In this document: positions 1-64,000 of the stretch, piece after piece
Position numbering within the stretch: position 1 is the first letter of the stretch
How the letters are laid out: the number at the start of each line of letters is the position of its first letter
DNA from: Phycisphaerae bacterium
GTDB taxonomy: Bacteria; Planctomycetota; Phycisphaerae; Phycisphaerales; Phycisphaeraceae
Assembly: GCA_030425705.1 (NCBI GenBank)
Contig: JAUHZU010000003.1
Location: 372,001 to 436,000, forward strand
Reading direction: 5' to 3'
DNA length: 64,000 bases
The notes under the pieces: model-generated
What the model saw: only the letters and a program-made list of their open reading frames with translations
Told to the model about the DNA's origin: nothing
The model's database searches: none
Program-made: the position numbers and the translations under genes

Positions 1-427
1 TGCCCTGGTCGGTCCACAGGTCGGCCTGCTGGCGGATCGCGTCGGGGCTGGGGCTGTCGATGACGGCCGCGAGGTCGCGTGGCCCGGCCCCGGCAACGCC
101 GGTGCCCACGGGACGCAGCCGCAACTCGGTCAGCGCGAGCCGCTCGATCAGCACGGGGTCGTCGTCGGCCAGCGCGTCGTGGAACCGGGCGTAGCGCTCG
201 TGCTCCTCGCTGAGCGATTGGGCGCGGGCTTCGAGGACGCGGCGCTGGTCCTGGAGGTCGAGGGTCTCGAGGTACGCTGGGAACAATGCGGCCGCCGCGA
301 TGGAGGCGAGACCGACAAGCACGAACCCCCAACTCAGCATCCAGCCGATCGCCGCGTCGGCCGCACCCGGGGGCTTGGGGTCGCGCCGGCGGCGGTATTG
401 CTCGTAGCTGCTTTTCAGGCCTTCCAT
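1..427 (-). CDS. Single-pass membrane protein with coiled-coil, partial (runs off left edge)
   Basis: Reading the minus strand from an ATG at 427 gives an uninterrupted frame to the window edge (142 codons, C-terminus missing). The first ~25 residues are polar (starting MEGLKSSYEQYRRRR), then one hydrophobic segment at about residues 27-50, then a Gln/Glu/Arg-rich stretch at about 53-85 that looks like a coiled coil. This layout (short basic cytoplasmic tail, one membrane span, coiled coil) is common in envelope and division-associated proteins, but I recognise no family. It is divergent from miaB. Codon use matches its neighbours. Function unknown. Confidence 0.6.
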   Translation of the reverse strand, partial: MEGLKSSYEQYRRRRDPKPPGAADAAIGWMLSWGFVLVGLASIAAAALFPAYLETLDLQDQRRVLEARAQSLSEEHERYARFHDALADDDPVLIERLALTELRLRPVGTGVAGAGPRDLAAVIDSPSPDAIRQQADLWTDQG

Positions 428-559
428 GGCTTATTCGATATCGGCAGGGCACCGGCCCCTGCGAGATTTTACAGGCGACCCCGTCCGTCGCCCGCCCCGG
501 GCCGAGTACGATATACGGCTCGCCCGCTGCGCACACCGCATCCAACCGCAGGACCCGAT
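428..559. promoter_or_regulatory. Divergent intergenic region upstream of miaB
   Basis: This 132-nt gap separates the divergent membrane protein and miaB. A TACGAT hexamer at about 505-510 is a plausible -10 for miaB, giving a leader of about 45 nt. AGGA at 550-553 is a Shine-Dalgarno core about 6 nt before the proposed TTG start. No strong -35 is visible. Confidence 0.3.
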
Positions 560-2275
560 TTGCCCGAGATCACGCTCCCCCAGTTCCGTCCACCAACGCC
601 CGCCGACGCCGCGGCCGGTTGCGGCACCGGCGGGTCGTCGTCCGTGTTGATGCCCGAGGGCGCGACGGCCGGGGATGCAAACGGCACCGGCGGCCCGAGC
701 GTCTACCTCGAGACCTTCGGCTGCCAGATGAACGTGCTCGATAGCCAATTGGTCGTCAGCCAGCTCCGGGGGCTGGGCTACCGGTTTATCGACGACTGGA
801 AGCGGGCCGACGTCGTGCTCTACAACACCTGCTCGGTCCGCGAGCAGGCGGAGAACAAGGTCTGGTCCCGTGTCGGTCTGGTCGGCAAGCACAAGCAGGA
901 GCATCCCGGCGTCGTGCTCGGGGTCATCGGCTGCATGGCCGAACGCGACGGCGAGGACATGGTCCGGCGGCACCCGCAGATCGACCTGCTCTGCGGGCCC
1001 GGCGAGCTCGATAAGGTCCCGATGCTCATCGACAACGTGTTCAAGACGAAGACCGAAGGGTCAGGAGACCAAGGGGCCGAGGGGACAAGTGGGGCACAGG
1101 TCGCGCTCCAGGGCAACACCCACCGACGCAGCTCCACGCTCAGCGCCGCGAGCGACAAGCTCGAGCTCATCGACCTGTCGCGCAGCTTCAGCACGGCCGA
1201 CACGGAGCTGCCCGGCGAGCATATCCCCGGGGCCGGGCGGAGCGCCTACGTGCGCATCACGCGCGGCTGCAACAAGCTGTGCACCTATTGCGTCGTGCCC
1301 AACACCCGCGGGGCCGAGGTCCACCGCCACCCCGACCACATTGTCGAGGAGTGCCGCAAGCTCGCCGACCAGGGCGTCATCGAGGTCACGCTGCTCGGCC
1401 AGACCGTCAACCACTACCACTACGACCAGAGCGCCGCGGTACGGGTCGACGGCGTCTGGCAGCCGCAGGTCGGCACGGTCATCAGCCCGAACAAAGGCAC
1501 CGGCGGGCCGTCGCCACAGTTCAACGAGACAACGACCAGCTTCGCCGACCTGCTCTGGCGGGTGCACGAAGAGGTGCCCGCCATCCAGCGGCTGCGCTTC
1601 GTGACGTCCCTGCCCCGCGACTTCGGCGACGACATCCTGCAGGTCATGGCCGACGCGCCGCGCATCTGCCGGTACCTGCACCTGCCCGTGCAGTCGGGCA
1701 GCAACCGCGTCCTGGCGAAGATGAACCGCGGCTACCGCGTCGAGCAGTACCGCGACCTCATCGGCCGGGTCCGCCACTACCTGCCCACGGCGACCCTGGC
1801 CACCGACATCATCGTCGGCTTCCCGGGCGAGACCGAGGACGACTTCGAGCAGACCGCCGAGCTGATGCGCTACGCGCGGTACAAGAACAGCTTCATCTTC
1901 AAGTACTCGCCCCGGCCGGGCACGACGGCCTACGACCGGCTGCCCGACGATATCCCCGACGCCGTGAAGCGCCGCCGCAACAACACGCTGCTGACGCTGC
2001 AGACCGAACTCAGCCGCGAGGTCCACGCCGGGTTCGTCGGCCGGACCGTCCGTGTCTTCGTCGAGGGCGTCTCTCAGAAGGTCCGCAAGGCAGAAGACCG
2101 CGGCCAGTCCCAAGACGCGGCGGGTGGCACCACCCAGCTCTCCGGCCGGACCGACGGCGACCTGATCACCCTGTTCGAGGGCGACCCGTCACTGGTCGGG
2201 CAGATCGTAGACGTCCGCGTGACCGGGTCCGCACCGCTGAGCCTCAGCGGTGCGCTCGTCGCGACTAATGTGTGA
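560..2275 (+). CDS. miaB: tRNA-2-methylthio-N6-dimethylallyladenosine synthase MiaB
   Basis: Radical-SAM methylthiotransferase that adds the 2-methylthio group to i6A37 of tRNAs reading UNN codons. N-terminal UPF0004 domain begins at about residue 49 (YLETFGCQMN, first cluster Cys about 55). The radical-SAM CxxxCxxC is in RGCNKLCTYC (C237, C241, C244), and a C-terminal TRAM domain follows from about 490. The TTG start at 560 is chosen because AGGA lies just upstream and because a GTGG-S peptide repeat lies between this codon and the first ATG (650), which has no ribosome site; 650 remains possible. At 571 aa it is long for the family (about 440-480). The extra length is the N-terminal tail and two hydrophilic inserts (nt about 1055-1130 and 1435-1540). 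Its 3' end overlaps the convergent phosphatase gene by 11 bp. Confidence 0.93.
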   Translation: MPEITLPQFRPPTPADAAAGCGTGGSSSVLMPEGATAGDANGTGGPSVYLETFGCQMNVLDSQLVVSQLRGLGYRFIDDWKRADVVLYNTCSVREQAENKVWSRVGLVGKHKQEHPGVVLGVIGCMAERDGEDMVRRHPQIDLLCGPGELDKVPMLIDNVFKTKTEGSGDQGAEGTSGAQVALQGNTHRRSSTLSAASDKLELIDLSRSFSTADTELPGEHIPGAGRSAYVRITRGCNKLCTYCVVPNTRGAEVHRHPDHIVEECRKLADQGVIEVTLLGQTVNHYHYDQSAAVRVDGVWQPQVGTVISPNKGTGGPSPQFNETTTSFADLLWRVHEEVPAIQRLRFVTSLPRDFGDDILQVMADAPRICRYLHLPVQSGSNRVLAKMNRGYRVEQYRDLIGRVRHYLPTATLATDIIVGFPGETEDDFEQTAELMRYARYKNSFIFKYSPRPGTTAYDRLPDDIPDAVKRRRNNTLLTLQTELSREVHAGFVGRTVRVFVEGVSQKVRKAEDRGQSQDAAGGTTQLSGRTDGDLITLFEGDPSLVGQIVDVRVTGSAPLSLSGALVATNV

Positions 2276-3143
2276 GTGTGGCCAGTTGCCCGCGGGCCAT
2301 GCCGCGGAGCAGGTGGAAGGGGCTGGTGAGGATCTTGGGCCACTGGCGTTTCACGCCGGTCGCGCACAGGAGCAGGGCGGTTGTGTCATCGCCGCCGAGC
2401 GACGCGGTGCCGTCGTGGTCGGGCGCGAGGTAGGCGAGCAGGTCGGGCAGCACCCGCTCGGGGTTTGGTGTTTCGCCGGCCCGGGCGCAGACCTCCCGCA
2501 CGGTTTCGAGCAGTCCCTGCACGCCGATCTGCCGACCGTCGGGCCCCATCGCCTCGATGAACGCGTCGGTGTAGAGCAGCAGTAGGTCGCCGGGCCGCAT
2601 CGCTTTGCGCGTCTGTTCGTAGCCGATGGAGTCGTCGATGCCCAGAGGCAGCTCCGCGCCACGCGGCGTGTCCTGCTCGTCGGTGTTTTCGAGGGCGGAC
2701 CAGCGGTGGTGTTCCGCGTCGTAATGCAGCGGCGGCGGGTGGCCGGCGTTGATCAGGTTCAGCTCGCGCTTGGGGGCGAAGTAGCTAAGCGCGACGGCGG
2801 TCGCGAACCGGCCGGCGTCGGTCGCTTCCCCGAACGCGCGGTTGAGCCGCGCGACGAAGCGCTGGTGGCTGGTGTAGTTGACGTAGCGCTGCATCAGCTT
2901 GCGCAGGCCGTCGGCGAAGGACGCGACCGTGTCGCCGTGGCCCGCGACGTCGGCGAGGATGACCCGGCTGATCCGCCCCGAGGCGCAGGACGAGGCGTAG
3001 TACACGTCGCCGCCCGCGTCCTGGTCCTCGAACGGCCGGGCCACGAGATACAGGTCCAGCCCGGTCATGTGCAGCGTCTGGGTCGCGGCGCGGTTGCCGC
3101 CCCAGACCTGGAGGCACTGCATCTTGATCGGGTCGGTCGGCAT
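2265..3143 (-). CDS. SpoIIE/PP2C-family serine phosphatase (soluble)
   Basis: Metal-dependent protein phosphatase of the RsbU/SpoIIE type, 292 aa. Visible motifs are AGGDVYY (Asp about 46), LADVAGHGD (about 64-71), AGHPPPLHY (about 130) and LLLYTDAFIEA near residue 215, the expected acidic metal-binding stations. There is no sensor domain or membrane segment; the catalytic domain fills nearly the whole protein. The start MPTDPIKM at 3143 is preferred; MQCLQVW at 3122 is an alternative. A TATGAT at about 3184-3189 (minus-strand reading) is a possible -10, leaving a ~35 nt leader. Family members usually dephosphorylate anti-sigma-factor antagonists, but no antagonist or anti-sigma kinase gene is adjacent, so the target is unknown. 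Confidence 0.85.
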   Translation of the reverse strand: MPTDPIKMQCLQVWGGNRAATQTLHMTGLDLYLVARPFEDQDAGGDVYYASSCASGRISRVILADVAGHGDTVASFADGLRKLMQRYVNYTSHQRFVARLNRAFGEATDAGRFATAVALSYFAPKRELNLINAGHPPPLHYDAEHHRWSALENTDEQDTPRGAELPLGIDDSIGYEQTRKAMRPGDLLLLYTDAFIEAMGPDGRQIGVQGLLETVREVCARAGETPNPERVLPDLLAYLAPDHDGTASLGGDDTTALLLCATGVKRQWPKILTSPFHLLRGMARGQLATLTH

Positions 3144-3286
3144 CGGAGCTCGGGCGTTGAAGGTCGGGTCTCGGGACGGGGCATCATATCCACTGGCCGG
3201 GGCCGGCAACGCTGTAACCCCGCGATCCGCCGTACAATTCCCACGCACTTTGGAAGACCCGGCACCCGCACCCCGAGGCCCGCACG

Positions 3287-4399
3287 ATGATGATTTTTGA
3301 CGGCCACCTGGACATGGCCATGAACGCCCTGGACCACGAGCGCGGCCAGACCTGGGAGGTCACCCACATCCGCGAGCGTGAGCGGGCCGGGGTCCACGAC
3401 GGTCGGGGGCTGAGCACCGTGAGCATCCCCGAGCTGCGGGCGAGCAACACGCCGGTCGTGCTGACCACGGTGATCGCGCGGTGCAAGCCGTACATCGATG
3501 CCTGCCGCAAAAACGTGAACGACGGCGACTGGCCGGCTCAATCGATGACCCACGCGGTCGGCATGGGGCAGCTCGCGTACTACAAGCTGCTGGCCGGGCG
3601 TGGCGACCTGAAGATCATCACCACCGCATCGGGCCTGCGCGAGCACATCGACGAGTGGACGGCCGACCCGGTCTCGACGCCGCTGGGCATCATCCTCACG
3701 ATGGAGGGGGCGGACCCGATCACGACGCCGGCCGAACTGGAGCAATGGCACGCGCAAGGGCTGCGGACGCTGATGCTCGCGCACTTCGGGCAGAGCCGGT
3801 ACGCGCACGGCACGCCGAGCTCGATGGACAGCTCCGGGCCGACCAACCCGTACGACGTGGACGGCCCGCTCAGCGATATGGGCCGGCAACTCCTGCCGAT
3901 CCTGCACCGCTTGGGCATGCCCCTGGACCTGACGCATACCGCCGACCAGACCTTTGCCGAGGCGGCGGGGCTGTTCGAGGGGCGCATCTACTCCAGCCAC
4001 ACCGGCTGCCGGGCGGTGTGTGATATTCCGCGGAACCACTCGGACGCGCAGATCCGGGAGGTCGTCGGCCGGGGCGGGGTCGTCGGGCTGCCGATGTTCA
4101 ACCTGTTCCTCAAGCCGGGCTACGAACGCGACGGTGGCAAGGGGCAGGTGCCGCTGACGATCGCGGCGGACCACGCGGACCACATCTGCCAGCTCGCCGG
4201 CAACGCGCAGCACGTCGCCCTGGGCACCGACAGCGACGGCGGGTTCGGTGCCGAGCACATGCCCGCGGAGGTCGACACGCACCGTGACCTGCATGCGTTC
4301 GCCGACACCCTGCGCGGCCGCGGCTACAGCGACAGCGATATTCAGGGCGTCATGTTCGGCAACTGGATGCGCTTCTTCACAGAGACCCTGCCCGCATGA
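3287..4399 (+). CDS. Peptidase M19 family (membrane/renal dipeptidase)
   Basis: Zinc-dependent dipeptidase of the amidohydrolase fold, 370 aa, the usual family length. The HxD zinc motif is at the very start (FDGHLDM, H7/D9). The bridging Glu is in LTMEGADPI (about residue 140), later His ligands are in DLTHTAD (about 219) and YSSHTGCR (about 242), and a catalytic Asp is in LGTDSDGG (about 313). There is no signal peptide, so it is probably cytoplasmic and cleaves dipeptides. A TACAAT at 3233-3238 could be the -10. The stop codon overlaps the next start (ATGA), indicating translational coupling to the GH130 gene, although no functional link between the two is obvious. Confidence 0.9.
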   Translation: MMIFDGHLDMAMNALDHERGQTWEVTHIRERERAGVHDGRGLSTVSIPELRASNTPVVLTTVIARCKPYIDACRKNVNDGDWPAQSMTHAVGMGQLAYYKLLAGRGDLKIITTASGLREHIDEWTADPVSTPLGIILTMEGADPITTPAELEQWHAQGLRTLMLAHFGQSRYAHGTPSSMDSSGPTNPYDVDGPLSDMGRQLLPILHRLGMPLDLTHTADQTFAEAAGLFEGRIYSSHTGCRAVCDIPRNHSDAQIREVVGRGGVVGLPMFNLFLKPGYERDGGKGQVPLTIAADHADHICQLAGNAQHVALGTDSDGGFGAEHMPAEVDTHRDLHAFADTLRGRGYSDSDIQGVMFGNWMRFFTETLPA

Positions 4400-5472
4400 T
4401 CCCGCGGCTGTTCACCCACAAGCTGCTGTCGCCCGGCGACCTGGAACCCAGCGACCCACGCATGCGCGTGGTGGGGGTGTTCAACCCCGGCGTTGTCGAG
4501 GTCGGGGGGCGCACCGCGATCCTGGCCCGCGTCGTCGAACAGCCGGTGGAGGTGCGCGACGGGTACATCGCGTCGCCGCGGTTCGACGACGGTGAGCTAC
4601 GGGTCGACTGGCTGGCGTGTGTGGATTGTGACACCGCCGACCCACGCACGCTCGTCTCCAGGACGACCGGCCGTGTGCGGCTGCGGTTCGTCTCACACCT
4701 GCGGCTGTTCTGGCTGGACACACCACCCGACGCGGACGCCGAACCCGTGGTCGGCGATGAGTCACAGCGGATCATACCGCAGGGGCCGTACGAACAATAC
4801 GGCATCGAGGACCCGCGCATCACGCGCTTGGGCGACTCGTACTTCATAACTTACGTGGGCGTGTCGGAGCACGGCATCTGCACGAGCCTGATGCGGACGG
4901 ATGATTTCGCGACGTTCGAGCGTTTGGGTGTGATACTCCCGCCGGACAACAAGGATGTACTGCTGTTCCCCGAGAAAGTCGCCTGGCAGTACGCGGCGCT
5001 GCACCGACCGATGCCGAGCATGAAGTTCTCGCCGCCGCGCGTGTGGTTCGCGCAGAGCGACGACCTCATCAGCTGGGGCGATCATCGGCCTGTTGCGGGG
5101 TTGTCGATCGGGGGTGCGTTCCGCGACCGCGCCGGGGGCAGCACCGTCCCGATCCGCACCGAGCGTGGCTGGCTGGTGCTGGTACACGGGTCGGACAAAC
5201 AACCCGGCGATGGCGGGGCGGGTGTTTACTCTGCCGGGGCGGTGGTCCTCAATCGTTTCAAACCCTGGCGCGTGGCCGCGCGCACGCCCGAGCCGTTCAT
5301 GCTCCCCGAGCACGACTTCGAGAAGCGCGGCTTCGTCGATAACGTCGTGTTCCCGACCGGGGCGGTGGTGCGGGGCGGGCAGTTGCATGTCTATTACGGT
5401 GCCGCGGACGAGCACGCCGCGGTGTGTGGGTACGACTTGGCCGGGCTGCTCGGCATCTGCGAGCCGGTCTGA
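4396..5472 (+). CDS. Glycoside hydrolase family 130-type protein (beta-mannoside phosphorylase/hydrolase-like)
   Basis: Five-bladed beta-propeller enzyme of the GH130 type, 358 aa, usual length. The clearest signature is GIEDPRITRLGDSYF (residues about 136-150), where the Asp-Pro-Arg supports the catalytic acid. FRDRAGGSTVP (about 240) and VDNVVFPTG (about 315) match conserved phosphate and substrate regions, and the end (VYYGAADEHAAVCG) is typical of the family. Known members phosphorolyse or hydrolyse beta-1,2- or beta-1,4-mannosides. The exact linkage cannot be inferred from sequence by eye. No signal peptide, so cytoplasmic. Coupled by ATGA overlap to the upstream dipeptidase gene. Confidence 0.85.
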   Translation: MIPRLFTHKLLSPGDLEPSDPRMRVVGVFNPGVVEVGGRTAILARVVEQPVEVRDGYIASPRFDDGELRVDWLACVDCDTADPRTLVSRTTGRVRLRFVSHLRLFWLDTPPDADAEPVVGDESQRIIPQGPYEQYGIEDPRITRLGDSYFITYVGVSEHGICTSLMRTDDFATFERLGVILPPDNKDVLLFPEKVAWQYAALHRPMPSMKFSPPRVWFAQSDDLISWGDHRPVAGLSIGGAFRDRAGGSTVPIRTERGWLVLVHGSDKQPGDGGAGVYSAGAVVLNRFKPWRVAARTPEPFMLPEHDFEKRGFVDNVVFPTGAVVRGGQLHVYYGAADEHAAVCGYDLAGLLGICEPV

Positions 5473-5503
5473 ATCGAGCGATGTGGTCTGCCGCCACATG
5501 AAA

Positions 5504-5532
5504 CGCAACCGGCGGTACTTCCGCCGGCTGCG
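5504..5532. terminator. Hairpin between convergent genes
   Basis: Arms at 5504-5515 and 5521-5532 pair over 12 positions with one A/C mismatch, loop TACTT. It sits between the 3' ends of the GH130 gene (+) and the small exported-protein gene (-) and could terminate both. Neither side has a long T-run, so intrinsic termination is uncertain. Confidence 0.4.
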
Positions 5533-5553
5533 TCCATGCGTTTTCGTTTCGGC

Positions 5554-5883
5554 TCAGTGCCGGTGGTTGAGCTTGATGTCGAAGAACCCGGGGGCGGAGT
5601 AGGACCGGTCGCTCATGTCGCGGTCCTTCCAGACCTCGCCGGTCTGCGTGTCGATGACATACGCGACGCGGTCGGAGGTGGCGACCTGGTACCGGCCGTT
5701 CTCGACCACGACGGTCACGGGTTCCCCGGAAAAACGTTCATCAACATGCGCGGGGTCGAACCGGTCGAATCCCCGGCCATCGCGGTCGCGGTTCTGCCCG
5801 AAGCTGGGCAGGATGAACATCATCAGGGCGGCCGAGAACACCGCGCCGATCAGGAGACTCTGGGGGTGGAAGCTGGTTTTCAT
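5554..5883 (-). CDS. Small exported/membrane-anchored hypothetical protein
   Basis: 109 aa. The N-terminus (MKTSFHPQSLLIG...) is followed by a hydrophobic span to about residue 29, ending near FGQ, which could be a signal peptide or an anchor. The rest is charged, with a segment GRYQVATSDRVAYVIDTQTG that reads as a short beta-repeat of the kind seen in small planctomycete proteins of unknown role. The ATG at 5883 is chosen because AGGAG lies a few bases upstream. It follows sthA on the same strand with a 130-bp gap, so co-transcription is possible. No function assigned. Confidence 0.65.
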   Translation of the reverse strand: MKTSFHPQSLLIGAVFSAALMMFILPSFGQNRDRDGRGFDRFDPAHVDERFSGEPVTVVVENGRYQVATSDRVAYVIDTQTGEVWKDRDMSDRSYSAPGFFDIKLNHRH

Positions 5884-6013
5884 CGCGGGCTCCTTGTGGA
5901 AGGTGGGGCGGCCAACAGGACAACGGCCGACGTCATCATAAAGGACGCCCGCCGGTCCGGTCGGTTTCAGGATGGCGCTGCCGGGGTGCAGGCCTTGCAC
6001 CCGGGCTCGGCGG

Positions 6014-7468
6014 TTAGACCACGAGCGCGAGCTTGTTCAGCCCGTTGTAAGCGGCGATCTTGTAGGCCTCGGCCAGGGTTGGGAAGTTGAAGACGTTGTT
6101 GATGAAGAACTCCGCCTTGCCGCCCAGCGCCATACAGGTCTGCCCGATGTGGATCAATTCGGTCGCGCCGGTGCCGATCGCGTGGACGCCGAGGATCTCG
6201 TGGGTGTCCTGGTGGATGAGGATCTTGAGCATGCCCTGGTCGTCGCCGAGCAGCTTGCCGCGTGCGATCTCGCGGTAGTTGGCGACGCCGGCCTCGTAAG
6301 GGATGCCCTCGTCGGTGAGCTGCTTCTCGGTCTTGCCGACCATGGAGATCTCGGGCACCGCGTAGATGCCGAAGGGGAACAGCTTCTGGTTCCAGTCCTC
6401 GACCGCCACGCCGAAGGCGTGGCACACCGCGCGTCGGCCCTGCTCCATCGACGTCGACGCGAGCGAGGGGAAGCCGATCACATCCCCGGCCGCGTAGACG
6501 TGCTCTACGGGCTTGGGGTTGTCCTTGTCGTCCATGTTCAGCGTCTGGTAGTTCTCATTGACGCGTAGGCGTTCGCGGTCGTCGTAGGTGATGCCGACGT
6601 TTTCGAGTCCGAGCCGCTTGCAGACGCCCTGACGCCCGACGCAGTAGAGCAGCGCTTCGGCGCGGAGGGTCTTGCCGGACTCCAGGCGTGCCTCGACCAG
6701 CGAGCCGTGGATGCTCCGGCCGTTGCCTTCTTCCGGCGCGAGCGGGCGGATGCCCTCGACCTTCTCGCCGCAGCGGAGGGTGATGCCCGACTGCCGCATG
6801 AAGTACGCGAAGGCGTCGGCGATCTCCTGGTCCAGGAAGCCGAGGACCTCGTTGCGTCCCTCGACCAGCGTCACCCGGACGCCGAGCGTCGCCATGATGC
6901 AGGCATACTCCGTGCCGATCACGCCGCCGCCGACCACGATGAGTGTCTTCGGCAGGGCCTCGAGCTTGAGGAACGAGTCGGACGAGAGGATGTCTTTGTT
7001 GTTGAACGGGACGTGCGCCGGCTTGGCCGGCCGGGTGCCGACCGCGATGAGGAACTTGTCGCCGGTGATCATCTCGCTGGTGTCGTCGTGGATCACCTGG
7101 ATCAGGTTGGGGCCCTCGAAGTGGGCCTCGCCCCAGATCAGCTCGATGTTGTTGCGGTCGAACTGGTCGCGGATGACCTCCCACTCGTGGCGGATGACCT
7201 CGTCGGAGACGGCGACCAGGTCGGCGATCGTGATGTCTTTCTTGACGCGGTAGGAGCTGCCGAACAGCCCGCGCTTGTTCCGGCCGGTCAGGTGCAGCGC
7301 GGCCTCGCGGAGGGCCTTGGACGGGATGGTGCCGGTATTGATCTGGGCCCCGCCGACGACGGGTGCCTTCTCGATGATGGCGACCTTCTTGCCGAGTTTC
7401 GCGGCCTGGATCGCCGCCTTCTGCCCCGCGGGGCCGGTGCCGATCACAACGCAGTCAAAGTGTCTCAT
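6014..7468 (-). CDS. sthA: Si-specific NAD(P)(+) transhydrogenase (SthA-type flavoprotein)
   Basis: Soluble pyridine nucleotide transhydrogenase, interconverting NADPH and NADH in the cytosol; 484 aa, full length. The FAD-binding GxGxxG is in VIGTGPAGQKAA (G10-x-G12-x-x-G15). The NAD(P)-binding site is VVGGGVIGTEYA (about 178-190). A second FAD motif is YAAGDVIGFPSLA, and a C-terminal dimerisation domain starts at about 345. In place of the CxxxxC redox pair of lipoamide dehydrogenases it has GGAQINTGTIPSK, with no cysteine, which fits a transhydrogenase rather than a disulfide reductase. Upstream (7469-7648) lies a non-coding gap from which it is probably transcribed alone or with the small downstream gene. 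Confidence 0.88.
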   Translation of the reverse strand: MRHFDCVVIGTGPAGQKAAIQAAKLGKKVAIIEKAPVVGGAQINTGTIPSKALREAALHLTGRNKRGLFGSSYRVKKDITIADLVAVSDEVIRHEWEVIRDQFDRNNIELIWGEAHFEGPNLIQVIHDDTSEMITGDKFLIAVGTRPAKPAHVPFNNKDILSSDSFLKLEALPKTLIVVGGGVIGTEYACIMATLGVRVTLVEGRNEVLGFLDQEIADAFAYFMRQSGITLRCGEKVEGIRPLAPEEGNGRSIHGSLVEARLESGKTLRAEALLYCVGRQGVCKRLGLENVGITYDDRERLRVNENYQTLNMDDKDNPKPVEHVYAAGDVIGFPSLASTSMEQGRRAVCHAFGVAVEDWNQKLFPFGIYAVPEISMVGKTEKQLTDEGIPYEAGVANYREIARGKLLGDDQGMLKILIHQDTHEILGVHAIGTGATELIHIGQTCMALGGKAEFFINNVFNFPTLAEAYKIAAYNGLNKLALVV

Positions 7469-7648
7469 GGCGGTCTGTTCCGGGGCTGGCCGAGGATTCG
7501 GTATGGTCGGTATCGTCCCGACAGCTTAGCCAGGTTAACGTCTGTATGGGGTTATCGTGGCGGCAGAGCGGTTTTGGGATCGACGCTGGCAAGGCCGACC
7601 CAAGCGTGTTACCGATTGCGGCAGGGCAGTCCCCGGCCTTGCGCGTTT

Positions 7649-8686
7649 CTAACCCGCCGGGGTGGTGACACGCAGCCACGTGGCGGGGCCGTCGGTCTGT
7701 GCGTTGACTCCGCCGAGCCCGGCGGGAAGCAGCGCGGTCTGCCCGGGCCCGATTTCGACCGTCTTGCCCGTGTCGCCACCCACGCGCACAGCGCCCGTGA
7801 GGACCATCCAGACCTCCGGCCCGCTCATCGCAAACGGTGCCGCCGTCGCCGCCGCGCGATCGACCCGCTCGATCGAAAAGTACGGGCAACGTACGAGCGT
7901 GGTCGCGGTCCCCTCGTCGACAGGCCGGGCTGAATGTGATTCCCAGGCGTTAGGGCCGTCGGTCGCCGGGTCGTCGAAGTCGATGCACGCCAGCGCCTCC
8001 TCGATATGCAACGCCCGGCCGGTGCGTCCCCAATCGTACACCCGGAACGTCGTGTCGCTGGGCGTCTGCACCTCCGCCACCAGCACCCCCGCGCCTAACG
8101 CGTGGCACGTCCCGCTCGGCAGGTAGTGGCAGTCCCCGGGCTCGACGGGCACGGCATTCAGCAGCGGGACGACCGCGTCGTCGGTGTTCGCCTGCAACGC
8201 ATCGTGGAGCTGGTCGGCGGTGACCCCGGGGCGCAGTCCTTTGTAGATCACCGCGCCCGGAACACGGTCAACGATGTACCACGCCTCGCTCTTCAAGTGC
8301 GCGTCGGGGTGCGCCGCGGCATAGGCGGGCGAGGGATGCACCTGGACCGACAGGTTCTCGTTCGCGTCGAGGTACTTGATGAGCAGCGGGAACCCGAGGT
8401 TGTCCGCCGTGCCGCCGCCCAGGATGCCGGTGGTGTGCTCGGCCAGCAGGGCGTCGATCCGCGTCCCCGCCAGCGGCCCGTTGCGGACGACCGAGTGCTC
8501 CGCGCCGCCGCCCCCGCCGGACACGCTGGTGGTTGCGAGGTCGACCAGTTCCCAAGACTCGCCGATGGGGGTGGACGCGTCGCCCGGCAGGTCGCGGCCG
8601 AGCCGTTCGAGCGATCGACCGCCCCAGACCTTCTCCTTGTAGATCGGGTCGAAGAGCAGGGGGTACAACGGCGGGGGGGTGGGCAT
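7649..8686 (-). CDS. manA: Mannose-6-phosphate isomerase, class I-like cupin
   Basis: Interconverts mannose-6-phosphate and fructose-6-phosphate, feeding nucleotide-sugar and glycan synthesis; 345 aa. Features: the N-terminal block PIYKEKVWGG; GESWELVD; the zinc-site segment LSVQVHPS (about 118) followed by LKSEAWYIVD; and the second-cupin segment SGTCHALGAG near residue 195. The length is that of the shorter bacterial (Bacillus ManA-like) isomerases rather than the ~390-aa enterobacterial form. It is the only protein in the window with a direct biochemical link to the GH130 mannoside enzyme, but it is about 2 kb away on the other strand, so this is not evidence of an operon. Confidence 0.88.
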   Translation of the reverse strand: MPTPPPLYPLLFDPIYKEKVWGGRSLERLGRDLPGDASTPIGESWELVDLATTSVSGGGGGAEHSVVRNGPLAGTRIDALLAEHTTGILGGGTADNLGFPLLIKYLDANENLSVQVHPSPAYAAAHPDAHLKSEAWYIVDRVPGAVIYKGLRPGVTADQLHDALQANTDDAVVPLLNAVPVEPGDCHYLPSGTCHALGAGVLVAEVQTPSDTTFRVYDWGRTGRALHIEEALACIDFDDPATDGPNAWESHSARPVDEGTATTLVRCPYFSIERVDRAAATAAPFAMSGPEVWMVLTGAVRVGGDTGKTVEIGPGQTALLPAGLGGVNAQTDGPATWLRVTTPAG

Positions 8687-8817
8687 GTCGCGGGCCTGGG
8701 GGTGGTTCGGTTGGGTCTCCAGCTTAACATTCGGCCGTTTGACCCTTGATTTTGCAGCAAACCCGGATAAGAATGAAGCAAACCTACCTGCCTTGATCCG
8801 GGGGCTGGAGCCACAAC

Positions 8818-9384
8818 ATGCGACCGATCCTTTTTGTTTTACTGCTTTCGGTCACGCTTTCCCTGCCCGCGTATGCCGGCGAGGCACAACCCTGCCACGA
8901 AGTGGTGATCCGCGATACGAGCAGCGTCCACGCGACGCAAGACCGCCAGCGCCCGCTGACGTCGGCCTACCTCGATACCGCGAGCACCCGCCTCGTCGAT
9001 GCGAGGCGGGGCTTCCGACCCTACCACACGGTCTACCGCGACGGCCGGTATGTCATCCGGCGGGCGTACCGCTCGCAGCGCGGGCTGCTGCACCCCGACC
9101 GACCGGGACGACGCTACGAGCCCGGCGCGCCGCGCACGAGCGTCACCGCGTTCTACGGCAACGCCCGGCTGGCCGATGATGCGGATGCAACACAAGCCCG
9201 GGCCGAACCCGCCGAGCCGATGATCGTCATCATCCACGACGAGCGCGACGCCGAGCCACGCCCCGAACGCGACGCGCCCGACCGCATGGAGGTCACGATC
9301 TACGAAGGCGAGCCGACCCTGCCCGAACACAGCGGCGCGGTGATCGTCTGTAGCGACGGCACGGTGATCTCCGTCGGCGAGTGA
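8818..9384 (+). CDS. Secreted hypothetical protein
   Basis: 188 aa with a clear signal peptide (MRPILFVLLLSVTLSLPAYA, cleavage after AYA at about residue 20). The mature part is rich in Arg, Asp and Glu, with VYRDGRYVIRRAYRSQRG in the middle and a Val/Ile-rich end (AVIVCSDGTVISVG). No enzyme motif or known domain is recognisable. It is followed immediately by a hairpin with a T-run, so it is probably monocistronic. Confidence 0.65.
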   Translation: MRPILFVLLLSVTLSLPAYAGEAQPCHEVVIRDTSSVHATQDRQRPLTSAYLDTASTRLVDARRGFRPYHTVYRDGRYVIRRAYRSQRGLLHPDRPGRRYEPGAPRTSVTAFYGNARLADDADATQARAEPAEPMIVIIHDERDAEPRPERDAPDRMEVTIYEGEPTLPEHSGAVIVCSDGTVISVGE

Positions 9385-9434
9385 ACGACTTCACCCATCA
9401 AATGGCCTGATAACCCAGCTTTCTTCCTCCCCGG

Positions 9435-9472
9435 AGCCCGCTTCAAGCTGTTTGATCGCGGGCTTCTTTTTC
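9435..9472 (+). terminator. Rho-independent terminator of the secreted-protein gene
   Basis: Perfect 7-bp stem AGCCCGC (9435-9441) / GCGGGCT (9458-9464), then TCTTTTTCTC. Confidence 0.75.
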
Positions 9473-9473
9473 T

Positions 9474-9566
9474 CGGGTGCCGGGTGCCGGGTGCCGGGTG
9501 CCGGGTCTGGGGTCTCGGGCCGCAAAGAACCGATAGGCAAGATGGTCTTACGAAACCCCAGACCCG
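9474..9566. repeat. Tandem heptamers and flanking inverted repeat upstream of ispG
   Basis: Four exact tandem copies of CGGGTGC occupy 9474-9501. They run into CGGGTCTGGGGT (9502-9513), which has a perfect 12-bp inverted partner at 9555-9566 (ACCCCAGACCCG). The unit sits between the terminator of the previous gene and the ispG promoter. It resembles a small non-autonomous palindromic repeat rather than a protein-binding site. Confidence 0.7.
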
Positions 9567-9584
9567 AAGCCCGAATCCCGCCCA

Positions 9585-9590
9585 TATAAT
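9585..9590 (+). promoter_or_regulatory. -10 element of ispG, predicted leaderless
   Basis: A perfect TATAAT lies exactly 6 nt before the ATG at 9597, so the predicted +1 falls on the A of the start codon. No Shine-Dalgarno sequence is present. No good -35 is seen at the expected position. Confidence 0.7.
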
Positions 9591-9596
9591 CCACCC

Positions 9597-10886
9597 ATGA
9601 CCCCACGCAGACCTACTCGGCAGGTGACCGTCGGCGACGACCGCGTCGGCAAGGTCCGCATCGGCGGCGGTGTCGGCGGGACCACGCCCGCGCCGGTGTC
9701 GGTCCAGTCGATGACCGCCGGCTATACGCACGAGGTCGATACCTGCGTCGCCGAGATCAACAAGCTCGCCGCGGCGGGTGCGGACATCGTCCGTGTTGCG
9801 GTGCCCGGCAAGAACGACACACAGGCGCTGAAAGACATCCTGCCGCAGGTCCGCGTACCGATCGTGGCCGACGTGCACTTCCACTTCGGACGGGCGCTGG
9901 AATCCGTCGAGGCCGGCGTGCACAAGATCCGCCTGAACCCGGGGAACATCAACGACCGCAAACAGGTCGAAGACGTCATCGCCGCGTGCAAGGACAAGAA
10001 CATCCCAATCCGCATCGGCGTCAACGAGGGGTCCATCGTTGAACGCAGGGACAAGCAGAAACGCCTCAAAGAACTCGGGGGGGTCTTCTCCGACAACAAG
10101 CACGGCCACTTCCTGGCCATCATGATCACGAAGCTCGAAGAATACCTCGACATCTTCTACGACAACGACTTCTACGACATCACCATCAGCGCCAAATCGC
10201 CCGACCCGTCGCTGGTCATCGCGGCGTACACCGAGGTCAGTAAGCGCTTCGATCACCCGCTGCACCTGGGCGTGACCCACGCCGGTCCGAAGGAGACCGG
10301 CACGATCCGCAGCGTGGTCCCGCTGGGGCACCTGCTCGCCTCGGGTATCGGCGACACCATCCGCATCAGCTACGCGAACGACCCGGTTTACGAGGTCGAG
10401 GACGGTCTGGAGCTGCTCTACGTCCTCGGGCTCCGCGAGCGGGTCGGGGTAGACCTCATCGGCTGCCCGACGTGCGGGCGGATCCAAGTGGACCTGTTTA
10501 CGCTGATCCAGGACGTGCGTGCCAAGCTCAGCGAGCTGGTGCTGCCGATCAAGGTCGCGGTCATGGGCTGCATCGTGAACGGGCCGGGCGAGGCGGAGGG
10601 CGCGGACGTCGCCATCTTCGCCGGCAACAAACGCGGCATCATCTACGTGCAGGGCCAGAAGGTCGCCAACGTCCCCGAGGAAGAGATCCTTGAACGCCTG
10701 CTGCACGAGTGCCGGCAGTTCGAGGAGAAGGTCCAGCGCGGCGAGGCGAAGCTCGGGGAGAAGGTCGTCGAGATCGCGCCTCCCGACCCGATCGGCGAAC
10801 TGGGCAGCGGCTTCAGCAAGATCGCGGCGGGGGAAGTCGACCAACCCACGGGACCGACACAACTGACCGTTGGCAAGTCCGAGTAG
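9597..10886 (+). CDS. ispG: 4-hydroxy-3-methylbut-2-enyl-diphosphate synthase (MEP pathway)
   Basis: [4Fe-4S] enzyme (GcpE) converting MEcPP to HMBPP in isoprenoid synthesis; 429 aa. TIM-barrel part: SVQSMTAGYTHEVDTCV near the start, then IRLNPGNI and GVNEGSI. The C-terminal cluster domain has CPTC (C290, C293), C325 and Glu332 (MGCIVNGPGEAEGAD), the expected three-Cys plus Glu ligand set. The length matches the longer ~400-aa bacterial form without the large plant insert. IspH, the next enzyme of the pathway, is also in this window (43.3 kb). Transcribed from its own apparently leaderless promoter. Confidence 0.95.
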   Translation: MTPRRPTRQVTVGDDRVGKVRIGGGVGGTTPAPVSVQSMTAGYTHEVDTCVAEINKLAAAGADIVRVAVPGKNDTQALKDILPQVRVPIVADVHFHFGRALESVEAGVHKIRLNPGNINDRKQVEDVIAACKDKNIPIRIGVNEGSIVERRDKQKRLKELGGVFSDNKHGHFLAIMITKLEEYLDIFYDNDFYDITISAKSPDPSLVIAAYTEVSKRFDHPLHLGVTHAGPKETGTIRSVVPLGHLLASGIGDTIRISYANDPVYEVEDGLELLYVLGLRERVGVDLIGCPTCGRIQVDLFTLIQDVRAKLSELVLPIKVAVMGCIVNGPGEAEGADVAIFAGNKRGIIYVQGQKVANVPEEEILERLLHECRQFEEKVQRGEAKLGEKVVEIAPPDPIGELGSGFSKIAAGEVDQPTGPTQLTVGKSE

Positions 10887-10939
10887 CCGCGGCGCGCTCG
10901 CAGGTATCGCGCGTGCCAGTGTGGATGTGTGGACACGAC

Positions 10940-12160
10940 TTAGTACCAGAGCGTCATGCTTACGCCGAAGACCAGGCCGTGGCTGTCGTCGAAGTCGATC
11001 CCCGGGCCGCCATCGATCGGGGAGTCCTTGGAGTCTGCGGTCGCTACGTCCGTCTGCATCTCGTACGCGGCAAAGACGCGGAACGCGGCCTGGCTGATGC
11101 GGTACTCCAGGCCCAGCTCGACCCGCCCCTGCAGTCCCCACGTGTCGTCATCGTCATCGGCCGACTGGCTGAAGAACTGGTCGGCGACGACGCCGTTGGC
11201 CGGGAGGTTGGCGTCCATCCCCGCGTCGAGGTCGGCGTCGGTGTAGTAGAAGCCGGCCTCGGCACCCGCAAAGAGGTGCCAGTTCGAGTCCCCGAGCCGG
11301 TGGTTCAGTTCAGCACCCACAAACACACCGACCTGGAACGCGTCGATGTCGTAGTCGTAAGCGACGAAGTTACCGGGGAACGCGACGCTCCCGGCCCAGC
11401 CGTCGTAGTCGGACTGCGCGTACCGCCCGCTGAGCCCGAACCGGTAGTCCACCGTTGTGTCCTCCCGGTACTGCACTTGGTAGCCCGCACCCAGGCGGAG
11501 GTCGAACCAGTCCACATCGACGTCGATCTCCGCCTCGGCGGCGGTGTCGCCGAAGTTGGCCCCCGTGAACCCGCCGGGGCTGTTCTCGAAGTAGGTCACT
11601 GCGAAGTCGTAGCCTATGCCGGCGGGCTTGACGATGTCCGTCTCGCCCGACAGCCAGGCCCCCCCGAAGCCGACGAAGCCGTAGCCCACATCGGTATCGA
11701 AGGAGTCTTCCATACAGGGGCAGCGCCACCGAAACTCGGCATCCAAGCCGAACCCTGTCAGTGTGTCATCGGACTCGAGTAGGGGCATCTCGCCCAGCAT
11801 GCCTGCCAGCGTGCCGACACCCGTCTCGCCCCAGCGCCACTGCGCGTAACTGGGAGACAGTGTGAAGATGGCGCGGTCATCCAGCCCTATGGGCCCGTCG
11901 AACCTACCGGCTTCTGCACCGTCCCGGTTGATCGGCCGGAGGGTGTTCGCCTCGGCGCCTGCGGCGGCGCGTGGCGGGTTGGCCGGGGTGTCCCCGTTGG
12001 TCCTCGGTGGGCCTGCTGGCGATGCGTCGCGATGCGCCCGGCCGTACTCCTCCGCCAGGGCCGCGTCCTTCTCGCTCTGTGACAGCATCGTCGGGCAGCC
12101 CGCCATCGCGAGCGACAACACCGCCAACACACCACCCGAACCCGACCACGGCTTGGACAT
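10940..12160 (-). CDS. Outer-membrane beta-barrel-like lipoprotein, hypothetical
   Basis: 406 aa. The N-terminus has a lipobox-like signal (LAVLSLAMAGC, Cys about 22). The mature part is Asp/Gly-rich with alternating aromatic strands throughout (for example FEVQ-type repeats such as LGLEYRISQAAFRVFAAYE) and ends FGVSMTLWY, the aromatic C-terminal residue expected of outer-membrane barrels. Strand alternation over residues ~90-406 suggests a barrel like those of Lpg1974- or OmpA-type surface proteins. A lipidated barrel is unusual, so the signal may instead be an ordinary type I peptide. The next lipoprotein gene upstream ends 98 bp before it; separate transcription is likely. Confidence 0.65.
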   Translation of the reverse strand: MSKPWSGSGGVLAVLSLAMAGCPTMLSQSEKDAALAEEYGRAHRDASPAGPPRTNGDTPANPPRAAAGAEANTLRPINRDGAEAGRFDGPIGLDDRAIFTLSPSYAQWRWGETGVGTLAGMLGEMPLLESDDTLTGFGLDAEFRWRCPCMEDSFDTDVGYGFVGFGGAWLSGETDIVKPAGIGYDFAVTYFENSPGGFTGANFGDTAAEAEIDVDVDWFDLRLGAGYQVQYREDTTVDYRFGLSGRYAQSDYDGWAGSVAFPGNFVAYDYDIDAFQVGVFVGAELNHRLGDSNWHLFAGAEAGFYYTDADLDAGMDANLPANGVVADQFFSQSADDDDDTWGLQGRVELGLEYRISQAAFRVFAAYEMQTDVATADSKDSPIDGGPGIDFDDSHGLVFGVSMTLWY

Positions 12161-12239
12161 GAGATGTACCCCTGTTTCAGAAAGGAGTACTTACCATACC
12201 AACCCGACTCCGCCGGTCCAACAGCAAACCGCCGGGTTT

Positions 12240-12255
12240 CGGCACTTTTGTGCCG
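12240..12255. terminator. Small hairpin between two lipoprotein genes
   Basis: CGGCAC-TTTT-GTGCCG is a perfect 6-bp stem directly after the stop of the 12259-13254 gene (minus strand). There is no T-run on the transcribed side, so it may be only a weak or Rho-assisted terminator. Confidence 0.35.
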
Positions 12256-12258
12256 GGT

Positions 12259-13254
12259 TCAGCGGGGCAACCGGTGGCTAGACGCCCCGGCATCTGACGG
12301 TTGCCACCACCGCGCCTTGTAGATGCGTGCACCCGGCAGGGCCCACCGCCCAGTGCTGTCGAGTGTGATCGGTCCCTCGGCCCACCAGTTCTGCGTCGCC
12401 TGCAGCACGATGATTAAACCGCCTCCGCCGAGTTGGCTGATGCTCTTGACGCTGGCCATCGCGTGGCGCTGGGGCAGGGGGGTGAAGGACAGGTCGCGCG
12501 GGTCGAAGCGCCAGAGGTGGTCCATGTCGGAGACGAAGTAGGCGTCCTCGCCGGGGATGGGCGTGAGGTCGTGCCCGCCGTAGCGCGGGTGCTTTTGCGA
12601 CTCGGGGGTGACGGGCAATCCGATGGCTCGGAGCGGCAGCAGTTCCGGGTGGTCACGCCCCGGGGTGTAGCCGTACTGGGCCAGGGTCTTGCCGCTGACC
12701 GCCCAGACGCACCGCCGGCCCGCGTCCCACTCGACGCCGTGCGCATCAACCAGCGGCAGTGTCTGCACCGGCTCGCGGCCCGCGCTCGGGTCGAAGAGCG
12801 TGACGCGCTCGCCTGTGCTGGAGACGGTGACCAGCCGGCCGTCGGGCAGCAGCGCCGCCGAGTGCGGGTTGCCGCCGGCGTACGCGACGAATGCCGCTTC
12901 GCCGGTGAACACATCGACGACCGCGACCCCGCCGCCGCTCGCGGTCACGAGCACGCGCGTCCCCGCCCGCGCGGGCTTGGCCTCGGACGGGTGGCTGAAC
13001 CAGCCGCGCTGCTCATCGCTCAGGCCCGGGTCTTGCGCCGGGTCCCACGCCCACAACTCGGCCGACGGGTCCGACCAGTCCGTCGCGCTGTCCATCAGCA
13101 CCACCCGGCCCGACGCCTGCTCGCAGATCAGGATCGCGGGTGCCTCGAGCGCGATCGCCCCGAAGCTCGGCAGGCCGGTGTGCCTCGCGCTCTGGCAGCC
13201 GGCCAGCGCCACGAGCAGGATCAACAACCCGAGCCGGCACGCCGTATCCCGCAT
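12259..13254 (-). CDS. DUF6528-type beta-propeller lipoprotein
   Basis: 331 aa. Signal peptide with lipobox (LLILLVALAGC, Cys about 18). The mature protein reads as a propeller. Segments such as ILICEQASGRVVLMD, VTASGGGVAVVDV, AGGNPHSAALLPDGRLVT, VDAHGVEWDAGRR and DLTPIPGEDAYFV match the pattern I associate with the DUF6528 family (NHL/SMP-like repeat folds with a conserved NPHSA-LPDG block). No enzymatic role is established for that family. The ATG at 13254 is the first codon consistent with a signal peptide. It is divergent from the nitrilase-family gene with a 94-bp gap. Confidence 0.7.
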   Translation of the reverse strand: MRDTACRLGLLILLVALAGCQSARHTGLPSFGAIALEAPAILICEQASGRVVLMDSATDWSDPSAELWAWDPAQDPGLSDEQRGWFSHPSEAKPARAGTRVLVTASGGGVAVVDVFTGEAAFVAYAGGNPHSAALLPDGRLVTVSSTGERVTLFDPSAGREPVQTLPLVDAHGVEWDAGRRCVWAVSGKTLAQYGYTPGRDHPELLPLRAIGLPVTPESQKHPRYGGHDLTPIPGEDAYFVSDMDHLWRFDPRDLSFTPLPQRHAMASVKSISQLGGGGLIIVLQATQNWWAEGPITLDSTGRWALPGARIYKARWWQPSDAGASSHRLPR

Positions 13255-13348
13255 GGCTTGTGATCCCCGCTGGTGTGAAGAAAATGGGAACCGTCCGCCC
13301 GGCCCCGCCGTCTGACTCTTGTCCGACCAGTCTACCCGGAGCATCGCG

Positions 13349-14320
13349 ATGCGCAACCCGACCCTGTTCACCGCCCTGGCCATTGCGTGCATCTGCTCAA
13401 TGGGGCGGCATCCGGCGCAGGCACAAGCGGACTCCCCGGCCGATGCGCCAGCCCGGCCGACGGTCCTCGCCGCGGCGATCCAGATCGACTCGGCGATGGG
13501 TGAGCCCGACGCGAACCGCGAGCGGCTGCTCGCCCTGGCCGAGGAAGCCGCCGAGCACGGCGCGAAACTCATCGTCCTGCCCGAGACCGCTGTCACCGGC
13601 TACATGTCCCGGGATATCAAAACCACCTGGCAGGTCGGCGGCCACACCATCACCGACGGGCTTACCGGGCGGGACCCGAGCGTTGCCGCCGAGTCCGTGC
13701 CAGGCCCTTCGACCGAGGCGTTCGCTGCGCTGTCGGATGCCTACGACTGCTACATCACCGTGCCGATCCTCGAGGTCGACCGCAAGACCGAGCGCTACTA
13801 CAACACGATCGTCGTGGTCGGTCCCGAGGGCGAACGCGCGATCCACTACCGTAAGCGCAACCTATGGCCCCACGCCGAACGCGGGTGGGCCTGGGTCGGC
13901 AACCTTGGTAACCCCGTGGTCGACACACCCTACGGCCGGATCGGCACGATCATCTGCTTCGACATCCACGAGCAGGGCCCGGTCATGGCCGGGCTCAAGG
14001 TCGACCACCTGCTCTACTGCATCGCGTGGGTGGACAGCGAGGACAGCGACTGGTTCGATACACGCCTGCCCGCGAAGGCGGCGGAGCACGACCTCAACAT
14101 CATCGGCGCGAACTGGTGCCTGCCCGCGGGGTACGCAGGCCCGGCGTGGCACGGCCACGGCATGAGCCGGATCATCGCGCGCGACGGCACGGTCCTCGCA
14201 CAGGCGGCCGACGACCCCGAGCACCCCGCCGAGATCCTCTATGCCGAGCTGCCGATCCCGGCGGATGCACAGCCGCCCGCCGATACTGCCCCGGCCGACC
14301 GCGCGTCCCCGGGCGAGTAG
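13349..14320 (+). CDS. Carbon-nitrogen hydrolase (nitrilase superfamily), exported
   Basis: 323 aa. After a signal peptide (MRNPTLFTALAIACICSMG, cleavage near AQAQA), the CN-hydrolase domain shows the Glu-Lys-Cys triad: E79 (VLPETAVTG), K169 (HYRKRNLW) and C203 (TIICFDIHE). The superfamily hydrolyses nitriles, amides or carbamoyl groups; the substrate cannot be told from the sequence. Export is unusual for the family, most members being cytoplasmic. The ATG at 13349 is preferred because CGGAG precedes it. A possible -10 is weak. The GDSL esterase gene follows after 38 bp but has its own -10 candidate. Confidence 0.85.
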   Translation: MRNPTLFTALAIACICSMGRHPAQAQADSPADAPARPTVLAAAIQIDSAMGEPDANRERLLALAEEAAEHGAKLIVLPETAVTGYMSRDIKTTWQVGGHTITDGLTGRDPSVAAESVPGPSTEAFAALSDAYDCYITVPILEVDRKTERYYNTIVVVGPEGERAIHYRKRNLWPHAERGWAWVGNLGNPVVDTPYGRIGTIICFDIHEQGPVMAGLKVDHLLYCIAWVDSEDSDWFDTRLPAKAAEHDLNIIGANWCLPAGYAGPAWHGHGMSRIIARDGTVLAQAADDPEHPAEILYAELPIPADAQPPADTAPADRASPGE

Positions 14321-14321
14321 C

Positions 14322-14353
14322 TAGACTGTAGGTTCCACCCGCATCCAAGGAGC
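14322..14353 (+). promoter_or_regulatory. Promoter and ribosome site of the GDSL esterase gene
   Basis: TAGACT (14322-14327) is a -10 candidate overlapping the end of the previous gene. AAGGAG at 14348-14353 is a strong Shine-Dalgarno sequence 5 nt before the ATG at 14359. This is a conventional leadered unit, in contrast to many neighbours. Confidence 0.5.
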
Positions 14354-14358
14354 CGACT

Positions 14359-15141
14359 ATGCCGATGACCCGCCGTGCCATGCTTGCCGCGACCATGTCC
14401 ACCGCCGGTGCGGGTGCCGCATTCGCCGCCACGGGCTGCTCCGCGCTGTCCAAGGCAGACGCCGGTCAGCCCACGCCCGAGCCGACCATGATCGACCAGA
14501 TCCCCGACAACGCGACCATCCTCCTGCAGGGCGACTCCATCACCGACGCCGGCCGATCCCGCGACACGCAGGACACCGCCAACGACTTCGCCATGCTCGG
14601 TAACGGCTACGCGAAACTCATCGCCTACCACCTGCTCTCGCGCTACCCGGGCAAGGGCCTGTCGATCTACAACCGCGGCATCTCCGGCCACAAGGTCCCC
14701 GACCTCGACGCCCGCTGGGACCGCGACTGCATCGACCTGCAGCCCGCACTCGTCTCCATCCTCATCGGTGTCAACGACATCTGGCACAAGCTCAACGGCA
14801 ACTACGACGGCACCGCCGTGCAGTACGGCGAGCAGCTCTCGGCGTTGCTGGACCGCACCGAGGAGAACCTCCCGGGGGTGAAGCTGGTCGTCTGCGAGCC
14901 GTTTGTCCTGCGCTGCGGCGCGGTGAACGACGGCTGGTTCCCCGAGTTTAACGAGCGTCGGGCGCTGTGCCGGCAGGCCGCGGACGCGGCGGGGGCGGTC
15001 TTCGTGCCGTTCCAGACGATGTTCGATGAGGCCGTCGCGGCCGGCAGCCAGCCCAACGTCTGGGCCGGCGACGGGGTCCACCCCTCGGCCCAGGGCGCGG
15101 CGCTGATGGCGATGCGCTGGATCCACGAGACCGGGCTGTAA
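14359..15141 (+). CDS. SGNH/GDSL-family esterase or lipase, lipoprotein
   Basis: 260 aa. Twin-arginine-like/lipoprotein signal (TRRAMLAATMSTAGAG, lipobox ending ATGC, Cys about 30). SGNH blocks: QGDSITDAG (nucleophile S60), NRGISGHKV (Gly block), LIGVNDIWH (Asn block) and GDGVHPSAQG (D238/H241). These enzymes act on ester bonds in carbohydrate acetates, lipids or peptidoglycan; the similarity to rhamnogalacturonan-acetylesterase-type proteins is only general. Exported, probably anchored at the cytoplasmic or outer membrane. Strong ribosome site; likely monocistronic. Confidence 0.85.
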   Translation: MPMTRRAMLAATMSTAGAGAAFAATGCSALSKADAGQPTPEPTMIDQIPDNATILLQGDSITDAGRSRDTQDTANDFAMLGNGYAKLIAYHLLSRYPGKGLSIYNRGISGHKVPDLDARWDRDCIDLQPALVSILIGVNDIWHKLNGNYDGTAVQYGEQLSALLDRTEENLPGVKLVVCEPFVLRCGAVNDGWFPEFNERRALCRQAADAAGAVFVPFQTMFDEAVAAGSQPNVWAGDGVHPSAQGAALMAMRWIHETGL

Positions 15142-15248
15142 TCACGGTGCTTTAGCGGGTAGCCGCGTGGCGACGCGGCGCCGGGCCAGGGTGCGACGCG
15201 CCTCGGCGGTCACACACCGCAAACACAACACTCACCCCGGCCTCCCAG

Positions 15249-15254
15249 TAAACT
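15249..15254 (+). promoter_or_regulatory. -10 element of the ABC permease gene, predicted leaderless
   Basis: TAAACT lies 7 nt before the ATG at 15262. The intervening bases are pyrimidine only, with no ribosome site. Confidence 0.5.
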
Positions 15255-15261
15255 CTCCCCC

Positions 15262-17124
15262 ATGCGGCCCAAGCCACGACACCTGGTCCTCTACGGCGTC
15301 ATCCTCGCCATCCTCCTCGCCTTCCTTATCTGGCCGATCGCCCTCACCGTCTGGGGCGGCTTCGTCCAGCCCGAGGGCGCGACCGCCATCGACCCCGACA
15401 CCGGCGAGACCATCAGCGTCGCCGGCGACTTCACCCTCAAGTACTTCCTCAGCCCCGAGGTCGGCGTCCTCCGCGACCCGCTCTACCGGCAGGGGCTCTT
15501 CAACGCGCTGATGATCGCCGTGTGCACCACGGTCCTGTGCCTGATCATCACCCTCCCGATGGCGTCCATCGCCGCGCGCTACCGCTTCCCCGGCAAGTCG
15601 CTGGTCAGCGCGCTGGTCCTGGTCCCCCTCATCCTCCCGCCCTTCGTCGGCGCGATCGGGCTCCGCGCGATCCTCGGCCGGTCCGGCGCGATCAACTCCC
15701 TGCTCAAGTGGGTCGGCCTCCGCCCCGACAGCGCCCCCGGCATCGACTTCCTCGGCGGTGAGTTCCATCTCCCGTTCTTCGGCGCGGTCGATGGCACCTT
15801 CGCCGCCGTCGTCATCATGGAGGCCCTGCACCTCTACCCCATCCTCTACCTCAACATCACCGCCGCCATGGCCAACCTCGACCCGTCCCTCGACGAGGCC
15901 GCGCTCAACCTCGGTGCCGGGCGGTGGAAACGCTTCTTCCGCTGCACCCTCCCCCTCATCCTCCCGGGCATCTTCGCCGGCGGCACCATCGTCTTCATCT
16001 GGTCGTTCACCGAGCTGGGCACCCCGCTCATGTTCGAGTACACCACCGTCACCCCGGTCCAGGTGTTCTACGGCCTCAGCGAGATCAGCAACAACCAGAG
16101 GCCCTACGCCCTGGTCGTCGTCATGCTCGTCGTCGCCGTCATCCTCTACATGCTCGGCAAGTGGGCCTTCGGCGGCCGCGCCTACGCCATGCAGTCCAAG
16201 GCCCAGCACGCCCAGGCCGAGAAGAAGCTCACCGGCTTCAAGGCCCTGGGCGCGATGGCCCTGTTCCTGGGCATCACCGCCCTCGCCGTCATGCCCCACC
16301 TCGGCGTCGTCTTCACCTCCGTCTCCGGCATGTCCGACGGCCAGGACTGGTACCGCACCGTCCTCCCCCAGGGCTTCACCACCGAGCACTACGAGGGCAT
16401 GCTCACCCACGACCTGTCGGTCAACGCGATCAAGAACTCCCTGGTCTACGCCCTGTCCGCCATGGTCCTCGCAGTGTTCCTCGGCCTCGCCATCGCCTTC
16501 CTCACCGTCCGCATCAAGATCAAAGGCGGATGGGTCCTCGACACGCTGGGCATGCTCCCCCTCGCCGTGCCCGGCCTGGTCATGGCCTTCGGCTACGTCG
16601 CCATGTCCCTCGAGTCCCCCTTCACCGACCTGCACAAGCTCTTCAAGGGCTGGGGCTGGGAGGGCTTCGCCTCCTTCTTCCAGCTCCGCGGCGAGATGCC
16701 CAACCCCCTGGTCTTCCTCGTCATCGCCTACACCATCCGCCGCCTCCCCTACATCCTCCGCTCCGCCGCCGCCGGCCTCGAACAGACGTCCGGCCAGCTC
16801 GAAGAAGCCGCCCTGAACCTCGGCGCCTCCGGGCTCACCGCTATCCGACGCATCGTCGTCCCGCTCATCATGGCCAACCTCATCGCCGGCGGCATCCTCG
16901 TCTTCTCCTTCGCCATGCTCGAGGTCAGCGACTCCCTCATCCTCGCCGAACGCCAGCCCGACTACCCCGTCACCAAGGCCATCTGGGAGCTCTACAACCG
17001 CCTGGGCGACGGCCCCTACATCGCCAGCGCCATGGGCGTCTGGGGCATGGCCCTCCTCACCGTCACCCTCGTCGGCGCAAGCGTCCTGATGGGCAAGAAA
17101 CTGGGGGCGATTTTTAGGGTGTGA
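15262..17124 (+). CDS. Fused iron(III)/thiamine-type ABC transporter permease
   Basis: 620 aa with about 12 membrane segments forming two BPD-transport permease domains in one chain, as in FbpB/ThiP-type importers. Each half carries the EAA loop that contacts the ATPase: DEAALNLGAGRWKRFFRCTL (about residues 212-231) and EEAALNLGASGLTAIRRIVV (about 513-532). Periplasmic loops are long between the first two segments (about 35-75). The ATPase and the binding protein are not adjacent: upstream is the GDSL esterase gene and downstream an AT-rich orphan. They must be encoded elsewhere or the permease is shared. Codon use is extremely C-ending. Confidence 0.9.
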   Translation: MRPKPRHLVLYGVILAILLAFLIWPIALTVWGGFVQPEGATAIDPDTGETISVAGDFTLKYFLSPEVGVLRDPLYRQGLFNALMIAVCTTVLCLIITLPMASIAARYRFPGKSLVSALVLVPLILPPFVGAIGLRAILGRSGAINSLLKWVGLRPDSAPGIDFLGGEFHLPFFGAVDGTFAAVVIMEALHLYPILYLNITAAMANLDPSLDEAALNLGAGRWKRFFRCTLPLILPGIFAGGTIVFIWSFTELGTPLMFEYTTVTPVQVFYGLSEISNNQRPYALVVVMLVVAVILYMLGKWAFGGRAYAMQSKAQHAQAEKKLTGFKALGAMALFLGITALAVMPHLGVVFTSVSGMSDGQDWYRTVLPQGFTTEHYEGMLTHDLSVNAIKNSLVYALSAMVLAVFLGLAIAFLTVRIKIKGGWVLDTLGMLPLAVPGLVMAFGYVAMSLESPFTDLHKLFKGWGWEGFASFFQLRGEMPNPLVFLVIAYTIRRLPYILRSAAAGLEQTSGQLEEAALNLGASGLTAIRRIVVPLIMANLIAGGILVFSFAMLEVSDSLILAERQPDYPVTKAIWELYNRLGDGPYIASAMGVWGMALLTVTLVGASVLMGKKLGAIFRV

Positions 17125-17237
17125 GTGGGCCATGATGTTGCCTTAGTAATTCTTCCTTCGCATTAAGAAACAGTCGTGTGACTGAACCATCATGATGTAT
17201 AATCAGAATGAAACTATGCGTAGCAGGAAGATGAACA
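17125..17237 (+). promoter_or_regulatory. AT-rich leader with TATAAT before the orphan lipoprotein gene
   Basis: TATAAT at 17198-17203 with a TGTGAC 15 nt upstream gives a recognisable promoter. AGGAAG at about 17225-17230 precedes the ATG at 17238. The base composition changes sharply to AT-rich here. Confidence 0.5.
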
Positions 17238-17771
17238 ATGATTCATTACACTCATCCCGTGCTTCGATCTTTTCTCGCCTGCATTCTAATGTGCCTTACA
17301 GCATGCAATGACGACGGAGGGCGTCAGAAGGTAGAAGACCTGCTATTAGCCGACAAAAGGATTGAAAATGTTGATCTCGGCGGCTTCTGGGAAAATGATA
17401 CGGCGGTGTTTGACTCATTCTCACTGGTCGAGGCTTCGTTCCAGCTTGCGAATCGCCCCGATACAAGGATTTATATAAAGCCCTATTCCAAGATGTATGA
17501 TTATACGCCCCATCTAACTGTCTACAGGATTGGTGACCACAAACTTTGGGTCAGTTACGAGACTCAAGAATCTGGTCGTGTATCGACTAGTCCGGACTTT
17601 GGATGCGACGGGGCATTTGCAGCACTGCTACCTGTCAGAATCCAGTCCATTGATGATTTGATCGAAAACTATGACTTGTTAGAAGCATATCTTGCTACTT
17701 GGCCAGAGTACCCCCAAACGGCAACACTATCTACACCTGAAGGCAGAACGATTACTTATCACCGCGAGTGA
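17238..17771 (+). CDS. Hypothetical lipoprotein, AT-rich, probably acquired
   Basis: 177 aa. Signal peptide with lipobox (LACILMCLTAC, Cys about 22). The mature part contains an aromatic-rich central region (IKPYSKMYDYTPHLTVYRIG) and no domain I recognise. The row 17341-17400 holds only 25 G/C in 60, against roughly two-thirds elsewhere, and codons are A/T-ending. This marks the gene as recently acquired or under no codon selection. It has its own AT-rich promoter and ends shortly before the DUF1801 gene, where normal composition resumes. Confidence 0.65.
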   Translation: MIHYTHPVLRSFLACILMCLTACNDDGGRQKVEDLLLADKRIENVDLGGFWENDTAVFDSFSLVEASFQLANRPDTRIYIKPYSKMYDYTPHLTVYRIGDHKLWVSYETQESGRVSTSPDFGCDGAFAALLPVRIQSIDDLIENYDLLEAYLATWPEYPQTATLSTPEGRTITYHRE

Positions 17772-17833
17772 TTCCTGCTATTACTAAAGAAGGCAAATCA
17801 TCTCTTCCAATCTAAATCGCAAAATTGCAGACT

Positions 17834-18232
17834 ATGCACCCCGATACCGCCGCCTACAACCAGTCCCAAGCCCCCGGCGACCAAGCCATCTGTGACCGGC
17901 TTGCCGAGGTGATCGACGCCGCGCTGCCCGAGGCCGAGAACAAAATCTGGCACGCCCACCCCGCGGGGTTCCTCGACGGCAACCCCGTCGTCGGCTACAG
18001 CAAACTCAAACACGCCGTCCGCCTCCTGTTCTGGAGCGGCCAATCGTTCACCCCCGGAACCGCCCCGGGCCTGAAACCCGAGGGCAAGTTCAAGGCCGCC
18101 GAGCAGCGCTACACCGCCGCCGAGCAAGTCGACACCGCCCAGCTCCAACGCTGGCTCGCCGACGCCCGCGACATCCAGTGGGATTACAAAAACCTCATCA
18201 AACGCAGAGGCCGGCTGGAACGGCTGAGATAG
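17834..18232 (+). CDS. DUF1801 domain protein (YdhG/YjbR-like fold)
   Basis: 132 aa, essentially one domain. The opening IDAALPEAENKIWHAHPAG followed by VGYSKLKHAVRLLFWSG is the DUF1801 pattern (a small alpha/beta fold related to the CyaY/YdhG group). The C-terminal half is a Lys/Arg-rich helix. Members are common small cytoplasmic proteins of unknown function. The start ATG at 17834 is chosen over a TTG at 17825. GC and codon use are typical of this genome, unlike the gene just upstream. Confidence 0.75.
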   Translation: MHPDTAAYNQSQAPGDQAICDRLAEVIDAALPEAENKIWHAHPAGFLDGNPVVGYSKLKHAVRLLFWSGQSFTPGTAPGLKPEGKFKAAEQRYTAAEQVDTAQLQRWLADARDIQWDYKNLIKRRGRLERLR

Positions 18233-18307
18233 CTGCTCCTTAGATCATGGGTGTCCGTCACACGCCCGCCCGGCCGCATGCGCGCCCTACTGCGAAAAAC
18301 TTTTCTT

Positions 18308-19123
18308 ATGACCGAACGCTACGACACCGCCGCTGCGGCGCACTACGCCGCGTACCGCCCGCCGCTGCACCGGCTGATCCTCCGACGCGCGCTCGGTGAC
18401 GACGCCCGCTTCGGCGACGGCCTGGACATCGGCTGCGGGACGGGCTATTCCGCGCTCGCCCTGGCCGAGCTCTGCGAGCGGGTGGTGGGGGTGGACCCGA
18501 GCCCGGCGATGCTGGAACGCGCCACGCCGCACGAGCGTGTCCGCTACCTGCCCGGGTCGGGCGACGCGCTGCCCCTGCCCGACCACTCGGCCGACCTCAT
18601 CACCTTCGCCGGCTCGCTCTTCTACACCGACACGCCCGCCACCCACGCCCAGGCCCGCCGCGTCGCCCGGCCCAACGCGCTCGCCGTCGTCTACGACTTC
18701 GACCTGGACCTCGCCCCCGCCTTCGCCGCCGTCCTCCCCAAGCCCCCGCCCCCGGATATGACTCAGCCCCCGCCCCCGGAAACATCATCGGAAGCGCACT
18801 CCGAAACGCCAGCGTCCGATGCCCCCTCGGCACTCCCGGCCCCCTCGGCCTACAACCACCGCATCAACCTCACCGGCAGTGCGGGCTTCGCCGAGCGTTT
18901 GGTCCGCCACGAGACCGTACCGGTCCCGATGTCCCCGTCCCAGCTCGCCCACGTCCTGCTCTCCGACTCCCACCGCCTGGACCGCCTCGCCGCCGCCCCC
19001 GGAATCGCCCCCGCCCTTAGCCCGGCCGACCTCCACCCCGGGCTCACCCGATCCCTCGCCGCCCAATCCCACACCTACGACGTCCCGGCCAACCTGTACT
19101 ACGCGGTGTATGGGGTTGCATAG
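18308..19123 (+). CDS. Class I SAM-dependent methyltransferase
   Basis: 271 aa. Motif I (LDIGCGTGYSALALAE, residues about 39-54) and motif II (VVGVDPSPAMLERA) bind S-adenosylmethionine, and the HSADLITFAGSLFY segment is motif IV. It is a methyltransferase type-11 fold; the substrate is unknown. A Pro-rich insertion (about residues 140-180, with two PPPPE runs) interrupts the C-terminal half and is probably a disordered linker. Upstream in-frame starts (18251 GTG, 18278 ATG) would add a basic stretch before MTERYDTAA; 18308 fits the family best. Confidence 0.8.
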   Translation: MTERYDTAAAAHYAAYRPPLHRLILRRALGDDARFGDGLDIGCGTGYSALALAELCERVVGVDPSPAMLERATPHERVRYLPGSGDALPLPDHSADLITFAGSLFYTDTPATHAQARRVARPNALAVVYDFDLDLAPAFAAVLPKPPPPDMTQPPPPETSSEAHSETPASDAPSALPAPSAYNHRINLTGSAGFAERLVRHETVPVPMSPSQLAHVLLSDSHRLDRLAAAPGIAPALSPADLHPGLTRSLAAQSHTYDVPANLYYAVYGVA

Positions 19124-19270
19124 AAAAGGTGTGTCCAACCCATACCACCCTTGACCCGGAACGCCCGGCCCCGGAAGATGGGGTCAAGGTTGTCGGTTGG
19201 GAGCCCGTTTCCGTAGGCGGCTGACAACATTGTCGATTTATGTTTTGCTTATTCTTAAACGGGGATCGTC
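19124..19270. other. Intergenic region with two inverted repeats
   Basis: CCTTGACCC (19149-19157) is inverted at 19181-19189 (perfect, 9 bp). A second pair, GTTGTC/GACAAC, follows at about 19189-19230. No T-run follows, so they are not clear terminators. An AT-rich stretch just before 19271 may hold the promoter of the FloA-like gene. Confidence 0.35.
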
Positions 19271-19606
19271 ATGCACTGGCCTTCCGTGCTCGTCGGTTTT
19301 GTATCTGGCGTTGCCTGTCTGATCGTGCTGTGGTCCCTCGGCTTCCTTGTGGCCCCATGGGTCCGAGCGTGCTGTAGCGGCGTGCCGGTTTCACTGTCTC
19401 ATGTGCTGGGGATGCGTCTCCGCGGTAACGCGCCATCGATCGTCGTCGACGCCTACATCCGGATGCAGAAACATGGCCCTGACGCATCACTCGCTGAGAT
19501 CGAAACGGTTTTCATCGCCAGCCGCCCCGGCATTCATTCAGCGGATGATCTGGTCCAAGCCGTCACCGCCCGTACTACAGCCCGCCCGGTAGTGCCCCCA
19601 AGGTGA
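19271..19606 (+). CDS. Small membrane protein resembling the FloA N-terminal module
   Basis: 111 aa. One or two membrane segments (about residues 5-32) are followed by GVPVSLSHVLGMRLRG, then IVVDAYIRMQKHG and a helix ending SADDLVQAV. This is the pattern at the start of flotillin-like FloA (YqfA) proteins (GVPVSL..L.GMRLR, I...I...KAG, ...V..A). FloA proteins are about 330 aa and continue into an SPFH domain and a coiled coil. This protein stops just where SPFH would begin, at a genuine stop codon, and the sequence downstream does not continue the domain. It is either a relic or a self-standing adaptor that could cap or anchor FloA assemblies. The similarity call is mine by eye. Confidence 0.6.
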   Translation: MHWPSVLVGFVSGVACLIVLWSLGFLVAPWVRACCSGVPVSLSHVLGMRLRGNAPSIVVDAYIRMQKHGPDASLAEIETVFIASRPGIHSADDLVQAVTARTTARPVVPPR

Positions 19607-19786
19607 TAGCGCATCCCCCTGATCCCCGCTCGGGCGGGTGGCAGGGGCAGAGGCTCGGCGATGCCCCGGGATGCGTATGCGGACCCTTGATGCTAATCTG
19701 AATGTCTGGGGTATAGCTAGGCATTGAACCCAGCCGCCCCGGGGCTTCGCAGACTCAGCCCCGGCCACCCGCAGGGAAGAAAGGGT

Positions 19787-20014
19787 ATGACGCGACACAC
19801 ACGGAACAAACTGACGGCCTGGGCCGGGCTGCTCTTCGCGGCGGCGTTGGTCTTTGGCGGTGTGGTTCAATTGTTCGTGCGATTCTGCTGGCTCACGGAT
19901 GACCAGCCGGCCTACCAAGCCGCCAACCACCTGCTGCGTGGGTCTATCCTCGCGGTTGGGTTGACCTGCCTCGGTGCCGCGATCGCGGTCGGGGTCTTAC
20001 GCCGATCTCAATAG
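19787..20014 (+). CDS. Small two-span membrane protein
   Basis: 75 aa. It has two hydrophobic segments (about residues 10-32 and 48-68), separated by a loop with a Trp-Leu-Thr-Asp-Asp stretch, and a basic tail (RRSQ). The ATG at 19787 follows GAAAGGG, a usable ribosome site. No family recognised. The preceding 180 bases (19607-19786) contain no other gene that I can support. Confidence 0.5.
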   Translation: MTRHTRNKLTAWAGLLFAAALVFGGVVQLFVRFCWLTDDQPAYQAANHLLRGSILAVGLTCLGAAIAVGVLRRSQ

Positions 20015-20114
20015 CCTAACGTAAAAGGCTCAGTTGCCGGCCGCCCGCGGGAGTGGGCTACAAACCGACAACCACATCATATCGCGGGCGTCGCCGGTCA
20101 ACTGCAGCCGGTGG

Positions 20115-20540
20115 TTATGGAGCCGCCGCTACCCCGCACTCCCACGGAATGTCGAGCGGCAATCGCCACTCATAGCGAAGGGGGTATTCCTCTGAGACGG
20201 CTATCACAATGCCATCGACTAACTTGGCGGAACGAAATGGTTCAGATCCTTCGCAGTGGAGTAACCACTGCAAAGCGCCTTCGCTATCACAAACAGCGAG
20301 AAAACCGTCGCCTTCCCACGAGGTTGCACCACCAAAAATCTGTGGTCCTTCCTCGAATAGCTTGATAGGGTCCAGGCACGCTGGGCTCTCGGACGCAGCC
20401 TGGTCAATCCGAACCCGCTTGCCAGAGGGCTGTAAGCCAGTGAAGGCTATGAAAGTATCGTCAGCGAAGTAGATGCCGTATTCGATGGGGCATTGCTCGC
20501 CTTGCCAAAGGTTTGAGACTGTGCTTTTCACCGGCTCCAT
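20115..20540 (-). CDS. Hypothetical cytoplasmic protein, AT-rich orphan
   Basis: 141 aa, no signal peptide or membrane segment. It is rich in Trp, Glu and Asp and reads as a small alpha/beta protein (IEYGIYFADDTFIAFTGL, then ...LAVCDSEGALQWLL). Base composition is visibly less GC-rich than its neighbours, suggesting acquisition. Orphans of this size in accessory regions are often immunity or Imm/SUKH-type proteins, but I see no diagnostic motif. The ATG at 20540 is preferred over a TTG at 20561 because a -10 hexamer lies 7 nt upstream of it. Confidence 0.5.
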   Translation of the reverse strand: MEPVKSTVSNLWQGEQCPIEYGIYFADDTFIAFTGLQPSGKRVRIDQAASESPACLDPIKLFEEGPQIFGGATSWEGDGFLAVCDSEGALQWLLHCEGSEPFRSAKLVDGIVIAVSEEYPLRYEWRLPLDIPWECGVAAAP

Positions 20541-20547
20541 AACAGTA

Positions 20548-20553
20548 AGTATA
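20548..20553 (-). promoter_or_regulatory. -10 element of the AT-rich orphan gene, predicted leaderless
   Basis: Read on the minus strand, TATACT occupies 20553-20548, 7 nt before the ATG at 20540, with no Shine-Dalgarno sequence. Confidence 0.55.
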
Positions 20554-21184
20554 CGGATCAAAGTTGTCTAGCAATCTACCTAATCGGGGCCAAACAACAA
20601 GGGTTTTGTGCTCTAAAGTCAGGCACGGGCACGACTTGAACAGAATCCGAACAAAAATATTGACGGCATGGATTGCCGAAACCAGAATCCTAACAGATGA
20701 ACCGCCTCGACCCGCTCAGCGGACGGCTGCGGGTTGGGCCATGCGCCTGCCGCGTTCAAAGCGCCCGGGGTTGGTAAGGGTGTTGGGATCGATGGATGCA
20801 GGTCCACATGGCGTGGAGGCGGTGCCCCCGAGCCCGCGAGGGGGGCAGCGGGGGTGGCGGGCGGTGCATCGGAAGGAGGGGGGATGGATACGGCGTTCTC
20901 GGTGAGTGCCGCGGCGGGGGTGGGGCGAGCTGCGTGGGTTTCGTGGTCTGCTGCCCGGGTTGTGTGGTATCCCCTGCGGGTCGCGGGGGGCTCTACGCAA
21001 CTCGCGGGGGATCCCCCGGACGCTGCGGGGGGGGCTGCGGGTGTTGCGGGCAGTGTCGCGGGGGCCGTTTTTATGGGTTTTGCGGGTCGTGCTCAACCGG
21101 CGGGGTGGGGGCGTCGATAGGGGGTTCGTGACAGGCAGGAACACAAGTCCTGCCCTAGAACCTCTGACGACGGGAGCTTGAGCC
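20554..21184. other. Long region without a confident gene; G-rich low-complexity half
   Basis: The first ~150 bases are mixed-composition and show nothing. From about 20730 the plus strand becomes strongly G-rich, with runs such as GGGGGG and repeated CGCGGGG/TGCGGG units, so several frames stay open on both strands. One plus-strand frame (GTG 20906 to TGA 21181) would encode a 91-aa Arg-Gly-Leu repeat protein (units like RGLLPGL, RGIPRTLRG, RVLRAV) ending 4 nt before the next ATG; another begins at ATG 20884 after GGAGGGGGG. I cannot say that any is translated. Confidence 0.4.
21134..21154. repeat. Hairpin upstream of the fn3-like gene
   Basis: GGCAGGA (21134-21140) and TCCTGCC (21148-21154) form a perfect 7-bp stem with a 7-nt loop, 30 nt before the ATG at 21185. 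There is no T-run. It could shape the leader of the next gene. Confidence 0.4.
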
Positions 21185-21961
21185 ATGCGGGATGTGTTGC
21201 CTCGGCGGGAAGCGGACATGATGCAGTGGGCTAAGGTGTTCAGCCAGAAGCTGAACGCGGCGCCGGGGCCCGAGCACTACGGCGTGACGGCGGCGGAGGC
21301 GGCGGGGTATGCGGCGAGGCTGGCCGAGGCGCAGTCGGCTTACGCGCTGGCGAACGATCCGAACACGCGGACGACGCCGGAGGTGGCGCGGAAGGACGCG
21401 GCGTTGGCGGAGCTGGCGGCGCAGAGCCGGGTGCTGGTAAAGGTCATCAAGGCACGGCCGAGCGTGACGGATGCGCAGCGCGAGTCGCTGGGGATCGCGC
21501 CCCGGACGGTAGCGCGCAAATCGGCGGTGGGGCCGCCGACGGAAGCGCCGCGGGTGTCGTTGCGTGGCGTGCGCGGGTGGACGGCGTTGCTGCGGGTGAC
21601 GGACCCGGACGCGCCGTCTCGTAAGAGCAAGCCGGACGGAGTATCGGGGGCGGTGGTGCGGTATTTTGTGGGCGACAAGCCGCCGGTGTCGCTGGCGGGT
21701 TGGGAGTATGCGGGGACGACGAGCGTGACGGCGATGGGGTTTGAGGTGCCCGGCGGTCTGGAGCCGGGGACGCGGGTGTGGTTCGCGGCGTGCTGGCAGA
21801 GCCCGACGTTCGAGCCGGGGCCGTTGAGCGCGCCGGTGTGTGTGCGGGTGGGGTTCAGCGGCCTGGAGGCGGGTGTCGGGCCACGGCTCGGCGCGGGCGG
21901 GGTCGCGGGGGTGTTGATGCCCCACGGCCGATCGCGGTGGAGCGGGCGGCGGGTGGCGTGA
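21185..21961 (+). CDS. Planctomycete hypothetical protein: helical N-terminus plus beta-sandwich
   Basis: 258 aa. Residues 1-100 are Ala-rich and helical, starting with PRREADMMQWAKVFSQKLNA and containing DPNTRTTPEVARKDAALAEL. Residues ~120-225 read as a fibronectin-III-like sandwich (VRGWTALLRVTDPD, VRYFVGDKPPVSLAGWEY, GLEPGTRVWFAACWQ). I recall this two-part layout from multicopy hypothetical proteins of Phycisphaerae, but no function is known. There is no signal peptide. It follows the G-rich tract, which may belong to the same unit. The Gly/Arg-rich C-terminal 30 residues look unstructured. Confidence 0.65.
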   Translation: MRDVLPRREADMMQWAKVFSQKLNAAPGPEHYGVTAAEAAGYAARLAEAQSAYALANDPNTRTTPEVARKDAALAELAAQSRVLVKVIKARPSVTDAQRESLGIAPRTVARKSAVGPPTEAPRVSLRGVRGWTALLRVTDPDAPSRKSKPDGVSGAVVRYFVGDKPPVSLAGWEYAGTTSVTAMGFEVPGGLEPGTRVWFAACWQSPTFEPGPLSAPVCVRVGFSGLEAGVGPRLGAGGVAGVLMPHGRSRWSGRRVA

Positions 21962-22018
21962 GGCCTGTGCTAGCATGAGGGCGGCTGCGTTTTAAACACC
22001 CTGATGCTTGGGGGCCAC

Positions 22019-22453
22019 ATGCAATTTGTTGTACGGCTGGTATTGTTTGCCGTCTTGTTGGTGTTCGTCGGCGGGTGCGGGGGTTCGAAGCATGCTGCGC
22101 CGCCGCGGGAGAGCAACCTGACGCTGTATGACAAAGCGGGCGAGCCGATCGCGCGGGCCTACCTTGATCTGCCGGGCGCGCTGCCAGATGTAGGCGGCGT
22201 GTTTGAAGGGGAGTGCGAGTTGTTGTGGTCTGCCGAGGGCTTCCCAACGGAGGCGATGGAGAGTGGGCGGTACCAGGCGAACGTGTACGAGGAATGGGTC
22301 GCGTTTGATCTGAACCCGGGGTGGGCGGACAACAACGTTGTTTTTCACGGCAACTTGGAGGGGGTGGAGCTGCGCGGGAAGTGGACGCATGCCACCATCA
22401 GGGGCGGGGCTGACCGTGGGGAAGCGGTGTTGCAGTGGGAGGTTGAGCCGTAG
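22019..22453 (+). CDS. Small lipoprotein, hypothetical
   Basis: 144 aa. Lipobox signal (LVLFAVLLVFVGGC, Cys about 19), then a polar domain with LTLYDKAGEPIARAYLDLPG and several Trp/Tyr pairs, ending EAVLQWEVEP. It resembles small calycin- or jellyroll-like lipoproteins in strand pattern only. The ATG at 22019 gives the best signal peptide; an in-frame ATG at 22004 adds five residues. Expected to be membrane-anchored. It is separated from the next gene by 39 bases that contain a -10 hexamer, so it is probably its own unit. Confidence 0.65.
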   Translation: MQFVVRLVLFAVLLVFVGGCGGSKHAAPPRESNLTLYDKAGEPIARAYLDLPGALPDVGGVFEGECELLWSAEGFPTEAMESGRYQANVYEEWVAFDLNPGWADNNVVFHGNLEGVELRGKWTHATIRGGADRGEAVLQWEVEP

Positions 22454-22480
22454 ATTGCGGCGGCGGGCATTGCGGGGCGG

Positions 22481-22486
22481 TATGCT
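22481..22486 (+). promoter_or_regulatory. -10 element of the alpha/beta hydrolase gene, predicted leaderless
   Basis: TATGCT ends exactly 6 nt before the ATG at 22493, placing the predicted +1 on the start codon. Confidence 0.5.
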
Positions 22487-22492
22487 TGCGGG

Positions 22493-23449
22493 ATGGCTGA
22501 GGTGGTTTCGGAAAAGCGACGACGCCGGCGGCTGCCGTGGTACGCTCGGGGGGTGCTGTATGTCCTTGCCCTCTATTTGCTCTACTGCGGGCTGCTGTTC
22601 TTCTACCAGACGAAGCTGATCTTCCCGGCGGACCTGGCGGGGGTGTCTGCGGGGTCGCCGTTTCTGCCGACGGGCGAGGTGCTGACGCTGGAGACCGAGC
22701 AGGGGACCAGCGTCGCCTGGTTCTTCCCCGCCCCCGGAAGCGGTGATGGGCGAGATGCCGTTTCAGCGGCGCGGCCGTTGGTGGTGTTTTTGCATGGCAA
22801 CGCGGAGCTGATCGATCATCAGCGGGATATCGTTGCGATGTACCACGCGCTGGGGGTGAGCGTGCTGCTGCCCGAGTACCGGGGGTACGGCGGGGCGGGC
22901 GCTTCCGGGGACGCTTCCGGGGGTGGGAGCGCGGGGTCGCCTTCGCAGGCGCATCTGGTGGCGGACGCCGTGGCGTTTTATGACAGGGTAGTGGCCCGGC
23001 CGGACGTCGATGCGGGCCGGGTGGTGATCCACGGCCGATCGATCGGGGGCGGTGTGGCGGCGCAGCTGGCGGACCGCCGGGCGTGCGTGGCGTTGATCGT
23101 GGAGTCGACGGGGACGAGCGTGGCGCGGAAGGCGTGGGGGTATGGCGTGCCGCCGTTCGTGGTGCGGAGCCCGTTCGACACCGAGCGGGTGTTCCGGACG
23201 CTGGGCGTGCCGGTGCTGATCATGCACGGCGAGCACGATGTGATCTTCAAGTACCGGGAGGCGCGGGACCTGCTCGCGGCGGCGCCCAACGCGGTGCTCG
23301 TGCCGTTTGATGCGGGGCACGACGACCTGGGCACGGGGGCGGAGCGGGCGCGGTACGTCGAGGCGGTGTCGATGCACCTGGCGACGGCGGGGGTGATAGC
23401 GAACGAAACTGAATCCGACAGGCCCGGTGCGGAGACGCCTGCGGATTAG
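22493..23449 (+). CDS. Alpha/beta hydrolase, membrane-anchored (Bem46/ABHD13-like)
   Basis: 318 aa. A single N-terminal membrane segment (LYVLALYLLYCGLLFFYQ, about residues 20-38) is followed by KLIFPADLAG, as in Bem46/ABHD13-type hydrolases. Oxyanion block VVFLHGNAE (about 98), nucleophile elbow GRSIGGG (Ser about 184), acid MHGEHDVIF (Asp about 247) and catalytic His in DAGHDDLG (about 273). The substrate is unknown; serine esterase activity is expected. Its stop overlaps the convergent oxidoreductase gene by 4 bp. Confidence 0.85.
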   Translation: MAEVVSEKRRRRRLPWYARGVLYVLALYLLYCGLLFFYQTKLIFPADLAGVSAGSPFLPTGEVLTLETEQGTSVAWFFPAPGSGDGRDAVSAARPLVVFLHGNAELIDHQRDIVAMYHALGVSVLLPEYRGYGGAGASGDASGGGSAGSPSQAHLVADAVAFYDRVVARPDVDAGRVVIHGRSIGGGVAAQLADRRACVALIVESTGTSVARKAWGYGVPPFVVRSPFDTERVFRTLGVPVLIMHGEHDVIFKYREARDLLAAAPNAVLVPFDAGHDDLGTGAERARYVEAVSMHLATAGVIANETESDRPGAETPAD

Positions 23450-24735
23450 GCGCGGATCGTGGCGGGGTGGTGGGGGGTGCGTGCCCATCGCCGGAGCCAG
23501 GGGGCGTTGCGGTCGAGCTGTGCGGTGGGTTGGCCGAAGAACCGGCGATGGTTGTTGAGGATGCGGAGGCAGTCTTCGGGCTGGGGCTGGGCGCGGTCGA
23601 CGCCGCGTTCGACGGTGCCGCCGAGGACAACGGCGTCGGAGCGTGGGAAGCAGTAGCCGGCGTGGCTGAGAAGGTAGCCGAGGGGCTCGGGCTGCATGAG
23701 GACGAGCTGCCCGCGGACGGGGGTGAGCGCGCGGTCGGGGAAGACCTCGCCCGAGCCGAGGCCCATGCAGTTGACGACCACGCGTTCGCGGAGGGCGGCG
23801 ACGTCGGCGGCGTTGTGGAAGGTGCGCGGGGTGACGCCGCCGCCGGCTTCGTAAACACGTTTGAGCAGGCGGGGGAGGTAGGTGGGGGGCTCGATGAGCA
23901 GGGTCTGGTGGACGCGTCCGCGGCGCGATCCGCCGGGGAAGGGCAGCTCGTCGAGGTCGCGCATGGGGAAGAGGTCGGTGGGCAGCTTGTTGAGCCCGGA
24001 GCCGCCGGGGCCGGTGGCGTAGTTGGGTCGTTCGTAGACGCCGTACTCGTCGCCGCGGAGCGCGAGGTAGCGTCGTGCCGAGGCGCGGACCCAGCGTTCG
24101 AGGCGTTCGTGGCTGTCGGCGTCGACCAGGGAGGGGGCGAACTGTGCGCCGGCGAGGTCGGAGGTGGTGTTGGGCGAGAGGGCCTTGGCGTAGACGGTGA
24201 CGGCGTAGCCGCGCTCGAGGAGGACGACGGCGGTGGTGAGCCCGACGACCCCGCCGCCGAGGACGGCGACGTCTTTGGGCGCGGGGTGGTGTCGTTCGAG
24301 CAGGTCGGCGGCTTCCTCGGCGGTGCCCCAGGCGAGGGTAAAGCCCGAGCCGCCGTGGCCGTAGTGGTGGACGACGGACTGGCTGCCGACGGTTTCGTGC
24401 TCGATGCGGACGGTGCCGCGGCGGAAGGGGCGGAGGCCGGCGACGTAGCGCAGCACGCGGTCTTGCGCGAGGTCGGGGGCGGGGAGGAAGTTTGGCGTTG
24501 GACCGAGGCGGAGCGTGGGCGGCAGGGTTTCGAGCGGGATCTCGGGAACGGCCTGCGCCGGCGGGGGCACGGGCTCGGGCCGGGCGACGCGGGCCGCGCA
24601 GCCGGTGAGCCCGGGCACGGCGATCGCTGCGGCGGCGGACCGGAGGAAACGCCGGCGGGTGAGCCCCGCGTGGTCGGGGGCGGGTGAGTGTGGGCGCGGC
24701 GGTCCTTCGGGCATCCGTTGCATCCTTGCATCCAT
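23446..24735 (-). CDS. FAD-dependent D-amino-acid-oxidase-type oxidoreductase, Tat-exported
   Basis: 429 aa. Twin-arginine signal (LTRRRFLRSAAAAIAVPG) with a following lipobox-like TGC, so the protein is probably exported folded with its FAD. FAD-binding VAVLGGGVVGLTTAVVL (about residues 135-152). Blocks typical of D-amino-acid oxidase follow: NTTSDLAGAQFAPS, VNCMGLGSG and RGQLVLMQPE. The C-terminal end is typical of the DAO fold (VLGGTVERGV, then a helical tail). An atypical ~100-residue N-terminal extension precedes the Rossmann motif and contains RIEHETVGSQSVVHHYGHGG, which may be a relocated C-terminal element. The substrate is unknown. Confidence 0.8.
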   Translation of the reverse strand: MDARMQRMPEGPPRPHSPAPDHAGLTRRRFLRSAAAAIAVPGLTGCAARVARPEPVPPPAQAVPEIPLETLPPTLRLGPTPNFLPAPDLAQDRVLRYVAGLRPFRRGTVRIEHETVGSQSVVHHYGHGGSGFTLAWGTAEEAADLLERHHPAPKDVAVLGGGVVGLTTAVVLLERGYAVTVYAKALSPNTTSDLAGAQFAPSLVDADSHERLERWVRASARRYLALRGDEYGVYERPNYATGPGGSGLNKLPTDLFPMRDLDELPFPGGSRRGRVHQTLLIEPPTYLPRLLKRVYEAGGGVTPRTFHNAADVAALRERVVVNCMGLGSGEVFPDRALTPVRGQLVLMQPEPLGYLLSHAGYCFPRSDAVVLGGTVERGVDRAQPQPEDCLRILNNHRRFFGQPTAQLDRNAPWLRRWARTPHHPATIRA

Positions 24736-24762
24736 GCGTTTGGGGCGTGAAGCCTCGGGGGC

Positions 24763-25812
24763 TTAGCTGTCGAACTGCGCGTCGAACGCGAGGGTGCTGC
24801 TGGGGAAATCGACGGCGCGGACAAAGTCGCACGCCTCGGTCGCGCCGTGCTCGCGGTCCATGCGGGAGTCTTCCCACTCGACGCTGAGCGGCCCGGCGTA
24901 GCCGATGTCGTTGAGGGCGACGATGATCTCCTCGAAGTTGATGTCGCCGTGGCCCAGGGAGCGGAAGTCCCAGTAGCGGCGGGGGTCGGCGAAGGTGGTG
25001 TGCCCGCCGAAGACGCCCACCTCGCCCGTGCCGTGGCCCCACCAGACGTCCTTCATGTGGCAGTGGTAGATGCGGTCTTTCAATTGGTAGAGGAACCGGA
25101 CGTAGTCGACACCCTGGTAGCCCAGGTGCGAGGGGTCGTAGTTGAAGCCGAAGCGCTTGTGGCCTTTGACGGCGTCGATCGCGCGCTGCGCCGTGACGAG
25201 GTCGAAGGCGATCTCGGTGGGGTGGACCTCGAGGGCGAAGTTGATGTCTTCCTTGTCGAACGCGTCGAGGATGGGGCCGAAGCGCTTGGCGAAGTCGGCG
25301 TAGCCCTTGTCCCAGTAGGCCTGGTCGGTGGGGGGCCAGGCGTAGAGCGAGTGCCAGATCGACGAGCCGGTGAAGCCGTTGACGACGCCGGGGAAGTCGT
25401 CGCCCTTGGCGCCGGCTCTTTTGCCCCGGCCGGGCTTGTTGTTGAGGAAGCGTCGGCAGGCCTTGGCGGACTTGGCGAGCTTCTTCGCGGCGCGCTTGCG
25501 GACGCCCTCGGGCTTGCCGTCGCCCCACACGTCCTCGGGCAGCACGGACTTGTGACGCTCGTCGATGGGATCGCACACGGCCTGGCCGACCAGGTGCATG
25601 GAGATCGCGTAGCAGCTCAGGCCGAAGTCGGCGAGCATCTGCCATCGGTCCTTGCAGTACTTGTCGCTGCGCGCGGCCTGGTCGATATCGAAGTGGTCGC
25701 CCCAGCAGGCGAGCTCCAGCCCGTCGTAGCCGAAGGACGCGGCCTTCTCGCACATGGTCTCGAACGGCAGGTCGGCCCACTGGCCGGTGAAGAGCGTGAC
25801 AGGGCGGGGCAT
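24763..25812 (-). CDS. Sugar phosphate isomerase/epimerase family (xylose-isomerase-like TIM barrel)
   Basis: 349 aa. TIM-barrel protein of the AP-endonuclease-2/xylose-isomerase superfamily. Metal ligands are visible as Glu in [13 protein letters not shown] (about 35), His in EVHPTEIAF (about 202), Asp in [11 protein letters not shown] (about 232), His in HCHMKDV (about 256) and Glu in LSVEWED (about 320). The start ATG 25812 has GGAG 7 nt upstream. A basic insertion (about 120-150, Lys/Arg-rich) is unusual. These enzymes isomerise sugars or inositols; no sugar operon surrounds it. Upstream lies a copy of the repeat flanking the four-helix-bundle gene. Confidence 0.82.
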
Positions 25813-25830
25813 GGGCAAACTCCGTTTGCG

Positions 25831-25860
25831 GTGAACAGTGAGGAGTGAACAGTGAACAGG
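25831..25860. repeat. Left copy of inverted repeat flanking the four-helix-bundle gene
   Basis: GTGAACAGTG, then GGAGTGAACAGTGAACAGG (ending about 25860). The right copy, in opposite orientation, lies at about 26240-26270. Confidence 0.7.
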
Positions 25861-25865
25861 TGTGG

Positions 25866-26225
25866 TTAGTCTAGCGACTTGATCAGCCCACCGAGAATCC
25901 GTGTAATTTCGGATGCTTGGCCGGAGAGCGTGTCGAAGTGTTCTTGATTGATGTACTGGTTGTCGAGTGCGATGTAGAGCTGGCAGCGAACTTCCGCACA
26001 GGAAGCCCGTGCGATAAACAGGAACTGACAGAACTCACTACGGGATCGTCGGTCGAACCCTTCTGCGATGTTGGACATGACCGAGATCACCGCCCGCCGG
26101 ATCTGATCACGGAGCGGGAAGTCACGCGAGAACGCGTGGTCTTGCGTGGCTGCATAGACCTCTCGTGTTAGGACACGCGCCTTCTGCCAAGCAACCAGAT
26201 CTTCAAACCGCTCAACCAATGCCAT
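25866..26225 (-). CDS. Four-helix-bundle protein (23S rRNA IVP / TIGR02436 family)
   Basis: 119 aa, all-helical. Diagnostic blocks: [13 protein letters not shown] at the start, [22 protein letters not shown] in the middle, and a C-terminal Ser/Glu-rich helix pair. The family was first described as proteins encoded in intervening sequences of 23S rRNA and is also scattered through genomes (the related bAvd protein assists diversity-generating retroelements). No reverse transcriptase or template repeat is in this window. The gene is bounded by inverted GTGAACAGT-type repeats and overlaps the upstream gene by 14 bp. Composition is less GC-rich than both neighbours, in line with acquisition. No activity is established for isolated members. 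Confidence 0.85.
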
Positions 26226-28146
26226 TGGGTGTTTCCGCCTGTCCACTGTTCACTGTGAACTGTTCACTCCCGCTCAGCGCGATCATGCGTTTGCGGACCT
26301 CCGCCGTCAGCTCTTCGACGGACATCCCCGGGTCGGGGGTGAACGGCGGGCCGAAGGTGACGGTGGACCGCGTGGGCCAGAGGACGTGCATGAGCATGGA
26401 CCGGCTGAGGACCGTGCCGTCGATCCAGCAGGGGACGATCGGGCACTTGGCCAGCCGGGCCATGACGGCCGCGCCGTCCTGAAACGGCTTGAGCTCGCGG
26501 TTGTCGTACTGGAGGTGGCCCTCGGGGAAGACACCGACGGCGTCGCCGTGCTTGAGCTCGCGGACGATCTGGCGGACCTGCTTGATGCCCGGCTCGGCGA
26601 TGCCGGTCTGTTTGTCGTGTTCCAGGCAGATCGGGTCGATCGCGCGCCACAGCGGCTCGGCGATACGGATGCGGTAGCTGGTGAGCATGAGCCAGCGGAC
26701 CAGGCGCGGCGACGACGACTGGATCAGGAACGGGTCCATGGCGGTGGTGTGGTTTGAGACGATCAGCACCGGGCCGTCGGCGGGGAGGTGGTGTTTGCCG
26801 TGGACGCGGAGCGTGTGCCAGGCGAAGCAGAACAGGCGGGTGAGGCGCCACAGCGCGTTGGCCATGCGGTTGGGCATCGGCCCGGAGCGGAGGTTGAGCA
26901 CGAGCCCAGCGACACCCAGCAGCAGCAGGAGCCCAGCGTTGCCCAGGACAGCGGCGGGCATCCAGTGGTCGGCATTCGGCAGCTGCCAGATCACGCCGTT
27001 GATCGCGACCGTGCCGACGGTAGAGACGATGTTGGTCAGCCCCATGACGCGGCCGCGGATGTAGTTGGGGCTGAGGACCTGCAGCAGGGAGAGGACGTTG
27101 ATGATCGCCATGTTGCCGAACACGCCGATCAGCAGGCCGGACGCGAAGTGCACCGGGCGGTAGGGGACGAGCGTGAACAGCGCCATGCAGACGGCCGAAC
27201 CGATGAGTGCGACCTTCAGGACAATCGTGGACTCGCGCTGCGTCCCGATCAGCGAGATGACGCCGGCCCCGAGGAGCATGCCCCCGCCGATCGTCGCGGC
27301 GATGAACTGGTAGTGCTTAAACAGCCCATCGCCGACCAGCCCGAAGTGCAGGTGGCCGAAGGTCAGCGCGGCGTTGTAGACCACCATCGCGCTGCCCCAT
27401 ACGGCGGTGAACACGACGATCAGGCGGAGGTGCCGGCCGTGCCCGCGCAGGTAGCGGACTGCCTGCCGCAGCGAGCGGTCGGTGCGGGCCTCGCGCGGCG
27501 CGTCGTGCGGCTTGAGGAAGGCAAAGAACGACCCGGACACCGCGTAGAAGCAGATCGCGATGATGAGCCCGGTCTCGATCGTCTCGCCCCGGCTGGCGTC
27601 CATAAAGAACGTGGCGGCGACCGCGCCGACCATCGACGCGACGACACCCAGGCCGATGATCAGCGCGTTGGCGGCCTGGAGCTGGCGTTGGGCCACGATC
27701 TGCGGGACCGTCGCGTTGCGCGTCGGGTTGAACGTCGCCGCCAGTGAGCCGACCAGCAGCAGCACCCCGTAGACCAGCCAGCGTTGATCGGCGGGGAGCA
27801 CCGGGTCGCCGACCAGACCAAAGATGCCAAACAGCGCGACGCAGAGCACCACCGCGCGCAGCTCGTCGCAGGTCAGCAGGATCCACTTGCGCGGCAGCTT
27901 GTCCGCCAGCCAGCCCGCGGTGAACGACAGCACGAGGTAGGGCAGGAAGAACCAGAACTGCGTGGCGGCGTTGAAGCTCACCCGGCCGGCGTCGGTCTCG
28001 GCCGCCATCGCGCCCAGCAGGATCAACGCCGCGGACATGATGATCCGGTCGCCGAACCCGCTCGCGGCGACCGACGCCCACATCAGCGTGAACCCGGGGT
28101 TCCGCCACAGCGGCGTCGTCGTCGGGGGCTTCCACTCGTGATCCAT
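26212..28146 (-). CDS. MFS transporter fused to a lysophospholipid acyltransferase (Aas/LplT-like)
   Basis: 644 aa. Residues about 15-405 form a 12-span major-facilitator domain (FGDRIIMSAALILLG, FTAGWLADKLPRKW as the loop 2-3 motif). Residues about 440-625 are a PlsC-type acyltransferase with VSNHTTAMDP (H-x4-D), FPEGHLQYDN and VPCWIDGT. The closest known logic is LplT-Aas, in which lysophospholipid flips inward and is reacylated. Here the order is transporter then acyltransferase in one chain, without the acyl-ACP synthetase of Aas. The final residues ([15 protein letters not shown]) are encoded by the repeat bordering the four-helix gene, so the natural C-terminus seems to have been replaced. 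Confidence 0.87.
   Translation of the reverse strand: MDHEWKPPTTTPLWRNPGFTLMWASVAASGFGDRIIMSAALILLGAMAAETDAGRVSFNAATQFWFFLPYLVLSFTAGWLADKLPRKWILLTCDELRAVVLCVALFGIFGLVGDPVLPADQRWLVYGVLLLVGSLAATFNPTRNATVPQIVAQRQLQAANALIIGLGVVASMVGAVAATFFMDASRGETIETGLIIAICFYAVSGSFFAFLKPHDAPREARTDRSLRQAVRYLRGHGRHLRLIVVFTAVWGSAMVVYNAALTFGHLHFGLVGDGLFKHYQFIAATIGGGMLLGAGVISLIGTQRESTIVLKVALIGSAVCMALFTLVPYRPVHFASGLLIGVFGNMAIINVLSLLQVLSPNYIRGRVMGLTNIVSTVGTVAINGVIWQLPNADHWMPAAVLGNAGLLLLLGVAGLVLNLRSGPMPNRMANALWRLTRLFCFAWHTLRVHGKHHLPADGPVLIVSNHTTAMDPFLIQSSSPRLVRWLMLTSYRIRIAEPLWRAIDPICLEHDKQTGIAEPGIKQVRQIVRELKHGDAVGVFPEGHLQYDNRELKPFQDGAAVMARLAKCPIVPCWIDGTVLSRSMLMHVLWPTRSTVTFGPPFTPDPGMSVEELTAEVRKRMIALSGSEQFTVNSGQAETPNGIG
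26240..26270. repeat. Right copy of inverted repeat, inside the end of the MFS-acyltransferase gene
   Basis: CTGTCCACTGTTCACTGTG followed by AACTGTTCACTCC. Reverse-complemented it gives GGAGTGAACAGT...GTGAACAGTGGACAGG, matching the left copy at 25831-25860. Confidence 0.7.
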
Positions 28147-28154
28147 GATGCGGG

Positions 28155-28160
28155 AGGATA
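28155..28160 (-). promoter_or_regulatory. -10 element of the MFS-acyltransferase gene, predicted leaderless
   Basis: On the minus strand TATCCT lies 8 nt before the ATG at 28146, with no ribosome site between. Confidence 0.4.
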
Positions 28161-28226
28161 CCAGCAACCGCGCGGCCGCTGCGGGCCCGCCGCACTTACA
28201 AAACAAACACCTGCTGAGCTTTGCGT

Positions 28227-28994
28227 TTATGCATCCGGCCAGAGCAGCTCGCGCACCCGCTCGCGGATCATTGTCTCGACGGTGTCGGCCCCGTACTCCT
28301 GCGACGCGATGGCGATCCCGCCCAGCCGGCTCTCCAGCGAGTCGGGCCGGTGCATGTCCAACGCGAGCAGCGTGTACCGCCCCTGGTCCATGTACCGGCG
28401 GACCAGCTCATCGGGGCGGCGGCCGGCCGCGCCCGTGAAGCACTGCAGGTTGCCCTGCAACAGCACGCCCCGTGCCGCCCAGTGGTCCAGCCGCTGCTCG
28501 TACCCCGTGGCCGTCGCTGTCCGCTCGGGGTGCGCGAGGATCGGCGTGTAGCCCCCCGCCAGCAGCCAGTCGAACGCGGGGTCGGCGAAGTCCGGCCACT
28601 CGCGGTCCCAGAAGTCGCAGAGCACGTAGCGTGAGCCGGCCAGCGTCGGCACGCCGTGCGTCTGCATCCACGGGATCACGTCGGGGAAGAAGCGCAGCTC
28701 CGCGCCGGCCCAGAGCCGGTAGTCAAGCCCGGCCTTATCGATCTCCTGCTGCAGTGCCTGGGTCCACAGCGCGATGTGTCGGGGCGTGTTCGCCGGGTAG
28801 CAGGTCGGCCAGCAGTGGGGCGTGCAGACCGTGCCGACGTATCCGTGGTCGATCAGCGCGCGGACCGAGTCGAGGGACTCGGCGACGGTCGCGCAGCCGT
28901 CGTCGATGCCCGGCAGCACGTGGCTGTGGATGTCGATCCGGCCGGTCGCGGGCGGGGCGGGTGCTTCGTGATGGGGCGTGGGGTCTTGAGTCAT
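28227..28994 (-). CDS. PHP-domain tyrosine phosphatase, CpsB/YwqE-like
   Basis: 255 aa. Manganese-dependent PHP-fold phosphatase. Metal motifs: DIHSHVLPGIDDG (about residues 23-35), TPHCWPT (about 59), AGAELRFF (about 103) and ILAHPERTA (about 160), with a late LDMHRPDS. CpsB-type enzymes dephosphorylate bacterial tyrosine kinases and so control capsule or exopolysaccharide synthesis. The start at 28994 overlaps the cinA stop (ATGA), so translation is coupled to cinA. No tyrosine kinase or polysaccharide genes are nearby, so the substrate kinase must lie elsewhere. Confidence 0.85.
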   Translation of the reverse strand: MTQDPTPHHEAPAPPATGRIDIHSHVLPGIDDGCATVAESLDSVRALIDHGYVGTVCTPHCWPTCYPANTPRHIALWTQALQQEIDKAGLDYRLWAGAELRFFPDVIPWMQTHGVPTLAGSRYVLCDFWDREWPDFADPAFDWLLAGGYTPILAHPERTATATGYEQRLDHWAARGVLLQGNLQCFTGAAGRRPDELVRRYMDQGRYTLLALDMHRPDSLESRLGGIAIASQEYGADTVETMIRERVRELLWPDA

Positions 28995-30283
28995 GTCGTC
29001 GGGGGCTTGGCCCAGCGGACCTGCCCGAGGTCTTCCCCAAGCAGGTGCAGGCGGAGTAACTGTAGGGCGCACTTGGCGCTGCGGTCGCGCACCGCGTCGC
29101 GGTCGCCGGGAAAGTGCGCGACGCGGGCATCGGTGTGGATCGCCCCGTCTTCGCGCCAGGCCAGGCCCATCCATACCGTGCCGACAGGTTTCGTCGCCGT
29201 CCCGCCGCCGGGCCCGGCGACACCCGAGGTCGAGACCGCCAGGTCCGCGCCGGACCGTTCCACTGCGCCTTGCGCCATCGCCCGGACGACCGGCGCGCTC
29301 ACCGCGCCGTGGGCTTGCAAAAGTGCGTCATCGACACCGAGCTGGCCGGACTTCATCGCGTTGGCATAGGTCACCCAGCCGCCGAGCATCGCGGCACTCG
29401 ACCCGGGAACGTCTGTGAGCATGCCCGCGATCAGTCCGCCGGTACACGACTCGGCCGTGGCGATGGTGAGCCCGCGCTCGGTCAGCATCCGGATGAGCGT
29501 CTGCTGCAGCGAGGTGTCGTCCCGGCCGAACGCGAGTGGCGCGACGATCGCCTCGACCTCCGCCGCGGTGGCGTCGAGCTCACGTTGGGCGTGTGCGAGG
29601 TCTTCAAACTCCGCACGGACGCGGACGCTCACGATGCCGTCCGAGACGGTCGTGCCGACCACAGGGTTGCGGTCCCGGGCCATGAGCGGCCCGAGACGCT
29701 CGGCGATGTCCGACTCGCCGCTGCCAAACGTGTTGACCTTCGTCGTCAGGATCGTCCGGCCCGAGCCGCCGGCCTCGCGGATCGCCGGCTCGATGGACTT
29801 CTCGTACATCGCGACCATCTCGCGCGGGACACCGGGCGTGACAAACACCCGGCACCGGCCCAGCGTCGCGTCGATCCCCGGCGCGGTGCCGCAGGTGTTG
29901 GGGATCATCGCGCTGGTCTGCGGGTGCTCGGCCTGGACGCGGTTGCGCTCGGGCATCGGCCGACCACGTTCCTTGAAGAAGCGCTCGAGCGCGTGCAGGC
30001 TGGCCGGGTCGATGACCAGCCCGACGCCCATCGCCTTGGCCAGGGCGGGTCGGGTGAGGTCGTCGTCGGTCGGCCCGAGCCCGCCGGTGATGATGAGCAG
30101 CGCGCAGCGCTCGGCGGAAGCGCGGATCGCGGCGGCGATCGCGTCCAGATCGTCGTCGATGGTGCGGTGCTCCAGCGTCCTGATCCCCAGCCGGGCCAGC
30201 CGCGCAGCCAGCCAGGCGGTGTTCGTGTCGACCGTCTGGCCCAGGACCAGCTCGTCGCCGATGGAAAGAAGCATGGCATGCAT
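28991..30283 (-). CDS. cinA: CinA-family nicotinamide-nucleotide amidohydrolase
   Basis: 430 aa, full-length two-domain CinA. The N-terminal MoCF-like domain has SIGDELVLGQTVDTNTAWLA at the start and ITGGLGPTDDDLTR (about 68-81). The C-terminal PncC domain has TIATAESCTGGLIAGML (catalytic Ser about 279) and VSTSGVAGPGGGTATKPVGT (about 353-372). The enzyme deamidates NMN (and often hydrolyses ADP-ribose), recycling pyridine nucleotides in the cytosol. Coupled by ATGA overlap to the downstream cpsB-like gene. Divergent from folD, with back-to-back promoters in the 73-bp gap. Confidence 0.92.
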   Translation of the reverse strand: MHAMLLSIGDELVLGQTVDTNTAWLAARLARLGIRTLEHRTIDDDLDAIAAAIRASAERCALLIITGGLGPTDDDLTRPALAKAMGVGLVIDPASLHALERFFKERGRPMPERNRVQAEHPQTSAMIPNTCGTAPGIDATLGRCRVFVTPGVPREMVAMYEKSIEPAIREAGGSGRTILTTKVNTFGSGESDIAERLGPLMARDRNPVVGTTVSDGIVSVRVRAEFEDLAHAQRELDATAAEVEAIVAPLAFGRDDTSLQQTLIRMLTERGLTIATAESCTGGLIAGMLTDVPGSSAAMLGGWVTYANAMKSGQLGVDDALLQAHGAVSAPVVRAMAQGAVERSGADLAVSTSGVAGPGGGTATKPVGTVWMGLAWREDGAIHTDARVAHFPGDRDAVRDRSAKCALQLLRLHLLGEDLGQVRWAKPPTT

Positions 30284-30290
30284 GGGTGAA

Positions 30291-30296
30291 AGTGTA
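30291..30296 (-). promoter_or_regulatory. -10 element of cinA, predicted leaderless
   Basis: On the minus strand TACACT lies 7 nt before the ATG at 30283. Confidence 0.5.
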
Positions 30297-30306
30297 GCCC
30301 CGCTTG

Positions 30307-30335
30307 GAAGCCCACGTTCAGCGAACGTGGGCTTC
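30307..30335. repeat. Perfect 13-bp palindrome between cinA and folD
   Basis: Arms at 30307-30319 and 30323-30335 with loop AGC. It covers the -35 regions of both divergent promoters, so it could be an operator. It could equally be a terminator-like or mobile palindromic repeat. Confidence 0.75.
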
Positions 30336-30344
30336 GACCCGCCC

Positions 30345-30350
30345 TATAAT
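30345..30350 (+). promoter_or_regulatory. -10 element of folD, predicted leaderless
   Basis: Perfect TATAAT exactly 6 nt before the ATG at 30357; same geometry as ispG. Confidence 0.7.
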
Positions 30351-30356
30351 GCCCCG

Positions 30357-31211
30357 ATGACCACCACCGCGACCCTCATGGACGGCACGCGCGTCTCCCG
30401 CGAGCTTATGGCCGCCGCCAAGGCCCGTGTCGAACACATCATCGCCAAGACCGGCGTCACCCCCACGCTCGCGACCGTACTCGTCGGGGCCGACCCCGCC
30501 TCGGTCACCTACACGCAGATGAAACGCCGACGCTGTGAGTCGATCGGGATGAAGTCTGTCAAGGTCGAGCTCGGCGAAGACACCACCACCGTGCAGCTCG
30601 TCGAGACGATCACGCGGCTCGGCGAAGACCCCGCGGTCCATGGCATCCTGCTCCAGCACCCCTCACCGCCCCAGGTCGATGAGCGCGCCGCGTTCGAGGC
30701 CATCCCCGTCGGCAAGGATGTGGACGGTGTGACCTTCGGCAGCTTCGCGCACATGTGGTTTGGCCACCCCGGCTTTGCCTCTTGCACGCCCGAGGGGATC
30801 ATGCGGCTGATGGATGCGTACAACGTCGAGGTCGAGGGCAAGCACGCCGTCGTCATCGGACGGTCCGCGATCCTCGGCAAGCCGATGGCGGGGCTGCTGC
30901 TCAACCGCAACGCGACGGTGACGATCTGCCACAGCCGGACCCGGGACCTGGGCGACGTGGTGAAGCAGGCGGACATCGTCGTTGCGGCCGTGGGCCGGCC
31001 CAACTTCGTGCAGGGCGGCTGGGTCAAGCCCGGCGCGGTCGTGATGGACGCGGGCTACAACGAAGGCAACATCGGCGACGTCGATTTTGAGGCCGTCGCC
31101 CCCCATGCGGGCCTGATCACCCCCGTGCCTGGCGGCGTCGGCCCGATGACCATCGCGACCCTGATCGAACAGACCGTCACCGCCGCGGAACGCCAGCTTG
31201 GTGTCGCCTGA
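30357..31211 (+). CDS. folD: Methylenetetrahydrofolate dehydrogenase / methenyl-THF cyclohydrolase
   Basis: Bifunctional enzyme interconverting 5,10-methylene-THF and 10-formyl-THF with NADP; 284 aa, usual length. Signatures: VGADPASVTYTQMKRRRCES (Tyr and Lys region, here VTYTQMKRR, with Arg in the position usually occupied by Lys of YxxxK), PAVHGILLQHPSPPQ, KDVDGVTFGSFAHMW, the dinucleotide site VVIGRSAILGKPMAGLLLN and PVPGGVGPMTIATLIEQT. YTQMKRR places Tyr and Lys four apart, consistent with the catalytic YxxxK. Alone on its transcript. Confidence 0.95.
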   Translation: MTTTATLMDGTRVSRELMAAAKARVEHIIAKTGVTPTLATVLVGADPASVTYTQMKRRRCESIGMKSVKVELGEDTTTVQLVETITRLGEDPAVHGILLQHPSPPQVDERAAFEAIPVGKDVDGVTFGSFAHMWFGHPGFASCTPEGIMRLMDAYNVEVEGKHAVVIGRSAILGKPMAGLLLNRNATVTICHSRTRDLGDVVKQADIVVAAVGRPNFVQGGWVKPGAVVMDAGYNEGNIGDVDFEAVAPHAGLITPVPGGVGPMTIATLIEQTVTAAERQLGVA

Positions 31212-31309
31212 CCCCCGAACAAGATGAACCTTCTGTGCCCGTTGTCTGCTGCATCTCAGAGTAGACCACACGACCCAGCCACGAGGCCCCAGCCCCTAGC
31301 CACTCCAGC

Positions 31310-31939
31310 ATGACCCAACTCAACACCTACGACATCCAGCGGCCCACCGGCATCTGTGCCGCGTCCGGCCGAGCGCTCGAGCCGGGCGAAGACTACGTGG
31401 CCGTGCTCGTCGACCCGCCCGAGGAAGAGCGCCGCGCCGCGCTCATCGAGGGCGACCCACCCATCGAGAAGACCAAGGACGCCAACGGCGAGCTGCCGCT
31501 GCTCCGTGTCGATATCGCCTCGGAGGCGTGGGACGCGGGGTTCCGCCCGCCGCACTTGTTTGGTTACTGGCGGACGGTCGTGCCCGAGCCCCACGAGAAG
31601 AAGAAGCTGCTCGTCGGCAACGCCGCGATCCAGGAGCTCATGCTGAACCTCGCGGACGCCGAGGAGGACCGCCAGCTCGCGTTCCGCTATGTCCTCGCGC
31701 TGATCCTGCTCCGCAAGAAGCTGCTCCGACACGACAAGATCGACCGCCGCGAAGACCCCGACGGCGATGGCCCGGTGCAGGACTGGTGGCTGTTCACGCC
31801 CAAGGTCGATATCGAGAAGGGCCACTTCGGCAAGTGGAACGAGGAGATGCAGTTCGAGGTCCTCGACCCGCACATCGACGCGACGCAGGTCCAGTCGGTG
31901 ACCGAGCAGCTCGGGCAGGTGCTGGAGCTCGACCTGTGA
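31310..31939 (+). CDS. Conserved hypothetical protein
   Basis: 209 aa, acidic, no signal peptide or membrane span. The start (YDIQRPTGICAASGRALEPG) reads like half of a zinc-ribbon or a small Cys-containing turn. The central part (HEKKKLLVGNAAIQELM, then ADAEEDRQLAFRYVLALILLRKKLLR) is helical, and the end (WNEEMQFEVLDPHIDATQVQ) is a conserved-looking patch. I recall similar genes paired with a lipoprotein gene in planctomycetes. Here its TGA overlaps the GTG of the next gene, which indicates a shared process. Function unknown. Confidence 0.7.
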   Translation: MTQLNTYDIQRPTGICAASGRALEPGEDYVAVLVDPPEEERRAALIEGDPPIEKTKDANGELPLLRVDIASEAWDAGFRPPHLFGYWRTVVPEPHEKKKLLVGNAAIQELMLNLADAEEDRQLAFRYVLALILLRKKLLRHDKIDRREDPDGDGPVQDWWLFTPKVDIEKGHFGKWNEEMQFEVLDPHIDATQVQSVTEQLGQVLELDL

Positions 31940-32817
31940 TCCGCGCGGCGCCCCCGCTGCTTGTGTGCGCCGCGCTGCTGCTCTCCGCCTGCCGATCGCC
32001 GCAGGGGCTGTCGCCCGACACGCCCCCGGCCGTGGGCCAGCTCGAAGAGGCAGATATCACCTACCGCGAAGTGGCTGAGGGCTACAACCGCACCGTCGAG
32101 CGCTTCGACAAGCTGTTCCTCCGCACCTACATCCGCCTCGCCTGGCAGGAGACGGGCGAGGACGGCGAGACGCGCTACCGCTCCGAGGCGGGGGACGGCA
32201 AGTTCATCTTCAACGCGCCGCGGAGCACGGTGCTCACCGTCGAGAAGCTCAGCCGGGTCTACCTCTGGGCCGGGTCGAATACGGAACGCTACTGGCTGTT
32301 TGATCAGATCGACGAATCCAACAAGGTCGCGTACCTCGGCCGACACGACGCCGTGCGTCCGCCCGATGCGCGCTACCTGCCGCTGCCGTTTCGGCCGGAC
32401 GACGTGCCGTACCTGCTCGGGCTCCTGCCGCTGGACCCGGGTCTGACCTCGAAGGTGTACCTGTACCGCGGGCAGTACCTGATCGAGCCCGAGGGGATGC
32501 ATCTGCGGATGCTGGTGGACCCGGCGAGTTTCCGGCCGACGCGGGTGGACCTGCTCGACGCCGCGGGGTGGAGCCTGGTGACGTGCCGGCTCACAGGTCG
32601 GTTCGCGGTCGAAGTGGATGGGATGAACGAGAACGCGTTGCCGGTCGTGTGCGATGACGCGGACGTGTTTGTGTCCGGCCAGGCGTCGCGGATGTCGATC
32701 GAGCTGGTGCACGCGACGACGAACCCCCGCCGGGTGCAGGACCGCATGTTCGACCTCGAGGTGCTGCTGGGATCGCTGAAGCCGGACACGGTGATCGACC
32801 TCGACGCGCCGCGGTAG
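31936..32817 (+). CDS. Lipoprotein, LolA-like/DUF hypothetical
   Basis: 293 aa. Starts at GTG 31936 inside the previous stop (GTGA overlap); lipobox LLVCAALLLSAC (Cys about 20). The mature part has FIFNAPRSTVLTVEKLSRVY, VYLYRGQYLIEPEGMHLRML and VDLLDAAGWSLVTCRLTG: a half-barrel of antiparallel strands reminiscent of LolA/LppX or of outer-membrane lipoprotein-sorting proteins. I am unsure of that fold assignment. Its tight coupling to the acidic upstream protein suggests that the two act together. Expected in the periplasm or on the outer membrane. Confidence 0.68.
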   Translation: MIRAAPPLLVCAALLLSACRSPQGLSPDTPPAVGQLEEADITYREVAEGYNRTVERFDKLFLRTYIRLAWQETGEDGETRYRSEAGDGKFIFNAPRSTVLTVEKLSRVYLWAGSNTERYWLFDQIDESNKVAYLGRHDAVRPPDARYLPLPFRPDDVPYLLGLLPLDPGLTSKVYLYRGQYLIEPEGMHLRMLVDPASFRPTRVDLLDAAGWSLVTCRLTGRFAVEVDGMNENALPVVCDDADVFVSGQASRMSIELVHATTNPRRVQDRMFDLEVLLGSLKPDTVIDLDAPR

Positions 32818-32823
32818 CCGGGC

Positions 32824-33639
32824 CTAGCTCCCCGCGATCCGCCGGTGCCCGAGCTTGGTGAGGATCGCGCAGGCGACACACACCAGCGAGGCGGGCCAGA
32901 GCCCCATCCCCACCAGCCACGCCGCATCGAGCAGCGGCATCGCCGCGATCATGTTCATGATGGTTTTCGGCCCACCGAACCCGCCGCGTTTGGGGTCGAC
33001 TTCCCTCCGCGCGACGATGGAGATGGCGAGGGTGTAGAGCATCAGCACACCGGCCGGGAGTGTGACCCAGCCCCAGGTCGCTGCGCTGAACGGGAACATC
33101 GATTCAGCGATGGCAACGGACGCACAGGCAAGGACGACCCACCCCCGACATGCGCCCATAAGGATGACCGTCAGCCAGTGGCGCTGGTGTAGCAGGTTGT
33201 ACAGCACGACCGTGAGCGATAACACCCCAGCCATCACGGTGGTCGGACAGATCACCTGTAGCGATGGCACACAAGACATACGCCCAAGCATGACGGTTAA
33301 AACAAACCCCCCGGCAAGCAAAAGCACGGCCAGGCTACGTGCTGTCTTTGGCCGAACGCGTCCCGACGGGATCGGTCGCGTCGGCCGCTCAAGCGAATCG
33401 ACGGCGCGATCGAGGTAGTCGTTCATCACCATCCCGCCGGTGTAGGTCATGCTCATCGCGAGTGCGAGGAGCATCCCGATGCCAACGGCTGTCCCAGTGC
33501 CCGATCCCCATGGCCCACTCGTTTCGGTTGCTTGCGTTGAACAGACATACAACCCCGCCATCCACCCCATCAACGCGTTGCTCCATACCGTGGGCAGGTT
33601 CGAGATGCGCATCAGTTCGAGCAGGGCGCGCAGATTCAT
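32824..33639 (-). CDS. eboC: UbiA-family prenyltransferase, EboC-like
   Basis: 271 aa with about 8 membrane segments. The first Asp-rich motif is NDYLDRAVDS (N73, D74, D77, D81) and the second RREVDPKRGGFG (about 205-216); both bind prenyl diphosphate through Mg2+. The gene is translationally coupled (ATGA) to the eboE-like gene, which identifies it as the EboC-type member rather than a quinone or heme prenyltransferase. In known ebo clusters EboC is linked to export or traffic of a membrane-associated metabolite (for example scytonemin precursors in cyanobacteria). eboA, eboB, eboD and eboF are not present next to it. Confidence 0.75.
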   Translation of the reverse strand: MNLRALLELMRISNLPTVWSNALMGWMAGLYVCSTQATETSGPWGSGTGTAVGIGMLLALAMSMTYTGGMVMNDYLDRAVDSLERPTRPIPSGRVRPKTARSLAVLLLAGGFVLTVMLGRMSCVPSLQVICPTTVMAGVLSLTVVLYNLLHQRHWLTVILMGACRGWVVLACASVAIAESMFPFSAATWGWVTLPAGVLMLYTLAISIVARREVDPKRGGFGGPKTIMNMIAAMPLLDAAWLVGMGLWPASLVCVACAILTKLGHRRIAGS

Positions 33640-34886
33640 CGCGGGCCCGCCCCGTGCGTCGCGCCGCTCTCACGGACCCAGGCGAGTTCCTCGGCGATGC
33701 CATCGGCCAGCGTCGCGCGTTGCAGGTCCTGCGGCAGCACGTCCCACGCGTAGGTCTCGACCTCGTAGTGATGCACCGCACGGTCGCTGCACTCGGACCG
33801 CAGCAACGACAGACACTCGGCCACCTCCGCGCGTGTCGTCTGGATCACACCGAACGCATCGAGGTACACCGGCACATGAAAGTGCACCCGCCACTCACCG
33901 CGGGGGTTGTCCCCGGAAGCACCCTGTGCCGCAAGGGCGTCGGGCAGGTCTGCATAGAACGCGGTCGACCCGTCGTCGTAGCGGAGCGCGGTCTGGTGCT
34001 GGTAGCGGTCTTCGCAGAAGCGGTGCAGCTGCGCCAGCGCTTCGGCACCTTCGGCGGCTGATAGGGCGTCGAATGCGACGCGTACGGCGCTGCTGAGCTG
34101 CACCTTGCCGACGCCGAGCCCTGCTTCCCGGTAGGTCGTCAGCGCTGCGCGCTGCGGCTCGAACATCACGGCCGAGTGACACACGTCGTGGCAGACGCGC
34201 AGGTAGCCGCGGACCGTCGCATCGTCGGGCGTGCCGAGCAGGTACCGCTCGAAGAACGCCACGACGCCGGCGGCGGTATCCAGCACGCAGCCGGGCTCGG
34301 GCTCAATGTCGACGTGGATGCACTTGCCGGTATCCAGCTCAATGCGGGCGAGGTAGTGCGTCAGGTCGGTCAATCGGGCGGCGCAGGCCTTGGCGAACTC
34401 GGGGTCGAGCGTCGCGGGCTGGTCCAGGTCGGTGCGCTGGTGCGCGGCGGTCGGGGGCCAGCCCAGCGGCAGGGTCGAGATGCTCCCCTCGTCCGCGTCG
34501 TCGGGCAGCAGCTCGCTGAGGATCGTGGCGAGCGCGAGCGTGTAGTCGTAGCGTTCGCGCATGGCCCAGGTCGGCTCGTAGACCCGGGTCTTCACGCGGG
34601 CGTCGTGGAAGTCGCCGAACGGGAATCCGTTGAGCGTGTACGCCAAAAGCCCGTGGTCGGCCATCCAGTCGCGGAGGTCCTTGATCTTGTGCTGGGCCTC
34701 GAGCAGCTCGGCCGCGGCGGCGTAGGCGAACCAGAGCCCGACACCCATCGGCGCGTCGGGGCTGGCCTGCTGCTTGACCGGCAGGGCGTGGGTACGGAGG
34801 TTGTCGCGGACCGCGTCGAGGGTGACGCCGGCGTGGACGTTGGTGCAGTAGCCGAGGGTGGTGGCGGGGCCGAGCACATCGCGCAT
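33636..34886 (-). CDS. eboE: EboE-like TIM-barrel protein
   Basis: 416 aa. The opening LGYCTNVHAGVTLDAVRDNL, the motif YTLNGFPFGDFHDARVKTRVYEPTW and the metal-site segments HVDIEPEPGCVLD and RVCHDVCHSAVMF match the metabolite-traffic protein EboE, a xylose-isomerase-like barrel. Glu and His in these blocks are the probable metal ligands. In ebo clusters it works with EboC; here it is coupled to an eboC-like gene with a 4-bp overlap. The promoter is a -10 hexamer 6 nt before its ATG. It is divergent from hemB, 68 bp apart. Confidence 0.75.
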   Translation of the reverse strand: MRDVLGPATTLGYCTNVHAGVTLDAVRDNLRTHALPVKQQASPDAPMGVGLWFAYAAAAELLEAQHKIKDLRDWMADHGLLAYTLNGFPFGDFHDARVKTRVYEPTWAMRERYDYTLALATILSELLPDDADEGSISTLPLGWPPTAAHQRTDLDQPATLDPEFAKACAARLTDLTHYLARIELDTGKCIHVDIEPEPGCVLDTAAGVVAFFERYLLGTPDDATVRGYLRVCHDVCHSAVMFEPQRAALTTYREAGLGVGKVQLSSAVRVAFDALSAAEGAEALAQLHRFCEDRYQHQTALRYDDGSTAFYADLPDALAAQGASGDNPRGEWRVHFHVPVYLDAFGVIQTTRAEVAECLSLLRSECSDRAVHHYEVETYAWDVLPQDLQRATLADGIAEELAWVRESGATHGAGPR

Positions 34887-34892
34887 GCGGTG

Positions 34893-34898
34893 AGTGTA
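34893..34898 (-). promoter_or_regulatory. -10 element of eboE, predicted leaderless
   Basis: On the minus strand TACACT lies exactly 6 nt before the ATG at 34886. Confidence 0.55.
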
Positions 34899-34942
34899 CC
34901 CGCCGGGTCGGCCGTGGTGCGACCCGCGTCGGGCGGCACTGC

Positions 34943-34948
34943 TAAACT
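34943..34948 (+). promoter_or_regulatory. -10 element of hemB, predicted leaderless
   Basis: TAAACT lies exactly 6 nt before the ATG at 34955. A second, out-of-frame ATG occurs at 34951. Confidence 0.5.
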
Positions 34949-34954
34949 GGATGG

Positions 34955-35980
34955 ATGCCTGATACGCACGGCCACAACCCGCTCGACCTGCCCAGCCGGC
35001 CGCGGCGCAACCGCCGGACGCCCGCGATCCGCGGGCTGGTGCGCGAGACGCATCTTTCAGCGGCGCACCTGGTGTACCCGCTGTTTGTACACGAGGGCGG
35101 CGACGAGCCGATCGACGCGATGCCCGGTCAGACGCGCTGGTCGCTGGCTGGCCTGGTCGCCGAGGCGGAGCGGGCGCACGCGCTGGGTGTCCCCGCGGTG
35201 GTGCTGTTCCCCAAGGTCGCGGCGTCGTTGAAGACGCCCGGCGGCGAAGAGGCGCACAACCCCGAGGGCCTGATCCCGCGTGCGGTCGCGGCGCTCAAGC
35301 AGGCGCTGCCCGGCCTGTGTGTGATCACCGACGTCGCGCTCGACCCGTACAGCAGCGACGGCCACGACGGCATCGTCAACGACGCCGGCGTGGTCGACAA
35401 CGACGCGTCGGTCGCGGCGCTGGTCCGGCAGGCCCTGTCGCACGCGGCGGCGGGGGCGGACGTGGTCTCGCCCAGCGACATGATGGACGGCCGGGTCGGC
35501 GCGATCCGCAGCGCCCTCGACGACGCGGGCTACACGGATACCGGCATCATGAGCTACACGGCGAAGTACGCCTCGGCGTGCTACGGCCCGTTCCGGGGTG
35601 CGCTCGACTCGGCACCCCGTCCCGCGTCGGGTGGGCGGCACATCCCCGCCGACAAAGCGACGTACCAGATGGACCCGGCGAACGCGCGCGAGGCGCTGCG
35701 CGAGCTGGACCTGGACGTGCAGGAGGGCGCAGACATCGTGCTGGTCAAGCCCGCCGGTCCCTACCTGGACGTGGTCCACCGGGTGCGGTGCGCGACCGAC
35801 CTGCCCGTCGCGGCGTACCAGGTCAGCGGTGAGTATGTCATGATCAAGTCCGCGGCCGCGGCGGGGCACCTCGACGAGCGTGCGATGGTGCTCGAGACCC
35901 TTATGGGCATCCGCCGGGCCGGCGCAGACCTGGTGCTGACCTACTTCGCCCCGCAGGCCGCGGCCTGGTTGGCGGAGTGA
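34955..35980 (+). CDS. hemB: Delta-aminolevulinic acid dehydratase (porphobilinogen synthase)
   Basis: Condenses two 5-aminolevulinate molecules to porphobilinogen in heme synthesis; 341 aa. Schiff-base Lys in SYTAKYASACYGPFR (about 206) and in DIVLVKPAGPYLD (about 260). The region that binds catalytic Zn in many enzymes (Cys-x-Cys) reads TDVALDPYSSDGHDG (about 129-143), with Asp in place of Cys, which marks the Mg-dependent class as in Pseudomonas. N-terminal arm present (RRNRRTPAIRGLVRE). Monocistronic or with the small gene that follows 34 bp later. Confidence 0.95.
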   Translation: MPDTHGHNPLDLPSRPRRNRRTPAIRGLVRETHLSAAHLVYPLFVHEGGDEPIDAMPGQTRWSLAGLVAEAERAHALGVPAVVLFPKVAASLKTPGGEEAHNPEGLIPRAVAALKQALPGLCVITDVALDPYSSDGHDGIVNDAGVVDNDASVAALVRQALSHAAAGADVVSPSDMMDGRVGAIRSALDDAGYTDTGIMSYTAKYASACYGPFRGALDSAPRPASGGRHIPADKATYQMDPANAREALRELDLDVQEGADIVLVKPAGPYLDVVHRVRCATDLPVAAYQVSGEYVMIKSAAAAGHLDERAMVLETLMGIRRAGADLVLTYFAPQAAAWLAE

Positions 35981-36014
35981 CACGCGTCGCCTTCGGGCAC
36001 AGGATACGATCACC

Positions 36015-36344
36015 ATGCCGGTTTATGTCTACGAAGTGATCCGCGACGCGGCGCCCGATGGGCTGCCGGGGCACCGGTTCGAGGTGATCCAGGCCATGAC
36101 CGACACGGCGATGACCCGCCACCCGGTGACGGGCCAGCCGGTGCGCCGGGTGGTGCAGCCGTTCGCGCTGGCGGGCTCAGACAGCGACCTGGCCAACCGC
36201 GCGAAGCTGGACGAGCGCAACCTCGCCCGCCACGGGCTGGCGAAATACGTTCGTGTGGATGAACACACCTACGAGAAGATGGTGGGCGACGGCCCGAGCC
36301 GGCTCAGTTCGGCCGACCCTTCCGATGGCGATCCCGACAGCTAA
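36015..36344 (+). CDS. FmdB-like small protein lacking the zinc-ribbon cysteines
   Basis: 109 aa. It opens MPVYVYEV and contains HRFEVIQAMTD and HPVTGQPVRRVV, aligning with FmdB-family proteins (MPxYxY, FEVxQxMxD, PVRRVI). The four Cys that form the zinc ribbon in that family are absent; the sites are occupied by a short insert (IRDAAPDGLPG) and HPVTG. The C-terminal NLARHGLAKYVRV is also FmdB-like. It may keep the fold without metal, or be a lineage-specific variant. TACGAT ends 4 nt before the ATG. Confidence 0.6.
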   Translation: MPVYVYEVIRDAAPDGLPGHRFEVIQAMTDTAMTRHPVTGQPVRRVVQPFALAGSDSDLANRAKLDERNLARHGLAKYVRVDEHTYEKMVGDGPSRLSSADPSDGDPDS

Positions 36345-36379
36345 GCCAACACGCCGATGCTAAGGCGTAGGCCCGCGGG

Positions 36380-37861
36380 TTAGCCGCCGCGGGCCGCGTT
36401 GTTGCGTTCCTCGACCTCGCGTCGGCGTTGGTCGAGCATGTCCTCGACGATCTCCTGCTCGACCTCGGGGTCGCCGCCGGTGATGATGCGCAGGTCGCCG
36501 GTCTCGGTGTAGAACGTCTGGATCAGCCCGTCGGCGAGGATGCGTTCGCGGCTCTCCTGCCAGTGCTCGTGGGCAACGAGCAGGGGGGTCAGGGCGTACT
36601 GCTCGAGCTTGGCCTGGAAGAGGGTGTACTCGTTCTCGAGCTGCGCGAGGACCTGGCTCTGGTAAGCACGGGCCATGTTGATCTCGCCGGCGATCCGCCC
36701 GCCGATGGGCCGGCCGATACGCTCTTCGCGTGGCGCGTCGGCCATGGCCTGCAGCGCGGCGAGCAGTTCGGTCTCTGCCTCGTCGCGCTGGGCCTGCAGC
36801 ACGGCGTCGGGGTCGGCCACGTCGCCCAACGCGTCGGGCGTCCGTGTCATCGCCGAGAGGTAGGCCTGCACCAGCGGATCGACCGCGGGCCCGGCCATCT
36901 GCAGCTCACGCAGCGAGCGGTCCAGCTCGGCCCGCAGCGCCTCGGCGAGCGGCTGGTCGTCCGCGCCGTTGGCGGCCTCGTAGGCGCGGATGAGCGCGGT
37001 CAGGTCGCGGTGCGCGGCGCCGGCCACGCCGTTGAGCGTCTCGGCGGCCTGCTGGCGTGCGTTCTGGATCTGGGTGCCGCGGTCCTGCTCGGCCGCGGAG
37101 ACGAGCTGGTACGCCGACGCCTGGATCTGCACCGGCGGGGAGGGCGCATCGATCAGGATCTGCTGCAGCTCGATACCGGTCTGCAGGTCCAGCAGGACCT
37201 CGCGGGCCAGGCGGAGCGCGGCATCCACCTCGACCCGGAACTGGCGGTTGATGATCTGCTTCGCGTCGGCGGAGGCCATGGCGATCACCACGGCGCGCTC
37301 GGCGGCCATGCGGACGATCTCCTCGGCCCGCTCGGTGTCGCCGACGTTCTGGATGTAGGCGTTCACGTCGCTGACCTTGTAGCCCACGACGAACTTGAGG
37401 TGCACCACGTTGGCGTCGCCAGTGATCAGGAACCCGTCGGTCAGCGGATTCAGCGGCTGCCGGGCGAGGGCGGCGGGGTTGTCGGTCTGGCCCTCGGGCA
37501 CGTTGTACCAGAAGGCCTGGTCGATATTGATCCGCTGCTCGTTGACGGGGACCTGGATGACCTCTTCCAGCGGGAAGGGCAGCCCCAGGTGCCAGCCGGG
37601 CTTGTACTGGATCGGGTTGCCGTTCGCGTCCATCACCGTGTTGCCGAAGCGGAGGCGGACGGCCTCGTTCTGCTCATCGACCTGGAACACGCCGCTGAAG
37701 ACGTAGACGACGACGAGCACAACCAGCAGCACCTTGAGGACGGCGAAGCTGACGCCCAGCGCGTCGGACAGCGACTGCTGCGCGGCGTCGAGCCCGTGCT
37801 CCTCGGTGGCCGGCCCGGCCGGGGCGGGGTGGTCGTGCGTGTGGGGGTGCGGGTCGCTCAC
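36380..37861 (-). CDS. SPFH/band-7 protein, HflK-like (third of three)
   Basis: 493 aa. One N-terminal membrane span (LLVVLVVVYVFSGVFQV, about residues 43-59), then an SPFH domain beginning EAVRLRFG, with VVHLKFVVGYKVSD and FRVEVDAALRLAREVL. A long Ala/Glu/Arg-rich coiled coil follows from about 255 to 430. HflK/HflC-type complexes sit in the inner membrane, form cages around the FtsH protease and modulate its access to membrane substrates. The start overlaps the upstream stop by 4 bp (ATGA). It is longer than E. coli HflK (~420 aa) because of the coiled coil. FtsH is not in this window. Confidence 0.85.
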   Translation of the reverse strand: MSDPHPHTHDHPAPAGPATEEHGLDAAQQSLSDALGVSFAVLKVLLVVLVVVYVFSGVFQVDEQNEAVRLRFGNTVMDANGNPIQYKPGWHLGLPFPLEEVIQVPVNEQRINIDQAFWYNVPEGQTDNPAALARQPLNPLTDGFLITGDANVVHLKFVVGYKVSDVNAYIQNVGDTERAEEIVRMAAERAVVIAMASADAKQIINRQFRVEVDAALRLAREVLLDLQTGIELQQILIDAPSPPVQIQASAYQLVSAAEQDRGTQIQNARQQAAETLNGVAGAAHRDLTALIRAYEAANGADDQPLAEALRAELDRSLRELQMAGPAVDPLVQAYLSAMTRTPDALGDVADPDAVLQAQRDEAETELLAALQAMADAPREERIGRPIGGRIAGEINMARAYQSQVLAQLENEYTLFQAKLEQYALTPLLVAHEHWQESRERILADGLIQTFYTETGDLRIITGGDPEVEQEIVEDMLDQRRREVEERNNAARGG

Positions 37862-38874
37862 TGGCCGGCCCCCCGTGGCTGGTCGAGGGTGACGGCGGAT
37901 TCAGGCAGCATCGGCGTGAGGCGGCTCTCGGCCGGGACGGACTGCCCGCCGGTGCGGGAGATATCCCCCGCCTCGCCGGGACCCCAGAAGTACACGTTGA
38001 ACGGGTTGATCTGGCTGGTGTCGATGATGATGGTCGAGCGGTTGCGGATGATCTGCTCGGCGGCCTCGATCTGGCGGAGGAAGATCGCCAGGTCCTCGTT
38101 CCCGGCGTACCGGGCCATCTGCTCGGCGACGGCGAGGTCGCCGACCGTGCGGATCTGCACCGCGACCTGCTGGGCGAAGCCGAGGATGATCTCGCTGGCG
38201 GTGCTGGCCTCGCTGGTGATCGTGCCGGCCTGGGCGGAGCCCTCGGAGCGGATCGTCGCGGCGAGCGCCGACTGCGTGGCCGTCATCCGCTCGTTCACCT
38301 TCGCCGCGGTCGACTCGGTGTAGAGCAGCCGGCCCATCGAGACTTTTTCGATCGTGATGCCGTAGCTGGGCTGGATCGAGTCGAGCTGCGCCTGGAACTG
38401 GTCACGCACCTGGGCTTCGAGCTCTTCCATCTTGACCTTGCTGGGGTCGGGGTTGACCAGCTCGTCGAAGCGGTACTGCGTGACGACCGAGCGGAGGTTA
38501 CTCATCTGTGTGCGGAGGGCATCGTTCGCGCCGTCGGGCCCGTCGATGGTGCGGAGGCTGCGGTAGAAGTCCAGCGGGTTGTCGATCCGCCAGGAGACGG
38601 CCATGTTGACGATGACCGTGTTGCCGTCGGGGAGCTGGATCTCCTCGGGGTAGTCCTGGAGGACCTGGATCTGCTTGGGGTAGGTCTGGACCCGGTCGAT
38701 GGGCCAGGGCAGGCGGAAGTGTAGGCCCGCGTCGGTGACGACCGCGTTCTCGCCGGCCTGCCCGAAGCGGGTGACGACCGCGGTCTCGTTGTACGACACG
38801 GTGTAGAGCACCATGTAGAGCAGGAACACCAGGGCGATGAAGATGGCGAGGGCTGCGGTCGACAAGCGTCTCAT
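37858..38874 (-). CDS. hflC: SPFH/band-7 protein, HflC-like (second of three)
   Basis: 338 aa. A single N-terminal span (LAIFIALVFLLYMVLYTVS, about 9-27), then YNETAVVTRFG, the classic HflC opening, and SPFH core segments LHFRLPWPIDRV and VNMAVSWRIDNPL. The C-terminal helix (EIILGFAQQVAVQIRTV) oligomerises. The short form without Pro-rich additions is typical of HflC. It is sandwiched between two HflK-like genes in the same operon, 74 bp after the first and overlapping the third. Confidence 0.88.
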   Translation of the reverse strand: MRRLSTAALAIFIALVFLLYMVLYTVSYNETAVVTRFGQAGENAVVTDAGLHFRLPWPIDRVQTYPKQIQVLQDYPEEIQLPDGNTVIVNMAVSWRIDNPLDFYRSLRTIDGPDGANDALRTQMSNLRSVVTQYRFDELVNPDPSKVKMEELEAQVRDQFQAQLDSIQPSYGITIEKVSMGRLLYTESTAAKVNERMTATQSALAATIRSEGSAQAGTITSEASTASEIILGFAQQVAVQIRTVGDLAVAEQMARYAGNEDLAIFLRQIEAAEQIIRNRSTIIIDTSQINPFNVYFWGPGEAGDISRTGGQSVPAESRLTPMLPESAVTLDQPRGAGQ

Positions 38875-38947
38875 GTCTTAGGTCTCGTCTGTGACGGGCG
38901 GTGGTGCAACAAAGGGATAGATGGATGCGGTGGAATACGGATGTCGG

Positions 38948-41038
38948 CTAGCGTCCCGCCCCGCCGATGGCGGGCTGGGGCAGCTCGAGCACGACATTGG
39001 GCGGCGGCGACCCGGGGGCCGGCACGATGAAGGTCTTGGGGCGGTCCTCAAGCGTGCTGGCGAGCATGTTGAGGTAGCGGCGCATCGGGTAGTAGCGCGG
39101 CGCGTTCTCGTAGGCGAGGATCTCCGACTGCCGGCGGAGCGCCCGGGCCTGGGCCTCGAGCGCGACGGTCCAGCGGTACGCCCGGGCCTGCATGATGAGT
39201 TGGCCCGACTGGCCACCCGAGTCCAGCAGCAGCAGCTCGATGGACGCCTGCTTTTCGGCGATGAGCGTGTCGAGCTCGGCGACCCGCGCGGCGTCCGCGT
39301 CGGCCTGGTCCCGGAGCGTGAGGGCCTCGGCCTCCAGCTCGCGCAGCTGGCGGATCTGGTCGGCGATCTCCAACGCGGCCTCACGCGAGCCGGCCACGCC
39401 GGACAGCAGGACGGCCGCGTCCTGGCGGGCGCCCTGGATCTCGGTCTGCATCTCCTGCAGCGCGTTGACTCGCTGGTGGTACTGGTCCGCGACGTCGCCG
39501 GGCGGGTGCACGCCCGAGACGGAGACGAACACGACCTCAAGCCCGACGTTGTAGTTGTCCAGCTCGTCCTGGATCCGGCCGCGCAGCGTCTCGCCGGCGT
39601 GCTGCCGGGCGGTGGTCAGCAGGGCGTTGGTGTCGTGTGTCGCGAAGAAGCGGGTGATCTGCTGGTCGGCGATCGCGCGGAGCAGCTGCTCGGGGTCCTG
39701 GGCGCTCTGCTCGGGCTGGCCGATGCCCAGGTACTGCTGCAGGTCGGTGATGCGGAACTTGACGGCGATATCCGCGCCAAGCATCTCGCCCAGCACGCTG
39801 TCGGTCAGGCCGGTGTTCTCGGCCGAGGGCGTCGGCGCGGTGACGATCAGCTGCTCGTTGGAGCCCTCGCGGACGTGGGCATTGGTCCAGAGGATCGGCC
39901 CGTCGATGGTTTCTTCCAGGTGGGCCCGCGAGCCGAGCTCGAGCGTGTGCACGCGGTTGACGTCGTACTTGGTTGCCCGGCCGATCGGCCACGGGGCCTT
40001 GAAGCTCAGCCCGGGCTCGGCGATCTTAGTGAACGCGCCGTTGGTCGTGATGACCGCCTGCTGGTGCGGCTCGACGATGACAATGCTGGACATGCCGACG
40101 ACGATGAGCACGCAGACGATGATCAGCGGGACCAGCGCCTTGCTCAGCAGTCGCATGAACCAGCTGCGTGAGATCTCAAAGCCGAACTGGTAGTTGAGGG
40201 TCTCCGAGAAGATCTTGCCGATCGACTCGGGGCGGGTGAGCCAGCCCATGACCCGGCTGTCGAACGCGGGGCGGACGAACTCGTCGGGCTTGCGCGGGCG
40301 GTAGATGCCGAAGATGAGCCCGAGCACGATCTCCAGGCCCAGCAGGACCATGATGCCCGGCACGAAGACGGCGAAGTAGGCGAGGACCGCGGTGTTGTCG
40401 ATCGCCAGCGCGACCGTGCCGATCAGCAGCGGCAGGATGCCCAGGAAGACATTGCCGATGAGGTAGCTGGCCCCGCCGCGTAGGCCCTGCCAGGCGTCCA
40501 TGCGGGTCATGCCGGCGACGTAGCGCGCGACGAGGAAGCCCATGAGCCAGCAGATAACCAGCAGCAGGGCGACGAGGCTGATGTTGAGTTCGGGGTTGGC
40601 CGGCTGTTCGAGCAGTCCGCCGTCGCTGAGCGCGCCCTGGAGGCGGTAGATGAGCAGGGCCCCGAGGCCGATGAGGTAGACCGCGGTGAGGATGCTGACG
40701 CCGGGCAGCCCCCACTTGTAGAGGTTTTCCAATCGGGTGCGGGCCTGCGCGAGCTGCGCACCGGCCTCGTCGAAGATCGCGGCCGAGGCGGCGTCGGAGT
40801 CCGCGAGGCGCGCGGCTTCGAGGGCTTCGGCCCGCTCGTGGCCGTGCTGGTTAAAGACCAGCCAGAGGATGGCCCAGATCGCCAGCCCCGGCAGCAGGTA
40901 CCAGGTGACCGCGTGGAAGGCCGGGGACGCGGCGTAGATGCCAAGCACCGCCACGAAGAGGGTCAGCACCAGATGCGTGACAAAGCCGACGAGGGCGGCA
41001 GTGGTCGCGCGTTGATACGTCTGCTTGTCCTGGGTCAT
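38948..41038 (-). CDS. Polytopic SPFH/band-7 protein, HflK-like (first of three)
   Basis: 696 aa. Unlike ordinary HflK, it begins with a membrane domain of about five spans (residues ~15-255), with a charged loop around ERAEALEAARLAD. A further span follows just before SPFH (LVPLIIVCVLIVVGMSSIVI, about 305). The SPFH domain runs from about 330 (PHQQAVITTNG) to 480, then a coiled coil (AALEIADQIRQLRELEAEAL). The protein therefore places a multi-span module on an HflK-like body. It heads an operon of three SPFH genes. Possible roles are membrane-microdomain organisation or FtsH-type protease control; neither is shown. Confidence 0.83.
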   Translation of the reverse strand: MTQDKQTYQRATTAALVGFVTHLVLTLFVAVLGIYAASPAFHAVTWYLLPGLAIWAILWLVFNQHGHERAEALEAARLADSDAASAAIFDEAGAQLAQARTRLENLYKWGLPGVSILTAVYLIGLGALLIYRLQGALSDGGLLEQPANPELNISLVALLLVICWLMGFLVARYVAGMTRMDAWQGLRGGASYLIGNVFLGILPLLIGTVALAIDNTAVLAYFAVFVPGIMVLLGLEIVLGLIFGIYRPRKPDEFVRPAFDSRVMGWLTRPESIGKIFSETLNYQFGFEISRSWFMRLLSKALVPLIIVCVLIVVGMSSIVIVEPHQQAVITTNGAFTKIAEPGLSFKAPWPIGRATKYDVNRVHTLELGSRAHLEETIDGPILWTNAHVREGSNEQLIVTAPTPSAENTGLTDSVLGEMLGADIAVKFRITDLQQYLGIGQPEQSAQDPEQLLRAIADQQITRFFATHDTNALLTTARQHAGETLRGRIQDELDNYNVGLEVVFVSVSGVHPPGDVADQYHQRVNALQEMQTEIQGARQDAAVLLSGVAGSREAALEIADQIRQLRELEAEALTLRDQADADAARVAELDTLIAEKQASIELLLLDSGGQSGQLIMQARAYRWTVALEAQARALRRQSEILAYENAPRYYPMRRYLNMLASTLEDRPKTFIVPAPGSPPPNVVLELPQPAIGGAGR

Positions 41039-41212
41039 GATGATGCAGGGGGTTGGCCCGCGATCGTCGGCGGGTCGGGATGAAGCCGGGCCGGCCGGCG
41101 GTCGGTGGGGCGAACCCGCGACAGGGTCGGGTCGGCATGGCCAAACAGGGGGAGCTACAAGGCCCGTCCAACGACACGGGTTCGGCCACGACAGGCCCTG
41201 TCACGCACCCAT

Positions 41213-41218
41213 TATGAT
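41213..41218 (+). promoter_or_regulatory. Candidate -10 of the GNAT-phosphatase gene
   Basis: TATGAT in the 273-bp gap between divergent genes. No other gene is seen in 41039-41311. An in-frame ATG at 41243 and the preferred ATG at 41312 both lie downstream. Confidence 0.35.
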
Positions 41219-41311
41219 AGCCCGCCCCTCCGTACGCCGCCAATGGGCGCAGCGTTCGGTCCGGCAGCGTCCGATAGCCCCAAGACCCTCTCCCACACGC
41301 CCGGGCCACCC

Positions 41312-42319
41312 ATGCAGACGCCTGAGATCCGGCCGATCCCCGCCGAAACAACCCACGACCTGCGGCACCGCGTCCTCCGCCCGCACCAGCCCCTCGCCGA
41401 GATGGCCTACCCCGGCGACGACGACCCCGGCACGTTCCACCTCGGCGCGTTCCCGACGGCGGGTGTCGGCAGCGCGGCGCCGGTCGGCATCGTCTCGATG
41501 TACGCAGAGCCGATGCCCAAGGCCCCACGTGCCGGCGACCTACGGCTGCGCGGCATGGCCGTCGAACCGGGCCGGCAGGGCCAGGGGCTCGGGGCCGCGC
41601 TGGTCGCCGCGGCGCTCAAGGCGGCCCGGGAGGCGGGGGGGCGGCGGGTCTGGTGCAACGCCCGGACCTCCGCCGCGGGGTTCTATTCTCGATTGGGATT
41701 CACCGTCACCGGCGAACCATTCGACCTCCCCGGCATCGGCGAGCACTACGTCATGTGGATCGGCATGAATCAGTCACACCCCGACTTCCTGATCCTCGGA
41801 TACTCCGAAACAGCGATGCTGCTGGCGAAAGAAGGTCTTTCGTCGTTTGGCGGGTTCGTCTCAATCCGTGGACAGCGGGACCCATATCTCCAAGCCGACA
41901 TCGGTCCTCGCCTCGATTTGTCGTTTGATGACACCCCGCCGATCGACGAGAGCGATGAGATTGGGCGGTACCGTGCAAGAGAGCTACGTCGTAAGGCGGC
42001 AGATGTTGGATTACTGCTACGGCCTCCATCAGTAGGCGATGTTGAAGCAATCATCGATTTTTCCGAGCGATTGCAGTCTGTACAACAGCCTATATTGTTT
42101 CAGTGTTTCGCGGGCATCAGCCGTTCCGCAGGGGCAGCGTTGGTTGCATTGTCGCGATGGCATGGGCCCGGAAACGAGTCGCTCTCGGTACAGACCGTTC
42201 TCGATGCCCGTCCGGCGGCACAGCCACACATGGGGCTGGTGCGGCTGGCCGACGCGGCGTTATCACGCAACGGCCGATTGGTAGCTGAGGTCGAACGGGT
42301 ACAAAAGGAACGCCTGTAA
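41312..42319 (+). CDS. GNAT acetyltransferase fused to a tyrosine/dual-specificity-phosphatase-like domain
   Basis: 335 aa. Residues ~5-150 are a GNAT domain: MAVEPGRQGQGLGAALVAAA (the acetyl-CoA loop, RxGxG-like QGQGLG) and SAAGFYSRLGFT. Residues ~155-325 are a separate domain with an HCx5R-type loop, QCFAGISRSAG (C~270, R~276), as in Cys-dependent protein phosphatases, preceded by IDFSERL. The two halves are joined in one frame with no stop. The GNAT part is strongly C/G-ending; the second part uses noticeably more A/T-ending codons, which points to a recent fusion. Activity of each half is predicted from motifs only. An in-frame ATG at 41243 would add 23 residues. Confidence 0.8.
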   Translation: MQTPEIRPIPAETTHDLRHRVLRPHQPLAEMAYPGDDDPGTFHLGAFPTAGVGSAAPVGIVSMYAEPMPKAPRAGDLRLRGMAVEPGRQGQGLGAALVAAALKAAREAGGRRVWCNARTSAAGFYSRLGFTVTGEPFDLPGIGEHYVMWIGMNQSHPDFLILGYSETAMLLAKEGLSSFGGFVSIRGQRDPYLQADIGPRLDLSFDDTPPIDESDEIGRYRARELRRKAADVGLLLRPPSVGDVEAIIDFSERLQSVQQPILFQCFAGISRSAGAALVALSRWHGPGNESLSVQTVLDARPAAQPHMGLVRLADAALSRNGRLVAEVERVQKERL

Positions 42320-42387
42320 GCGGGCTGGACTTCGATAGACTATCGTGCTTCGATCCAACTATCTCCCGCTACAAAGGAACCCCACCC

Positions 42388-43215
42388 ATGGGCCTGTTGA
42401 CCGGCAAGAAAGGCATCGTCTTCGGCATCGCCAACGAACGCAGCTACGCCTACTTCATCGCCAAGTCCCTCGTCGAGCAGGGGGCCGAGGTCGGCTTTAC
42501 CTACCTGCCCATGGGCAAGATGGAGCACCGCGTCGCCAAGGCCGTGCAGACCCTCGGCGTGAACGACCCGTGGCTGGTCGCCTGCGATGCGAACGACGAC
42601 GCCTCGCTCGACAGCGTCTTCAGCCAGTGGGACAAGGACCACGGCACGCTGGATTTCGTCGTCCACTCGATCGCCTTTGCCGACAAGGACTACCTCAAGC
42701 CCGACACGTTCCATACGACCCCGCGTGAGGTCTACCGCAACGCCGTCGACACCAGCGCGTACACCCTGCTCGCCATGGCCCAGCGGGCGCTGCCGATCAT
42801 GCAGAAGACCGACGCCAACAAGACCGAGCCCGGCGGGTCGATGGTCAACCTCTCCTACTACGGCGGCGAGAAAGTCACGCCCGGCTACAACGTCATGGGC
42901 ATCGCCAAGGCCTGCCTCGAACACACCACCCGCTACCTCGCCTACGAGCTGGGCCGGCCCGACCGCAACGTCCGGGTCAACTGCATCTCCGCGGGCCCGT
43001 TCAAGACCCTCGCCGGCGCAGGCGTCGGCGGGATGGACAAGATGATCGCCTACCAGGAATACGCCGCGTCCATGAAACGCTGCAACACCGGCGAAGAGGT
43101 CGGCGACACCGCCGCCTACCTGCTCAGCGACCTGTCGTCCGGCGTCACCGGCGAGACCATCCACGTCGACTGCGGCTTCAGCGTTGTCGGCGTCCCGCCC
43201 CACAAAGACGACTGA
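42388..43215 (+). CDS. fabI: Enoyl-[acyl-carrier-protein] reductase (NADH), FabI
   Basis: Reduces the trans-2-enoyl-ACP at the end of each fatty-acid elongation cycle; 275 aa, standard. The Rossmann opening (KKGIVFGIANERSYAY) has the FabI-type GxxxxxSxA spacing. The catalytic pair is in SYYGGEKVTPGYNVMGIAK (Y-x6-K at about residues 170-177). The C-terminal RVNCISAGPFKTLAGAGVGG is the substrate-binding loop. Ribosome site AAAGGA lies at about 42373. A T-rich hairpin follows, so it is probably monocistronic. FabI is the target of triclosan-type inhibitors in other bacteria. Confidence 0.95.
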   Translation: MGLLTGKKGIVFGIANERSYAYFIAKSLVEQGAEVGFTYLPMGKMEHRVAKAVQTLGVNDPWLVACDANDDASLDSVFSQWDKDHGTLDFVVHSIAFADKDYLKPDTFHTTPREVYRNAVDTSAYTLLAMAQRALPIMQKTDANKTEPGGSMVNLSYYGGEKVTPGYNVMGIAKACLEHTTRYLAYELGRPDRNVRVNCISAGPFKTLAGAGVGGMDKMIAYQEYAASMKRCNTGEEVGDTAAYLLSDLSSGVTGETIHVDCGFSVVGVPPHKDD

Positions 43216-43247
43216 GCCCATCGTCACAAGAACCAGGATGAACAGCA

Positions 43248-43274
43248 GCCGCGTCACACGCGGCGGTTTTCTTT
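43248..43274 (+). terminator. Rho-independent terminator of fabI
   Basis: GCCGCGT (43248-43254) pairs perfectly with ACGCGGC (43258-43264), loop CAC, then GGTTTTCTTT. Confidence 0.7.
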
Positions 43275-43292
43275 GGCTGGTACATCTCCCGC

Positions 43293-44240
43293 TTAAGCTC
43301 CCGCCGCCTCGCGCTTGAGGACGCGCAACGTTACCGGCAGGGCGAACTTCACGTCCTCCTCCACCAGCGTGGATTCATCGACCGTGCCGTCGTACCGCTC
43401 GACCAGCGCCTGGATAATCGCCTGCACCAGATCGTCCGGGGCGGATGCGCCGGCGGTGATGAGCACCGTGCCGACGCCCTCGAACCATTCGTCGCTTAGC
43501 TCGCTCACATCGTCCAGCAGCTTCGCCGGCGTCCCGTCGGTCGCGCTGATCTCGGTCAGGCGGACGGAGTTGCTGCTGTTGGTGCTGCCAACGACGAGCG
43601 TTAGATCCGCTTCCGTCGCCAGAGCACGCACCGCGTGCTGCCGGTTGGTCGTCGCGTAGCAGATGTCTTCCTTGGGCGGCCGTTTGCAGTGCGGGTACTT
43701 CTTCTTGATCGCATCAATGATGAGGTTCGCGTCGTCGATGCTCAGGGTCGTCTGGGTCAGGTACACCAGCTCGTCGTCCTCGGTAAAGGCCGTGGCCTCG
43801 ACGTCGGCGGGCGACTCGACGATGGTGATCGCTTCGGGCGCCTCGCCGAAAGTGCCCTCGACCTCGTCGTGCCCGGCGTGGCCGATGAGCAGGATCTTGC
43901 AGCCCTGCTTCGCGTATCGGCGGGCCTCGACGTGGACCTTCGTGACCAGCGGGCAGGTCGCGTCGATCATGCGGAGGTTGCGCTGCCGCGCACGCTCGCG
44001 CACGGCCGGGCTGATGCCGTGCGCGCTGAAGACGACGGTCTGCCCCTCGGGCACCTCGTCGATCGAGTCGACAAAGTGGACACCCTGGTTGACGAAGCGG
44101 TCGACGACGTGCTTGTTGTGCACGATCTCGTGGTAGACCCACAACGGCGGGCCGATCAGCTCGATCAGCTCCTGCACGGTATCGATAGCCATGTTGACGC
44201 CGGCACAGAAGCCGCGGGGGTTGGCGAGGATGATCTTCAT
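43293..44240 (-). CDS. ispH: 4-hydroxy-3-methylbut-2-enyl diphosphate reductase (IspH/LytB)
   Basis: [4Fe-4S] enzyme producing IPP and DMAPP from HMBPP, the last MEP-pathway step; 315 aa. Cluster ligands are in PRGFCAGVNMAID (Cys 12), DATCPLVTKVH (about 96) and a third Cys at the expected site near residue 194 (KEDICYATTNRQ). The substrate motif VVGSTNSSNSVRL is at about 215-227. It overlaps the end of the upstream glycosyltransferase gene by 4 bp (ATGA), so the two are co-translated. A TACAAT 9 nt before the ATG could be an internal -10. Confidence 0.95.
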   Translation of the reverse strand: MKIILANPRGFCAGVNMAIDTVQELIELIGPPLWVYHEIVHNKHVVDRFVNQGVHFVDSIDEVPEGQTVVFSAHGISPAVRERARQRNLRMIDATCPLVTKVHVEARRYAKQGCKILLIGHAGHDEVEGTFGEAPEAITIVESPADVEATAFTEDDELVYLTQTTLSIDDANLIIDAIKKKYPHCKRPPKEDICYATTNRQHAVRALATEADLTLVVGSTNSSNSVRLTEISATDGTPAKLLDDVSELSDEWFEGVGTVLITAGASAPDDLVQAIIQALVERYDGTVDESTLVEEDVKFALPVTLRVLKREAAGA

Positions 44241-45139
44241 GTCACCGGCATTGTATCGCCCAGCAGCCCGCCGACCGCGTCACAAACGGGCTCAACCCCC
44301 AGCCAGTCCATCGTCCCCGGCCCGTCCGGCGGGGCGAGCACCCGTACCCGCGGGCCGACCGGCGACCACCTGGCCGGGTCCGTCGGTCCGAACAACGCCA
44401 GCGTCGGCAGCCCGAGCTGCGCCGCCAGGTGTGTCGGCCCGGCGTCGTTGCCGATGTAGCACGACCCACCCGTGATCACCGGCAGCAGCTCCAGCGCTGA
44501 ACGGCAGCACACCGCGCCCCAGTCGTCCCGCCAACGTGCCAGCCGCTCCTCCGGCCAACGCGCCTGCTCCACCTCGCCGAGCACGGGCCGCACCATGTGC
44601 CCCTGTTCACGCAGCGCGGCGATCAGCGCCTCATACCGCTCGGCCGGCCAACACTTCGCCAGCCCACCGCTGCCGGGGTGGACCAGCACCGGGCCCTCGG
44701 CATCACCCCCCGCAGTCACACGCGAATCGGCCAGATCGACGCCCTGCCGCGCGAGTTGTTCGTGGTGCCAGGCCGTGACATGCCCCTTCCAGCCGCTCGA
44801 CGGCCGGGGATCGACGAAGCAGCACAACGCGTCCGCAGCGAAGCGTTTGACATTCGCGGCCCAGGCGTCGCGACCCGTGCTGATGAAGCTGATGACCCGG
44901 TCGGCCTGCGCAAACAGGTCGCCGACCGCGGGGCTGACGTGAGAGGGCCCGCCCTCCGCGTGCAGCCGGACAAACTCGAACATCTCGATGTCCATCGCAG
45001 ATACCGCCGGCAGCACCCGCGCCGCGAGGTTGGCCCGTGACCACGGCGCGACCACCGTCACCGACCCGCCCAGCCCGCGCAGCAGCGGGAACGTCAGCAC
45101 AAAGTCGCCCAGCGCCGCCTCGTGGAACAAAAGGTCCAT
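44237..45139 (-). CDS. Glycosyltransferase family 9 (heptosyltransferase-like)
   Basis: 300 aa. GT9/GT-B fold. The donor-binding block IGNDAGPTHLAAQLGLPTLA (about residues 230-249) followed by LFGPTDPARWSPVG is the heptosyltransferase signature. The N-terminus (LLFHEAALGDFVLTFPLLRG) also fits, with its aspartate in LGDF-VLTFP. It probably adds a sugar to lipopolysaccharide core or another surface glycan. It shares a transcript with ispH. A -10 hexamer lies 6 nt before its start. Confidence 0.85.
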   Translation of the reverse strand: MDLLFHEAALGDFVLTFPLLRGLGGSVTVVAPWSRANLAARVLPAVSAMDIEMFEFVRLHAEGGPSHVSPAVGDLFAQADRVISFISTGRDAWAANVKRFAADALCCFVDPRPSSGWKGHVTAWHHEQLARQGVDLADSRVTAGGDAEGPVLVHPGSGGLAKCWPAERYEALIAALREQGHMVRPVLGEVEQARWPEERLARWRDDWGAVCCRSALELLPVITGGSCYIGNDAGPTHLAAQLGLPTLALFGPTDPARWSPVGPRVRVLAPPDGPGTMDWLGVEPVCDAVGGLLGDTMPVT

Positions 45140-45145
45140 GGCAAG

Positions 45146-45151
45146 AGGATA
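45146..45151 (-). promoter_or_regulatory. -10 element of the GT9-ispH unit, predicted leaderless
   Basis: On the minus strand TATCCT lies exactly 6 nt before the ATG at 45139. Confidence 0.5.
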
Positions 45152-45340
45152 CCGCGCACCGGGCTCGGATCGGCCGTCTGCTGCGCCGGGTATGCCGGTC
45201 GTGACGACCGATAAATCCGCCGCTGACTGTTATGGGGAGGGGGCCTCAAGCGCCGTGCTTGTAGGTCCGATTTGATTGAGGCAGGGTGGCCCGGCATGGG
45301 CCGCCACGGTTCAGGGAGCGGAGAGAGAGGAACGATCCAC

Positions 45341-46219
45341 ATGGGCAAGGGTAGAGTGAAGTCCGACCTGGAGGTCTATCTCAAGCAGATCGACGAGAGC
45401 CCGCTGCTCACCCGCGAGGAGGAGGGCACGCTCTGCCGCAAGATCCGCGACGAGGGGTGCATGGCCTCCCGCGAGCACATGATCCGGTCCAACCTCCGGC
45501 TGGTCGTGTCGATCGCCAAACGCTACATGAACCGCGGGCTGCCGCTGCAGGACCTCATCGAGGAAGGCAACATCGGCCTGCTCAAGGCGGTCGAGAACTT
45601 CGACCCCGAGTACGGCGCTCGCTTCTCGACCTACGGGACGTGGTGGATCAAGCAGGGCATCAAGCGGGCGCTCATCAACGCCGTCCAGCCGATCCACATC
45701 CCCGCGTACATGGTCGAGCTGATCGCCAAGTGGAAGCGCGCCTCACGCGACCTCGAGGAAGAGCTGGGGCGGATGCCCAACATCAAGGAACTGGCCGAGC
45801 GCATGGACCTGCCCGAGAAGAAGGTCCGCATCATCAAGAAGGCCGTCCGCGCCTGTCAGCGCCCCCGCCAGGAGGCGACCGGCGATAACGACGGCCCGAC
45901 GCTGAACGACATTATCAAGGACGACCGCACCGCCATGCCCGAGGACAACATCCTGCTGCAGGACGACCTGCAGACCATCGGCATGCTGCTGGACGTCATC
46001 GACGACCGCGAGGCCACGATCCTCCGCCTCCGCTACGGGCTCGAGGGCAACGAGCCGCTTACGCTCAAGGAAATCGGCAAGCACGTCGGGCTCACCCGGG
46101 AGCGGGTCCGGCAGATCGAGATCGAGGCGTTGCGCAAGCTCAACACCCGCATGAACTCCGACCGGCCGCTGGCCTCGGTGCGTGCGAAGCTGGATGCCGA
46201 ACGCCGACGCGCCAGCTAG
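45341..46219 (+). CDS. RNA polymerase sigma-70 factor, RpoD/SigA type
   Basis: 292 aa. Region 1.2 (LEVYLKQIDESPLLTREEE), region 2 (NLRLVVSIAKRYMNRGLPLQ, then FSTYGTWWIKQGIKRAL for the -10-binding helix), region 3 (LGRMPNIKELAERMD) and region 4 with the helix-turn-helix LTLKEIGKHVGLTRERVRQI. It lacks the long region 1.1 and non-conserved insert of a full primary RpoD, so it could be the primary factor of a planctomycete in short form or a group 2 paralogue. The start MGKGRVKSD at 45341 has AGGAA just upstream. Followed by a hairpin. Confidence 0.9.
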   Translation: MGKGRVKSDLEVYLKQIDESPLLTREEEGTLCRKIRDEGCMASREHMIRSNLRLVVSIAKRYMNRGLPLQDLIEEGNIGLLKAVENFDPEYGARFSTYGTWWIKQGIKRALINAVQPIHIPAYMVELIAKWKRASRDLEEELGRMPNIKELAERMDLPEKKVRIIKKAVRACQRPRQEATGDNDGPTLNDIIKDDRTAMPEDNILLQDDLQTIGMLLDVIDDREATILRLRYGLEGNEPLTLKEIGKHVGLTRERVRQIEIEALRKLNTRMNSDRPLASVRAKLDAERRRAS

Positions 46220-46250
46220 CCGGCCCAACACAACCGATTCGACTCCACGG

Positions 46251-46280
46251 CAGCGTGCCCCTCCCCGGGCACGCTGTTGT
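46251..46280 (+). terminator. Terminator-like hairpin after the sigma-70 gene
   Basis: CAGCGTGCCC (46251-46260) and GGGCACGCTG (46267-46276) form a perfect 10-bp stem, loop CTCCCC. The T-run is weak (TTGT). Confidence 0.6.
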
Positions 46281-46322
46281 GCTGGATCGATGCACGCGAT
46301 GGACTCCGTGTGCGAGCCCCGG

Positions 46323-47834
46323 CTAGACCGCTGCGGGGTCGGCGGGCACCCGTGTGGTTTCCCGCTCTGCTTGTACGACAGCGTCCGGGACGGTCGACGC
46401 GGCATCCGGCTTCATGTCGAGCTGGACGAGCAGGATGTCGTCCTGGCGCTCGCCGGTCGTCATCTCGGCAAGCGACCGCATCAGACGCTCGGTCTTCAGC
46501 CCGCCCGACGCCGACAACGCACCGACACGCTCGGCCAGGCCGTTGATCCCGAGCATCCCGCCGCCGGCCAGGGGGAGTTCTGAAGCGCCGTCGGTGTAGG
46601 CGATGATGCTGATGTTCTCGGAGAGCGGCAGCTCCCGCACACCGGGGTGGAAGCTCTCGGGTTCTAGCGCGCCGAGGATGCACGCGGTGGACTCCAGCGC
46701 GGGCTCGCAGTGCCCTTCGCCCACGAGGAACGCCGGAGGATGGCCGGCCGACGACCAGACGACGCGTTGCTCGGCGAGGTCCAGCCGCATGACCACCGCG
46801 GTGGCGAAGACGCTCAGGCCCGAAAAACTCTCGTGCATGTAGCGGTTGAGTTCGGCGATAAGCTCGCCGGGGTCCGGGAGCCTGCCGCTCTGGGTCTGCC
46901 GTTTGAGCAGTGCGTGCAGGTGGTTCGCGGTGAGGGTCGCGGACAGCCCGTGTCCGGTGACATCAATGACCGCGCAGAGCAGGGAGGCCGGGCGTCCATC
47001 ACCATCCATCGTCAGGCAGGCGTGCAGGTAGTCCCCGCCGAGCTGCGACATCGGCTGGTAGTAGTAATCCAGCCGCAGTTGGCCGTCGGCGATGGGGGCG
47101 GGGAAGAAGCTCTCGTGCAGGGCGCGGGCCTGCTCGACCTCGCGGGTGGCGTACCGGTAGGCGTCGCGGAACGACCGGAACTGGAATTTGCGATGGAACC
47201 GGGCCTGCTTGACCCAGCAGACCGTCACGCCCGGCAGGCCGATCAGCCAGAGCACGATCAGGTCGCCGATCCGGTTCCCGATCGACTCGGATGAGAACAA
47301 CGCGATGATGATGGTGTGCACGAACAAGAGCGGCAACAGCGGGCGGACCGCTTCGCGTACGGACCACGGGATGATGATCGCCGCGAACAGGTGGCTGATA
47401 AACAGCGAGGTCTGGGCCTGCAGGTGGCCGGCCCCGATCGCGTGCCCCGGGTCGTTGGACAGCCCGATGAGGAACAGGTGGACCATCTCCAGCAGGTGTG
47501 TGCCGACAAAGAGCCCGTAGATCAGGCGGATGGTCTGTGCGCGGTCGGGCTTGTTCCGACGGACCCAGTAGATCGCCCAGACAAACACACCGATGACCAC
47601 GCCCAGGGTGAGGATCTGCGAGGCCCAGAACAGGGGGGTATTCAGGGCCGGCTGGTCCGTCACGTCAAACACCGCGCCGAACGCCAGCATCACGAGGGTC
47701 AGCACACTCGTCAGCAGGCCCAGGCCGTTGATCGCGATGCTGATCCAGGCGTAGACCACAAACCGCCTGCGAAGCCAGCGCAGCCGCTCCGCGTCGTAGG
47801 CCCGGTCCATTTCTTTCGGGGTCGTGAAGACCAT
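46323..47834 (-). CDS. Membrane SpoIIE/PP2C-family phosphatase
   Basis: 503 aa. N-terminal half (residues ~25-225) has six or so membrane segments; the C-terminal half is a SpoIIE phosphatase with the blocks QLGGDYLHACLT (Asp about 281), CAVIDVTGHGLSATL (about 296-310), VVWSSAGHPPAFL and IIAYTDGASELP. The linker (REVEQARALHESFFP) matches the usual pre-catalytic helix of RsbU-type phosphatases. It is likely to relay a membrane signal to a partner-switching module. This is the second SpoIIE-type gene in the window (the other is soluble, at 2.3 kb). A -10 hexamer precedes its ATG by 6 nt; an in-frame start at 47852 would lie upstream of that hexamer. Confidence 0.85.
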   Translation of the reverse strand: MVFTTPKEMDRAYDAERLRWLRRRFVVYAWISIAINGLGLLTSVLTLVMLAFGAVFDVTDQPALNTPLFWASQILTLGVVIGVFVWAIYWVRRNKPDRAQTIRLIYGLFVGTHLLEMVHLFLIGLSNDPGHAIGAGHLQAQTSLFISHLFAAIIIPWSVREAVRPLLPLLFVHTIIIALFSSESIGNRIGDLIVLWLIGLPGVTVCWVKQARFHRKFQFRSFRDAYRYATREVEQARALHESFFPAPIADGQLRLDYYYQPMSQLGGDYLHACLTMDGDGRPASLLCAVIDVTGHGLSATLTANHLHALLKRQTQSGRLPDPGELIAELNRYMHESFSGLSVFATAVVMRLDLAEQRVVWSSAGHPPAFLVGEGHCEPALESTACILGALEPESFHPGVRELPLSENISIIAYTDGASELPLAGGGMLGINGLAERVGALSASGGLKTERLMRSLAEMTTGERQDDILLVQLDMKPDAASTVPDAVVQAERETTRVPADPAAV

Positions 47835-47840
47835 GGCGGC

Positions 47841-47846
47841 AGTATA
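47841..47846 (-). promoter_or_regulatory. -10 element of the membrane phosphatase gene, predicted leaderless
   Basis: On the minus strand TATACT lies exactly 6 nt before the ATG at 47834. Confidence 0.6.
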
Positions 47847-47867
47847 TCCCACCGCGGTGCCGGGTCG

Positions 47868-48620
47868 TTACCGGTCGACACCCCACAACTCCGCGAGCAG
47901 AGCGTGGCACCGCGGGTCGTACTCCTTGAGTTCGCCTTCCACAAACGGATAGAAGTCGTTCCGCCCGAAGAAGGCCTCCGTCGCCTCGGCGAAGTACTCC
48001 TTGTGATCCGTCAACGCGTAGTGCCGCACGGTCCGCCCGTCGATGAAGAGCACCTGCTCGTAGAGCCCCTCGTCCTTCGCCCGTTCAAAACAATCGATCA
48101 CGCCGGGGTGCTCAAAGCCCAGGTGCTGGTGGTGGTAGGCGTGGGCCAGCTCGTGGAGCAGGACGTACGGCTGGTTCCGCTCGGTGTATCGCAGGAAGTC
48201 GCGGGCGTTGCCGATCTCGATGCACCGGGCTTTCTCGGGAAGGTAGCCGTTGTTCTCCAGCCAGCCGCGGCTGGGGTGGTAGCACGCCGAGCCGCCGTGG
48301 GGGTTGCGCAGCTCGACCCAGATCACAACCTCGCGCAGCGCCTCCAGCGCATCGCCCGGAAGGATACGCGTCAGGCGGAAAAGCTGGTGGTGGATCTCGC
48401 CAAAGACGTCCTTGTAGAGCGCTTCGTCCGCGAGCAGGTCGTCGTGGACCCGCAGCGTCCAGCCGAGCACCTCAACCGGCTGGTACGCCGAAGCGGGGGC
48501 GTGCGGCTCGGGAGGGGAGGCGGCCGGCTGCGCATGGGCGTGCGCGGCAGGCACGCTGTACGACACCCCACCAACGCCGATGGCGGCCAACGCGAAGAGT
48601 AGGGCCAGGAAGGTGCGCAT
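47868..48620 (-). CDS. Secreted metallopeptidase-like protein (HExxH)
   Basis: 250 aa. Signal peptide (LALLFALAAIGVGGVSYSVPAAHAHA, about 1-30). A zincin-type motif LLHELAHAYHHQ (about residues 152-163) and a downstream acidic helix DHKEYFAEATEAFFGRND, with Glu as the likely third zinc ligand and DFYP following, are those of small gluzincins of the anthrax-lethal-factor-like group. A second hint is HYALTDHKEYFAEATE, conserved in that group. The catalytic His-Glu are intact, so a secreted peptidase is likely. Substrate unknown. CGGAG precedes the ATG at 48620. Confidence 0.75.
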   Translation of the reverse strand: MRTFLALLFALAAIGVGGVSYSVPAAHAHAQPAASPPEPHAPASAYQPVEVLGWTLRVHDDLLADEALYKDVFGEIHHQLFRLTRILPGDALEALREVVIWVELRNPHGGSACYHPSRGWLENNGYLPEKARCIEIGNARDFLRYTERNQPYVLLHELAHAYHHQHLGFEHPGVIDCFERAKDEGLYEQVLFIDGRTVRHYALTDHKEYFAEATEAFFGRNDFYPFVEGELKEYDPRCHALLAELWGVDR

Positions 48621-48701
48621 CGCGTGGTCTCCGGGGATGGGTTGTGGTTGATCAGGCTGCTGGCGGCATCGTGAAACGTGACGGCCAAACAGTGTGCTGC
48701 C

Positions 48702-49817
48702 TTACTTCGCGCGCTTGTAAAACGGTGTCTTGCAGACAGCCGCATCGATCGACTTGCTGCCCATCGGGATGGTGACGGTGTCGCCCTCATTGACGCTGCC
48801 GGGCGTGACGTAGGCCATCGCGATCGGGGTCCCCAGTGTCGGGCTCGTGCAGCCGGAGGTGACTTCGCCGACCTTCGAGCCGTTCACGTGGACCTCGGCG
48901 TGCTGGCGGGGGGTGCGTTTGCCGTCGATCTTGAGCCCGATCAACTGCCTCGGGACGCCTTCCTCCTTGATCTTCTGCAGCGCGTCTTGGCCGATGAACC
49001 GCGGGATCGCGGGGCCGTCGTCGGTCTGGTCCTTGTCGAGCTTGACCGCGAAGCCGAGCCCGGCCGAGAGCGGGTCCGTGTCTTCGTCCAGCTCGTGGCC
49101 GTACAGCGGCATGCCTGCTTCGATGCGGAGCGTGTCTCGTGCGCCGAGTCCCGCGGGCTTGACGATGCCTTCACCCTTATCCTTGAGCAGCAGCTTGATC
49201 GCCATCGCTGCCATCTTCGCGCCCAGGATCACCTCGACCCCGTCTTCGCCGGTGTATCCGGTCCGCGAGATGATCATCTTCAGGATCATCAGGTTCTTCT
49301 CGCAGAACCGGTAGTTCTTCAGCGTCGGGACTTCCTTCGAGAATCCGGCGATCTTTTCCATGACCTTCGGGCCCTGGATCGCGATCATCGCGGTCTGCTC
49401 GGTCTTGTCCTCGATCTTTACGGTGTAGTCGAACTGTTCCGTCACGGAGTCCATGTGCGCGAGGATCTTCGCGCGGTTGGACGCGTTCACAACGAGCATC
49501 CAGTGTTCGGGGAACTTGTATACCAGCACATCGTCCATCACCCCGCCGCGCTCGTTGCAGACGAGCGAGTACCGTGCCTGGCCGTCGACCATGTCGCTTA
49601 CCTTGCGGGTGAGCAGGGTCTCCAGGAACTTCCGAGCGTGTCGGCCGGTGATGTTGACCCGGCCCATGTGCGAGACGTCGAAGACCGCGCCGCTGTTGCG
49701 GCACTGGTGGTGCTCGTCGATGATCGACCCGTAGTGGATCGGCATCTCCCAGCCGGCAAACTCGACGAAGCGTGCGCCCTCGTCCTGGTGGTACTTGTAG
49801 AAGGGGGTGCGTTTCAA
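48702..49817 (-). CDS. gcvT: Glycine cleavage system T protein (aminomethyltransferase)
   Basis: Transfers the methylamine carbon from H-protein to tetrahydrofolate; 371 aa. N-terminal block RTPFYKYHQDEGARFVEFAG, the folate-binding HMGRVNITG and the substrate loop RTGYTGEDGVEVI are present, and TSGCTSPTLGTPIAMAYV is the C-terminal signature. The first codon is TTG at 49817, with GGAGG 9-10 nt upstream; no ATG fits the conserved N-terminus. The other glycine-cleavage genes (gcvH, gcvP) are not in this window. It lies directly after ftsI on the same strand. Confidence 0.92.
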   Translation of the reverse strand: MKRTPFYKYHQDEGARFVEFAGWEMPIHYGSIIDEHHQCRNSGAVFDVSHMGRVNITGRHARKFLETLLTRKVSDMVDGQARYSLVCNERGGVMDDVLVYKFPEHWMLVVNASNRAKILAHMDSVTEQFDYTVKIEDKTEQTAMIAIQGPKVMEKIAGFSKEVPTLKNYRFCEKNLMILKMIISRTGYTGEDGVEVILGAKMAAMAIKLLLKDKGEGIVKPAGLGARDTLRIEAGMPLYGHELDEDTDPLSAGLGFAVKLDKDQTDDGPAIPRFIGQDALQKIKEEGVPRQLIGLKIDGKRTPRQHAEVHVNGSKVGEVTSGCTSPTLGTPIAMAYVTPGSVNEGDTVTIPMGSKSIDAAVCKTPFYKRAK

Positions 49818-49916
49818 AAGCGGGCTCCTCCCGGTGCGGGGGTGCGTGGTGGGGAGGGACAAGCTACACGGGTGGGCCGGTGCCGACAACCGCGCCGCGT
49901 CGGGGTCCGTCGCGGC

Positions 49917-51806
49917 TCAGCGGCCCGCCGATTCGAGCTCGGCTTCTTCGACGAGCATGATCTCGGCCGGGTCCGTTCCGGGATTGGTGGGGACGCCGAG
50001 GTAGAGCAGGGTCTGCTCGATGACGTTACGGACGGTCGGGGCGGAGACCAGCCCGCCGTAGTGCTCTGGATTGCGTTTCGTGCCCAGAACGAAGCAGCCT
50101 ACGACGATGCGGGGCGAATCGGAAGGCGCGCCCCCGAGGAACGAGGACGCGAAACCGTCGGCCATGTACCCGCCGTTTTCCAGGTCCGGGAGCTGGGCGG
50201 TGCCGGTCTTTCCGAAGATGTCGTAGTAGGGCGAGTTGGCGCGGCGGCCGGTGCCGTGTGGGTTGATCACCGCGTCACGCATGGCGTTGAGGGTCGCCCG
50301 AGCGGTGCGTTCAGAGACAACCCGCTGTGGCAGGACGCCCTCGCCCGCTTCCCCCTCGCGGTAGGGGTTGAGCGCTTCGATGCGGGGCGTGACCATTGTC
50401 CCGCCGTTGGCGAGGATCGACATCGCGCGAACAAGCTGGATACCGGTGGTGCCGACCTCCTGGCCCATCGGCCAGGAGCCGTGCGAATAACTCTGGGCCC
50501 CAGCGTTATCGTGCATGCGGAGGATACCCCGCACCTCGCCGGGGAGGTCCACCCCGGTGCGTTCACCGAAACCAAAGGAGGTCATGATGTCGTGGATCGT
50601 CTGGATATCCCGCCGCATGGCGATGCGCGCCATGCCGATGTTCGACGAGAAGACCAGCACATCGTGCCAGGAGCAGATGCCGTGTGGGTTCGCATCGTGC
50701 AGTGTGCGTCCGTTGGGCATGACCCAATAGCCGGTGTTCGAGGTATCAACCAGCTCTTCCGGGCGTGCCGCCCCCATCTCGGTGAGCCCGGCCCAGATAA
50801 AGGGCTTGAAGATCGAGCCGGGCTCGAACACGTCCGTAATCGGCCGGTTGCGCCGCTGGGCATCCTCAACGGACTGGAACTCGGCGGGGTTGTACGACGG
50901 ATAGGTCGCGATGGCGAGGATCTCGCCGGTGTGCGGCTGCATGACGATGATCTGTCCGGTCAGCTCCCCGCCCTCGGGCGTGTGCGCCGCGATCGTCCGC
51001 GCCAACTCACGTTCGGCGATGCCCTGGATCACGGCGTCGATCGACAGCCGGACGTTCTCGCCGTCCTGATACGGCTCGTAGGTGCCGCCCTCCAGCCACA
51101 TCGCCCGGCGTCGGCTGTCGCGCAGGTACTCGTACCGCCCCGGCGTCGCGTGCAGGCGTTCCTCCCAGTGTCGTTCGAGCCCCTCGAGCCCGTCACCCTC
51201 CCGCCCGACAAAGCCGATCAGAGTGCCCGCCAATGCGCCCTGTGGGTAGTCGCGCACGACCACCGGTTCGAGATAGATGCCGGGGATGTCCGCCTCGTGG
51301 TACCGGGCGACCTGCTCGTCGGTCATCCGGTCGTCCAGCAGCACATAGCGCGTGCCGCTGCGCCCGGACATACGGATCTCCATGTCGACCATCTCCTCGG
51401 GCGAGTAGCCGAGGGTGTAAGCGATCGTCTCGATAAAGGTCGAGCGGTCCTGGATGAACAGGGGGTCACAGAACAACCGGTGTGCGACGCGTGTCGCCGC
51501 GAGGATGCGCCCCGAACGATCGGTCATCGCGCCGCGCATCGCCGCCAGCTCGGCCGTGCTCATCTGCGTGTCGCGCAGCTCCGCGATCATCGGGCTGGGC
51601 CTGGCCTGGAGCTGTACGACCCGGCCCAGGAGCCCGAGCATCGCAACCGTCAGCACCGCCATGATCGACCGCCCGACCGCGAGGGTCCGCCGGGCCCGCC
51701 GCTGCTCGAACGTGCCCGGGTCGCGTGTCGACCAGTGCGCGAGCCGCAGCGAACCGTTGGCGTCGCCGGGGGTATGGCCGTCGGAGGTGGACTTGTCCTG
51801 CTTCAT
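49917..51806 (-). CDS. ftsI: Peptidoglycan D,D-transpeptidase FtsI / penicillin-binding protein 2B type
   Basis: 629 aa, class B PBP. One N-terminal span (about 42-60, AVLTVAMLGLLGRVVQL). Dimerisation domain to about 270. The transpeptidase has SIFK (S331-x-x-K), the SxN triad in VFSSNIGM (about 395) and KTG in FGKTGTAQLPD (about 531). It cross-links septal peptidoglycan. The start (51806) abuts the stop of the ftsL-like gene. Its presence with rsmH fits a vestigial dcw cluster; many Planctomycetes have lost most division genes, so an intact SxxK/SxN/KTG set is notable. Confidence 0.9.
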   Translation of the reverse strand: MKQDKSTSDGHTPGDANGSLRLAHWSTRDPGTFEQRRARRTLAVGRSIMAVLTVAMLGLLGRVVQLQARPSPMIAELRDTQMSTAELAAMRGAMTDRSGRILAATRVAHRLFCDPLFIQDRSTFIETIAYTLGYSPEEMVDMEIRMSGRSGTRYVLLDDRMTDEQVARYHEADIPGIYLEPVVVRDYPQGALAGTLIGFVGREGDGLEGLERHWEERLHATPGRYEYLRDSRRRAMWLEGGTYEPYQDGENVRLSIDAVIQGIAERELARTIAAHTPEGGELTGQIIVMQPHTGEILAIATYPSYNPAEFQSVEDAQRRNRPITDVFEPGSIFKPFIWAGLTEMGAARPEELVDTSNTGYWVMPNGRTLHDANPHGICSWHDVLVFSSNIGMARIAMRRDIQTIHDIMTSFGFGERTGVDLPGEVRGILRMHDNAGAQSYSHGSWPMGQEVGTTGIQLVRAMSILANGGTMVTPRIEALNPYREGEAGEGVLPQRVVSERTARATLNAMRDAVINPHGTGRRANSPYYDIFGKTGTAQLPDLENGGYMADGFASSFLGGAPSDSPRIVVGCFVLGTKRNPEHYGGLVSAPTVRNVIEQTLLYLGVPTNPGTDPAEIMLVEEAELESAGR

Positions 51807-52103
51807 CTAGTTCGCCCCCGCGACCGTGTCTGTCTTGGCGTCGGGGCCGCTCACCGGCTCCAGCCGCAGGTCCAGGCGCCGCACCGCGTCACGCAGGTGG
51901 GCCGGCTGCTTCATTTCTTCAATACGGATCTGGTAGTCCTTGATATCTTCCCGCTGGTCGCGCATCTGCCCGTGGGTGACCGCGATCGCGTGCTGGTGCG
52001 CGAGCTGCTGCTGACGCAGCCCGAGCATCCCCGCGCCTACGGAGGCCAGCCCGATCACGGTCAACAGGTATCGCAACAACATCGCGCGGGTTCTCTCCGG
52101 CAA
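51807..52103 (-). CDS. FtsL-like short membrane protein with coiled coil
   Basis: 98 aa. A membrane span (YLLTVIGLASVGAGMLGLRQ, about 12-31) is followed by a helical Gln/Arg/Glu stretch (about 32-70) and a Pro-containing tail. Position and shape match FtsL: between rsmH and ftsI, small, one span plus coiled coil. Sequence conservation of FtsL is too low for a motif call. Its stop codon abuts the ftsI start, so both are translated together. Confidence 0.65.
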   Translation of the reverse strand: MPERTRAMLLRYLLTVIGLASVGAGMLGLRQQQLAHQHAIAVTHGQMRDQREDIKDYQIRIEEMKQPAHLRDAVRRLDLRLEPVSGPDAKTDTVAGAN

Positions 52104-52138
52104 TCGCGGTCGGTCCGAGGCAGGGCAAGCGGTCGGGC

Positions 52139-53398
52139 TTAGTCGCCGTCAGGGATCCGGAGCACCATGCCCTCACGGATGTCGTCGGGGCTGGCGAGCT
52201 TGTCCTTGTTCGCCTCAAACAACTCGTGGTAGCGGTTGCCGCTGCCCATCGTGCGCTCGGCAATCCGATACAAGCTGTCGCCCGAGCGGACGGTGTAGGT
52301 CCGGCCGGCCGGTGGGGCGGCGGGGGGCTGGCGTTCGCTCGGCGATGGAGCAGCGCTGCCCGTGCTGCCGCGCAGCGCCTCGTTGGCCAGCTCGGCGACA
52401 TCTGACTCATCGCTGCCGGGGATCCGCAGACGCATGCCCGGCCGCAGGTAACGCGGGTCTGTCAGCACGTCCGTGTTTGCATCCAACAGTTCCTGCCACC
52501 GCCCGGCCGAGCCCATGTGCTCTGATGCGATGTCGCTGAGCGTGTCGCCTTCCTTGACCGTGACCAGCCGGCCGCGCTGAGCGACCTGCCGCTCGCCGTT
52601 GGCCAGCGTCTCGGGCACGCGGGTGCTCTGCGCCGAGTTCGCGGCACCCGCCGAGCTGGCGCTCCGCTTGGGGATCCGCAGCACGGTGCCGGCCCGGACC
52701 TGCCCCTCGGGTCCGACCGTCTCGGGGTTCGCGTCGCGGATCGACCGCCACATGTTCCCGTCGCCGTTGTAGTACTGACGGGCGATATGCGTGAGCGTCT
52801 CGTTCTCCGCAACGGTGTGCTCGATCACGGCCGGCGGGGGCGCGGCGTTCTCCAGCGGCTGCGGGGGCTGGGTCAGGTCGAAGCTCGGGACCTCCGGCCC
52901 TTCGTTCAATCCGGAGTAGATCGGGTTCCGCGGGGTGCGTGGGTCTACGGGCTGCGGTGTGTTCGCACCCTGCTCGGGGATCGCGATCCGGTCAGGCATG
53001 TTGCGGCCGACCGCCGGTGGGGTCTCGGTTTCCTGCCCGATCCGCTCCCCGATGCCGGGGTTCTCGATCGCGACATTCGCGCCCAGCCGGTTGGGCCCGG
53101 GCCGCATGCCCGGGGCCTGCCCAGGGGCTTGCGCCCGGCCGGGGCTCGGTTCGTTCAGTTGTTCCACCGCCGAGGCCGTCATGCTACGGTCGGCATAGGG
53201 ATCAAACCGGCCGCCGTCCGGCTCGGCGGGGCCGTGCAGGATGGGTTGGTTGGAGTTGTTGTTGAAGTCGGAGAGCCCGTCGGCCAGCGGCTGATCCGCC
53301 AGGCCTTCGTCACGCACGAAGTACTCGGACACGATGATCCCGACCAGGAGGATGACACCCAGCCCGATGACCAGGCCGACCTTTGTTTCGCGCGTCAT
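52139..53398 (-). CDS. Membrane-anchored protein with three LysM repeats
   Basis: 419 aa. N-terminal span (VGLVIGLGVILLVGIIVSEYF, about 7-27), a long Pro/Asn-rich linker, then three LysM domains at about 209-260 (TVAENETLTHIARQYYNGDG), 296-345 (VTVKEGDTLSDIASEHMG) and 365-415 (YTVRSGDSLYRIAERTMG). LysM binds GlcNAc in peptidoglycan, so this is a wall-facing protein. It lies between rsmH and the ftsL-like gene, a place where no LysM gene is usual in dcw clusters. Start ATG 53398 follows CAGGGACG. Confidence 0.82.
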   Translation of the reverse strand: MTRETKVGLVIGLGVILLVGIIVSEYFVRDEGLADQPLADGLSDFNNNSNQPILHGPAEPDGGRFDPYADRSMTASAVEQLNEPSPGRAQAPGQAPGMRPGPNRLGANVAIENPGIGERIGQETETPPAVGRNMPDRIAIPEQGANTPQPVDPRTPRNPIYSGLNEGPEVPSFDLTQPPQPLENAAPPPAVIEHTVAENETLTHIARQYYNGDGNMWRSIRDANPETVGPEGQVRAGTVLRIPKRSASSAGAANSAQSTRVPETLANGERQVAQRGRLVTVKEGDTLSDIASEHMGSAGRWQELLDANTDVLTDPRYLRPGMRLRIPGSDESDVAELANEALRGSTGSAAPSPSERQPPAAPPAGRTYTVRSGDSLYRIAERTMGSGNRYHELFEANKDKLASPDDIREGMVLRIPDGD

Positions 53399-53486
53399 AA
53401 CGTTTCGTCCCTGAGGTGTTGTGCCATCATCCTTGACAGCCCGGGGCATGATACCGGCTCATGCCGGCGGTGTCTGCTCGGGTCCG

Positions 53487-54437
53487 CTATCCGCCGGCTC
53501 CGCCGGGCGGGTCTGGGTTGTCGCGCCCGAGCCGACGGATGGCCCGGAGCTTGGCGCTGCGGCTGCGCGGGTTCGCCGCGACTTCCGCATCGTCTGCGAC
53601 GACGGGCTTGCGCGTCAGACGCTCCGCCCAGCCGTCTTGTTGGGCCTGCAGGAATGCCCGTTTCACCGGCCGGTCTTCCAGCGAGTGAAAACTGATGATC
53701 CCCGCCCGCCCCCCATCGGCCAGCAGCACAGGCAACTGGCCGAGCAATCGGTCCAATGCATCCAGTTCGCCGTTCACCGCGATCCGCAGCGCCTGGAACG
53801 TACGGGTCGCCGGGTCGATCCGGCTGCCCCTGGCCTTGGGGCCATACGCCCGGCGGCAGAGTTCGGCGAGCCCGAACGTTGTAGAAATCGGCTTCCGCGA
53901 CCGCTCTTCCATAATTTTCCGCGCGATCCGCCGGCTCAAGCGCTCCTCGCCAAACCGGTAGATCACATCCGCCAGTTCCCGCTCCGGCAGCGTATTGACC
54001 AGGTCCTCGGCCGTAACCGCCCCAGCCGGGTCTAATCGCATATCCAGCGGCCCGTCCTGGCGGAACGACAGCCCACGTCCCGGGTCGTCGACCTGATTCG
54101 ACGCGAAACCAAGGTCCGCCAGCAGCACATCCGCGCGGTTCAATTCGAGTTCATCCAGCACCGATCTTGCCCCGGCGAATGATCCATGGACCGTGTGCAG
54201 CGTGACCCCGGCCTCGGCCGCGATCGGCTCGCAACGCTGGCGGGCAAACGCGAGGTTGTCTCGGTCCAGGTCGATGGCGATGTACGTGCCGCCCGGGGAT
54301 AGCCGGGGGATCAGCAGCGCCGCGTGCCCGCCCCGGCCGGCGGTGCAGTCCAGCACGACCTCGCCCGGCGCAGGCGCGAGCAGGCGGGCGGCCGGCTCGG
54401 CAAGGACGGGGATATGGCCAACGGGTTCGGCATCCAT
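53487..54437 (-). CDS. rsmH: 16S rRNA m4C1402 methyltransferase RsmH (MraW)
   Basis: 316 aa. The opening HIPVLAEPAARLLAPAPGEV and motif I VVLDCTAGRGGHAALLI are family-typical (CTxGxGGH). Also present: LADLGFASNQVDDPGRGLSF, NTLPERELADVIYRFGEE and the C-terminal GIISFHSLEDRPVK. It methylates N4 of C1402 in 16S rRNA and is usually the second gene of the dcw cluster, after mraZ; mraZ is missing here, where hslV lies divergently. The 29-bp gap to hslV holds both promoters. Confidence 0.93.
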   Translation of the reverse strand: MDAEPVGHIPVLAEPAARLLAPAPGEVVLDCTAGRGGHAALLIPRLSPGGTYIAIDLDRDNLAFARQRCEPIAAEAGVTLHTVHGSFAGARSVLDELELNRADVLLADLGFASNQVDDPGRGLSFRQDGPLDMRLDPAGAVTAEDLVNTLPERELADVIYRFGEERLSRRIARKIMEERSRKPISTTFGLAELCRRAYGPKARGSRIDPATRTFQALRIAVNGELDALDRLLGQLPVLLADGGRAGIISFHSLEDRPVKRAFLQAQQDGWAERLTRKPVVADDAEVAANPRSRSAKLRAIRRLGRDNPDPPGGAGG

Positions 54438-54445
54438 GAGGCATC

Positions 54446-54451
54446 GTTATA
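54446..54451 (-). promoter_or_regulatory. -10 element of rsmH, predicted leaderless
   Basis: On the minus strand TATAAC (last base deviates from consensus) lies 8 nt before the ATG at 54437, back-to-back with the hslV -10. Confidence 0.4.
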
Positions 54452-54453
54452 CC

Positions 54454-54459
54454 TACAAT
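54454..54459 (+). promoter_or_regulatory. -10 element of hslV, predicted leaderless
   Basis: TACAAT lies 7 nt before the ATG at 54467. An earlier in-frame ATG (54458) overlaps this hexamer. Confidence 0.5.
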
Positions 54460-54466
54460 GCCCCCC

Positions 54467-55048
54467 ATGAGCCGACGCGAACGCTACCCCGAGACCCGCC
54501 CGATCATCCGCAGCACGACCGTGCTCTCGGTCCGCCGGGGCAATGCCGTCGCGATCGCCGGGGACGGGCAGGTCACGATGAACAACGCGGTCGCGAAAGC
54601 CGACGCCGTGAAGGTCCGGACACTCGCGGGGCTCGGGGCCGACAAGGCGGGCGTGCTCGTCGGGTTCGCCGGGGCCGCGGCCGATGCGTTTGCCCTGCTC
54701 GAACGGTTTCAGCAGTGCCTGGAGGCCTCGCCCGCGAACGTCAAGAAGGCGGCGGTCGAACTCGCCAAGCAGTGGCGGACCGACCGGGCCCTGCGTCGGC
54801 TTGAATCGCTGCTCTGCGTCGCCGACCGCGAGGTCTCGCTGCTGGTCTCGGGCACCGGCGACGTGATCGAGCCCAACGACGGCGTCCTGGGCATCGGCTC
54901 GGGGGGCACCTTCGCCACCGCAGCCGCCCGCGCCCTACTGGCCCACACCGACCAGCCCCCGGCCGACATCGCCCGCAACGCCCTCACCATCGCCGGCGAA
55001 CTGTGCATCTACTCCAATACCCACATCACCCTCCAATCCCTCGAGTAG
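54467..55048 (+). CDS. hslV: ATP-dependent protease subunit HslV (ClpQ)
   Basis: 193 aa, usual size. Proteasome-beta-like threonine protease. The N-terminal pro-stretch ends before STTVLSVRRG, where the Thr of TTVLSVR becomes the nucleophile. GDGQVTMNNAVAK, GFAGAAADAFALLERF and GIGSGGTFATAAARALL are diagnostic. HslV needs the ATPase HslU; the downstream sequence is a tRNA gene, so hslU is not next to it. A start at 54458 (MPP upstream) would sit inside the -10 and is less likely. Confidence 0.93.
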   Translation: MSRRERYPETRPIIRSTTVLSVRRGNAVAIAGDGQVTMNNAVAKADAVKVRTLAGLGADKAGVLVGFAGAAADAFALLERFQQCLEASPANVKKAAVELAKQWRTDRALRRLESLLCVADREVSLLVSGTGDVIEPNDGVLGIGSGGTFATAAARALLAHTDQPPADIARNALTIAGELCIYSNTHITLQSLE

Positions 55049-55060
55049 CCCGGCCACGGC

Positions 55061-55088
55061 TTGACGCCCCCGGCCGGTGGGCTACACT
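55061..55088 (+). promoter_or_regulatory. Promoter of tRNA-Leu
   Basis: TTGACG (55061-55066), 16-nt spacer, TACACT (55083-55088), giving a +1 a few bases before the tRNA at 55112. It is the clearest -35/-10 pair in the window. Confidence 0.7.
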
Positions 55089-55111
55089 ACTTCGCTCATC
55101 CGACCCCACCA

Positions 55112-55195
55112 GCCCGTGTGGCGGAACTGGCAGACGCGCTGTCTTCAGGTGGCAGTTCCCGCAAGGGAGTACAGGTTCGAATCCTGTCACGGGCA
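55112..55195 (+). tRNA. tRNA-Leu (anticodon CAG)
   Basis: Complete cloverleaf: acceptor GCCCGTG/CACGGGC, D-arm GCG/CGC, anticodon stem CTGTC/GGCAG with loop TTCAGGT (anticodon CAG at 55146-55148, reading CUG), long class II variable arm (stem CCC/GGG around TTCCCGCAAGGGAG), T-arm ACAGG/CCTGT with TTCGAAT. Discriminator A at 55195; CCA is not encoded. The adjoining integrase remnant suggests that the 3' half has served as an integration site. Confidence 0.95.
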
Positions 55196-55199
55196 CTTG

Positions 55200-55224
55200 A
55201 CCCAGCCGCACGGCTGGGTTTTTT
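55200..55224 (+). terminator. Rho-independent terminator of tRNA-Leu
   Basis: CCCAGCCG (55201-55208) and CGGCTGGG (55211-55218), loop CA, followed by six T. Strong intrinsic terminator. Confidence 0.85.
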
Positions 55225-55269
55225 GTTTCCAAAACACCTTGTTTCACAGTGTTTTACGCCGTTTCCCGC

Positions 55270-55328
55270 TTGCCACGAATTGCCCTTCTCGCGCAGCTTG
55301 CCACGATTTTAGAACGGTTTTGCCACGA
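55270..55328 (+). repeat. Three direct repeats TTGCCACGA upstream of the integrase remnant
   Basis: Exact copies start at 55270, 55298 and 55320. Their position between a tRNA and an integrase gene fits arm-type integrase-binding sites. The third copy overlaps the -35 (TTGCCA, 55320-55325) of a promoter whose -10 is TATACT (55342-55347). Confidence 0.6.
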
Positions 55329-55347
55329 ATCGGTGCGCGCCTATACT
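55320..55347 (+). promoter_or_regulatory. Promoter of the integrase remnant
   Basis: TTGCCA (55320-55325), 16-nt spacer, TATACT (55342-55347), ending 5 nt before the ATG at 55353. The repeat over the -35 could let the integrase repress itself. Confidence 0.55.
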
Positions 55348-55352
55348 CGCCC

Positions 55353-56264
55353 ATGACAGCGAGTATCGACGGGAGACGCGGCATGGCGCGGAGCAACAGC
55401 AGCGGCAAAGAACTCACCTGGAAGCCGTACGGCAAACGCAAGGGCAAGGTGATCAAGGGTGGCCAGTGGGTGAAGGTGGTCGACGGCAAGCAGAAGTCCT
55501 TCGGCTCCGCTTCGAGGAAGTCGGACCGCAAGGCCTACGGCGCTGCGCTGGCCAAGATGCGTGACTACACGGAAGAGCAGGGCGAGGAGCGTCAGCTCCA
55601 GAAGGTCGCCCGGGCCTTTATGGATGCCAAGGTCAAGGCACTCGGCATGCCGTCGGGGCTGGGTACGATTTCGATCGAAACCCTGGACCCGCTGGCCGCA
55701 GAAGAGCAGGCCGCTCGCGATGAGCTGGCCCGCGTCATCGAGCGTAGCCGGCGGCTCCGTCAGGCTCAGGAAGTGCGGCAGGCCACTGATAGCGAGCAGG
55801 GCGAGTCACGCCTCTTCGCCATCATGGACGCCTACTACGCCGATCGTCGCCAGGACCGCGACATCACGGTGAGCGGCTCGGGATCGATCAGCAACAAACG
55901 CAGCCTGACCGAGGCGGGCTAGAAGAGCATCGAGACGCACCTGAACACCTTCCGGGCGTTCGCATCAGACTGCCCGTTCAATGCGGTGCTCGATGTGGAG
56001 CGTGTGCTCAGCCGCTACGCAGACTTCCTGCGGGCGAAGCTGGAGAGCAGGGCTTACACGGCCTGGACGGTCAACACCAAGACCGCCAAGCTCCGGACGT
56101 TCGTGAAGTGGGCGGTTGAGAAGCACTTTGTCGACGCGATGCCGGCGAACCTGACGAGCGTGACCGCGAGCTACGCGACCAAGAAGGGCGGCAAGCCGAT
56201 CCCGCTGGAAGACATCCGCAAGCTCTGGCGTGCGGCACCCGCATCCATGACAGGTTCTGGATAG
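55353..56264 (+). pseudogene. Tyrosine recombinase (integrase), interrupted and truncated
   Basis: One frame runs from ATG 55353 to TGA 56264, broken once by an in-frame TAG at 55920-55922. The first part (189 aa) is a basic N-terminal arm-binding-like domain (KGGQWVKVVDGKQKSFGSAS). After the stop the same frame reads KSIETHLNTFRAFASDC and YTAWTVNTKTAKLRTFVKWA, the SAM-like core-binding domain of phage integrases, up to GGKPIPLEDIRKLWRAAP. The catalytic domain (R, HxxR, Y) is absent: the gene stops where it should start. It is thus a truncated, inactive remnant of a tRNA-Leu-integrated element. Confidence 0.8.
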
Positions 56265-56287
56265 GCGCCAGGCATATCCAGAACCTG
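56251..56287. repeat. Perfect 13-bp inverted repeat at the end of the integrase remnant
   Basis: Arms 56251-56263 (CAGGTTCTGGATA) and 56275-56287, 11-nt loop, no T-run. It coincides with the point where integrase homology stops. The following 56288-56491 contains no gene that I can support. Confidence 0.7.
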
Positions 56288-56491
56288 AGACATGGCATAC
56301 CCAACGACCTTATAGCGCTCAACGTCGATGGGGTTTGGTGATGTCAGGGCGCCAAACGGTGAAGGTCAACCTATCACGGCAAAGGCCGCGGCTCCCGCTC
56401 GCATGTCCAGCATGCGGAAGCTGATTGGACTGCAGATCGCATGACCATCCGAAAGGCATGCGGGTTGCGCCTCAACGATGGCGATGCAGAG

Positions 56492-59400
56492 TCAGTGGCG
56501 CGATCGGCGGAATCCGAGCAGCAGGGCACCCGCCTGGATCCCCGCAAGGGTACCGGGCTCGGGCACGACCGATCCGGGGTCTGTGCCCAAGCCCCAGTTG
56601 GTGCGGACGATGTGGAGGTCTTCGTCGGCAACCAGGCCGTCGCCGTTGACATCGCCCGTGGCGGAGGCCTGGCCCCAATGCGCGAGGAGGATGTCCAGGT
56701 CGGCGATGCCGATGAAGCCGTCGCCGTTCAGGTCGCCACGCAGCTCGCTGGTCACGCGGAGCCGGCCGTCCCGATCCAAGTCGGACAGGTCCCAGTAGGT
56801 GCCGTTGCCGAGATCGGGCAACACGACGGTCGCGAACGCGCCGCTGATAGCTCCGGCCTGGATGATCTGGAACGACGTCCCTGCATCAGGCGTGTAGCCC
56901 TCGGCGAGTAGGACTTCGAGCGTGCCATCCAGGTACACATCCTGCGTCACGACGAGTTGGTCGTATTCAGGCGCGTTTGGACTACTGTTGTCGTCGCCGG
57001 CCAGATCGATGGCGAGCGTGGCCGAGCCGAGCTGGAAGTAGTCGCCCGCAATGGTGAGGATGCCTTGAGCGCTGATCGTCGCGCCGGGCGCAGAGCGGAA
57101 GCTCGCGGTGAGTGAGACGGCGTTGAGGTGGGTGTTGCCGTCGCCGTTGGCGTTCCATCCGTAAAGCCGGACCTCGACGGGGTCGCTGCTCCACGCGCCC
57201 GAGGACTGCCCCTGCACGAGGTGGCTGTTGTTGCTGCCCGCGTCAGTGGCCTGGAGGGTTGTGAGCGCTTCGCCCGCGTTGAATCCGTCGGCCGAAGTCA
57301 GGATCGCGTAATCGGTCGCCGCGTTGGTTCCATTACGCCAGATATTGAACGTGGCCGTGTCCAGCGCGGCCTCGATCCCGCTGACGGGCGCGAGGGTGTA
57401 GCCGACGTAGTCGTCGGCCGTGATGGCTTGGGCGAGCGAGTCGGCAGTGAAGCCGCGCATGTTGAACTCGTTGCCGGCGTCTGCGCTGTTACGGGGTGAG
57501 ATGCCCGCACCGTACGAGAGGCCCGGCGCGAGCAGCAGGTACTCGCTCTGCTCGCTGGTTGCCTGCAGCGGCGTGTCGTCCTGGATGCCGGTGAAGTCGA
57601 AGGTCACGGCCGTCACCACGCCGGTATCGACGCCCTGCGGCCTGGTCTGCGCGACCGCATCACCCCGTCCCGGTGCGACACGGCCCATGGCATACACGTC
57701 GCCCGTGACGTCGCCGTCGCCGGTCAGCTCGCCGCCCTGGTAGACATCGACCCAGCGCACCGTCTCGAGCGTGCCGCCATCGAGGTGGATGTGCCCGCCC
57801 TGTCCGATGCGGACCTCGTTGCGGCCGGTCAGGGTCGCGCCTTGGGTAACGGTTACCGTCCGGGTCGCGCCCGATCCACGGACCTCAAGCCCGAGCGTCG
57901 TCACATTGCCGATGACGTTGGCCGACCGAACCTGCGCGGTCGTGTTGTCGATGACGGCTGACCAGGTTCCTGCCGGTGCGCCGCTGCCCGACCAGTTGCC
58001 TGCATCCGAGAGCAGACCCGTGCCGGCGTTGCCGGTCCAGTTTCGGTAGGACACGACATAGGCGTTAGTGTTATCAAGGTCGGACTCGACCCCCTCGGCC
58101 AGTGCGATCGCGAGGAGCTGGTCGTAGACGGCCTGGTTGCCGCCAACCGCGAGATTGAGCGGGCTGGCCTCGCCGGGGTCATCGTTGAGGTTGAACAGCT
58201 CGTCGCTGCCGTTGTGGTGCCGGATCAGCTTGTAGCCGTTGCTGTGGACGATAGCCCAGATCGACCGTTGGGAGTTGGATTGCTCGCCCCCGCCCTCGTG
58301 GTGCTCGAAGATGAGGTAATCGCGTTGGCGCTGGATGCCCTCGCCGGTGAGCATCGGCGCGAGGGAGACGCCGTCCACGCCGACAGGCGCGTCGATGCCC
58401 GCGAGCGCGGCCGCGGTGGGCAGGAAGTCGGCCAGGTCGGTGTAGCGGTCGCTGGTCGAGCCGGCCGCGATCGTGCCCTCCCAGTAGGCCACGGCGGGGA
58501 CGTGGATCCCGCCCTCGTAGAGGTCGCGTTTCGTGCCGCGGTAACCGCCTGCCGCGTCGAAGAAGTTGATCGTCGCGAGGTTGGTGCTCTGCTGTGTCGG
58601 CCCGTTGTCGGAGGTGAAGAGGATCAGCGTGTTGCCGAGCACCGAGTCGCTGGTGTCCCCGTCGCCGTTGGGGTCGCGGAGGGTGTCCATGATCGCGCCG
58701 ATGCTGTCGTCCATGCGCGAGACCAGCTCGGCGTAGTTCATCTGGTGCTGGGTCCAGCCCAGCCCCTCGTACCGGTTGCTCCCGATGAAGGAGACGTCGT
58801 TGACGTTGGCGTGGGGGATGGTGAAGTTGATCTGGCTGTAGAACGGCGAACCCGAACCGGCCTGCTGCGCCAGCGCGTGCTGGGCGAGGTAGTCTGTCGC
58901 GTGGTCGGTGATGAGCTGGTGCGCGAAGGCCACGTGCGGGTCGTTCACCGTGTTACCGGTATACGCCTCGGTCGGGTCGACATCGAGCTGGTTGCTCTCC
59001 CACAGGCTGGAGGGGAAGTAGTTGTGGGCGCGGCTGTGGTCGAGGTAGCCGTAGAACGTCTCGAACCCGAGCCGGCTGGGGACGGAGTGGTGGCCATCGA
59101 CCTGCGGGTTGGTGCCCTCGCCGTCGGACTGGGGGTTGTTGCCGCCGGTCCCGCCGAAGCCGTGCTTGCCGAACAGGGAGGTGTGGTAGCCCGCCTGGAG
59201 CAGGAGGTCGGCGGTGGTGACGTCGTCGTCGGCGAAGACATCGCCGTTGATGTCCTGGTTTCGGTCGATACGGGTGTGCCCGTTGTGAAACCCCGAGAGC
59301 AGCATGGCCCGGCTCGGCGCGCAGACGGGCGCGGCGTAGGCGTTGGTGAAGTTCATCCCGCCCGCCGCCAGTGCGTCGAGGTGCGGCGTCTGGATGAGCT

Positions 59401-59563
59401 GCTGGCCGTTGAACCCGACGCTGCCGAAGCCCAGGTCATCGACAAAGATGTGGACGATATTGGGCGGGGTGCTTGGCCCGGCGTCCGCCTGCACGGTTGC
59501 GGGGACGAGGGCGGCGAGGAGCGCGGCGGTGGTGTGCAGGCACGTGGAGGCAAGACGTTTCAC
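56492..59563 (-). CDS. Secreted sulfatase with dockerin-like repeat and PEP-CTERM tail
   Basis: 1023 aa, GTG start with AAAGGA upstream. Signal peptide to about residue 26 (VPATVQADA). Type I sulfatase domain about 33-480: PNIVHIFVDDLGFG (metal Asp pair), APVCAPSRAMLLSG (C-x-P-S-R, whose Cys becomes formylglycine) and LFTSDNGPTQQS. After it comes a long beta-rich region (about 500-915), then an EF-hand-like pair (DLNGDGFIGIADLDILL and DVNGDGLVADEDLHIVR, dockerin-like) and a C-terminal VPEPGTLAGIQ...FRRSRH, a PEP-CTERM sorting signal. It probably desulfates an algal polysaccharide at the cell surface. Confidence 0.9.
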   Translation of the reverse strand: MKRLASTCLHTTAALLAALVPATVQADAGPSTPPNIVHIFVDDLGFGSVGFNGQQLIQTPHLDALAAGGMNFTNAYAAPVCAPSRAMLLSGFHNGHTRIDRNQDINGDVFADDDVTTADLLLQAGYHTSLFGKHGFGGTGGNNPQSDGEGTNPQVDGHHSVPSRLGFETFYGYLDHSRAHNYFPSSLWESNQLDVDPTEAYTGNTVNDPHVAFAHQLITDHATDYLAQHALAQQAGSGSPFYSQINFTIPHANVNDVSFIGSNRYEGLGWTQHQMNYAELVSRMDDSIGAIMDTLRDPNGDGDTSDSVLGNTLILFTSDNGPTQQSTNLATINFFDAAGGYRGTKRDLYEGGIHVPAVAYWEGTIAAGSTSDRYTDLADFLPTAAALAGIDAPVGVDGVSLAPMLTGEGIQRQRDYLIFEHHEGGGEQSNSQRSIWAIVHSNGYKLIRHHNGSDELFNLNDDPGEASPLNLAVGGNQAVYDQLLAIALAEGVESDLDNTNAYVVSYRNWTGNAGTGLLSDAGNWSGSGAPAGTWSAVIDNTTAQVRSANVIGNVTTLGLEVRGSGATRTVTVTQGATLTGRNEVRIGQGGHIHLDGGTLETVRWVDVYQGGELTGDGDVTGDVYAMGRVAPGRGDAVAQTRPQGVDTGVVTAVTFDFTGIQDDTPLQATSEQSEYLLLAPGLSYGAGISPRNSADAGNEFNMRGFTADSLAQAITADDYVGYTLAPVSGIEAALDTATFNIWRNGTNAATDYAILTSADGFNAGEALTTLQATDAGSNNSHLVQGQSSGAWSSDPVEVRLYGWNANGDGNTHLNAVSLTASFRSAPGATISAQGILTIAGDYFQLGSATLAIDLAGDDNSSPNAPEYDQLVVTQDVYLDGTLEVLLAEGYTPDAGTSFQIIQAGAISGAFATVVLPDLGNGTYWDLSDLDRDGRLRVTSELRGDLNGDGFIGIADLDILLAHWGQASATGDVNGDGLVADEDLHIVRTNWGLGTDPGSVVPEPGTLAGIQAGALLLGFRRSRH

Positions 59564-59659
59564 ACGTCGTCCTTTCTTTCGGGCGGGCGTGGCACAGCCG
59601 TGGGCAAGAAGTATGCCACCGCCGGCTGTGCCTGGGGTATCGCTACGGGCTTCTTGGGC

Positions 59660-60472
59660 TTAGTACTCGAAGCCGACGGTCTCGTTCGCGTTGCGCTTGA
59701 TCATGCGGACATGTTCGCCGCGCGCCTCGCCGCCGTTGATACCAGCGTTCGCGAAGTCGAAGAGCTCGTCGTCCTGGATCGAGGTGTTGCCGAGCCGGGT
59801 GGTCTCGACGACGGTGTCCTTGCGGAACTCGGCGTGGCCGTCGTTGTAGACGACGCCGCCTTCCCATTGATCGGCGTTCCAGATGCTGAACGATTCGCCG
59901 GAGCTGACCGCGGCGTTGCGGTCGCTGAAGACCGGCGTCTGGCTGCTGACGTCGTCGCGCCAGGCCTGTGCGGCGCTGTTGCCCAGGACCTGGTCTGACA
60001 CGCTGATGCTCCCACCCAGGTCGAGCACGGCGTACGAGATGTTGATGTGCCGCAGGTTGGGGTCGCCGCCGGCCGGGCTCCAGACCGCCTTGCCTTCGCC
60101 GTTCTCGCCGGGGCTGAAGATGTGGTCTTCGGTGAGGATGCCGCTGGCCATCATCTCGATGTAGCGGGGGACGACATAGCTGCCGTTGTGGCCGGGCGCG
60201 GCGGTGAAGACGATGCCGCTGCCGTAGCTGCCGTTGATCTCATCGCGGTGCTTGACCGCGCCCTTGCTGTCGTAGCCGGGGTACCAGGTCTTGTTGTCCT
60301 GGCCGTGGATCAGCGCGGCCTGGTGGAGCGTGCGGAGGTTGACGGTGTTCTGCTGCTGGCGTGCGGCCTTGCGTGCGGCGCCGAGGGCGGGCAGCAGGAT
60401 TGCGATCAGCAGCGCGATGATCGAGATGACCACGAGCAGTTCGATGAGGGTAAAGGCGTTACGGCGTTGCAT
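59660..60472 (-). CDS. Prepilin-like protein, planctomycete type (DUF1559-like)
   Basis: 270 aa. Class III-like prepilin signal [20 protein letters not shown] (residues about 3-22), cleaved before Phe by a prepilin peptidase, then the long N-terminal helix and a globular domain with [20 protein letters not shown] and [14 protein letters not shown] near the end, similar to the short D-G motif of this family. Such proteins are abundant in Planctomycetes and often lie beside sulfatases. They are probably assembled into, or secreted with, type II-like pseudopili. GGAG precedes the ATG at 60472. Confidence 0.85.
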
Positions 60473-60581
60473 TACAGACTCCGTGGGGTGCGGCGGTGGG
60501 GGAGTGGAGGGGTCGGCCAACCACGCATGGCCGAGAAAGCCCCGCGGCGTATCGCTACGCCCCGAGGTGAAGGAGGGTTGT

Positions 60582-61274
60582 TTAGCCACGCCGGCGGCGG
60601 AGCATCGCCAGGCCACCCAGCCCAAGCAGGGCCAGCGAGCCGGGCTCGGGCACGGTGCCGTTGAGCGAGAAGTTGTCGACGGCGACGTTGTTGCCGGAGC
60701 TTGCGTTGCTGCTCGCCGTGAAGCGGAGGGTGTAGGTGCTGCCGTTGGTCAGCGCGACGTCGGCGAAGTCCGCGACGATCCCGGTACCGATGTTGCTGGC
60801 TACGTCTGCGGTGCCCAGCGGACCGATCTGAACGGTCGAGAGGGTCGCGAGGGAACCGTCGAGGATCGAGACATCAAAGATGCCGCTGTCGGGGTGCGCT
60901 GCGACCTGATTGACCCCGCCGCCGCTGGTGAACTGGTAGTCGAACGTCAGGTCTTCGAGGGTCACCCCGTCGGCGGTTGCCATGAAGGTGATGTCGATGG
61001 TCCAGGGGCCGGCGGTGTCGATGTTGCGGGCGACTGAGAGGCGGTCCGCGTTCTGGGTCGCGCCGTCCTGCTGGACGGTTGCACCTGTCGACAGGGCGAT
61101 TGTGCTGCCGGGGTCCGACACACCGTTGGTGCTCCAGGAGATGCCGGTAAAGGACGTTGCGCCGTCGGTTGAGCCGTGGGCGTCGAAATCCGAAGACAGG
61201 ATCGAGGCGGCGTGGGTGCTCCCCGCGGCCAGGCAGGCCGCCGCGAGCATCAGAGAAGTCGTTGAGAGATTCAT
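60582..61274 (-). CDS. PEP-CTERM sorting-domain surface protein
   Basis: 230 aa. Signal peptide ([16 protein letters not shown]), a beta-rich lectin-like middle ([19 protein letters not shown]), and a C-terminal [20 protein letters not shown] followed by a basic tail: the PEP-CTERM signal recognised by an exosortase. The exosortase itself is not in this window. Strong ribosome site GGAGG. It stands between the anti-sigma factor and prepilin genes on the same strand, consistent with a co-regulated surface programme. Confidence 0.85.
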
Positions 61275-61341
61275 GGGGCATTCCTCCGTAGAGTTGAAAA
61301 AAGGGCAGGGCAACATCACCCGCCATATCAGTTGAGTAGGT

Positions 61342-62922
61342 TCATCCGCCCGGGTCGGCGGCGACAAGGATGCGCAGCTGGTCGAGACCGGTCGAGGTCT
61401 CCAGGCGGATCGTGAGGGTCTTGCGGTCGGGGCTCAACTCGATCGCGTCTTGCAACTCGTTCAGCCCACCGTGTTCACGCCCCTCCAATCCACGAGTCAG
61501 GTCCGAGGGGTCGGGATACAGCACACGGCTGTGCCGGAAGAGGCGGTCGCTCGCCGTGAGTCGGCGGTCGTCCGTGATAATGCCCACGACCGGGCGGTCG
61601 AAGTGGATCACGCCACGCACACCCGCAAGCTCCATGGGCACGCCGACCCGGTCGTAGTGCAGCAGGTACGAATCGACCACCTGACCGGCCGAGAGGGTCG
61701 GCAGGTTGCCGCCTTGTGGGAAGAACCGGTCGTGCAGGCCGGGCTCGGCCACGTCACAGACCAGGGCTTGCTCCAGTTCGATCCCGCGTGATTCGGGGAG
61801 CAGGTAGAACCTGCCGTCCGACTCGATCGCGCCTTGCCGCAGCGAGCGGGGCGTCTCGTAGAGGTAGGTCAGGTCGCCCTCCACCTCGACCGCACGGACG
61901 GCCTGCTCCCAGCTTTGAGCAAATCGCTCACGAGGGATCGGTATCGGTTCAAGCCGGCTCTGACCGGACAGGATCCGTCCCGCTTCGCCGGCGGAGAGGG
62001 TGTTGACCGATCGGCCGTTCATCAGGCTGGCCTGGAGCTGCCCCGCCATCACCAGCAGGTCCACCGATCGGCCGTCGCCGGCATCGATCCCGAAGGCCGC
62101 CCCCCGGCCCGAGAGCAGGCCGGCCGGGGTCTCCAGCGAGAAGCCTTCACCGGATACCTCGGGCACCTCGGCCGAGAGCGCGCCGCGGACCAGCGTCACA
62201 CGCGACGCCGAGTCGATCCGGAACTCGGCGGGCCCGCGCACGATCAGCCGCGTGCCGTCGGCCATCGCGATCTGCGCGTGCCCGTTGCTCAGCTTGTAGA
62301 CCCCTGGCGACATCGACCCGGTCAGTTCGGGGTGGTGGTCGCCCAGCCACTGGGCCTGCCGCGATGCCAGCAGCCGAGCCGGGGCCGACGTGACGCTGGG
62401 CCGGGGCGTCGGATCGTCCTGCTGAACGACCGGCCCGGGTGTTTGGGTGGGGGGCGTCCCGCCATGGCCCCACCCGATCCAAGCGATCAGCAGGACCGCC
62501 GCCGCGAGCCCAAGCCAGGCGGCCGTCTTCGGCCAGCCGGGGTGGTCGTTTTGTTGCCCGGCGAGAGCGGCCATCCGCCTTGCCTCGGCCTGTCGATCCC
62601 GGAGTTGCATGCGCTGGCGACGCTTGAACTCATCGCTGAGATCGATCAGGTCGACCTCGCCCGCCTGCTCCTCGATCTGCGCGAGCTCGTCGAGGATCGA
62701 CTCGGCATCCACCTCTTCGTGGCTGGATTGGAGCAGGTCCCGCAGCACGAATCGTTCCTGGCTGTAGGCGGCGAAGAGGGTTCGCGCCTCCGCGTGCTCG
62801 CGGAGCAGCGCGTTGAACTCCACGACCTCCGCGTCGTCCAGCAGGTTGTCCAGGTAGCGGAAGATCAGCAAGAGCAGCCGGCTCCGCTGTTCGGGTGTCA
62901 TTGTGTCTTGCGGCTCAGGCAT
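61342..62922 (-). CDS. FecR-domain transmembrane anti-sigma regulator
   Basis: 526 aa. A cytoplasmic N-terminal helical part (RLLLLIFRYLDNLLDDAE...) is the probable sigma-binding domain. One membrane span (AAWLGLAAAVLLIAWIGW, about 134-151) is followed by a periplasmic FecR domain (about 210-320, VTLVRGALSAEVPEVSGEGF, then ETPAGLLSGRGAAFGID). The remaining ~200 residues contain further beta-rich, uncharacterised sequence (LHYDRVGVPMELAGVRGVIH). Overlaps the sigma gene by 8 bp, so the two are co-translated: a textbook ECF sigma / FecR pair. In Planctomycetes the C-terminal half is commonly a carbohydrate-binding or LamG-like part; I cannot confirm that here. Confidence 0.87.
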   Translation of the reverse strand: MPEPQDTMTPEQRSRLLLLIFRYLDNLLDDAEVVEFNALLREHAEARTLFAAYSQERFVLRDLLQSSHEEVDAESILDELAQIEEQAGEVDLIDLSDEFKRRQRMQLRDRQAEARRMAALAGQQNDHPGWPKTAAWLGLAAAVLLIAWIGWGHGGTPPTQTPGPVVQQDDPTPRPSVTSAPARLLASRQAQWLGDHHPELTGSMSPGVYKLSNGHAQIAMADGTRLIVRGPAEFRIDSASRVTLVRGALSAEVPEVSGEGFSLETPAGLLSGRGAAFGIDAGDGRSVDLLVMAGQLQASLMNGRSVNTLSAGEAGRILSGQSRLEPIPIPRERFAQSWEQAVRAVEVEGDLTYLYETPRSLRQGAIESDGRFYLLPESRGIELEQALVCDVAEPGLHDRFFPQGGNLPTLSAGQVVDSYLLHYDRVGVPMELAGVRGVIHFDRPVVGIITDDRRLTASDRLFRHSRVLYPDPSDLTRGLEGREHGGLNELQDAIELSPDRKTLTIRLETSTGLDQLRILVAADPGG

Positions 62923-63469
62923 CGGACGGCCCTCCCCCCGGCAGCCGGTGTGAAGCCGCCTGGCGGCGTTGCTGGATGCACCGGTGCAGCGCCTTGTGGA
63001 CGCGCGACACAGCGATGTAGGTCGTGTTCAGCTTTCGGCCGAGCTTTTCGGCAAGCCGTTGGCCGGTCAGCCCGTCGACATAACGGTGCTTGACCAGTTG
63101 CTGCGCCCCGGGGCTGAGCATCTTGACGCAGGCACGGAGCGCGGCAAGCACCTCATCCGCCGGCCCGGTGGACTCCTGCTGCACCCAGTGCGGCTCGAGC
63201 GCGTCAAGCACGTCCGCGTCCAGCAGACAGGCGTGGTTGCGGCGGTTTCGGCTGAGCTCCAGCGCACGGAACCGGCAGGCGCGGCGGAGCCAGCCCATGA
63301 GGTGGGCTTCGCTCTGGATCTCGTCGGCCTTCGCGATCGCCGCGACCGTGATGTCCTGGAAAATGTCTTCCGCGGCGTGCTCGTCCCGCAGGATGACCAT
63401 GGCATACGCGAGCAGCCGGGCCCGCTCCCGCATGGTCAGTCGGATGATGGATTCGGTCGTGACGGCCAA
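62915..63469 (-). CDS. ECF RNA polymerase sigma factor (planctomycete-type)
   Basis: 184 aa. Sigma region 2 has ILRDEHAAEDIFQDITVAAI (about residues 27-46) and LMGWLRRACRFRALELSRN. Region 4 has LSPGAQQLVKHRYVDGLTGQ and a helix-turn-helix with NTTYIAVSRVHKALHRC. Starts at TTG 63469 with AAGGAG 6 nt upstream; a later ATG (63433) would remove the first helix. It heads the cluster FecR regulator, PEP-CTERM protein, prepilin and sulfatase, which it plausibly directs. Confidence 0.88.
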   Translation of the reverse strand: MAVTTESIIRLTMRERARLLAYAMVILRDEHAAEDIFQDITVAAIAKADEIQSEAHLMGWLRRACRFRALELSRNRRNHACLLDADVLDALEPHWVQQESTGPADEVLAALRACVKMLSPGAQQLVKHRYVDGLTGQRLAEKLGRKLNTTYIAVSRVHKALHRCIQQRRQAASHRLPGGGPSDA

Positions 63470-63650
63470 GAGCGGCTCCTTCTATATGCACCTGCGCAGG
63501 GGTGAGGTTTCTATACAGGGATAGACAGAAAAAGTGAGGTTATGGGCGATGGTTCCATAAGCATATGCCTCGATGGCACTTAGAAACACATCTCACGCCA
63601 ATGCGGATTCGGTCATAGCCTGTGCGTGTGCTGCGAAACCGGCGCAGGGG
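63470..63650. promoter_or_regulatory. Upstream region of the ECF cluster
   Basis: Contains TTATGG (about 63540) and CCATAA (about 63555), an imperfect dyad, and on the minus strand a TATAGA-type hexamer near 63508-63515. This is the likely site of sigma autoregulation. No gene seen. Confidence 0.35.
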
Positions 63651-64000
63651 CTAACCAGCAAACAAGACGCCACGGTCCAGGCAATCGGCGAGCTCGCGAT
63701 AGACGTCGAGCAGCGCCGCGGGCGAAGGGGGGGCGGAGAAGCGCCGACCGATCGCGCTGGCGAGGGTGCCGCGGTCGAGCATCCGTTCCAGCGTCGGTGA
63801 CCAGACCGGGTGGCCGGGCATCAGTTCGCTATACAGCTTGGACCAGAGGTCCGCGGCCCAGACCGGGCCCGAAGAGATGCCGAAAGCACTCAGCAACTCG
63901 CGGTTGTGGATGCGCGTGTGCTCCGCGTCGCGGATGGTATCGAGCAGGACGGCGTGCAGGGCCTCGGTCTCGACCTGCTGCTGCTCAGCGTAGCTGCACC
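63651..64000 (-). CDS. C-terminal part of a protein resembling carboxylate-amine ligases (partial, right edge)
   Basis: Minus-strand frame open from the window edge to the stop at 63651-63653, giving 115 residues of a longer protein. It contains LLDTIRDAEHTRIHNRELL, then PTLERMLDRGTLASAIGRRF and ALLDVYRELADCLDRGVLF at the end. The pattern of an acidic helix, RGTLAxRI-like segment and VYRxLxDCLxxGxxF end recalls glutamate-cysteine-ligase-like (GCS2/YbdK) carboxylate-amine ligases. The N-terminal catalytic part is outside the window, so this is a weak call. Confidence 0.5.
   Translation of the reverse strand, partial: CSYAEQQQVETEALHAVLLDTIRDAEHTRIHNRELLSAFGISSGPVWAADLWSKLYSELMPGHPVWSPTLERMLDRGTLASAIGRRFSAPPSPAALLDVYRELADCLDRGVLFAG

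Follow-up and report, generated by a model that had tools for sequence, protein, structure and literature searches.

Arms of tandem words around S23 four-helix-bundle genes suggest a so far unrecognised type of mobile unit that lodges between genes

S23 genes have been described within 23S rRNA, where the IVSs of Coxiella, Leptospira and other bacteria carry a single such gene in a unit of ~430 nt with inverted ends, have a selfish look and are tolerated by the host gene (available text of PMC4990558). The same text reports tandem heptamers of variable type ahead of the S23 start codon in the Coxiella IVS, states that S23 proteins have no known function, and argues that Coxiella does not produce its S23 in vivo and that this S23 is undergoing decay. 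S23 proteins are widespread, and structures of them have been solved. Arrays of 7-base words are also on record. The GGGAATC arrays of Xanthomonas mostly contain four units, include 70-75 convergent pairs, lie close behind upstream genes and have surroundings that are more stable than usual, and the GGGGATT arrays of Nostoc form only few inverted pairs (PMC4692102). As far as its accessible text goes, that article treats the arrays as G-quadruplex repeats that are generally unlinked to mobile elements, and the terms S23 and 'four helix' are absent from it. In marine Beggiatoaceae, intergenic TAACTGA arrays near start codons are direct repeats of one word, with one inverted repeat, and the accessible text likewise lacks the term S23 (PMC4679880). 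Among the papers listed in searches of openly available literature, none was seen to link heptamer arms to S23 or four-helix-bundle genes outside rRNA. REP/RAYT elements (REPtrons) and MITEs combine gene-carrying copies with gene-less intergenic palindromes, and their ends are constant.

The locus described here belongs to a stretch of 64,000 nucleotides from a Phycisphaerae bacterium, analysed as a whole and referred to as the window (Table 1). As in the 23S rRNA IVSs, the S23 reading frame lies within inverted repeats and makes up a single-gene unit of similar size. The left arm pairs with 26238-26267 over 30 nt at 83% complementarity across a spacer of 377 nt, and further overlapping inverted-repeat registers (I2, I3, I5) occur because both arms are degenerate GTGAACA arrays. 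The pairing is above chance, since its score is reached by none of the 106 controls in which arms of other S23 loci were swapped. A sequence-only reading had noticed inverted repeats around a TIGR02436-type gene and compared them with the 23S rRNA insertions; the repeats are confirmed, and the comparison is apt in view of the Coxiella heptamers. Unlike the 23S rRNA IVSs, the window unit sits between two protein genes, and most strong loci have matched arms on both sides. The only structured-RNA match in the window is a tRNA (55112-55195), with no rRNA match there or in an Rfam scan of 12 S23 loci, 9 of which are without arms or weakly armed.

Table 1. Features of the S23 locus (positions in the window)
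Feature	Coordinates	Strand	Remarks
Downstream neighbour, TIM-barrel sugar isomerase-like protein	24763..25812	-	PF01261
Left arm, 3' arm in the gene's sense	25831..25860	.	Degenerate array of GTGAACA units; pairing tested
S23 / 23S_rRNA_IVP four-helix-bundle gene, 119 aa	25866..26225	-	PF05635 and TIGR02436 matches
3' end of the MFS-acyltransferase gene, final 18 codons plus stop	26212..26268	-	Crosses the right arm and ends in the S23 start; TGA 26212-26214
Right arm, 5' arm in the gene's sense	26238..26270	.	G-rich on the coding strand; pairing tested
Upstream neighbour, MFS + acyltransferase protein	26212..28155 (reading frame to 28206)	-	PF07690, PF01553

The S23 gene can start from ATG at 26225 (119 aa) or from an alternative GTG at 26246 (126 aa), and the former overlaps the TGA of the MFS-acyltransferase gene in ATGGCATTGGTTGA (26225-26212). 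Of the last 18 residues of this neighbour (26268-26215), all read from the unit, 10 come from the right arm and 8 from the unit interior, as counted by eye; the arm therefore does encode part of the C-terminus, and the earlier figure of ~15 residues overstates somewhat what the repeat contributes and slightly understates the share of the entire unit. Homologous tails, seen by eye at the same site in relatives, differ in length. Replacement of the old terminus by the unit, as proposed, is plausible, although this variation prevents the ancestral end from being placed. On the other side, the start codon of the sugar isomerase-like gene is 18 nt from the left arm; 42 of the 51 family genomes contain matches that cover this protein almost completely.

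The S23 protein of the window matches PF05635 with 121.3 bits (cut-off 33.8) and TIGR02436 with 118.1 bits (cut-off 24). Its AlphaFold2 model (118 residues, pLDDT 95.9) finds Xcc0516 (2gsc) as top Foldseek match with a TM of 0.90, which refers to the monomer model only, and this model has the Xcc0516 fold, a four-helix bundle that forms a pentamer in crystals. The model also resembles Avd (4dwl) and a DGR ribonucleoprotein (8ub7), with a TM to query of 0.75-0.79. This shared four-helix-bundle fold, together with weak matches to bAvd/Avd models, could suggest a DGR-like retro-element in which S23, structurally related to Avd, has a reverse transcriptase as partner and this enzyme copies the arms. 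RVT_1 matches indeed occur in 5 of 7 S23 genomes tested, and the genome of the window has two such matches. However, the Avd models stay below their cut-offs (NF033474, 27.2 bits vs 80; PF22296, 30.5 vs 40), both reverse transcriptase matches of the own genome (G000) lie on other contigs (C2 and C4) than the window (C7), and the RVT_1 search gave no match in two unit-bearing genomes, G019, which is a single contig at 98% completeness with 7 S23 matches, and G038, at 87% completeness. A reverse transcriptase was rejected as the engine on account of these two genomes, and we consider a DGR-like element highly improbable.

The arrangement in the window recurs in many bacterial phyla, where S23 genes are surrounded by arms built from a locus-specific 7-, 8- or 9-base word. 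For this comparison, 133 loci were tested, namely 54 of the 96 S23 matches in the window's family, with priority given to strong ones, and 79 of the best 80 among at least 580 GTDB-wide relatives (L153, at a contig end, was left out). The arms match each other in 104 of them (p <=0.03, score >=13, arm >=18 nt; selected prior to the counts of period and polarity), and swapped arm pairs seldom match equally well. Among strong family loci, the own score is reached by at most 2 of 106 swaps in 34 of 44 cases and lies above the 99.9th percentile of the 2862 swaps taken together in 17; GTDB-wide, no swap out of 156 reaches it in 43 of 79 loci, and at most two do so in 67. The same holds for plasmids, where all 11 loci tested out of 25 matching records are reached by at most 2 of 159 controls (two pairs are near-identical), and for viral contigs with 23 of 29 loci at this level (some near-identical), while a search of phage records gave no S23 match. 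At the level of sequence comparison, arms thus pair better within a unit than between units. Not all S23 genes follow this pattern. Ten of the 44 strong family loci fail the swap test, including L001 of the own genome (reached by 9 of 106 swaps); seven of the ten have a hairpin 5' of the gene instead, and L028 has neither. Weak S23 subfamilies are often without arms (6 of 10 loci at <=90 bits). A test of arms in register carries a bias, as it was applied to the best register after that had been selected.

Within the 104 arm-matched loci, the word period is 7 in 81, 8 in 20, 9 in two and 6 in one, the mean match is 0.66 at lag 7 and 0.39 at lag 8 as opposed to 0.22-0.29 at the remaining lags, and each arm holds ~4.6 units. 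In word length, number of units, inverted pairing and position behind upstream genes, these arms are like the Xanthomonas arrays, and as intergenic heptamer arrays near start codons they are also like those of Beggiatoaceae. Unlike the Xanthomonas and Nostoc arrays, they are linked to S23 and their word varies between units, and in contrast to the Beggiatoaceae repeats they come as inverted pairs.

Judged by base composition, the gene is placed between its arms with strong polarity, the GC skew of the upstream arm being positive (G-rich) in 93 and negative in nine of the 104 loci. Such polarity, together with neighbours on the same strand in 60 of the 104, would suit a role at the transcript level. 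The arms could pair in the operon transcript as in the 23S IVS, with RNase III cutting the stem and separating the messages of the neighbours, so that selection on the stem keeps them complementary; a 23S IVS of the same protein family, with heptamers 5' of S23, is excised by RNase III in Coxiella (available text of PMC4990558). RNA pairing would tolerate G-U, yet arm mismatches show no excess of G-U over A-C (95 vs 102, p 0.67), which argues against an RNA stem, and maintenance of arm pairing by RNA selection was rejected on this ground. Furthermore, the arm pairs of L009, L040 and L194 are exact inverted copies including the variants from unit to unit, and arm words are common to hairpins elsewhere in the genome. 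An RNA element is, in our estimate, unlikely.

Most units occupy what are, from their predicted reading frames, stop-start junctions. Of the 93 loci that have an upstream ORF of this kind, 77 have its stop codon between -20 and +40 nt relative to the point where the arm begins, and 67 of 76 have a downstream ATG no more than 40 nt from the point where the arm ends. Among relatives, a site can be empty, carry a gene-less hairpin of another word, or carry S23. At the window site, compared across 30 loci less L221, L232 and L241 (start not found), relatives without the unit were seen by eye (e.g. L223, L225, L227, L231), and other S23 units are present or absent within the genus. The empty sites that the sequence-only reading had proposed to look for therefore exist, and its idea of an inserted single-gene unit without a transposase finds support.

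S23 genes mostly keep their sites, with 8 site changes in the S23 tree (minimum 7), which makes movement rare, and those at shared sites are mostly orthologous, with both arms changed together. The arm word differs between units even at the same site, and arm similarity is 0.70 within a locus vs 0.37 between orthologous sites. Thus, the earlier picture of constant terminal repeats and a sequence that moves as a whole does not fit. A resident gene with slippage-prone flanks, with a host function for S23, arrays that lengthen through replication slippage and become homogenised where they lie, and no mobility of any part, would account for genes that follow their sites and for arms that drift between orthologs at one site, and heptamer arrays without S23 are known (accessible texts of PMC4692102 and PMC4679880). 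This does not agree with the empty sites inside the genus, nor with junctions that are shared between S23 subfamilies and between two phyla: the cysD-cysN junction (names taken by eye from protein ends) holds S23 genes of different clades in planctomycetes and Pseudomonas, and the gltD site holds two S23 subfamilies. Moreover, one unit including its arms is found in unrelated contexts on two cyanobacterial plasmids (L246 vs L372), and the gene contexts of plasmid S23 units are varied. We regard residence without mobility as distinctly unlikely.

The words reach beyond the S23 genes. In the genome of the window, the 14-base GTGAACA pair occurs in three copies and the other S23 units have different words, so a fixed terminal repeat common to all copies was rejected. 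Gene-less hairpins share words with S23 units of the same genome. Doubled AAAGTCG, for example, has 100 occurrences in G038 and 6 in G009, which are the genomes of both sampled S23 units having this word. Genome G017 has heptamer arrays, and S23 was not found in it; G019 contains AGTGAACA pairs, and this word is absent from the 4 sampled of its 7 S23 loci. The comparison of hairpin density covers four genomes, with a filter that overlooks the window's own degenerate arms. Repeats without a gene elsewhere in the genome had been expected to speak against a mobile unit; same-word pairs of this kind are present, and we infer that they are satellites of the same system.

Gene-carrying units alongside gene-less palindromes between genes are also what links these loci to REP/RAYT elements and MITEs. 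A REP-like element or a transposon that is non-autonomous, with S23 as cargo and with Y1/RAYT or another transposase encoded elsewhere in the genome to mobilise it in trans, could explain hairpins that resemble MITEs or REP doublets, and Y1 transposases are found in 7 of 7 S23 genomes tested. They are as common in S23-free genomes (7 of 8 tested) and so not associated with S23, and Y1/RAYT was rejected as the engine, Y1 being the only transposase family covered by the search. A transposase would be expected to need constant ends, but here the end word varies between units, and no terminal inverted repeats are common to the copies. The unit contains no transposase, and it is S23, rather than a RAYT/Y1 gene, that lies between the repeats. 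Target duplication, proposed earlier as a check, was not consistent among 103 loci, with direct matches of >=7 outside the arms in 6 as opposed to 2.3 expected and with fuzzy boundaries. Mobilisation in trans accordingly appears improbable to us.

We therefore favour, by a modest degree, an insertion-derived, selfish and transposase-free unit of arm, S23 and arm, whose arms would act at the DNA level through fold-back copying and S23. Each arm is a tandem array of ~4-5 words of 7 (sometimes 8 or 9) bases and the second arm an inverted copy of the first; both would be made and kept complementary by templated fold-back copying plus slippage in steps of 7 bases, as a result of which both arms would change together while the gene stays. 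A pentameric S23 ring may bind the arm units and help units and gene-less hairpins to persist and spread. Movement would proceed via host replication or repair enzymes, which we propose because the unit contains no transposase and reverse transcriptase seems dispensable, and units presumably survive between stop and start because they do least harm there. Against a selfish mobile unit, clear movement together with the arms was seen in a single case, and a second candidate pair (L340/L341) is ambiguous. A wider and doubtful, though conceivable, extension takes S23 proteins overall as the arm-binding proteins of a class of transposase-free mobile DNA. The pentamer would read about five 7-base words, and the word would drift freely because fold-back copying at replication rebuilds both ends from one template; heptad hairpins that carry no gene, among them the GGGAATC pairs of Xanthomonas and probably the cyanobacterial short tandem repeats, would be satellites, and the 23S rRNA IVSs members that landed in rRNA. 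The IVSs may in any case be a special case of armed S23 units.

If true, paired ends with sequence turnover would represent a principle that is new among mobile elements. The common layout joins S23 proteins with heptamer arrays that were earlier described piecemeal, as G-quadruplex or regulatory repeats. It also advises caution on guilt by association. CRISPR-associated functions have been reported to include S23 genes of cas loci (accessible text of PMC3936711), and the armed S23 genes found at the cas6/cas4 and cmr2/cmr3 junctions have the same layout of arms as the units beside atpA and between cysD and cysN.

The gene lying between the MFS-acyltransferase and TIM-barrel genes, on the minus strand like both of them, comprises 119 codons and was assigned by profile search to the S23/23S_rRNA_IVP family (S23). 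It is framed by inverted arms made up of degenerate repeats of the word GTGAACA. As read by eye, the MFS reading frame traverses the right arm, its stop overlaps the S23 start, and the last 18 residues of the MFS protein are derived from the unit, 10 of these from the arm. S23 is modelled with high confidence (pLDDT 95.9) as a four-helix bundle, which in a structure search matches 2gsc (Xcc0516) and, more distantly, the DGR accessory protein Avd.

The arm word varies from unit to unit, but the layout recurs broadly. In the window's bacterial family, 96 S23 matches are spread over 36 of 51 genomes. For the 54 of these that were fetched, scores were computed between all upstream flanks and the reverse-complemented downstream flanks, and flanks swapped between loci served as the control. 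At 34 of the 44 strong loci the own score is reached by at most 2 of 106 swaps, and 17 of the 44 lie above the 99.9th percentile of all 2862 swaps; arms are also present at 4 of the 10 weak loci. The other 10 strong loci comprise seven that instead carry a hairpin ahead of the gene, two intermediate cases (L001 and L011, reached by 9 and 4 swaps, respectively) and L028, which has neither. No match to the upstream hairpins of the seven occurs among 46 other loci, and within this group swaps often score as well as the own pairing. These seven loci (L029, L030, L031, L034, L035, L048 and L050) form an S23 subfamily with a hairpin (CTGCGGTCTCCTG...) upstream of the start codon and without a downstream arm; L028, of which the gene-side half alone is in view, belongs partly to it. 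The window's own genome carries five S23 genes, including two further ones whose arms are clear and built on different words (GGGTCTA; GGGTCTT/C), L001, whose degenerate arms fail the swap test at 9/106, and a weak match without arms. Among the best 80 of 580 relatives across GTDB, which by title span many phyla and of which 79 were usable, 43 loci are reached by none of 156 swaps and 67 by at most 2. Arms likewise match in 11 of 11 fetched plasmid loci (25 records matched) and 23 of 29 viral-contig loci, both sets including near-identical copies.

Of 133 loci, 104 pass the arm-match criterion (p <=0.03, score >=13, arm >=18 nt), and in these the arms follow common rules. Their best period is 7 in 81 loci, 8 in 20, 9 in 2 and 6 in 1, with a mean match of 0.66 at lag 7, 0.39 at lag 8 and 0.22-0.29 at the remaining lags; the median arm length is 33 nt, and 70 of 103 have 4 or 5 units. 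GC skew of the arm read upstream of the gene is positive in 93, negative in 9 and zero in 2, and both neighbours share the strand of the S23 gene in 60. The armed unit occupies the gap between stop and start codons: the upstream stop lies -20 to +40 nt from the arm start in 77 of 93 loci with a same-strand upstream ORF near the arm, and the downstream ATG at most 40 nt from the arm end in 67 of 76 loci with such an ORF downstream. Arms can also join the termini of neighbours, as seen by eye for the window's MFS C-terminus and the FabF N-terminus in genome G019.

By-eye comparison of the window's site across 27 loci, its own and relatives', revealed S23 units in L213 (the window's own), L219, L220 and L229, gene-less hairpins of other words in L218, L230 and L237, and neither of these in, for example, L223, L225, L227, L231, L240 and L242, where the MFS stop lies immediately upstream. 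By eye, the units of L001, L004 and L043 are missing from orthologous junctions in other species of the genus, and at the L003 site G016 and G017 have other, non-S23 sequence. Two units on Nostoc and Trichormus plasmids (L246 and L372) are 78% alike in nucleotides from arm to arm, with unrelated flanks. By the by-eye reading of protein ends that gave junctions their gene names, the cysD-cysN junction is occupied in planctomycetes and in Pseudomonas by S23 from different clades, and a gltD junction by two S23 subfamilies.

The S23 proteins of eight shared sites group by site in the tree, with 8 changes (minimum 7) as against a shuffled mean of 18.0, none of 200 shuffles being as low. Arm similarity, however, is 0.70 within a locus (n=25) and 0.37 for the same arm between orthologous sites (n=58), and the gene is thus mostly resident while both arms change in concert. 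Among mismatched positions of the arms, the G-U pairs that RNA would tolerate are not in excess over A-C (95 vs 102, p 0.67), which favours DNA-level copying over selection on RNA; an out-of-register comparison agrees (0.85 vs 0.77, 78/94), though with the best register picked beforehand.

We interpret the armed S23 unit as a transposase-free selfish element; its ends would be inverted copies arising through fold-back copying and slippage, and S23 would be the putative arm-binding partner. Xcc0516 is described as a toroidal pentamer (PMC4990558), and 2gsc and 2rld each contain five chains; the match of a five-fold ring with four to five arm units is suggestive only. The engine is assigned neither to reverse transcriptases nor to Y1 transposases, since an RVT_1 match, present in 5 of 7 genomes searched, was not found in G019 and G038 (the latter 87% complete), and Y1 transposases show no association, being equally common in the S23-free genomes that were tested. 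We infer that host replication or repair would drive the process.

Among known systems, the 23S rRNA intervening sequence (IVS) comes closest. That of Coxiella is described as carrying variable tandem heptamers ahead of the S23 start and as being excised by RNase III, its S23 being thought not to be made (PMC4990558), and may be a special case of the armed layout. The heptamer arrays of Xanthomonas, mostly of four units and with 70-75 convergent pairs, resemble the gene-less form of S23 units, and their description reports no general tie to mobile elements (PMC4692102). A link between S23 and heptamer arms outside rRNA was not found in the literature searched, the scope of which excluded subscription papers and preprints; armed S23 units are possibly a wholly new kind. 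Armed S23 genes also lie between cas6 and cas4 in Anabaena sp. 90 (L368) and between cmr2 and cmr3 in Picosynechococcus PCC 7003 (L370), and such units may explain reports of S23 in cas loci.

Periodic hairpins also occur without the gene, in some cases within coding genes. A scan covering 1.25 Mb of the own genome gave 15 inverted pairs with a period of 7 or 8 (2 in the mirror control), of which 3 resemble GC-rich noise in our judgement; the degenerate arms of the window's unit and L001 escape its filter. In 0.4 Mb each, G019 contains 10 such pairs (mirror control 2) and two S23-free genomes contain 0 and 2 (mirror 0 and 0). By eye, three acetyltransferase-like paralogs of the own genome bear a hairpin at one coding position, its word being GTGAACA in two and GGGTCTA in one; their G019 counterparts have another word, and one lacks the hairpin.

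Positions of arms and hairpins (window arms from inverted-repeat search)
Feature	Genome	Position or locus	Word or remark
Left arm of S23 unit	window	25831-25860	
Right arm of S23 unit	window	26238-26267	
Gene-less hairpin	own	C14:269369	window's word; acetyltransferase-like paralog
Gene-less hairpin	own	C9:196225	window's word
Gene-less hairpin	own	C13:105138	window's word; acetyltransferase-like paralog
Gene-less hairpin	own	C14:480670	window's word
Hairpin	own	C16:140951	acetyltransferase-like paralog
Acetyltransferase-like hairpin position	G019		GGGGCCNN, ATTCGNC, GTGAACA
Further loci listed with these paralog hairpins		L260, L268, L276	
Hairpin in priA-like gene	own	C14:96223	
Hairpins in dus-like gene	G019	C1:280336-281013	ATGGCGG
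Tandem array	G019	C1:1465179-1465318	GGGTCTA

Doubled AAAGTCG occurs 100 times in G038 and 6 times in G009, as against a total of 9 across five other genomes (reversed control 2), and the two sampled S23 units with this word are in G038 and G009. However, two genomes run counter to a link between word and S23: G017 has arrays and no S23 match, and G019 has AGTGAACA pairs, the word being missing from the 4 S23 loci sampled there out of 7. Where GTGAACA/GGGTCTA hairpins stand behind a gene in the own genome, the corresponding spot in G017 is taken by a GCGACGCGTCGC palindrome (L257, L261), and thus other hairpin kinds occupy the same junctions. By eye, the hairpin inside the priA-like coding gene is missing in G016 (vs L262), and the two hairpins of the dus-like gene are read in frame, within and at the end of it. 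The tandem array in G019 is pure and comprises 20 units.
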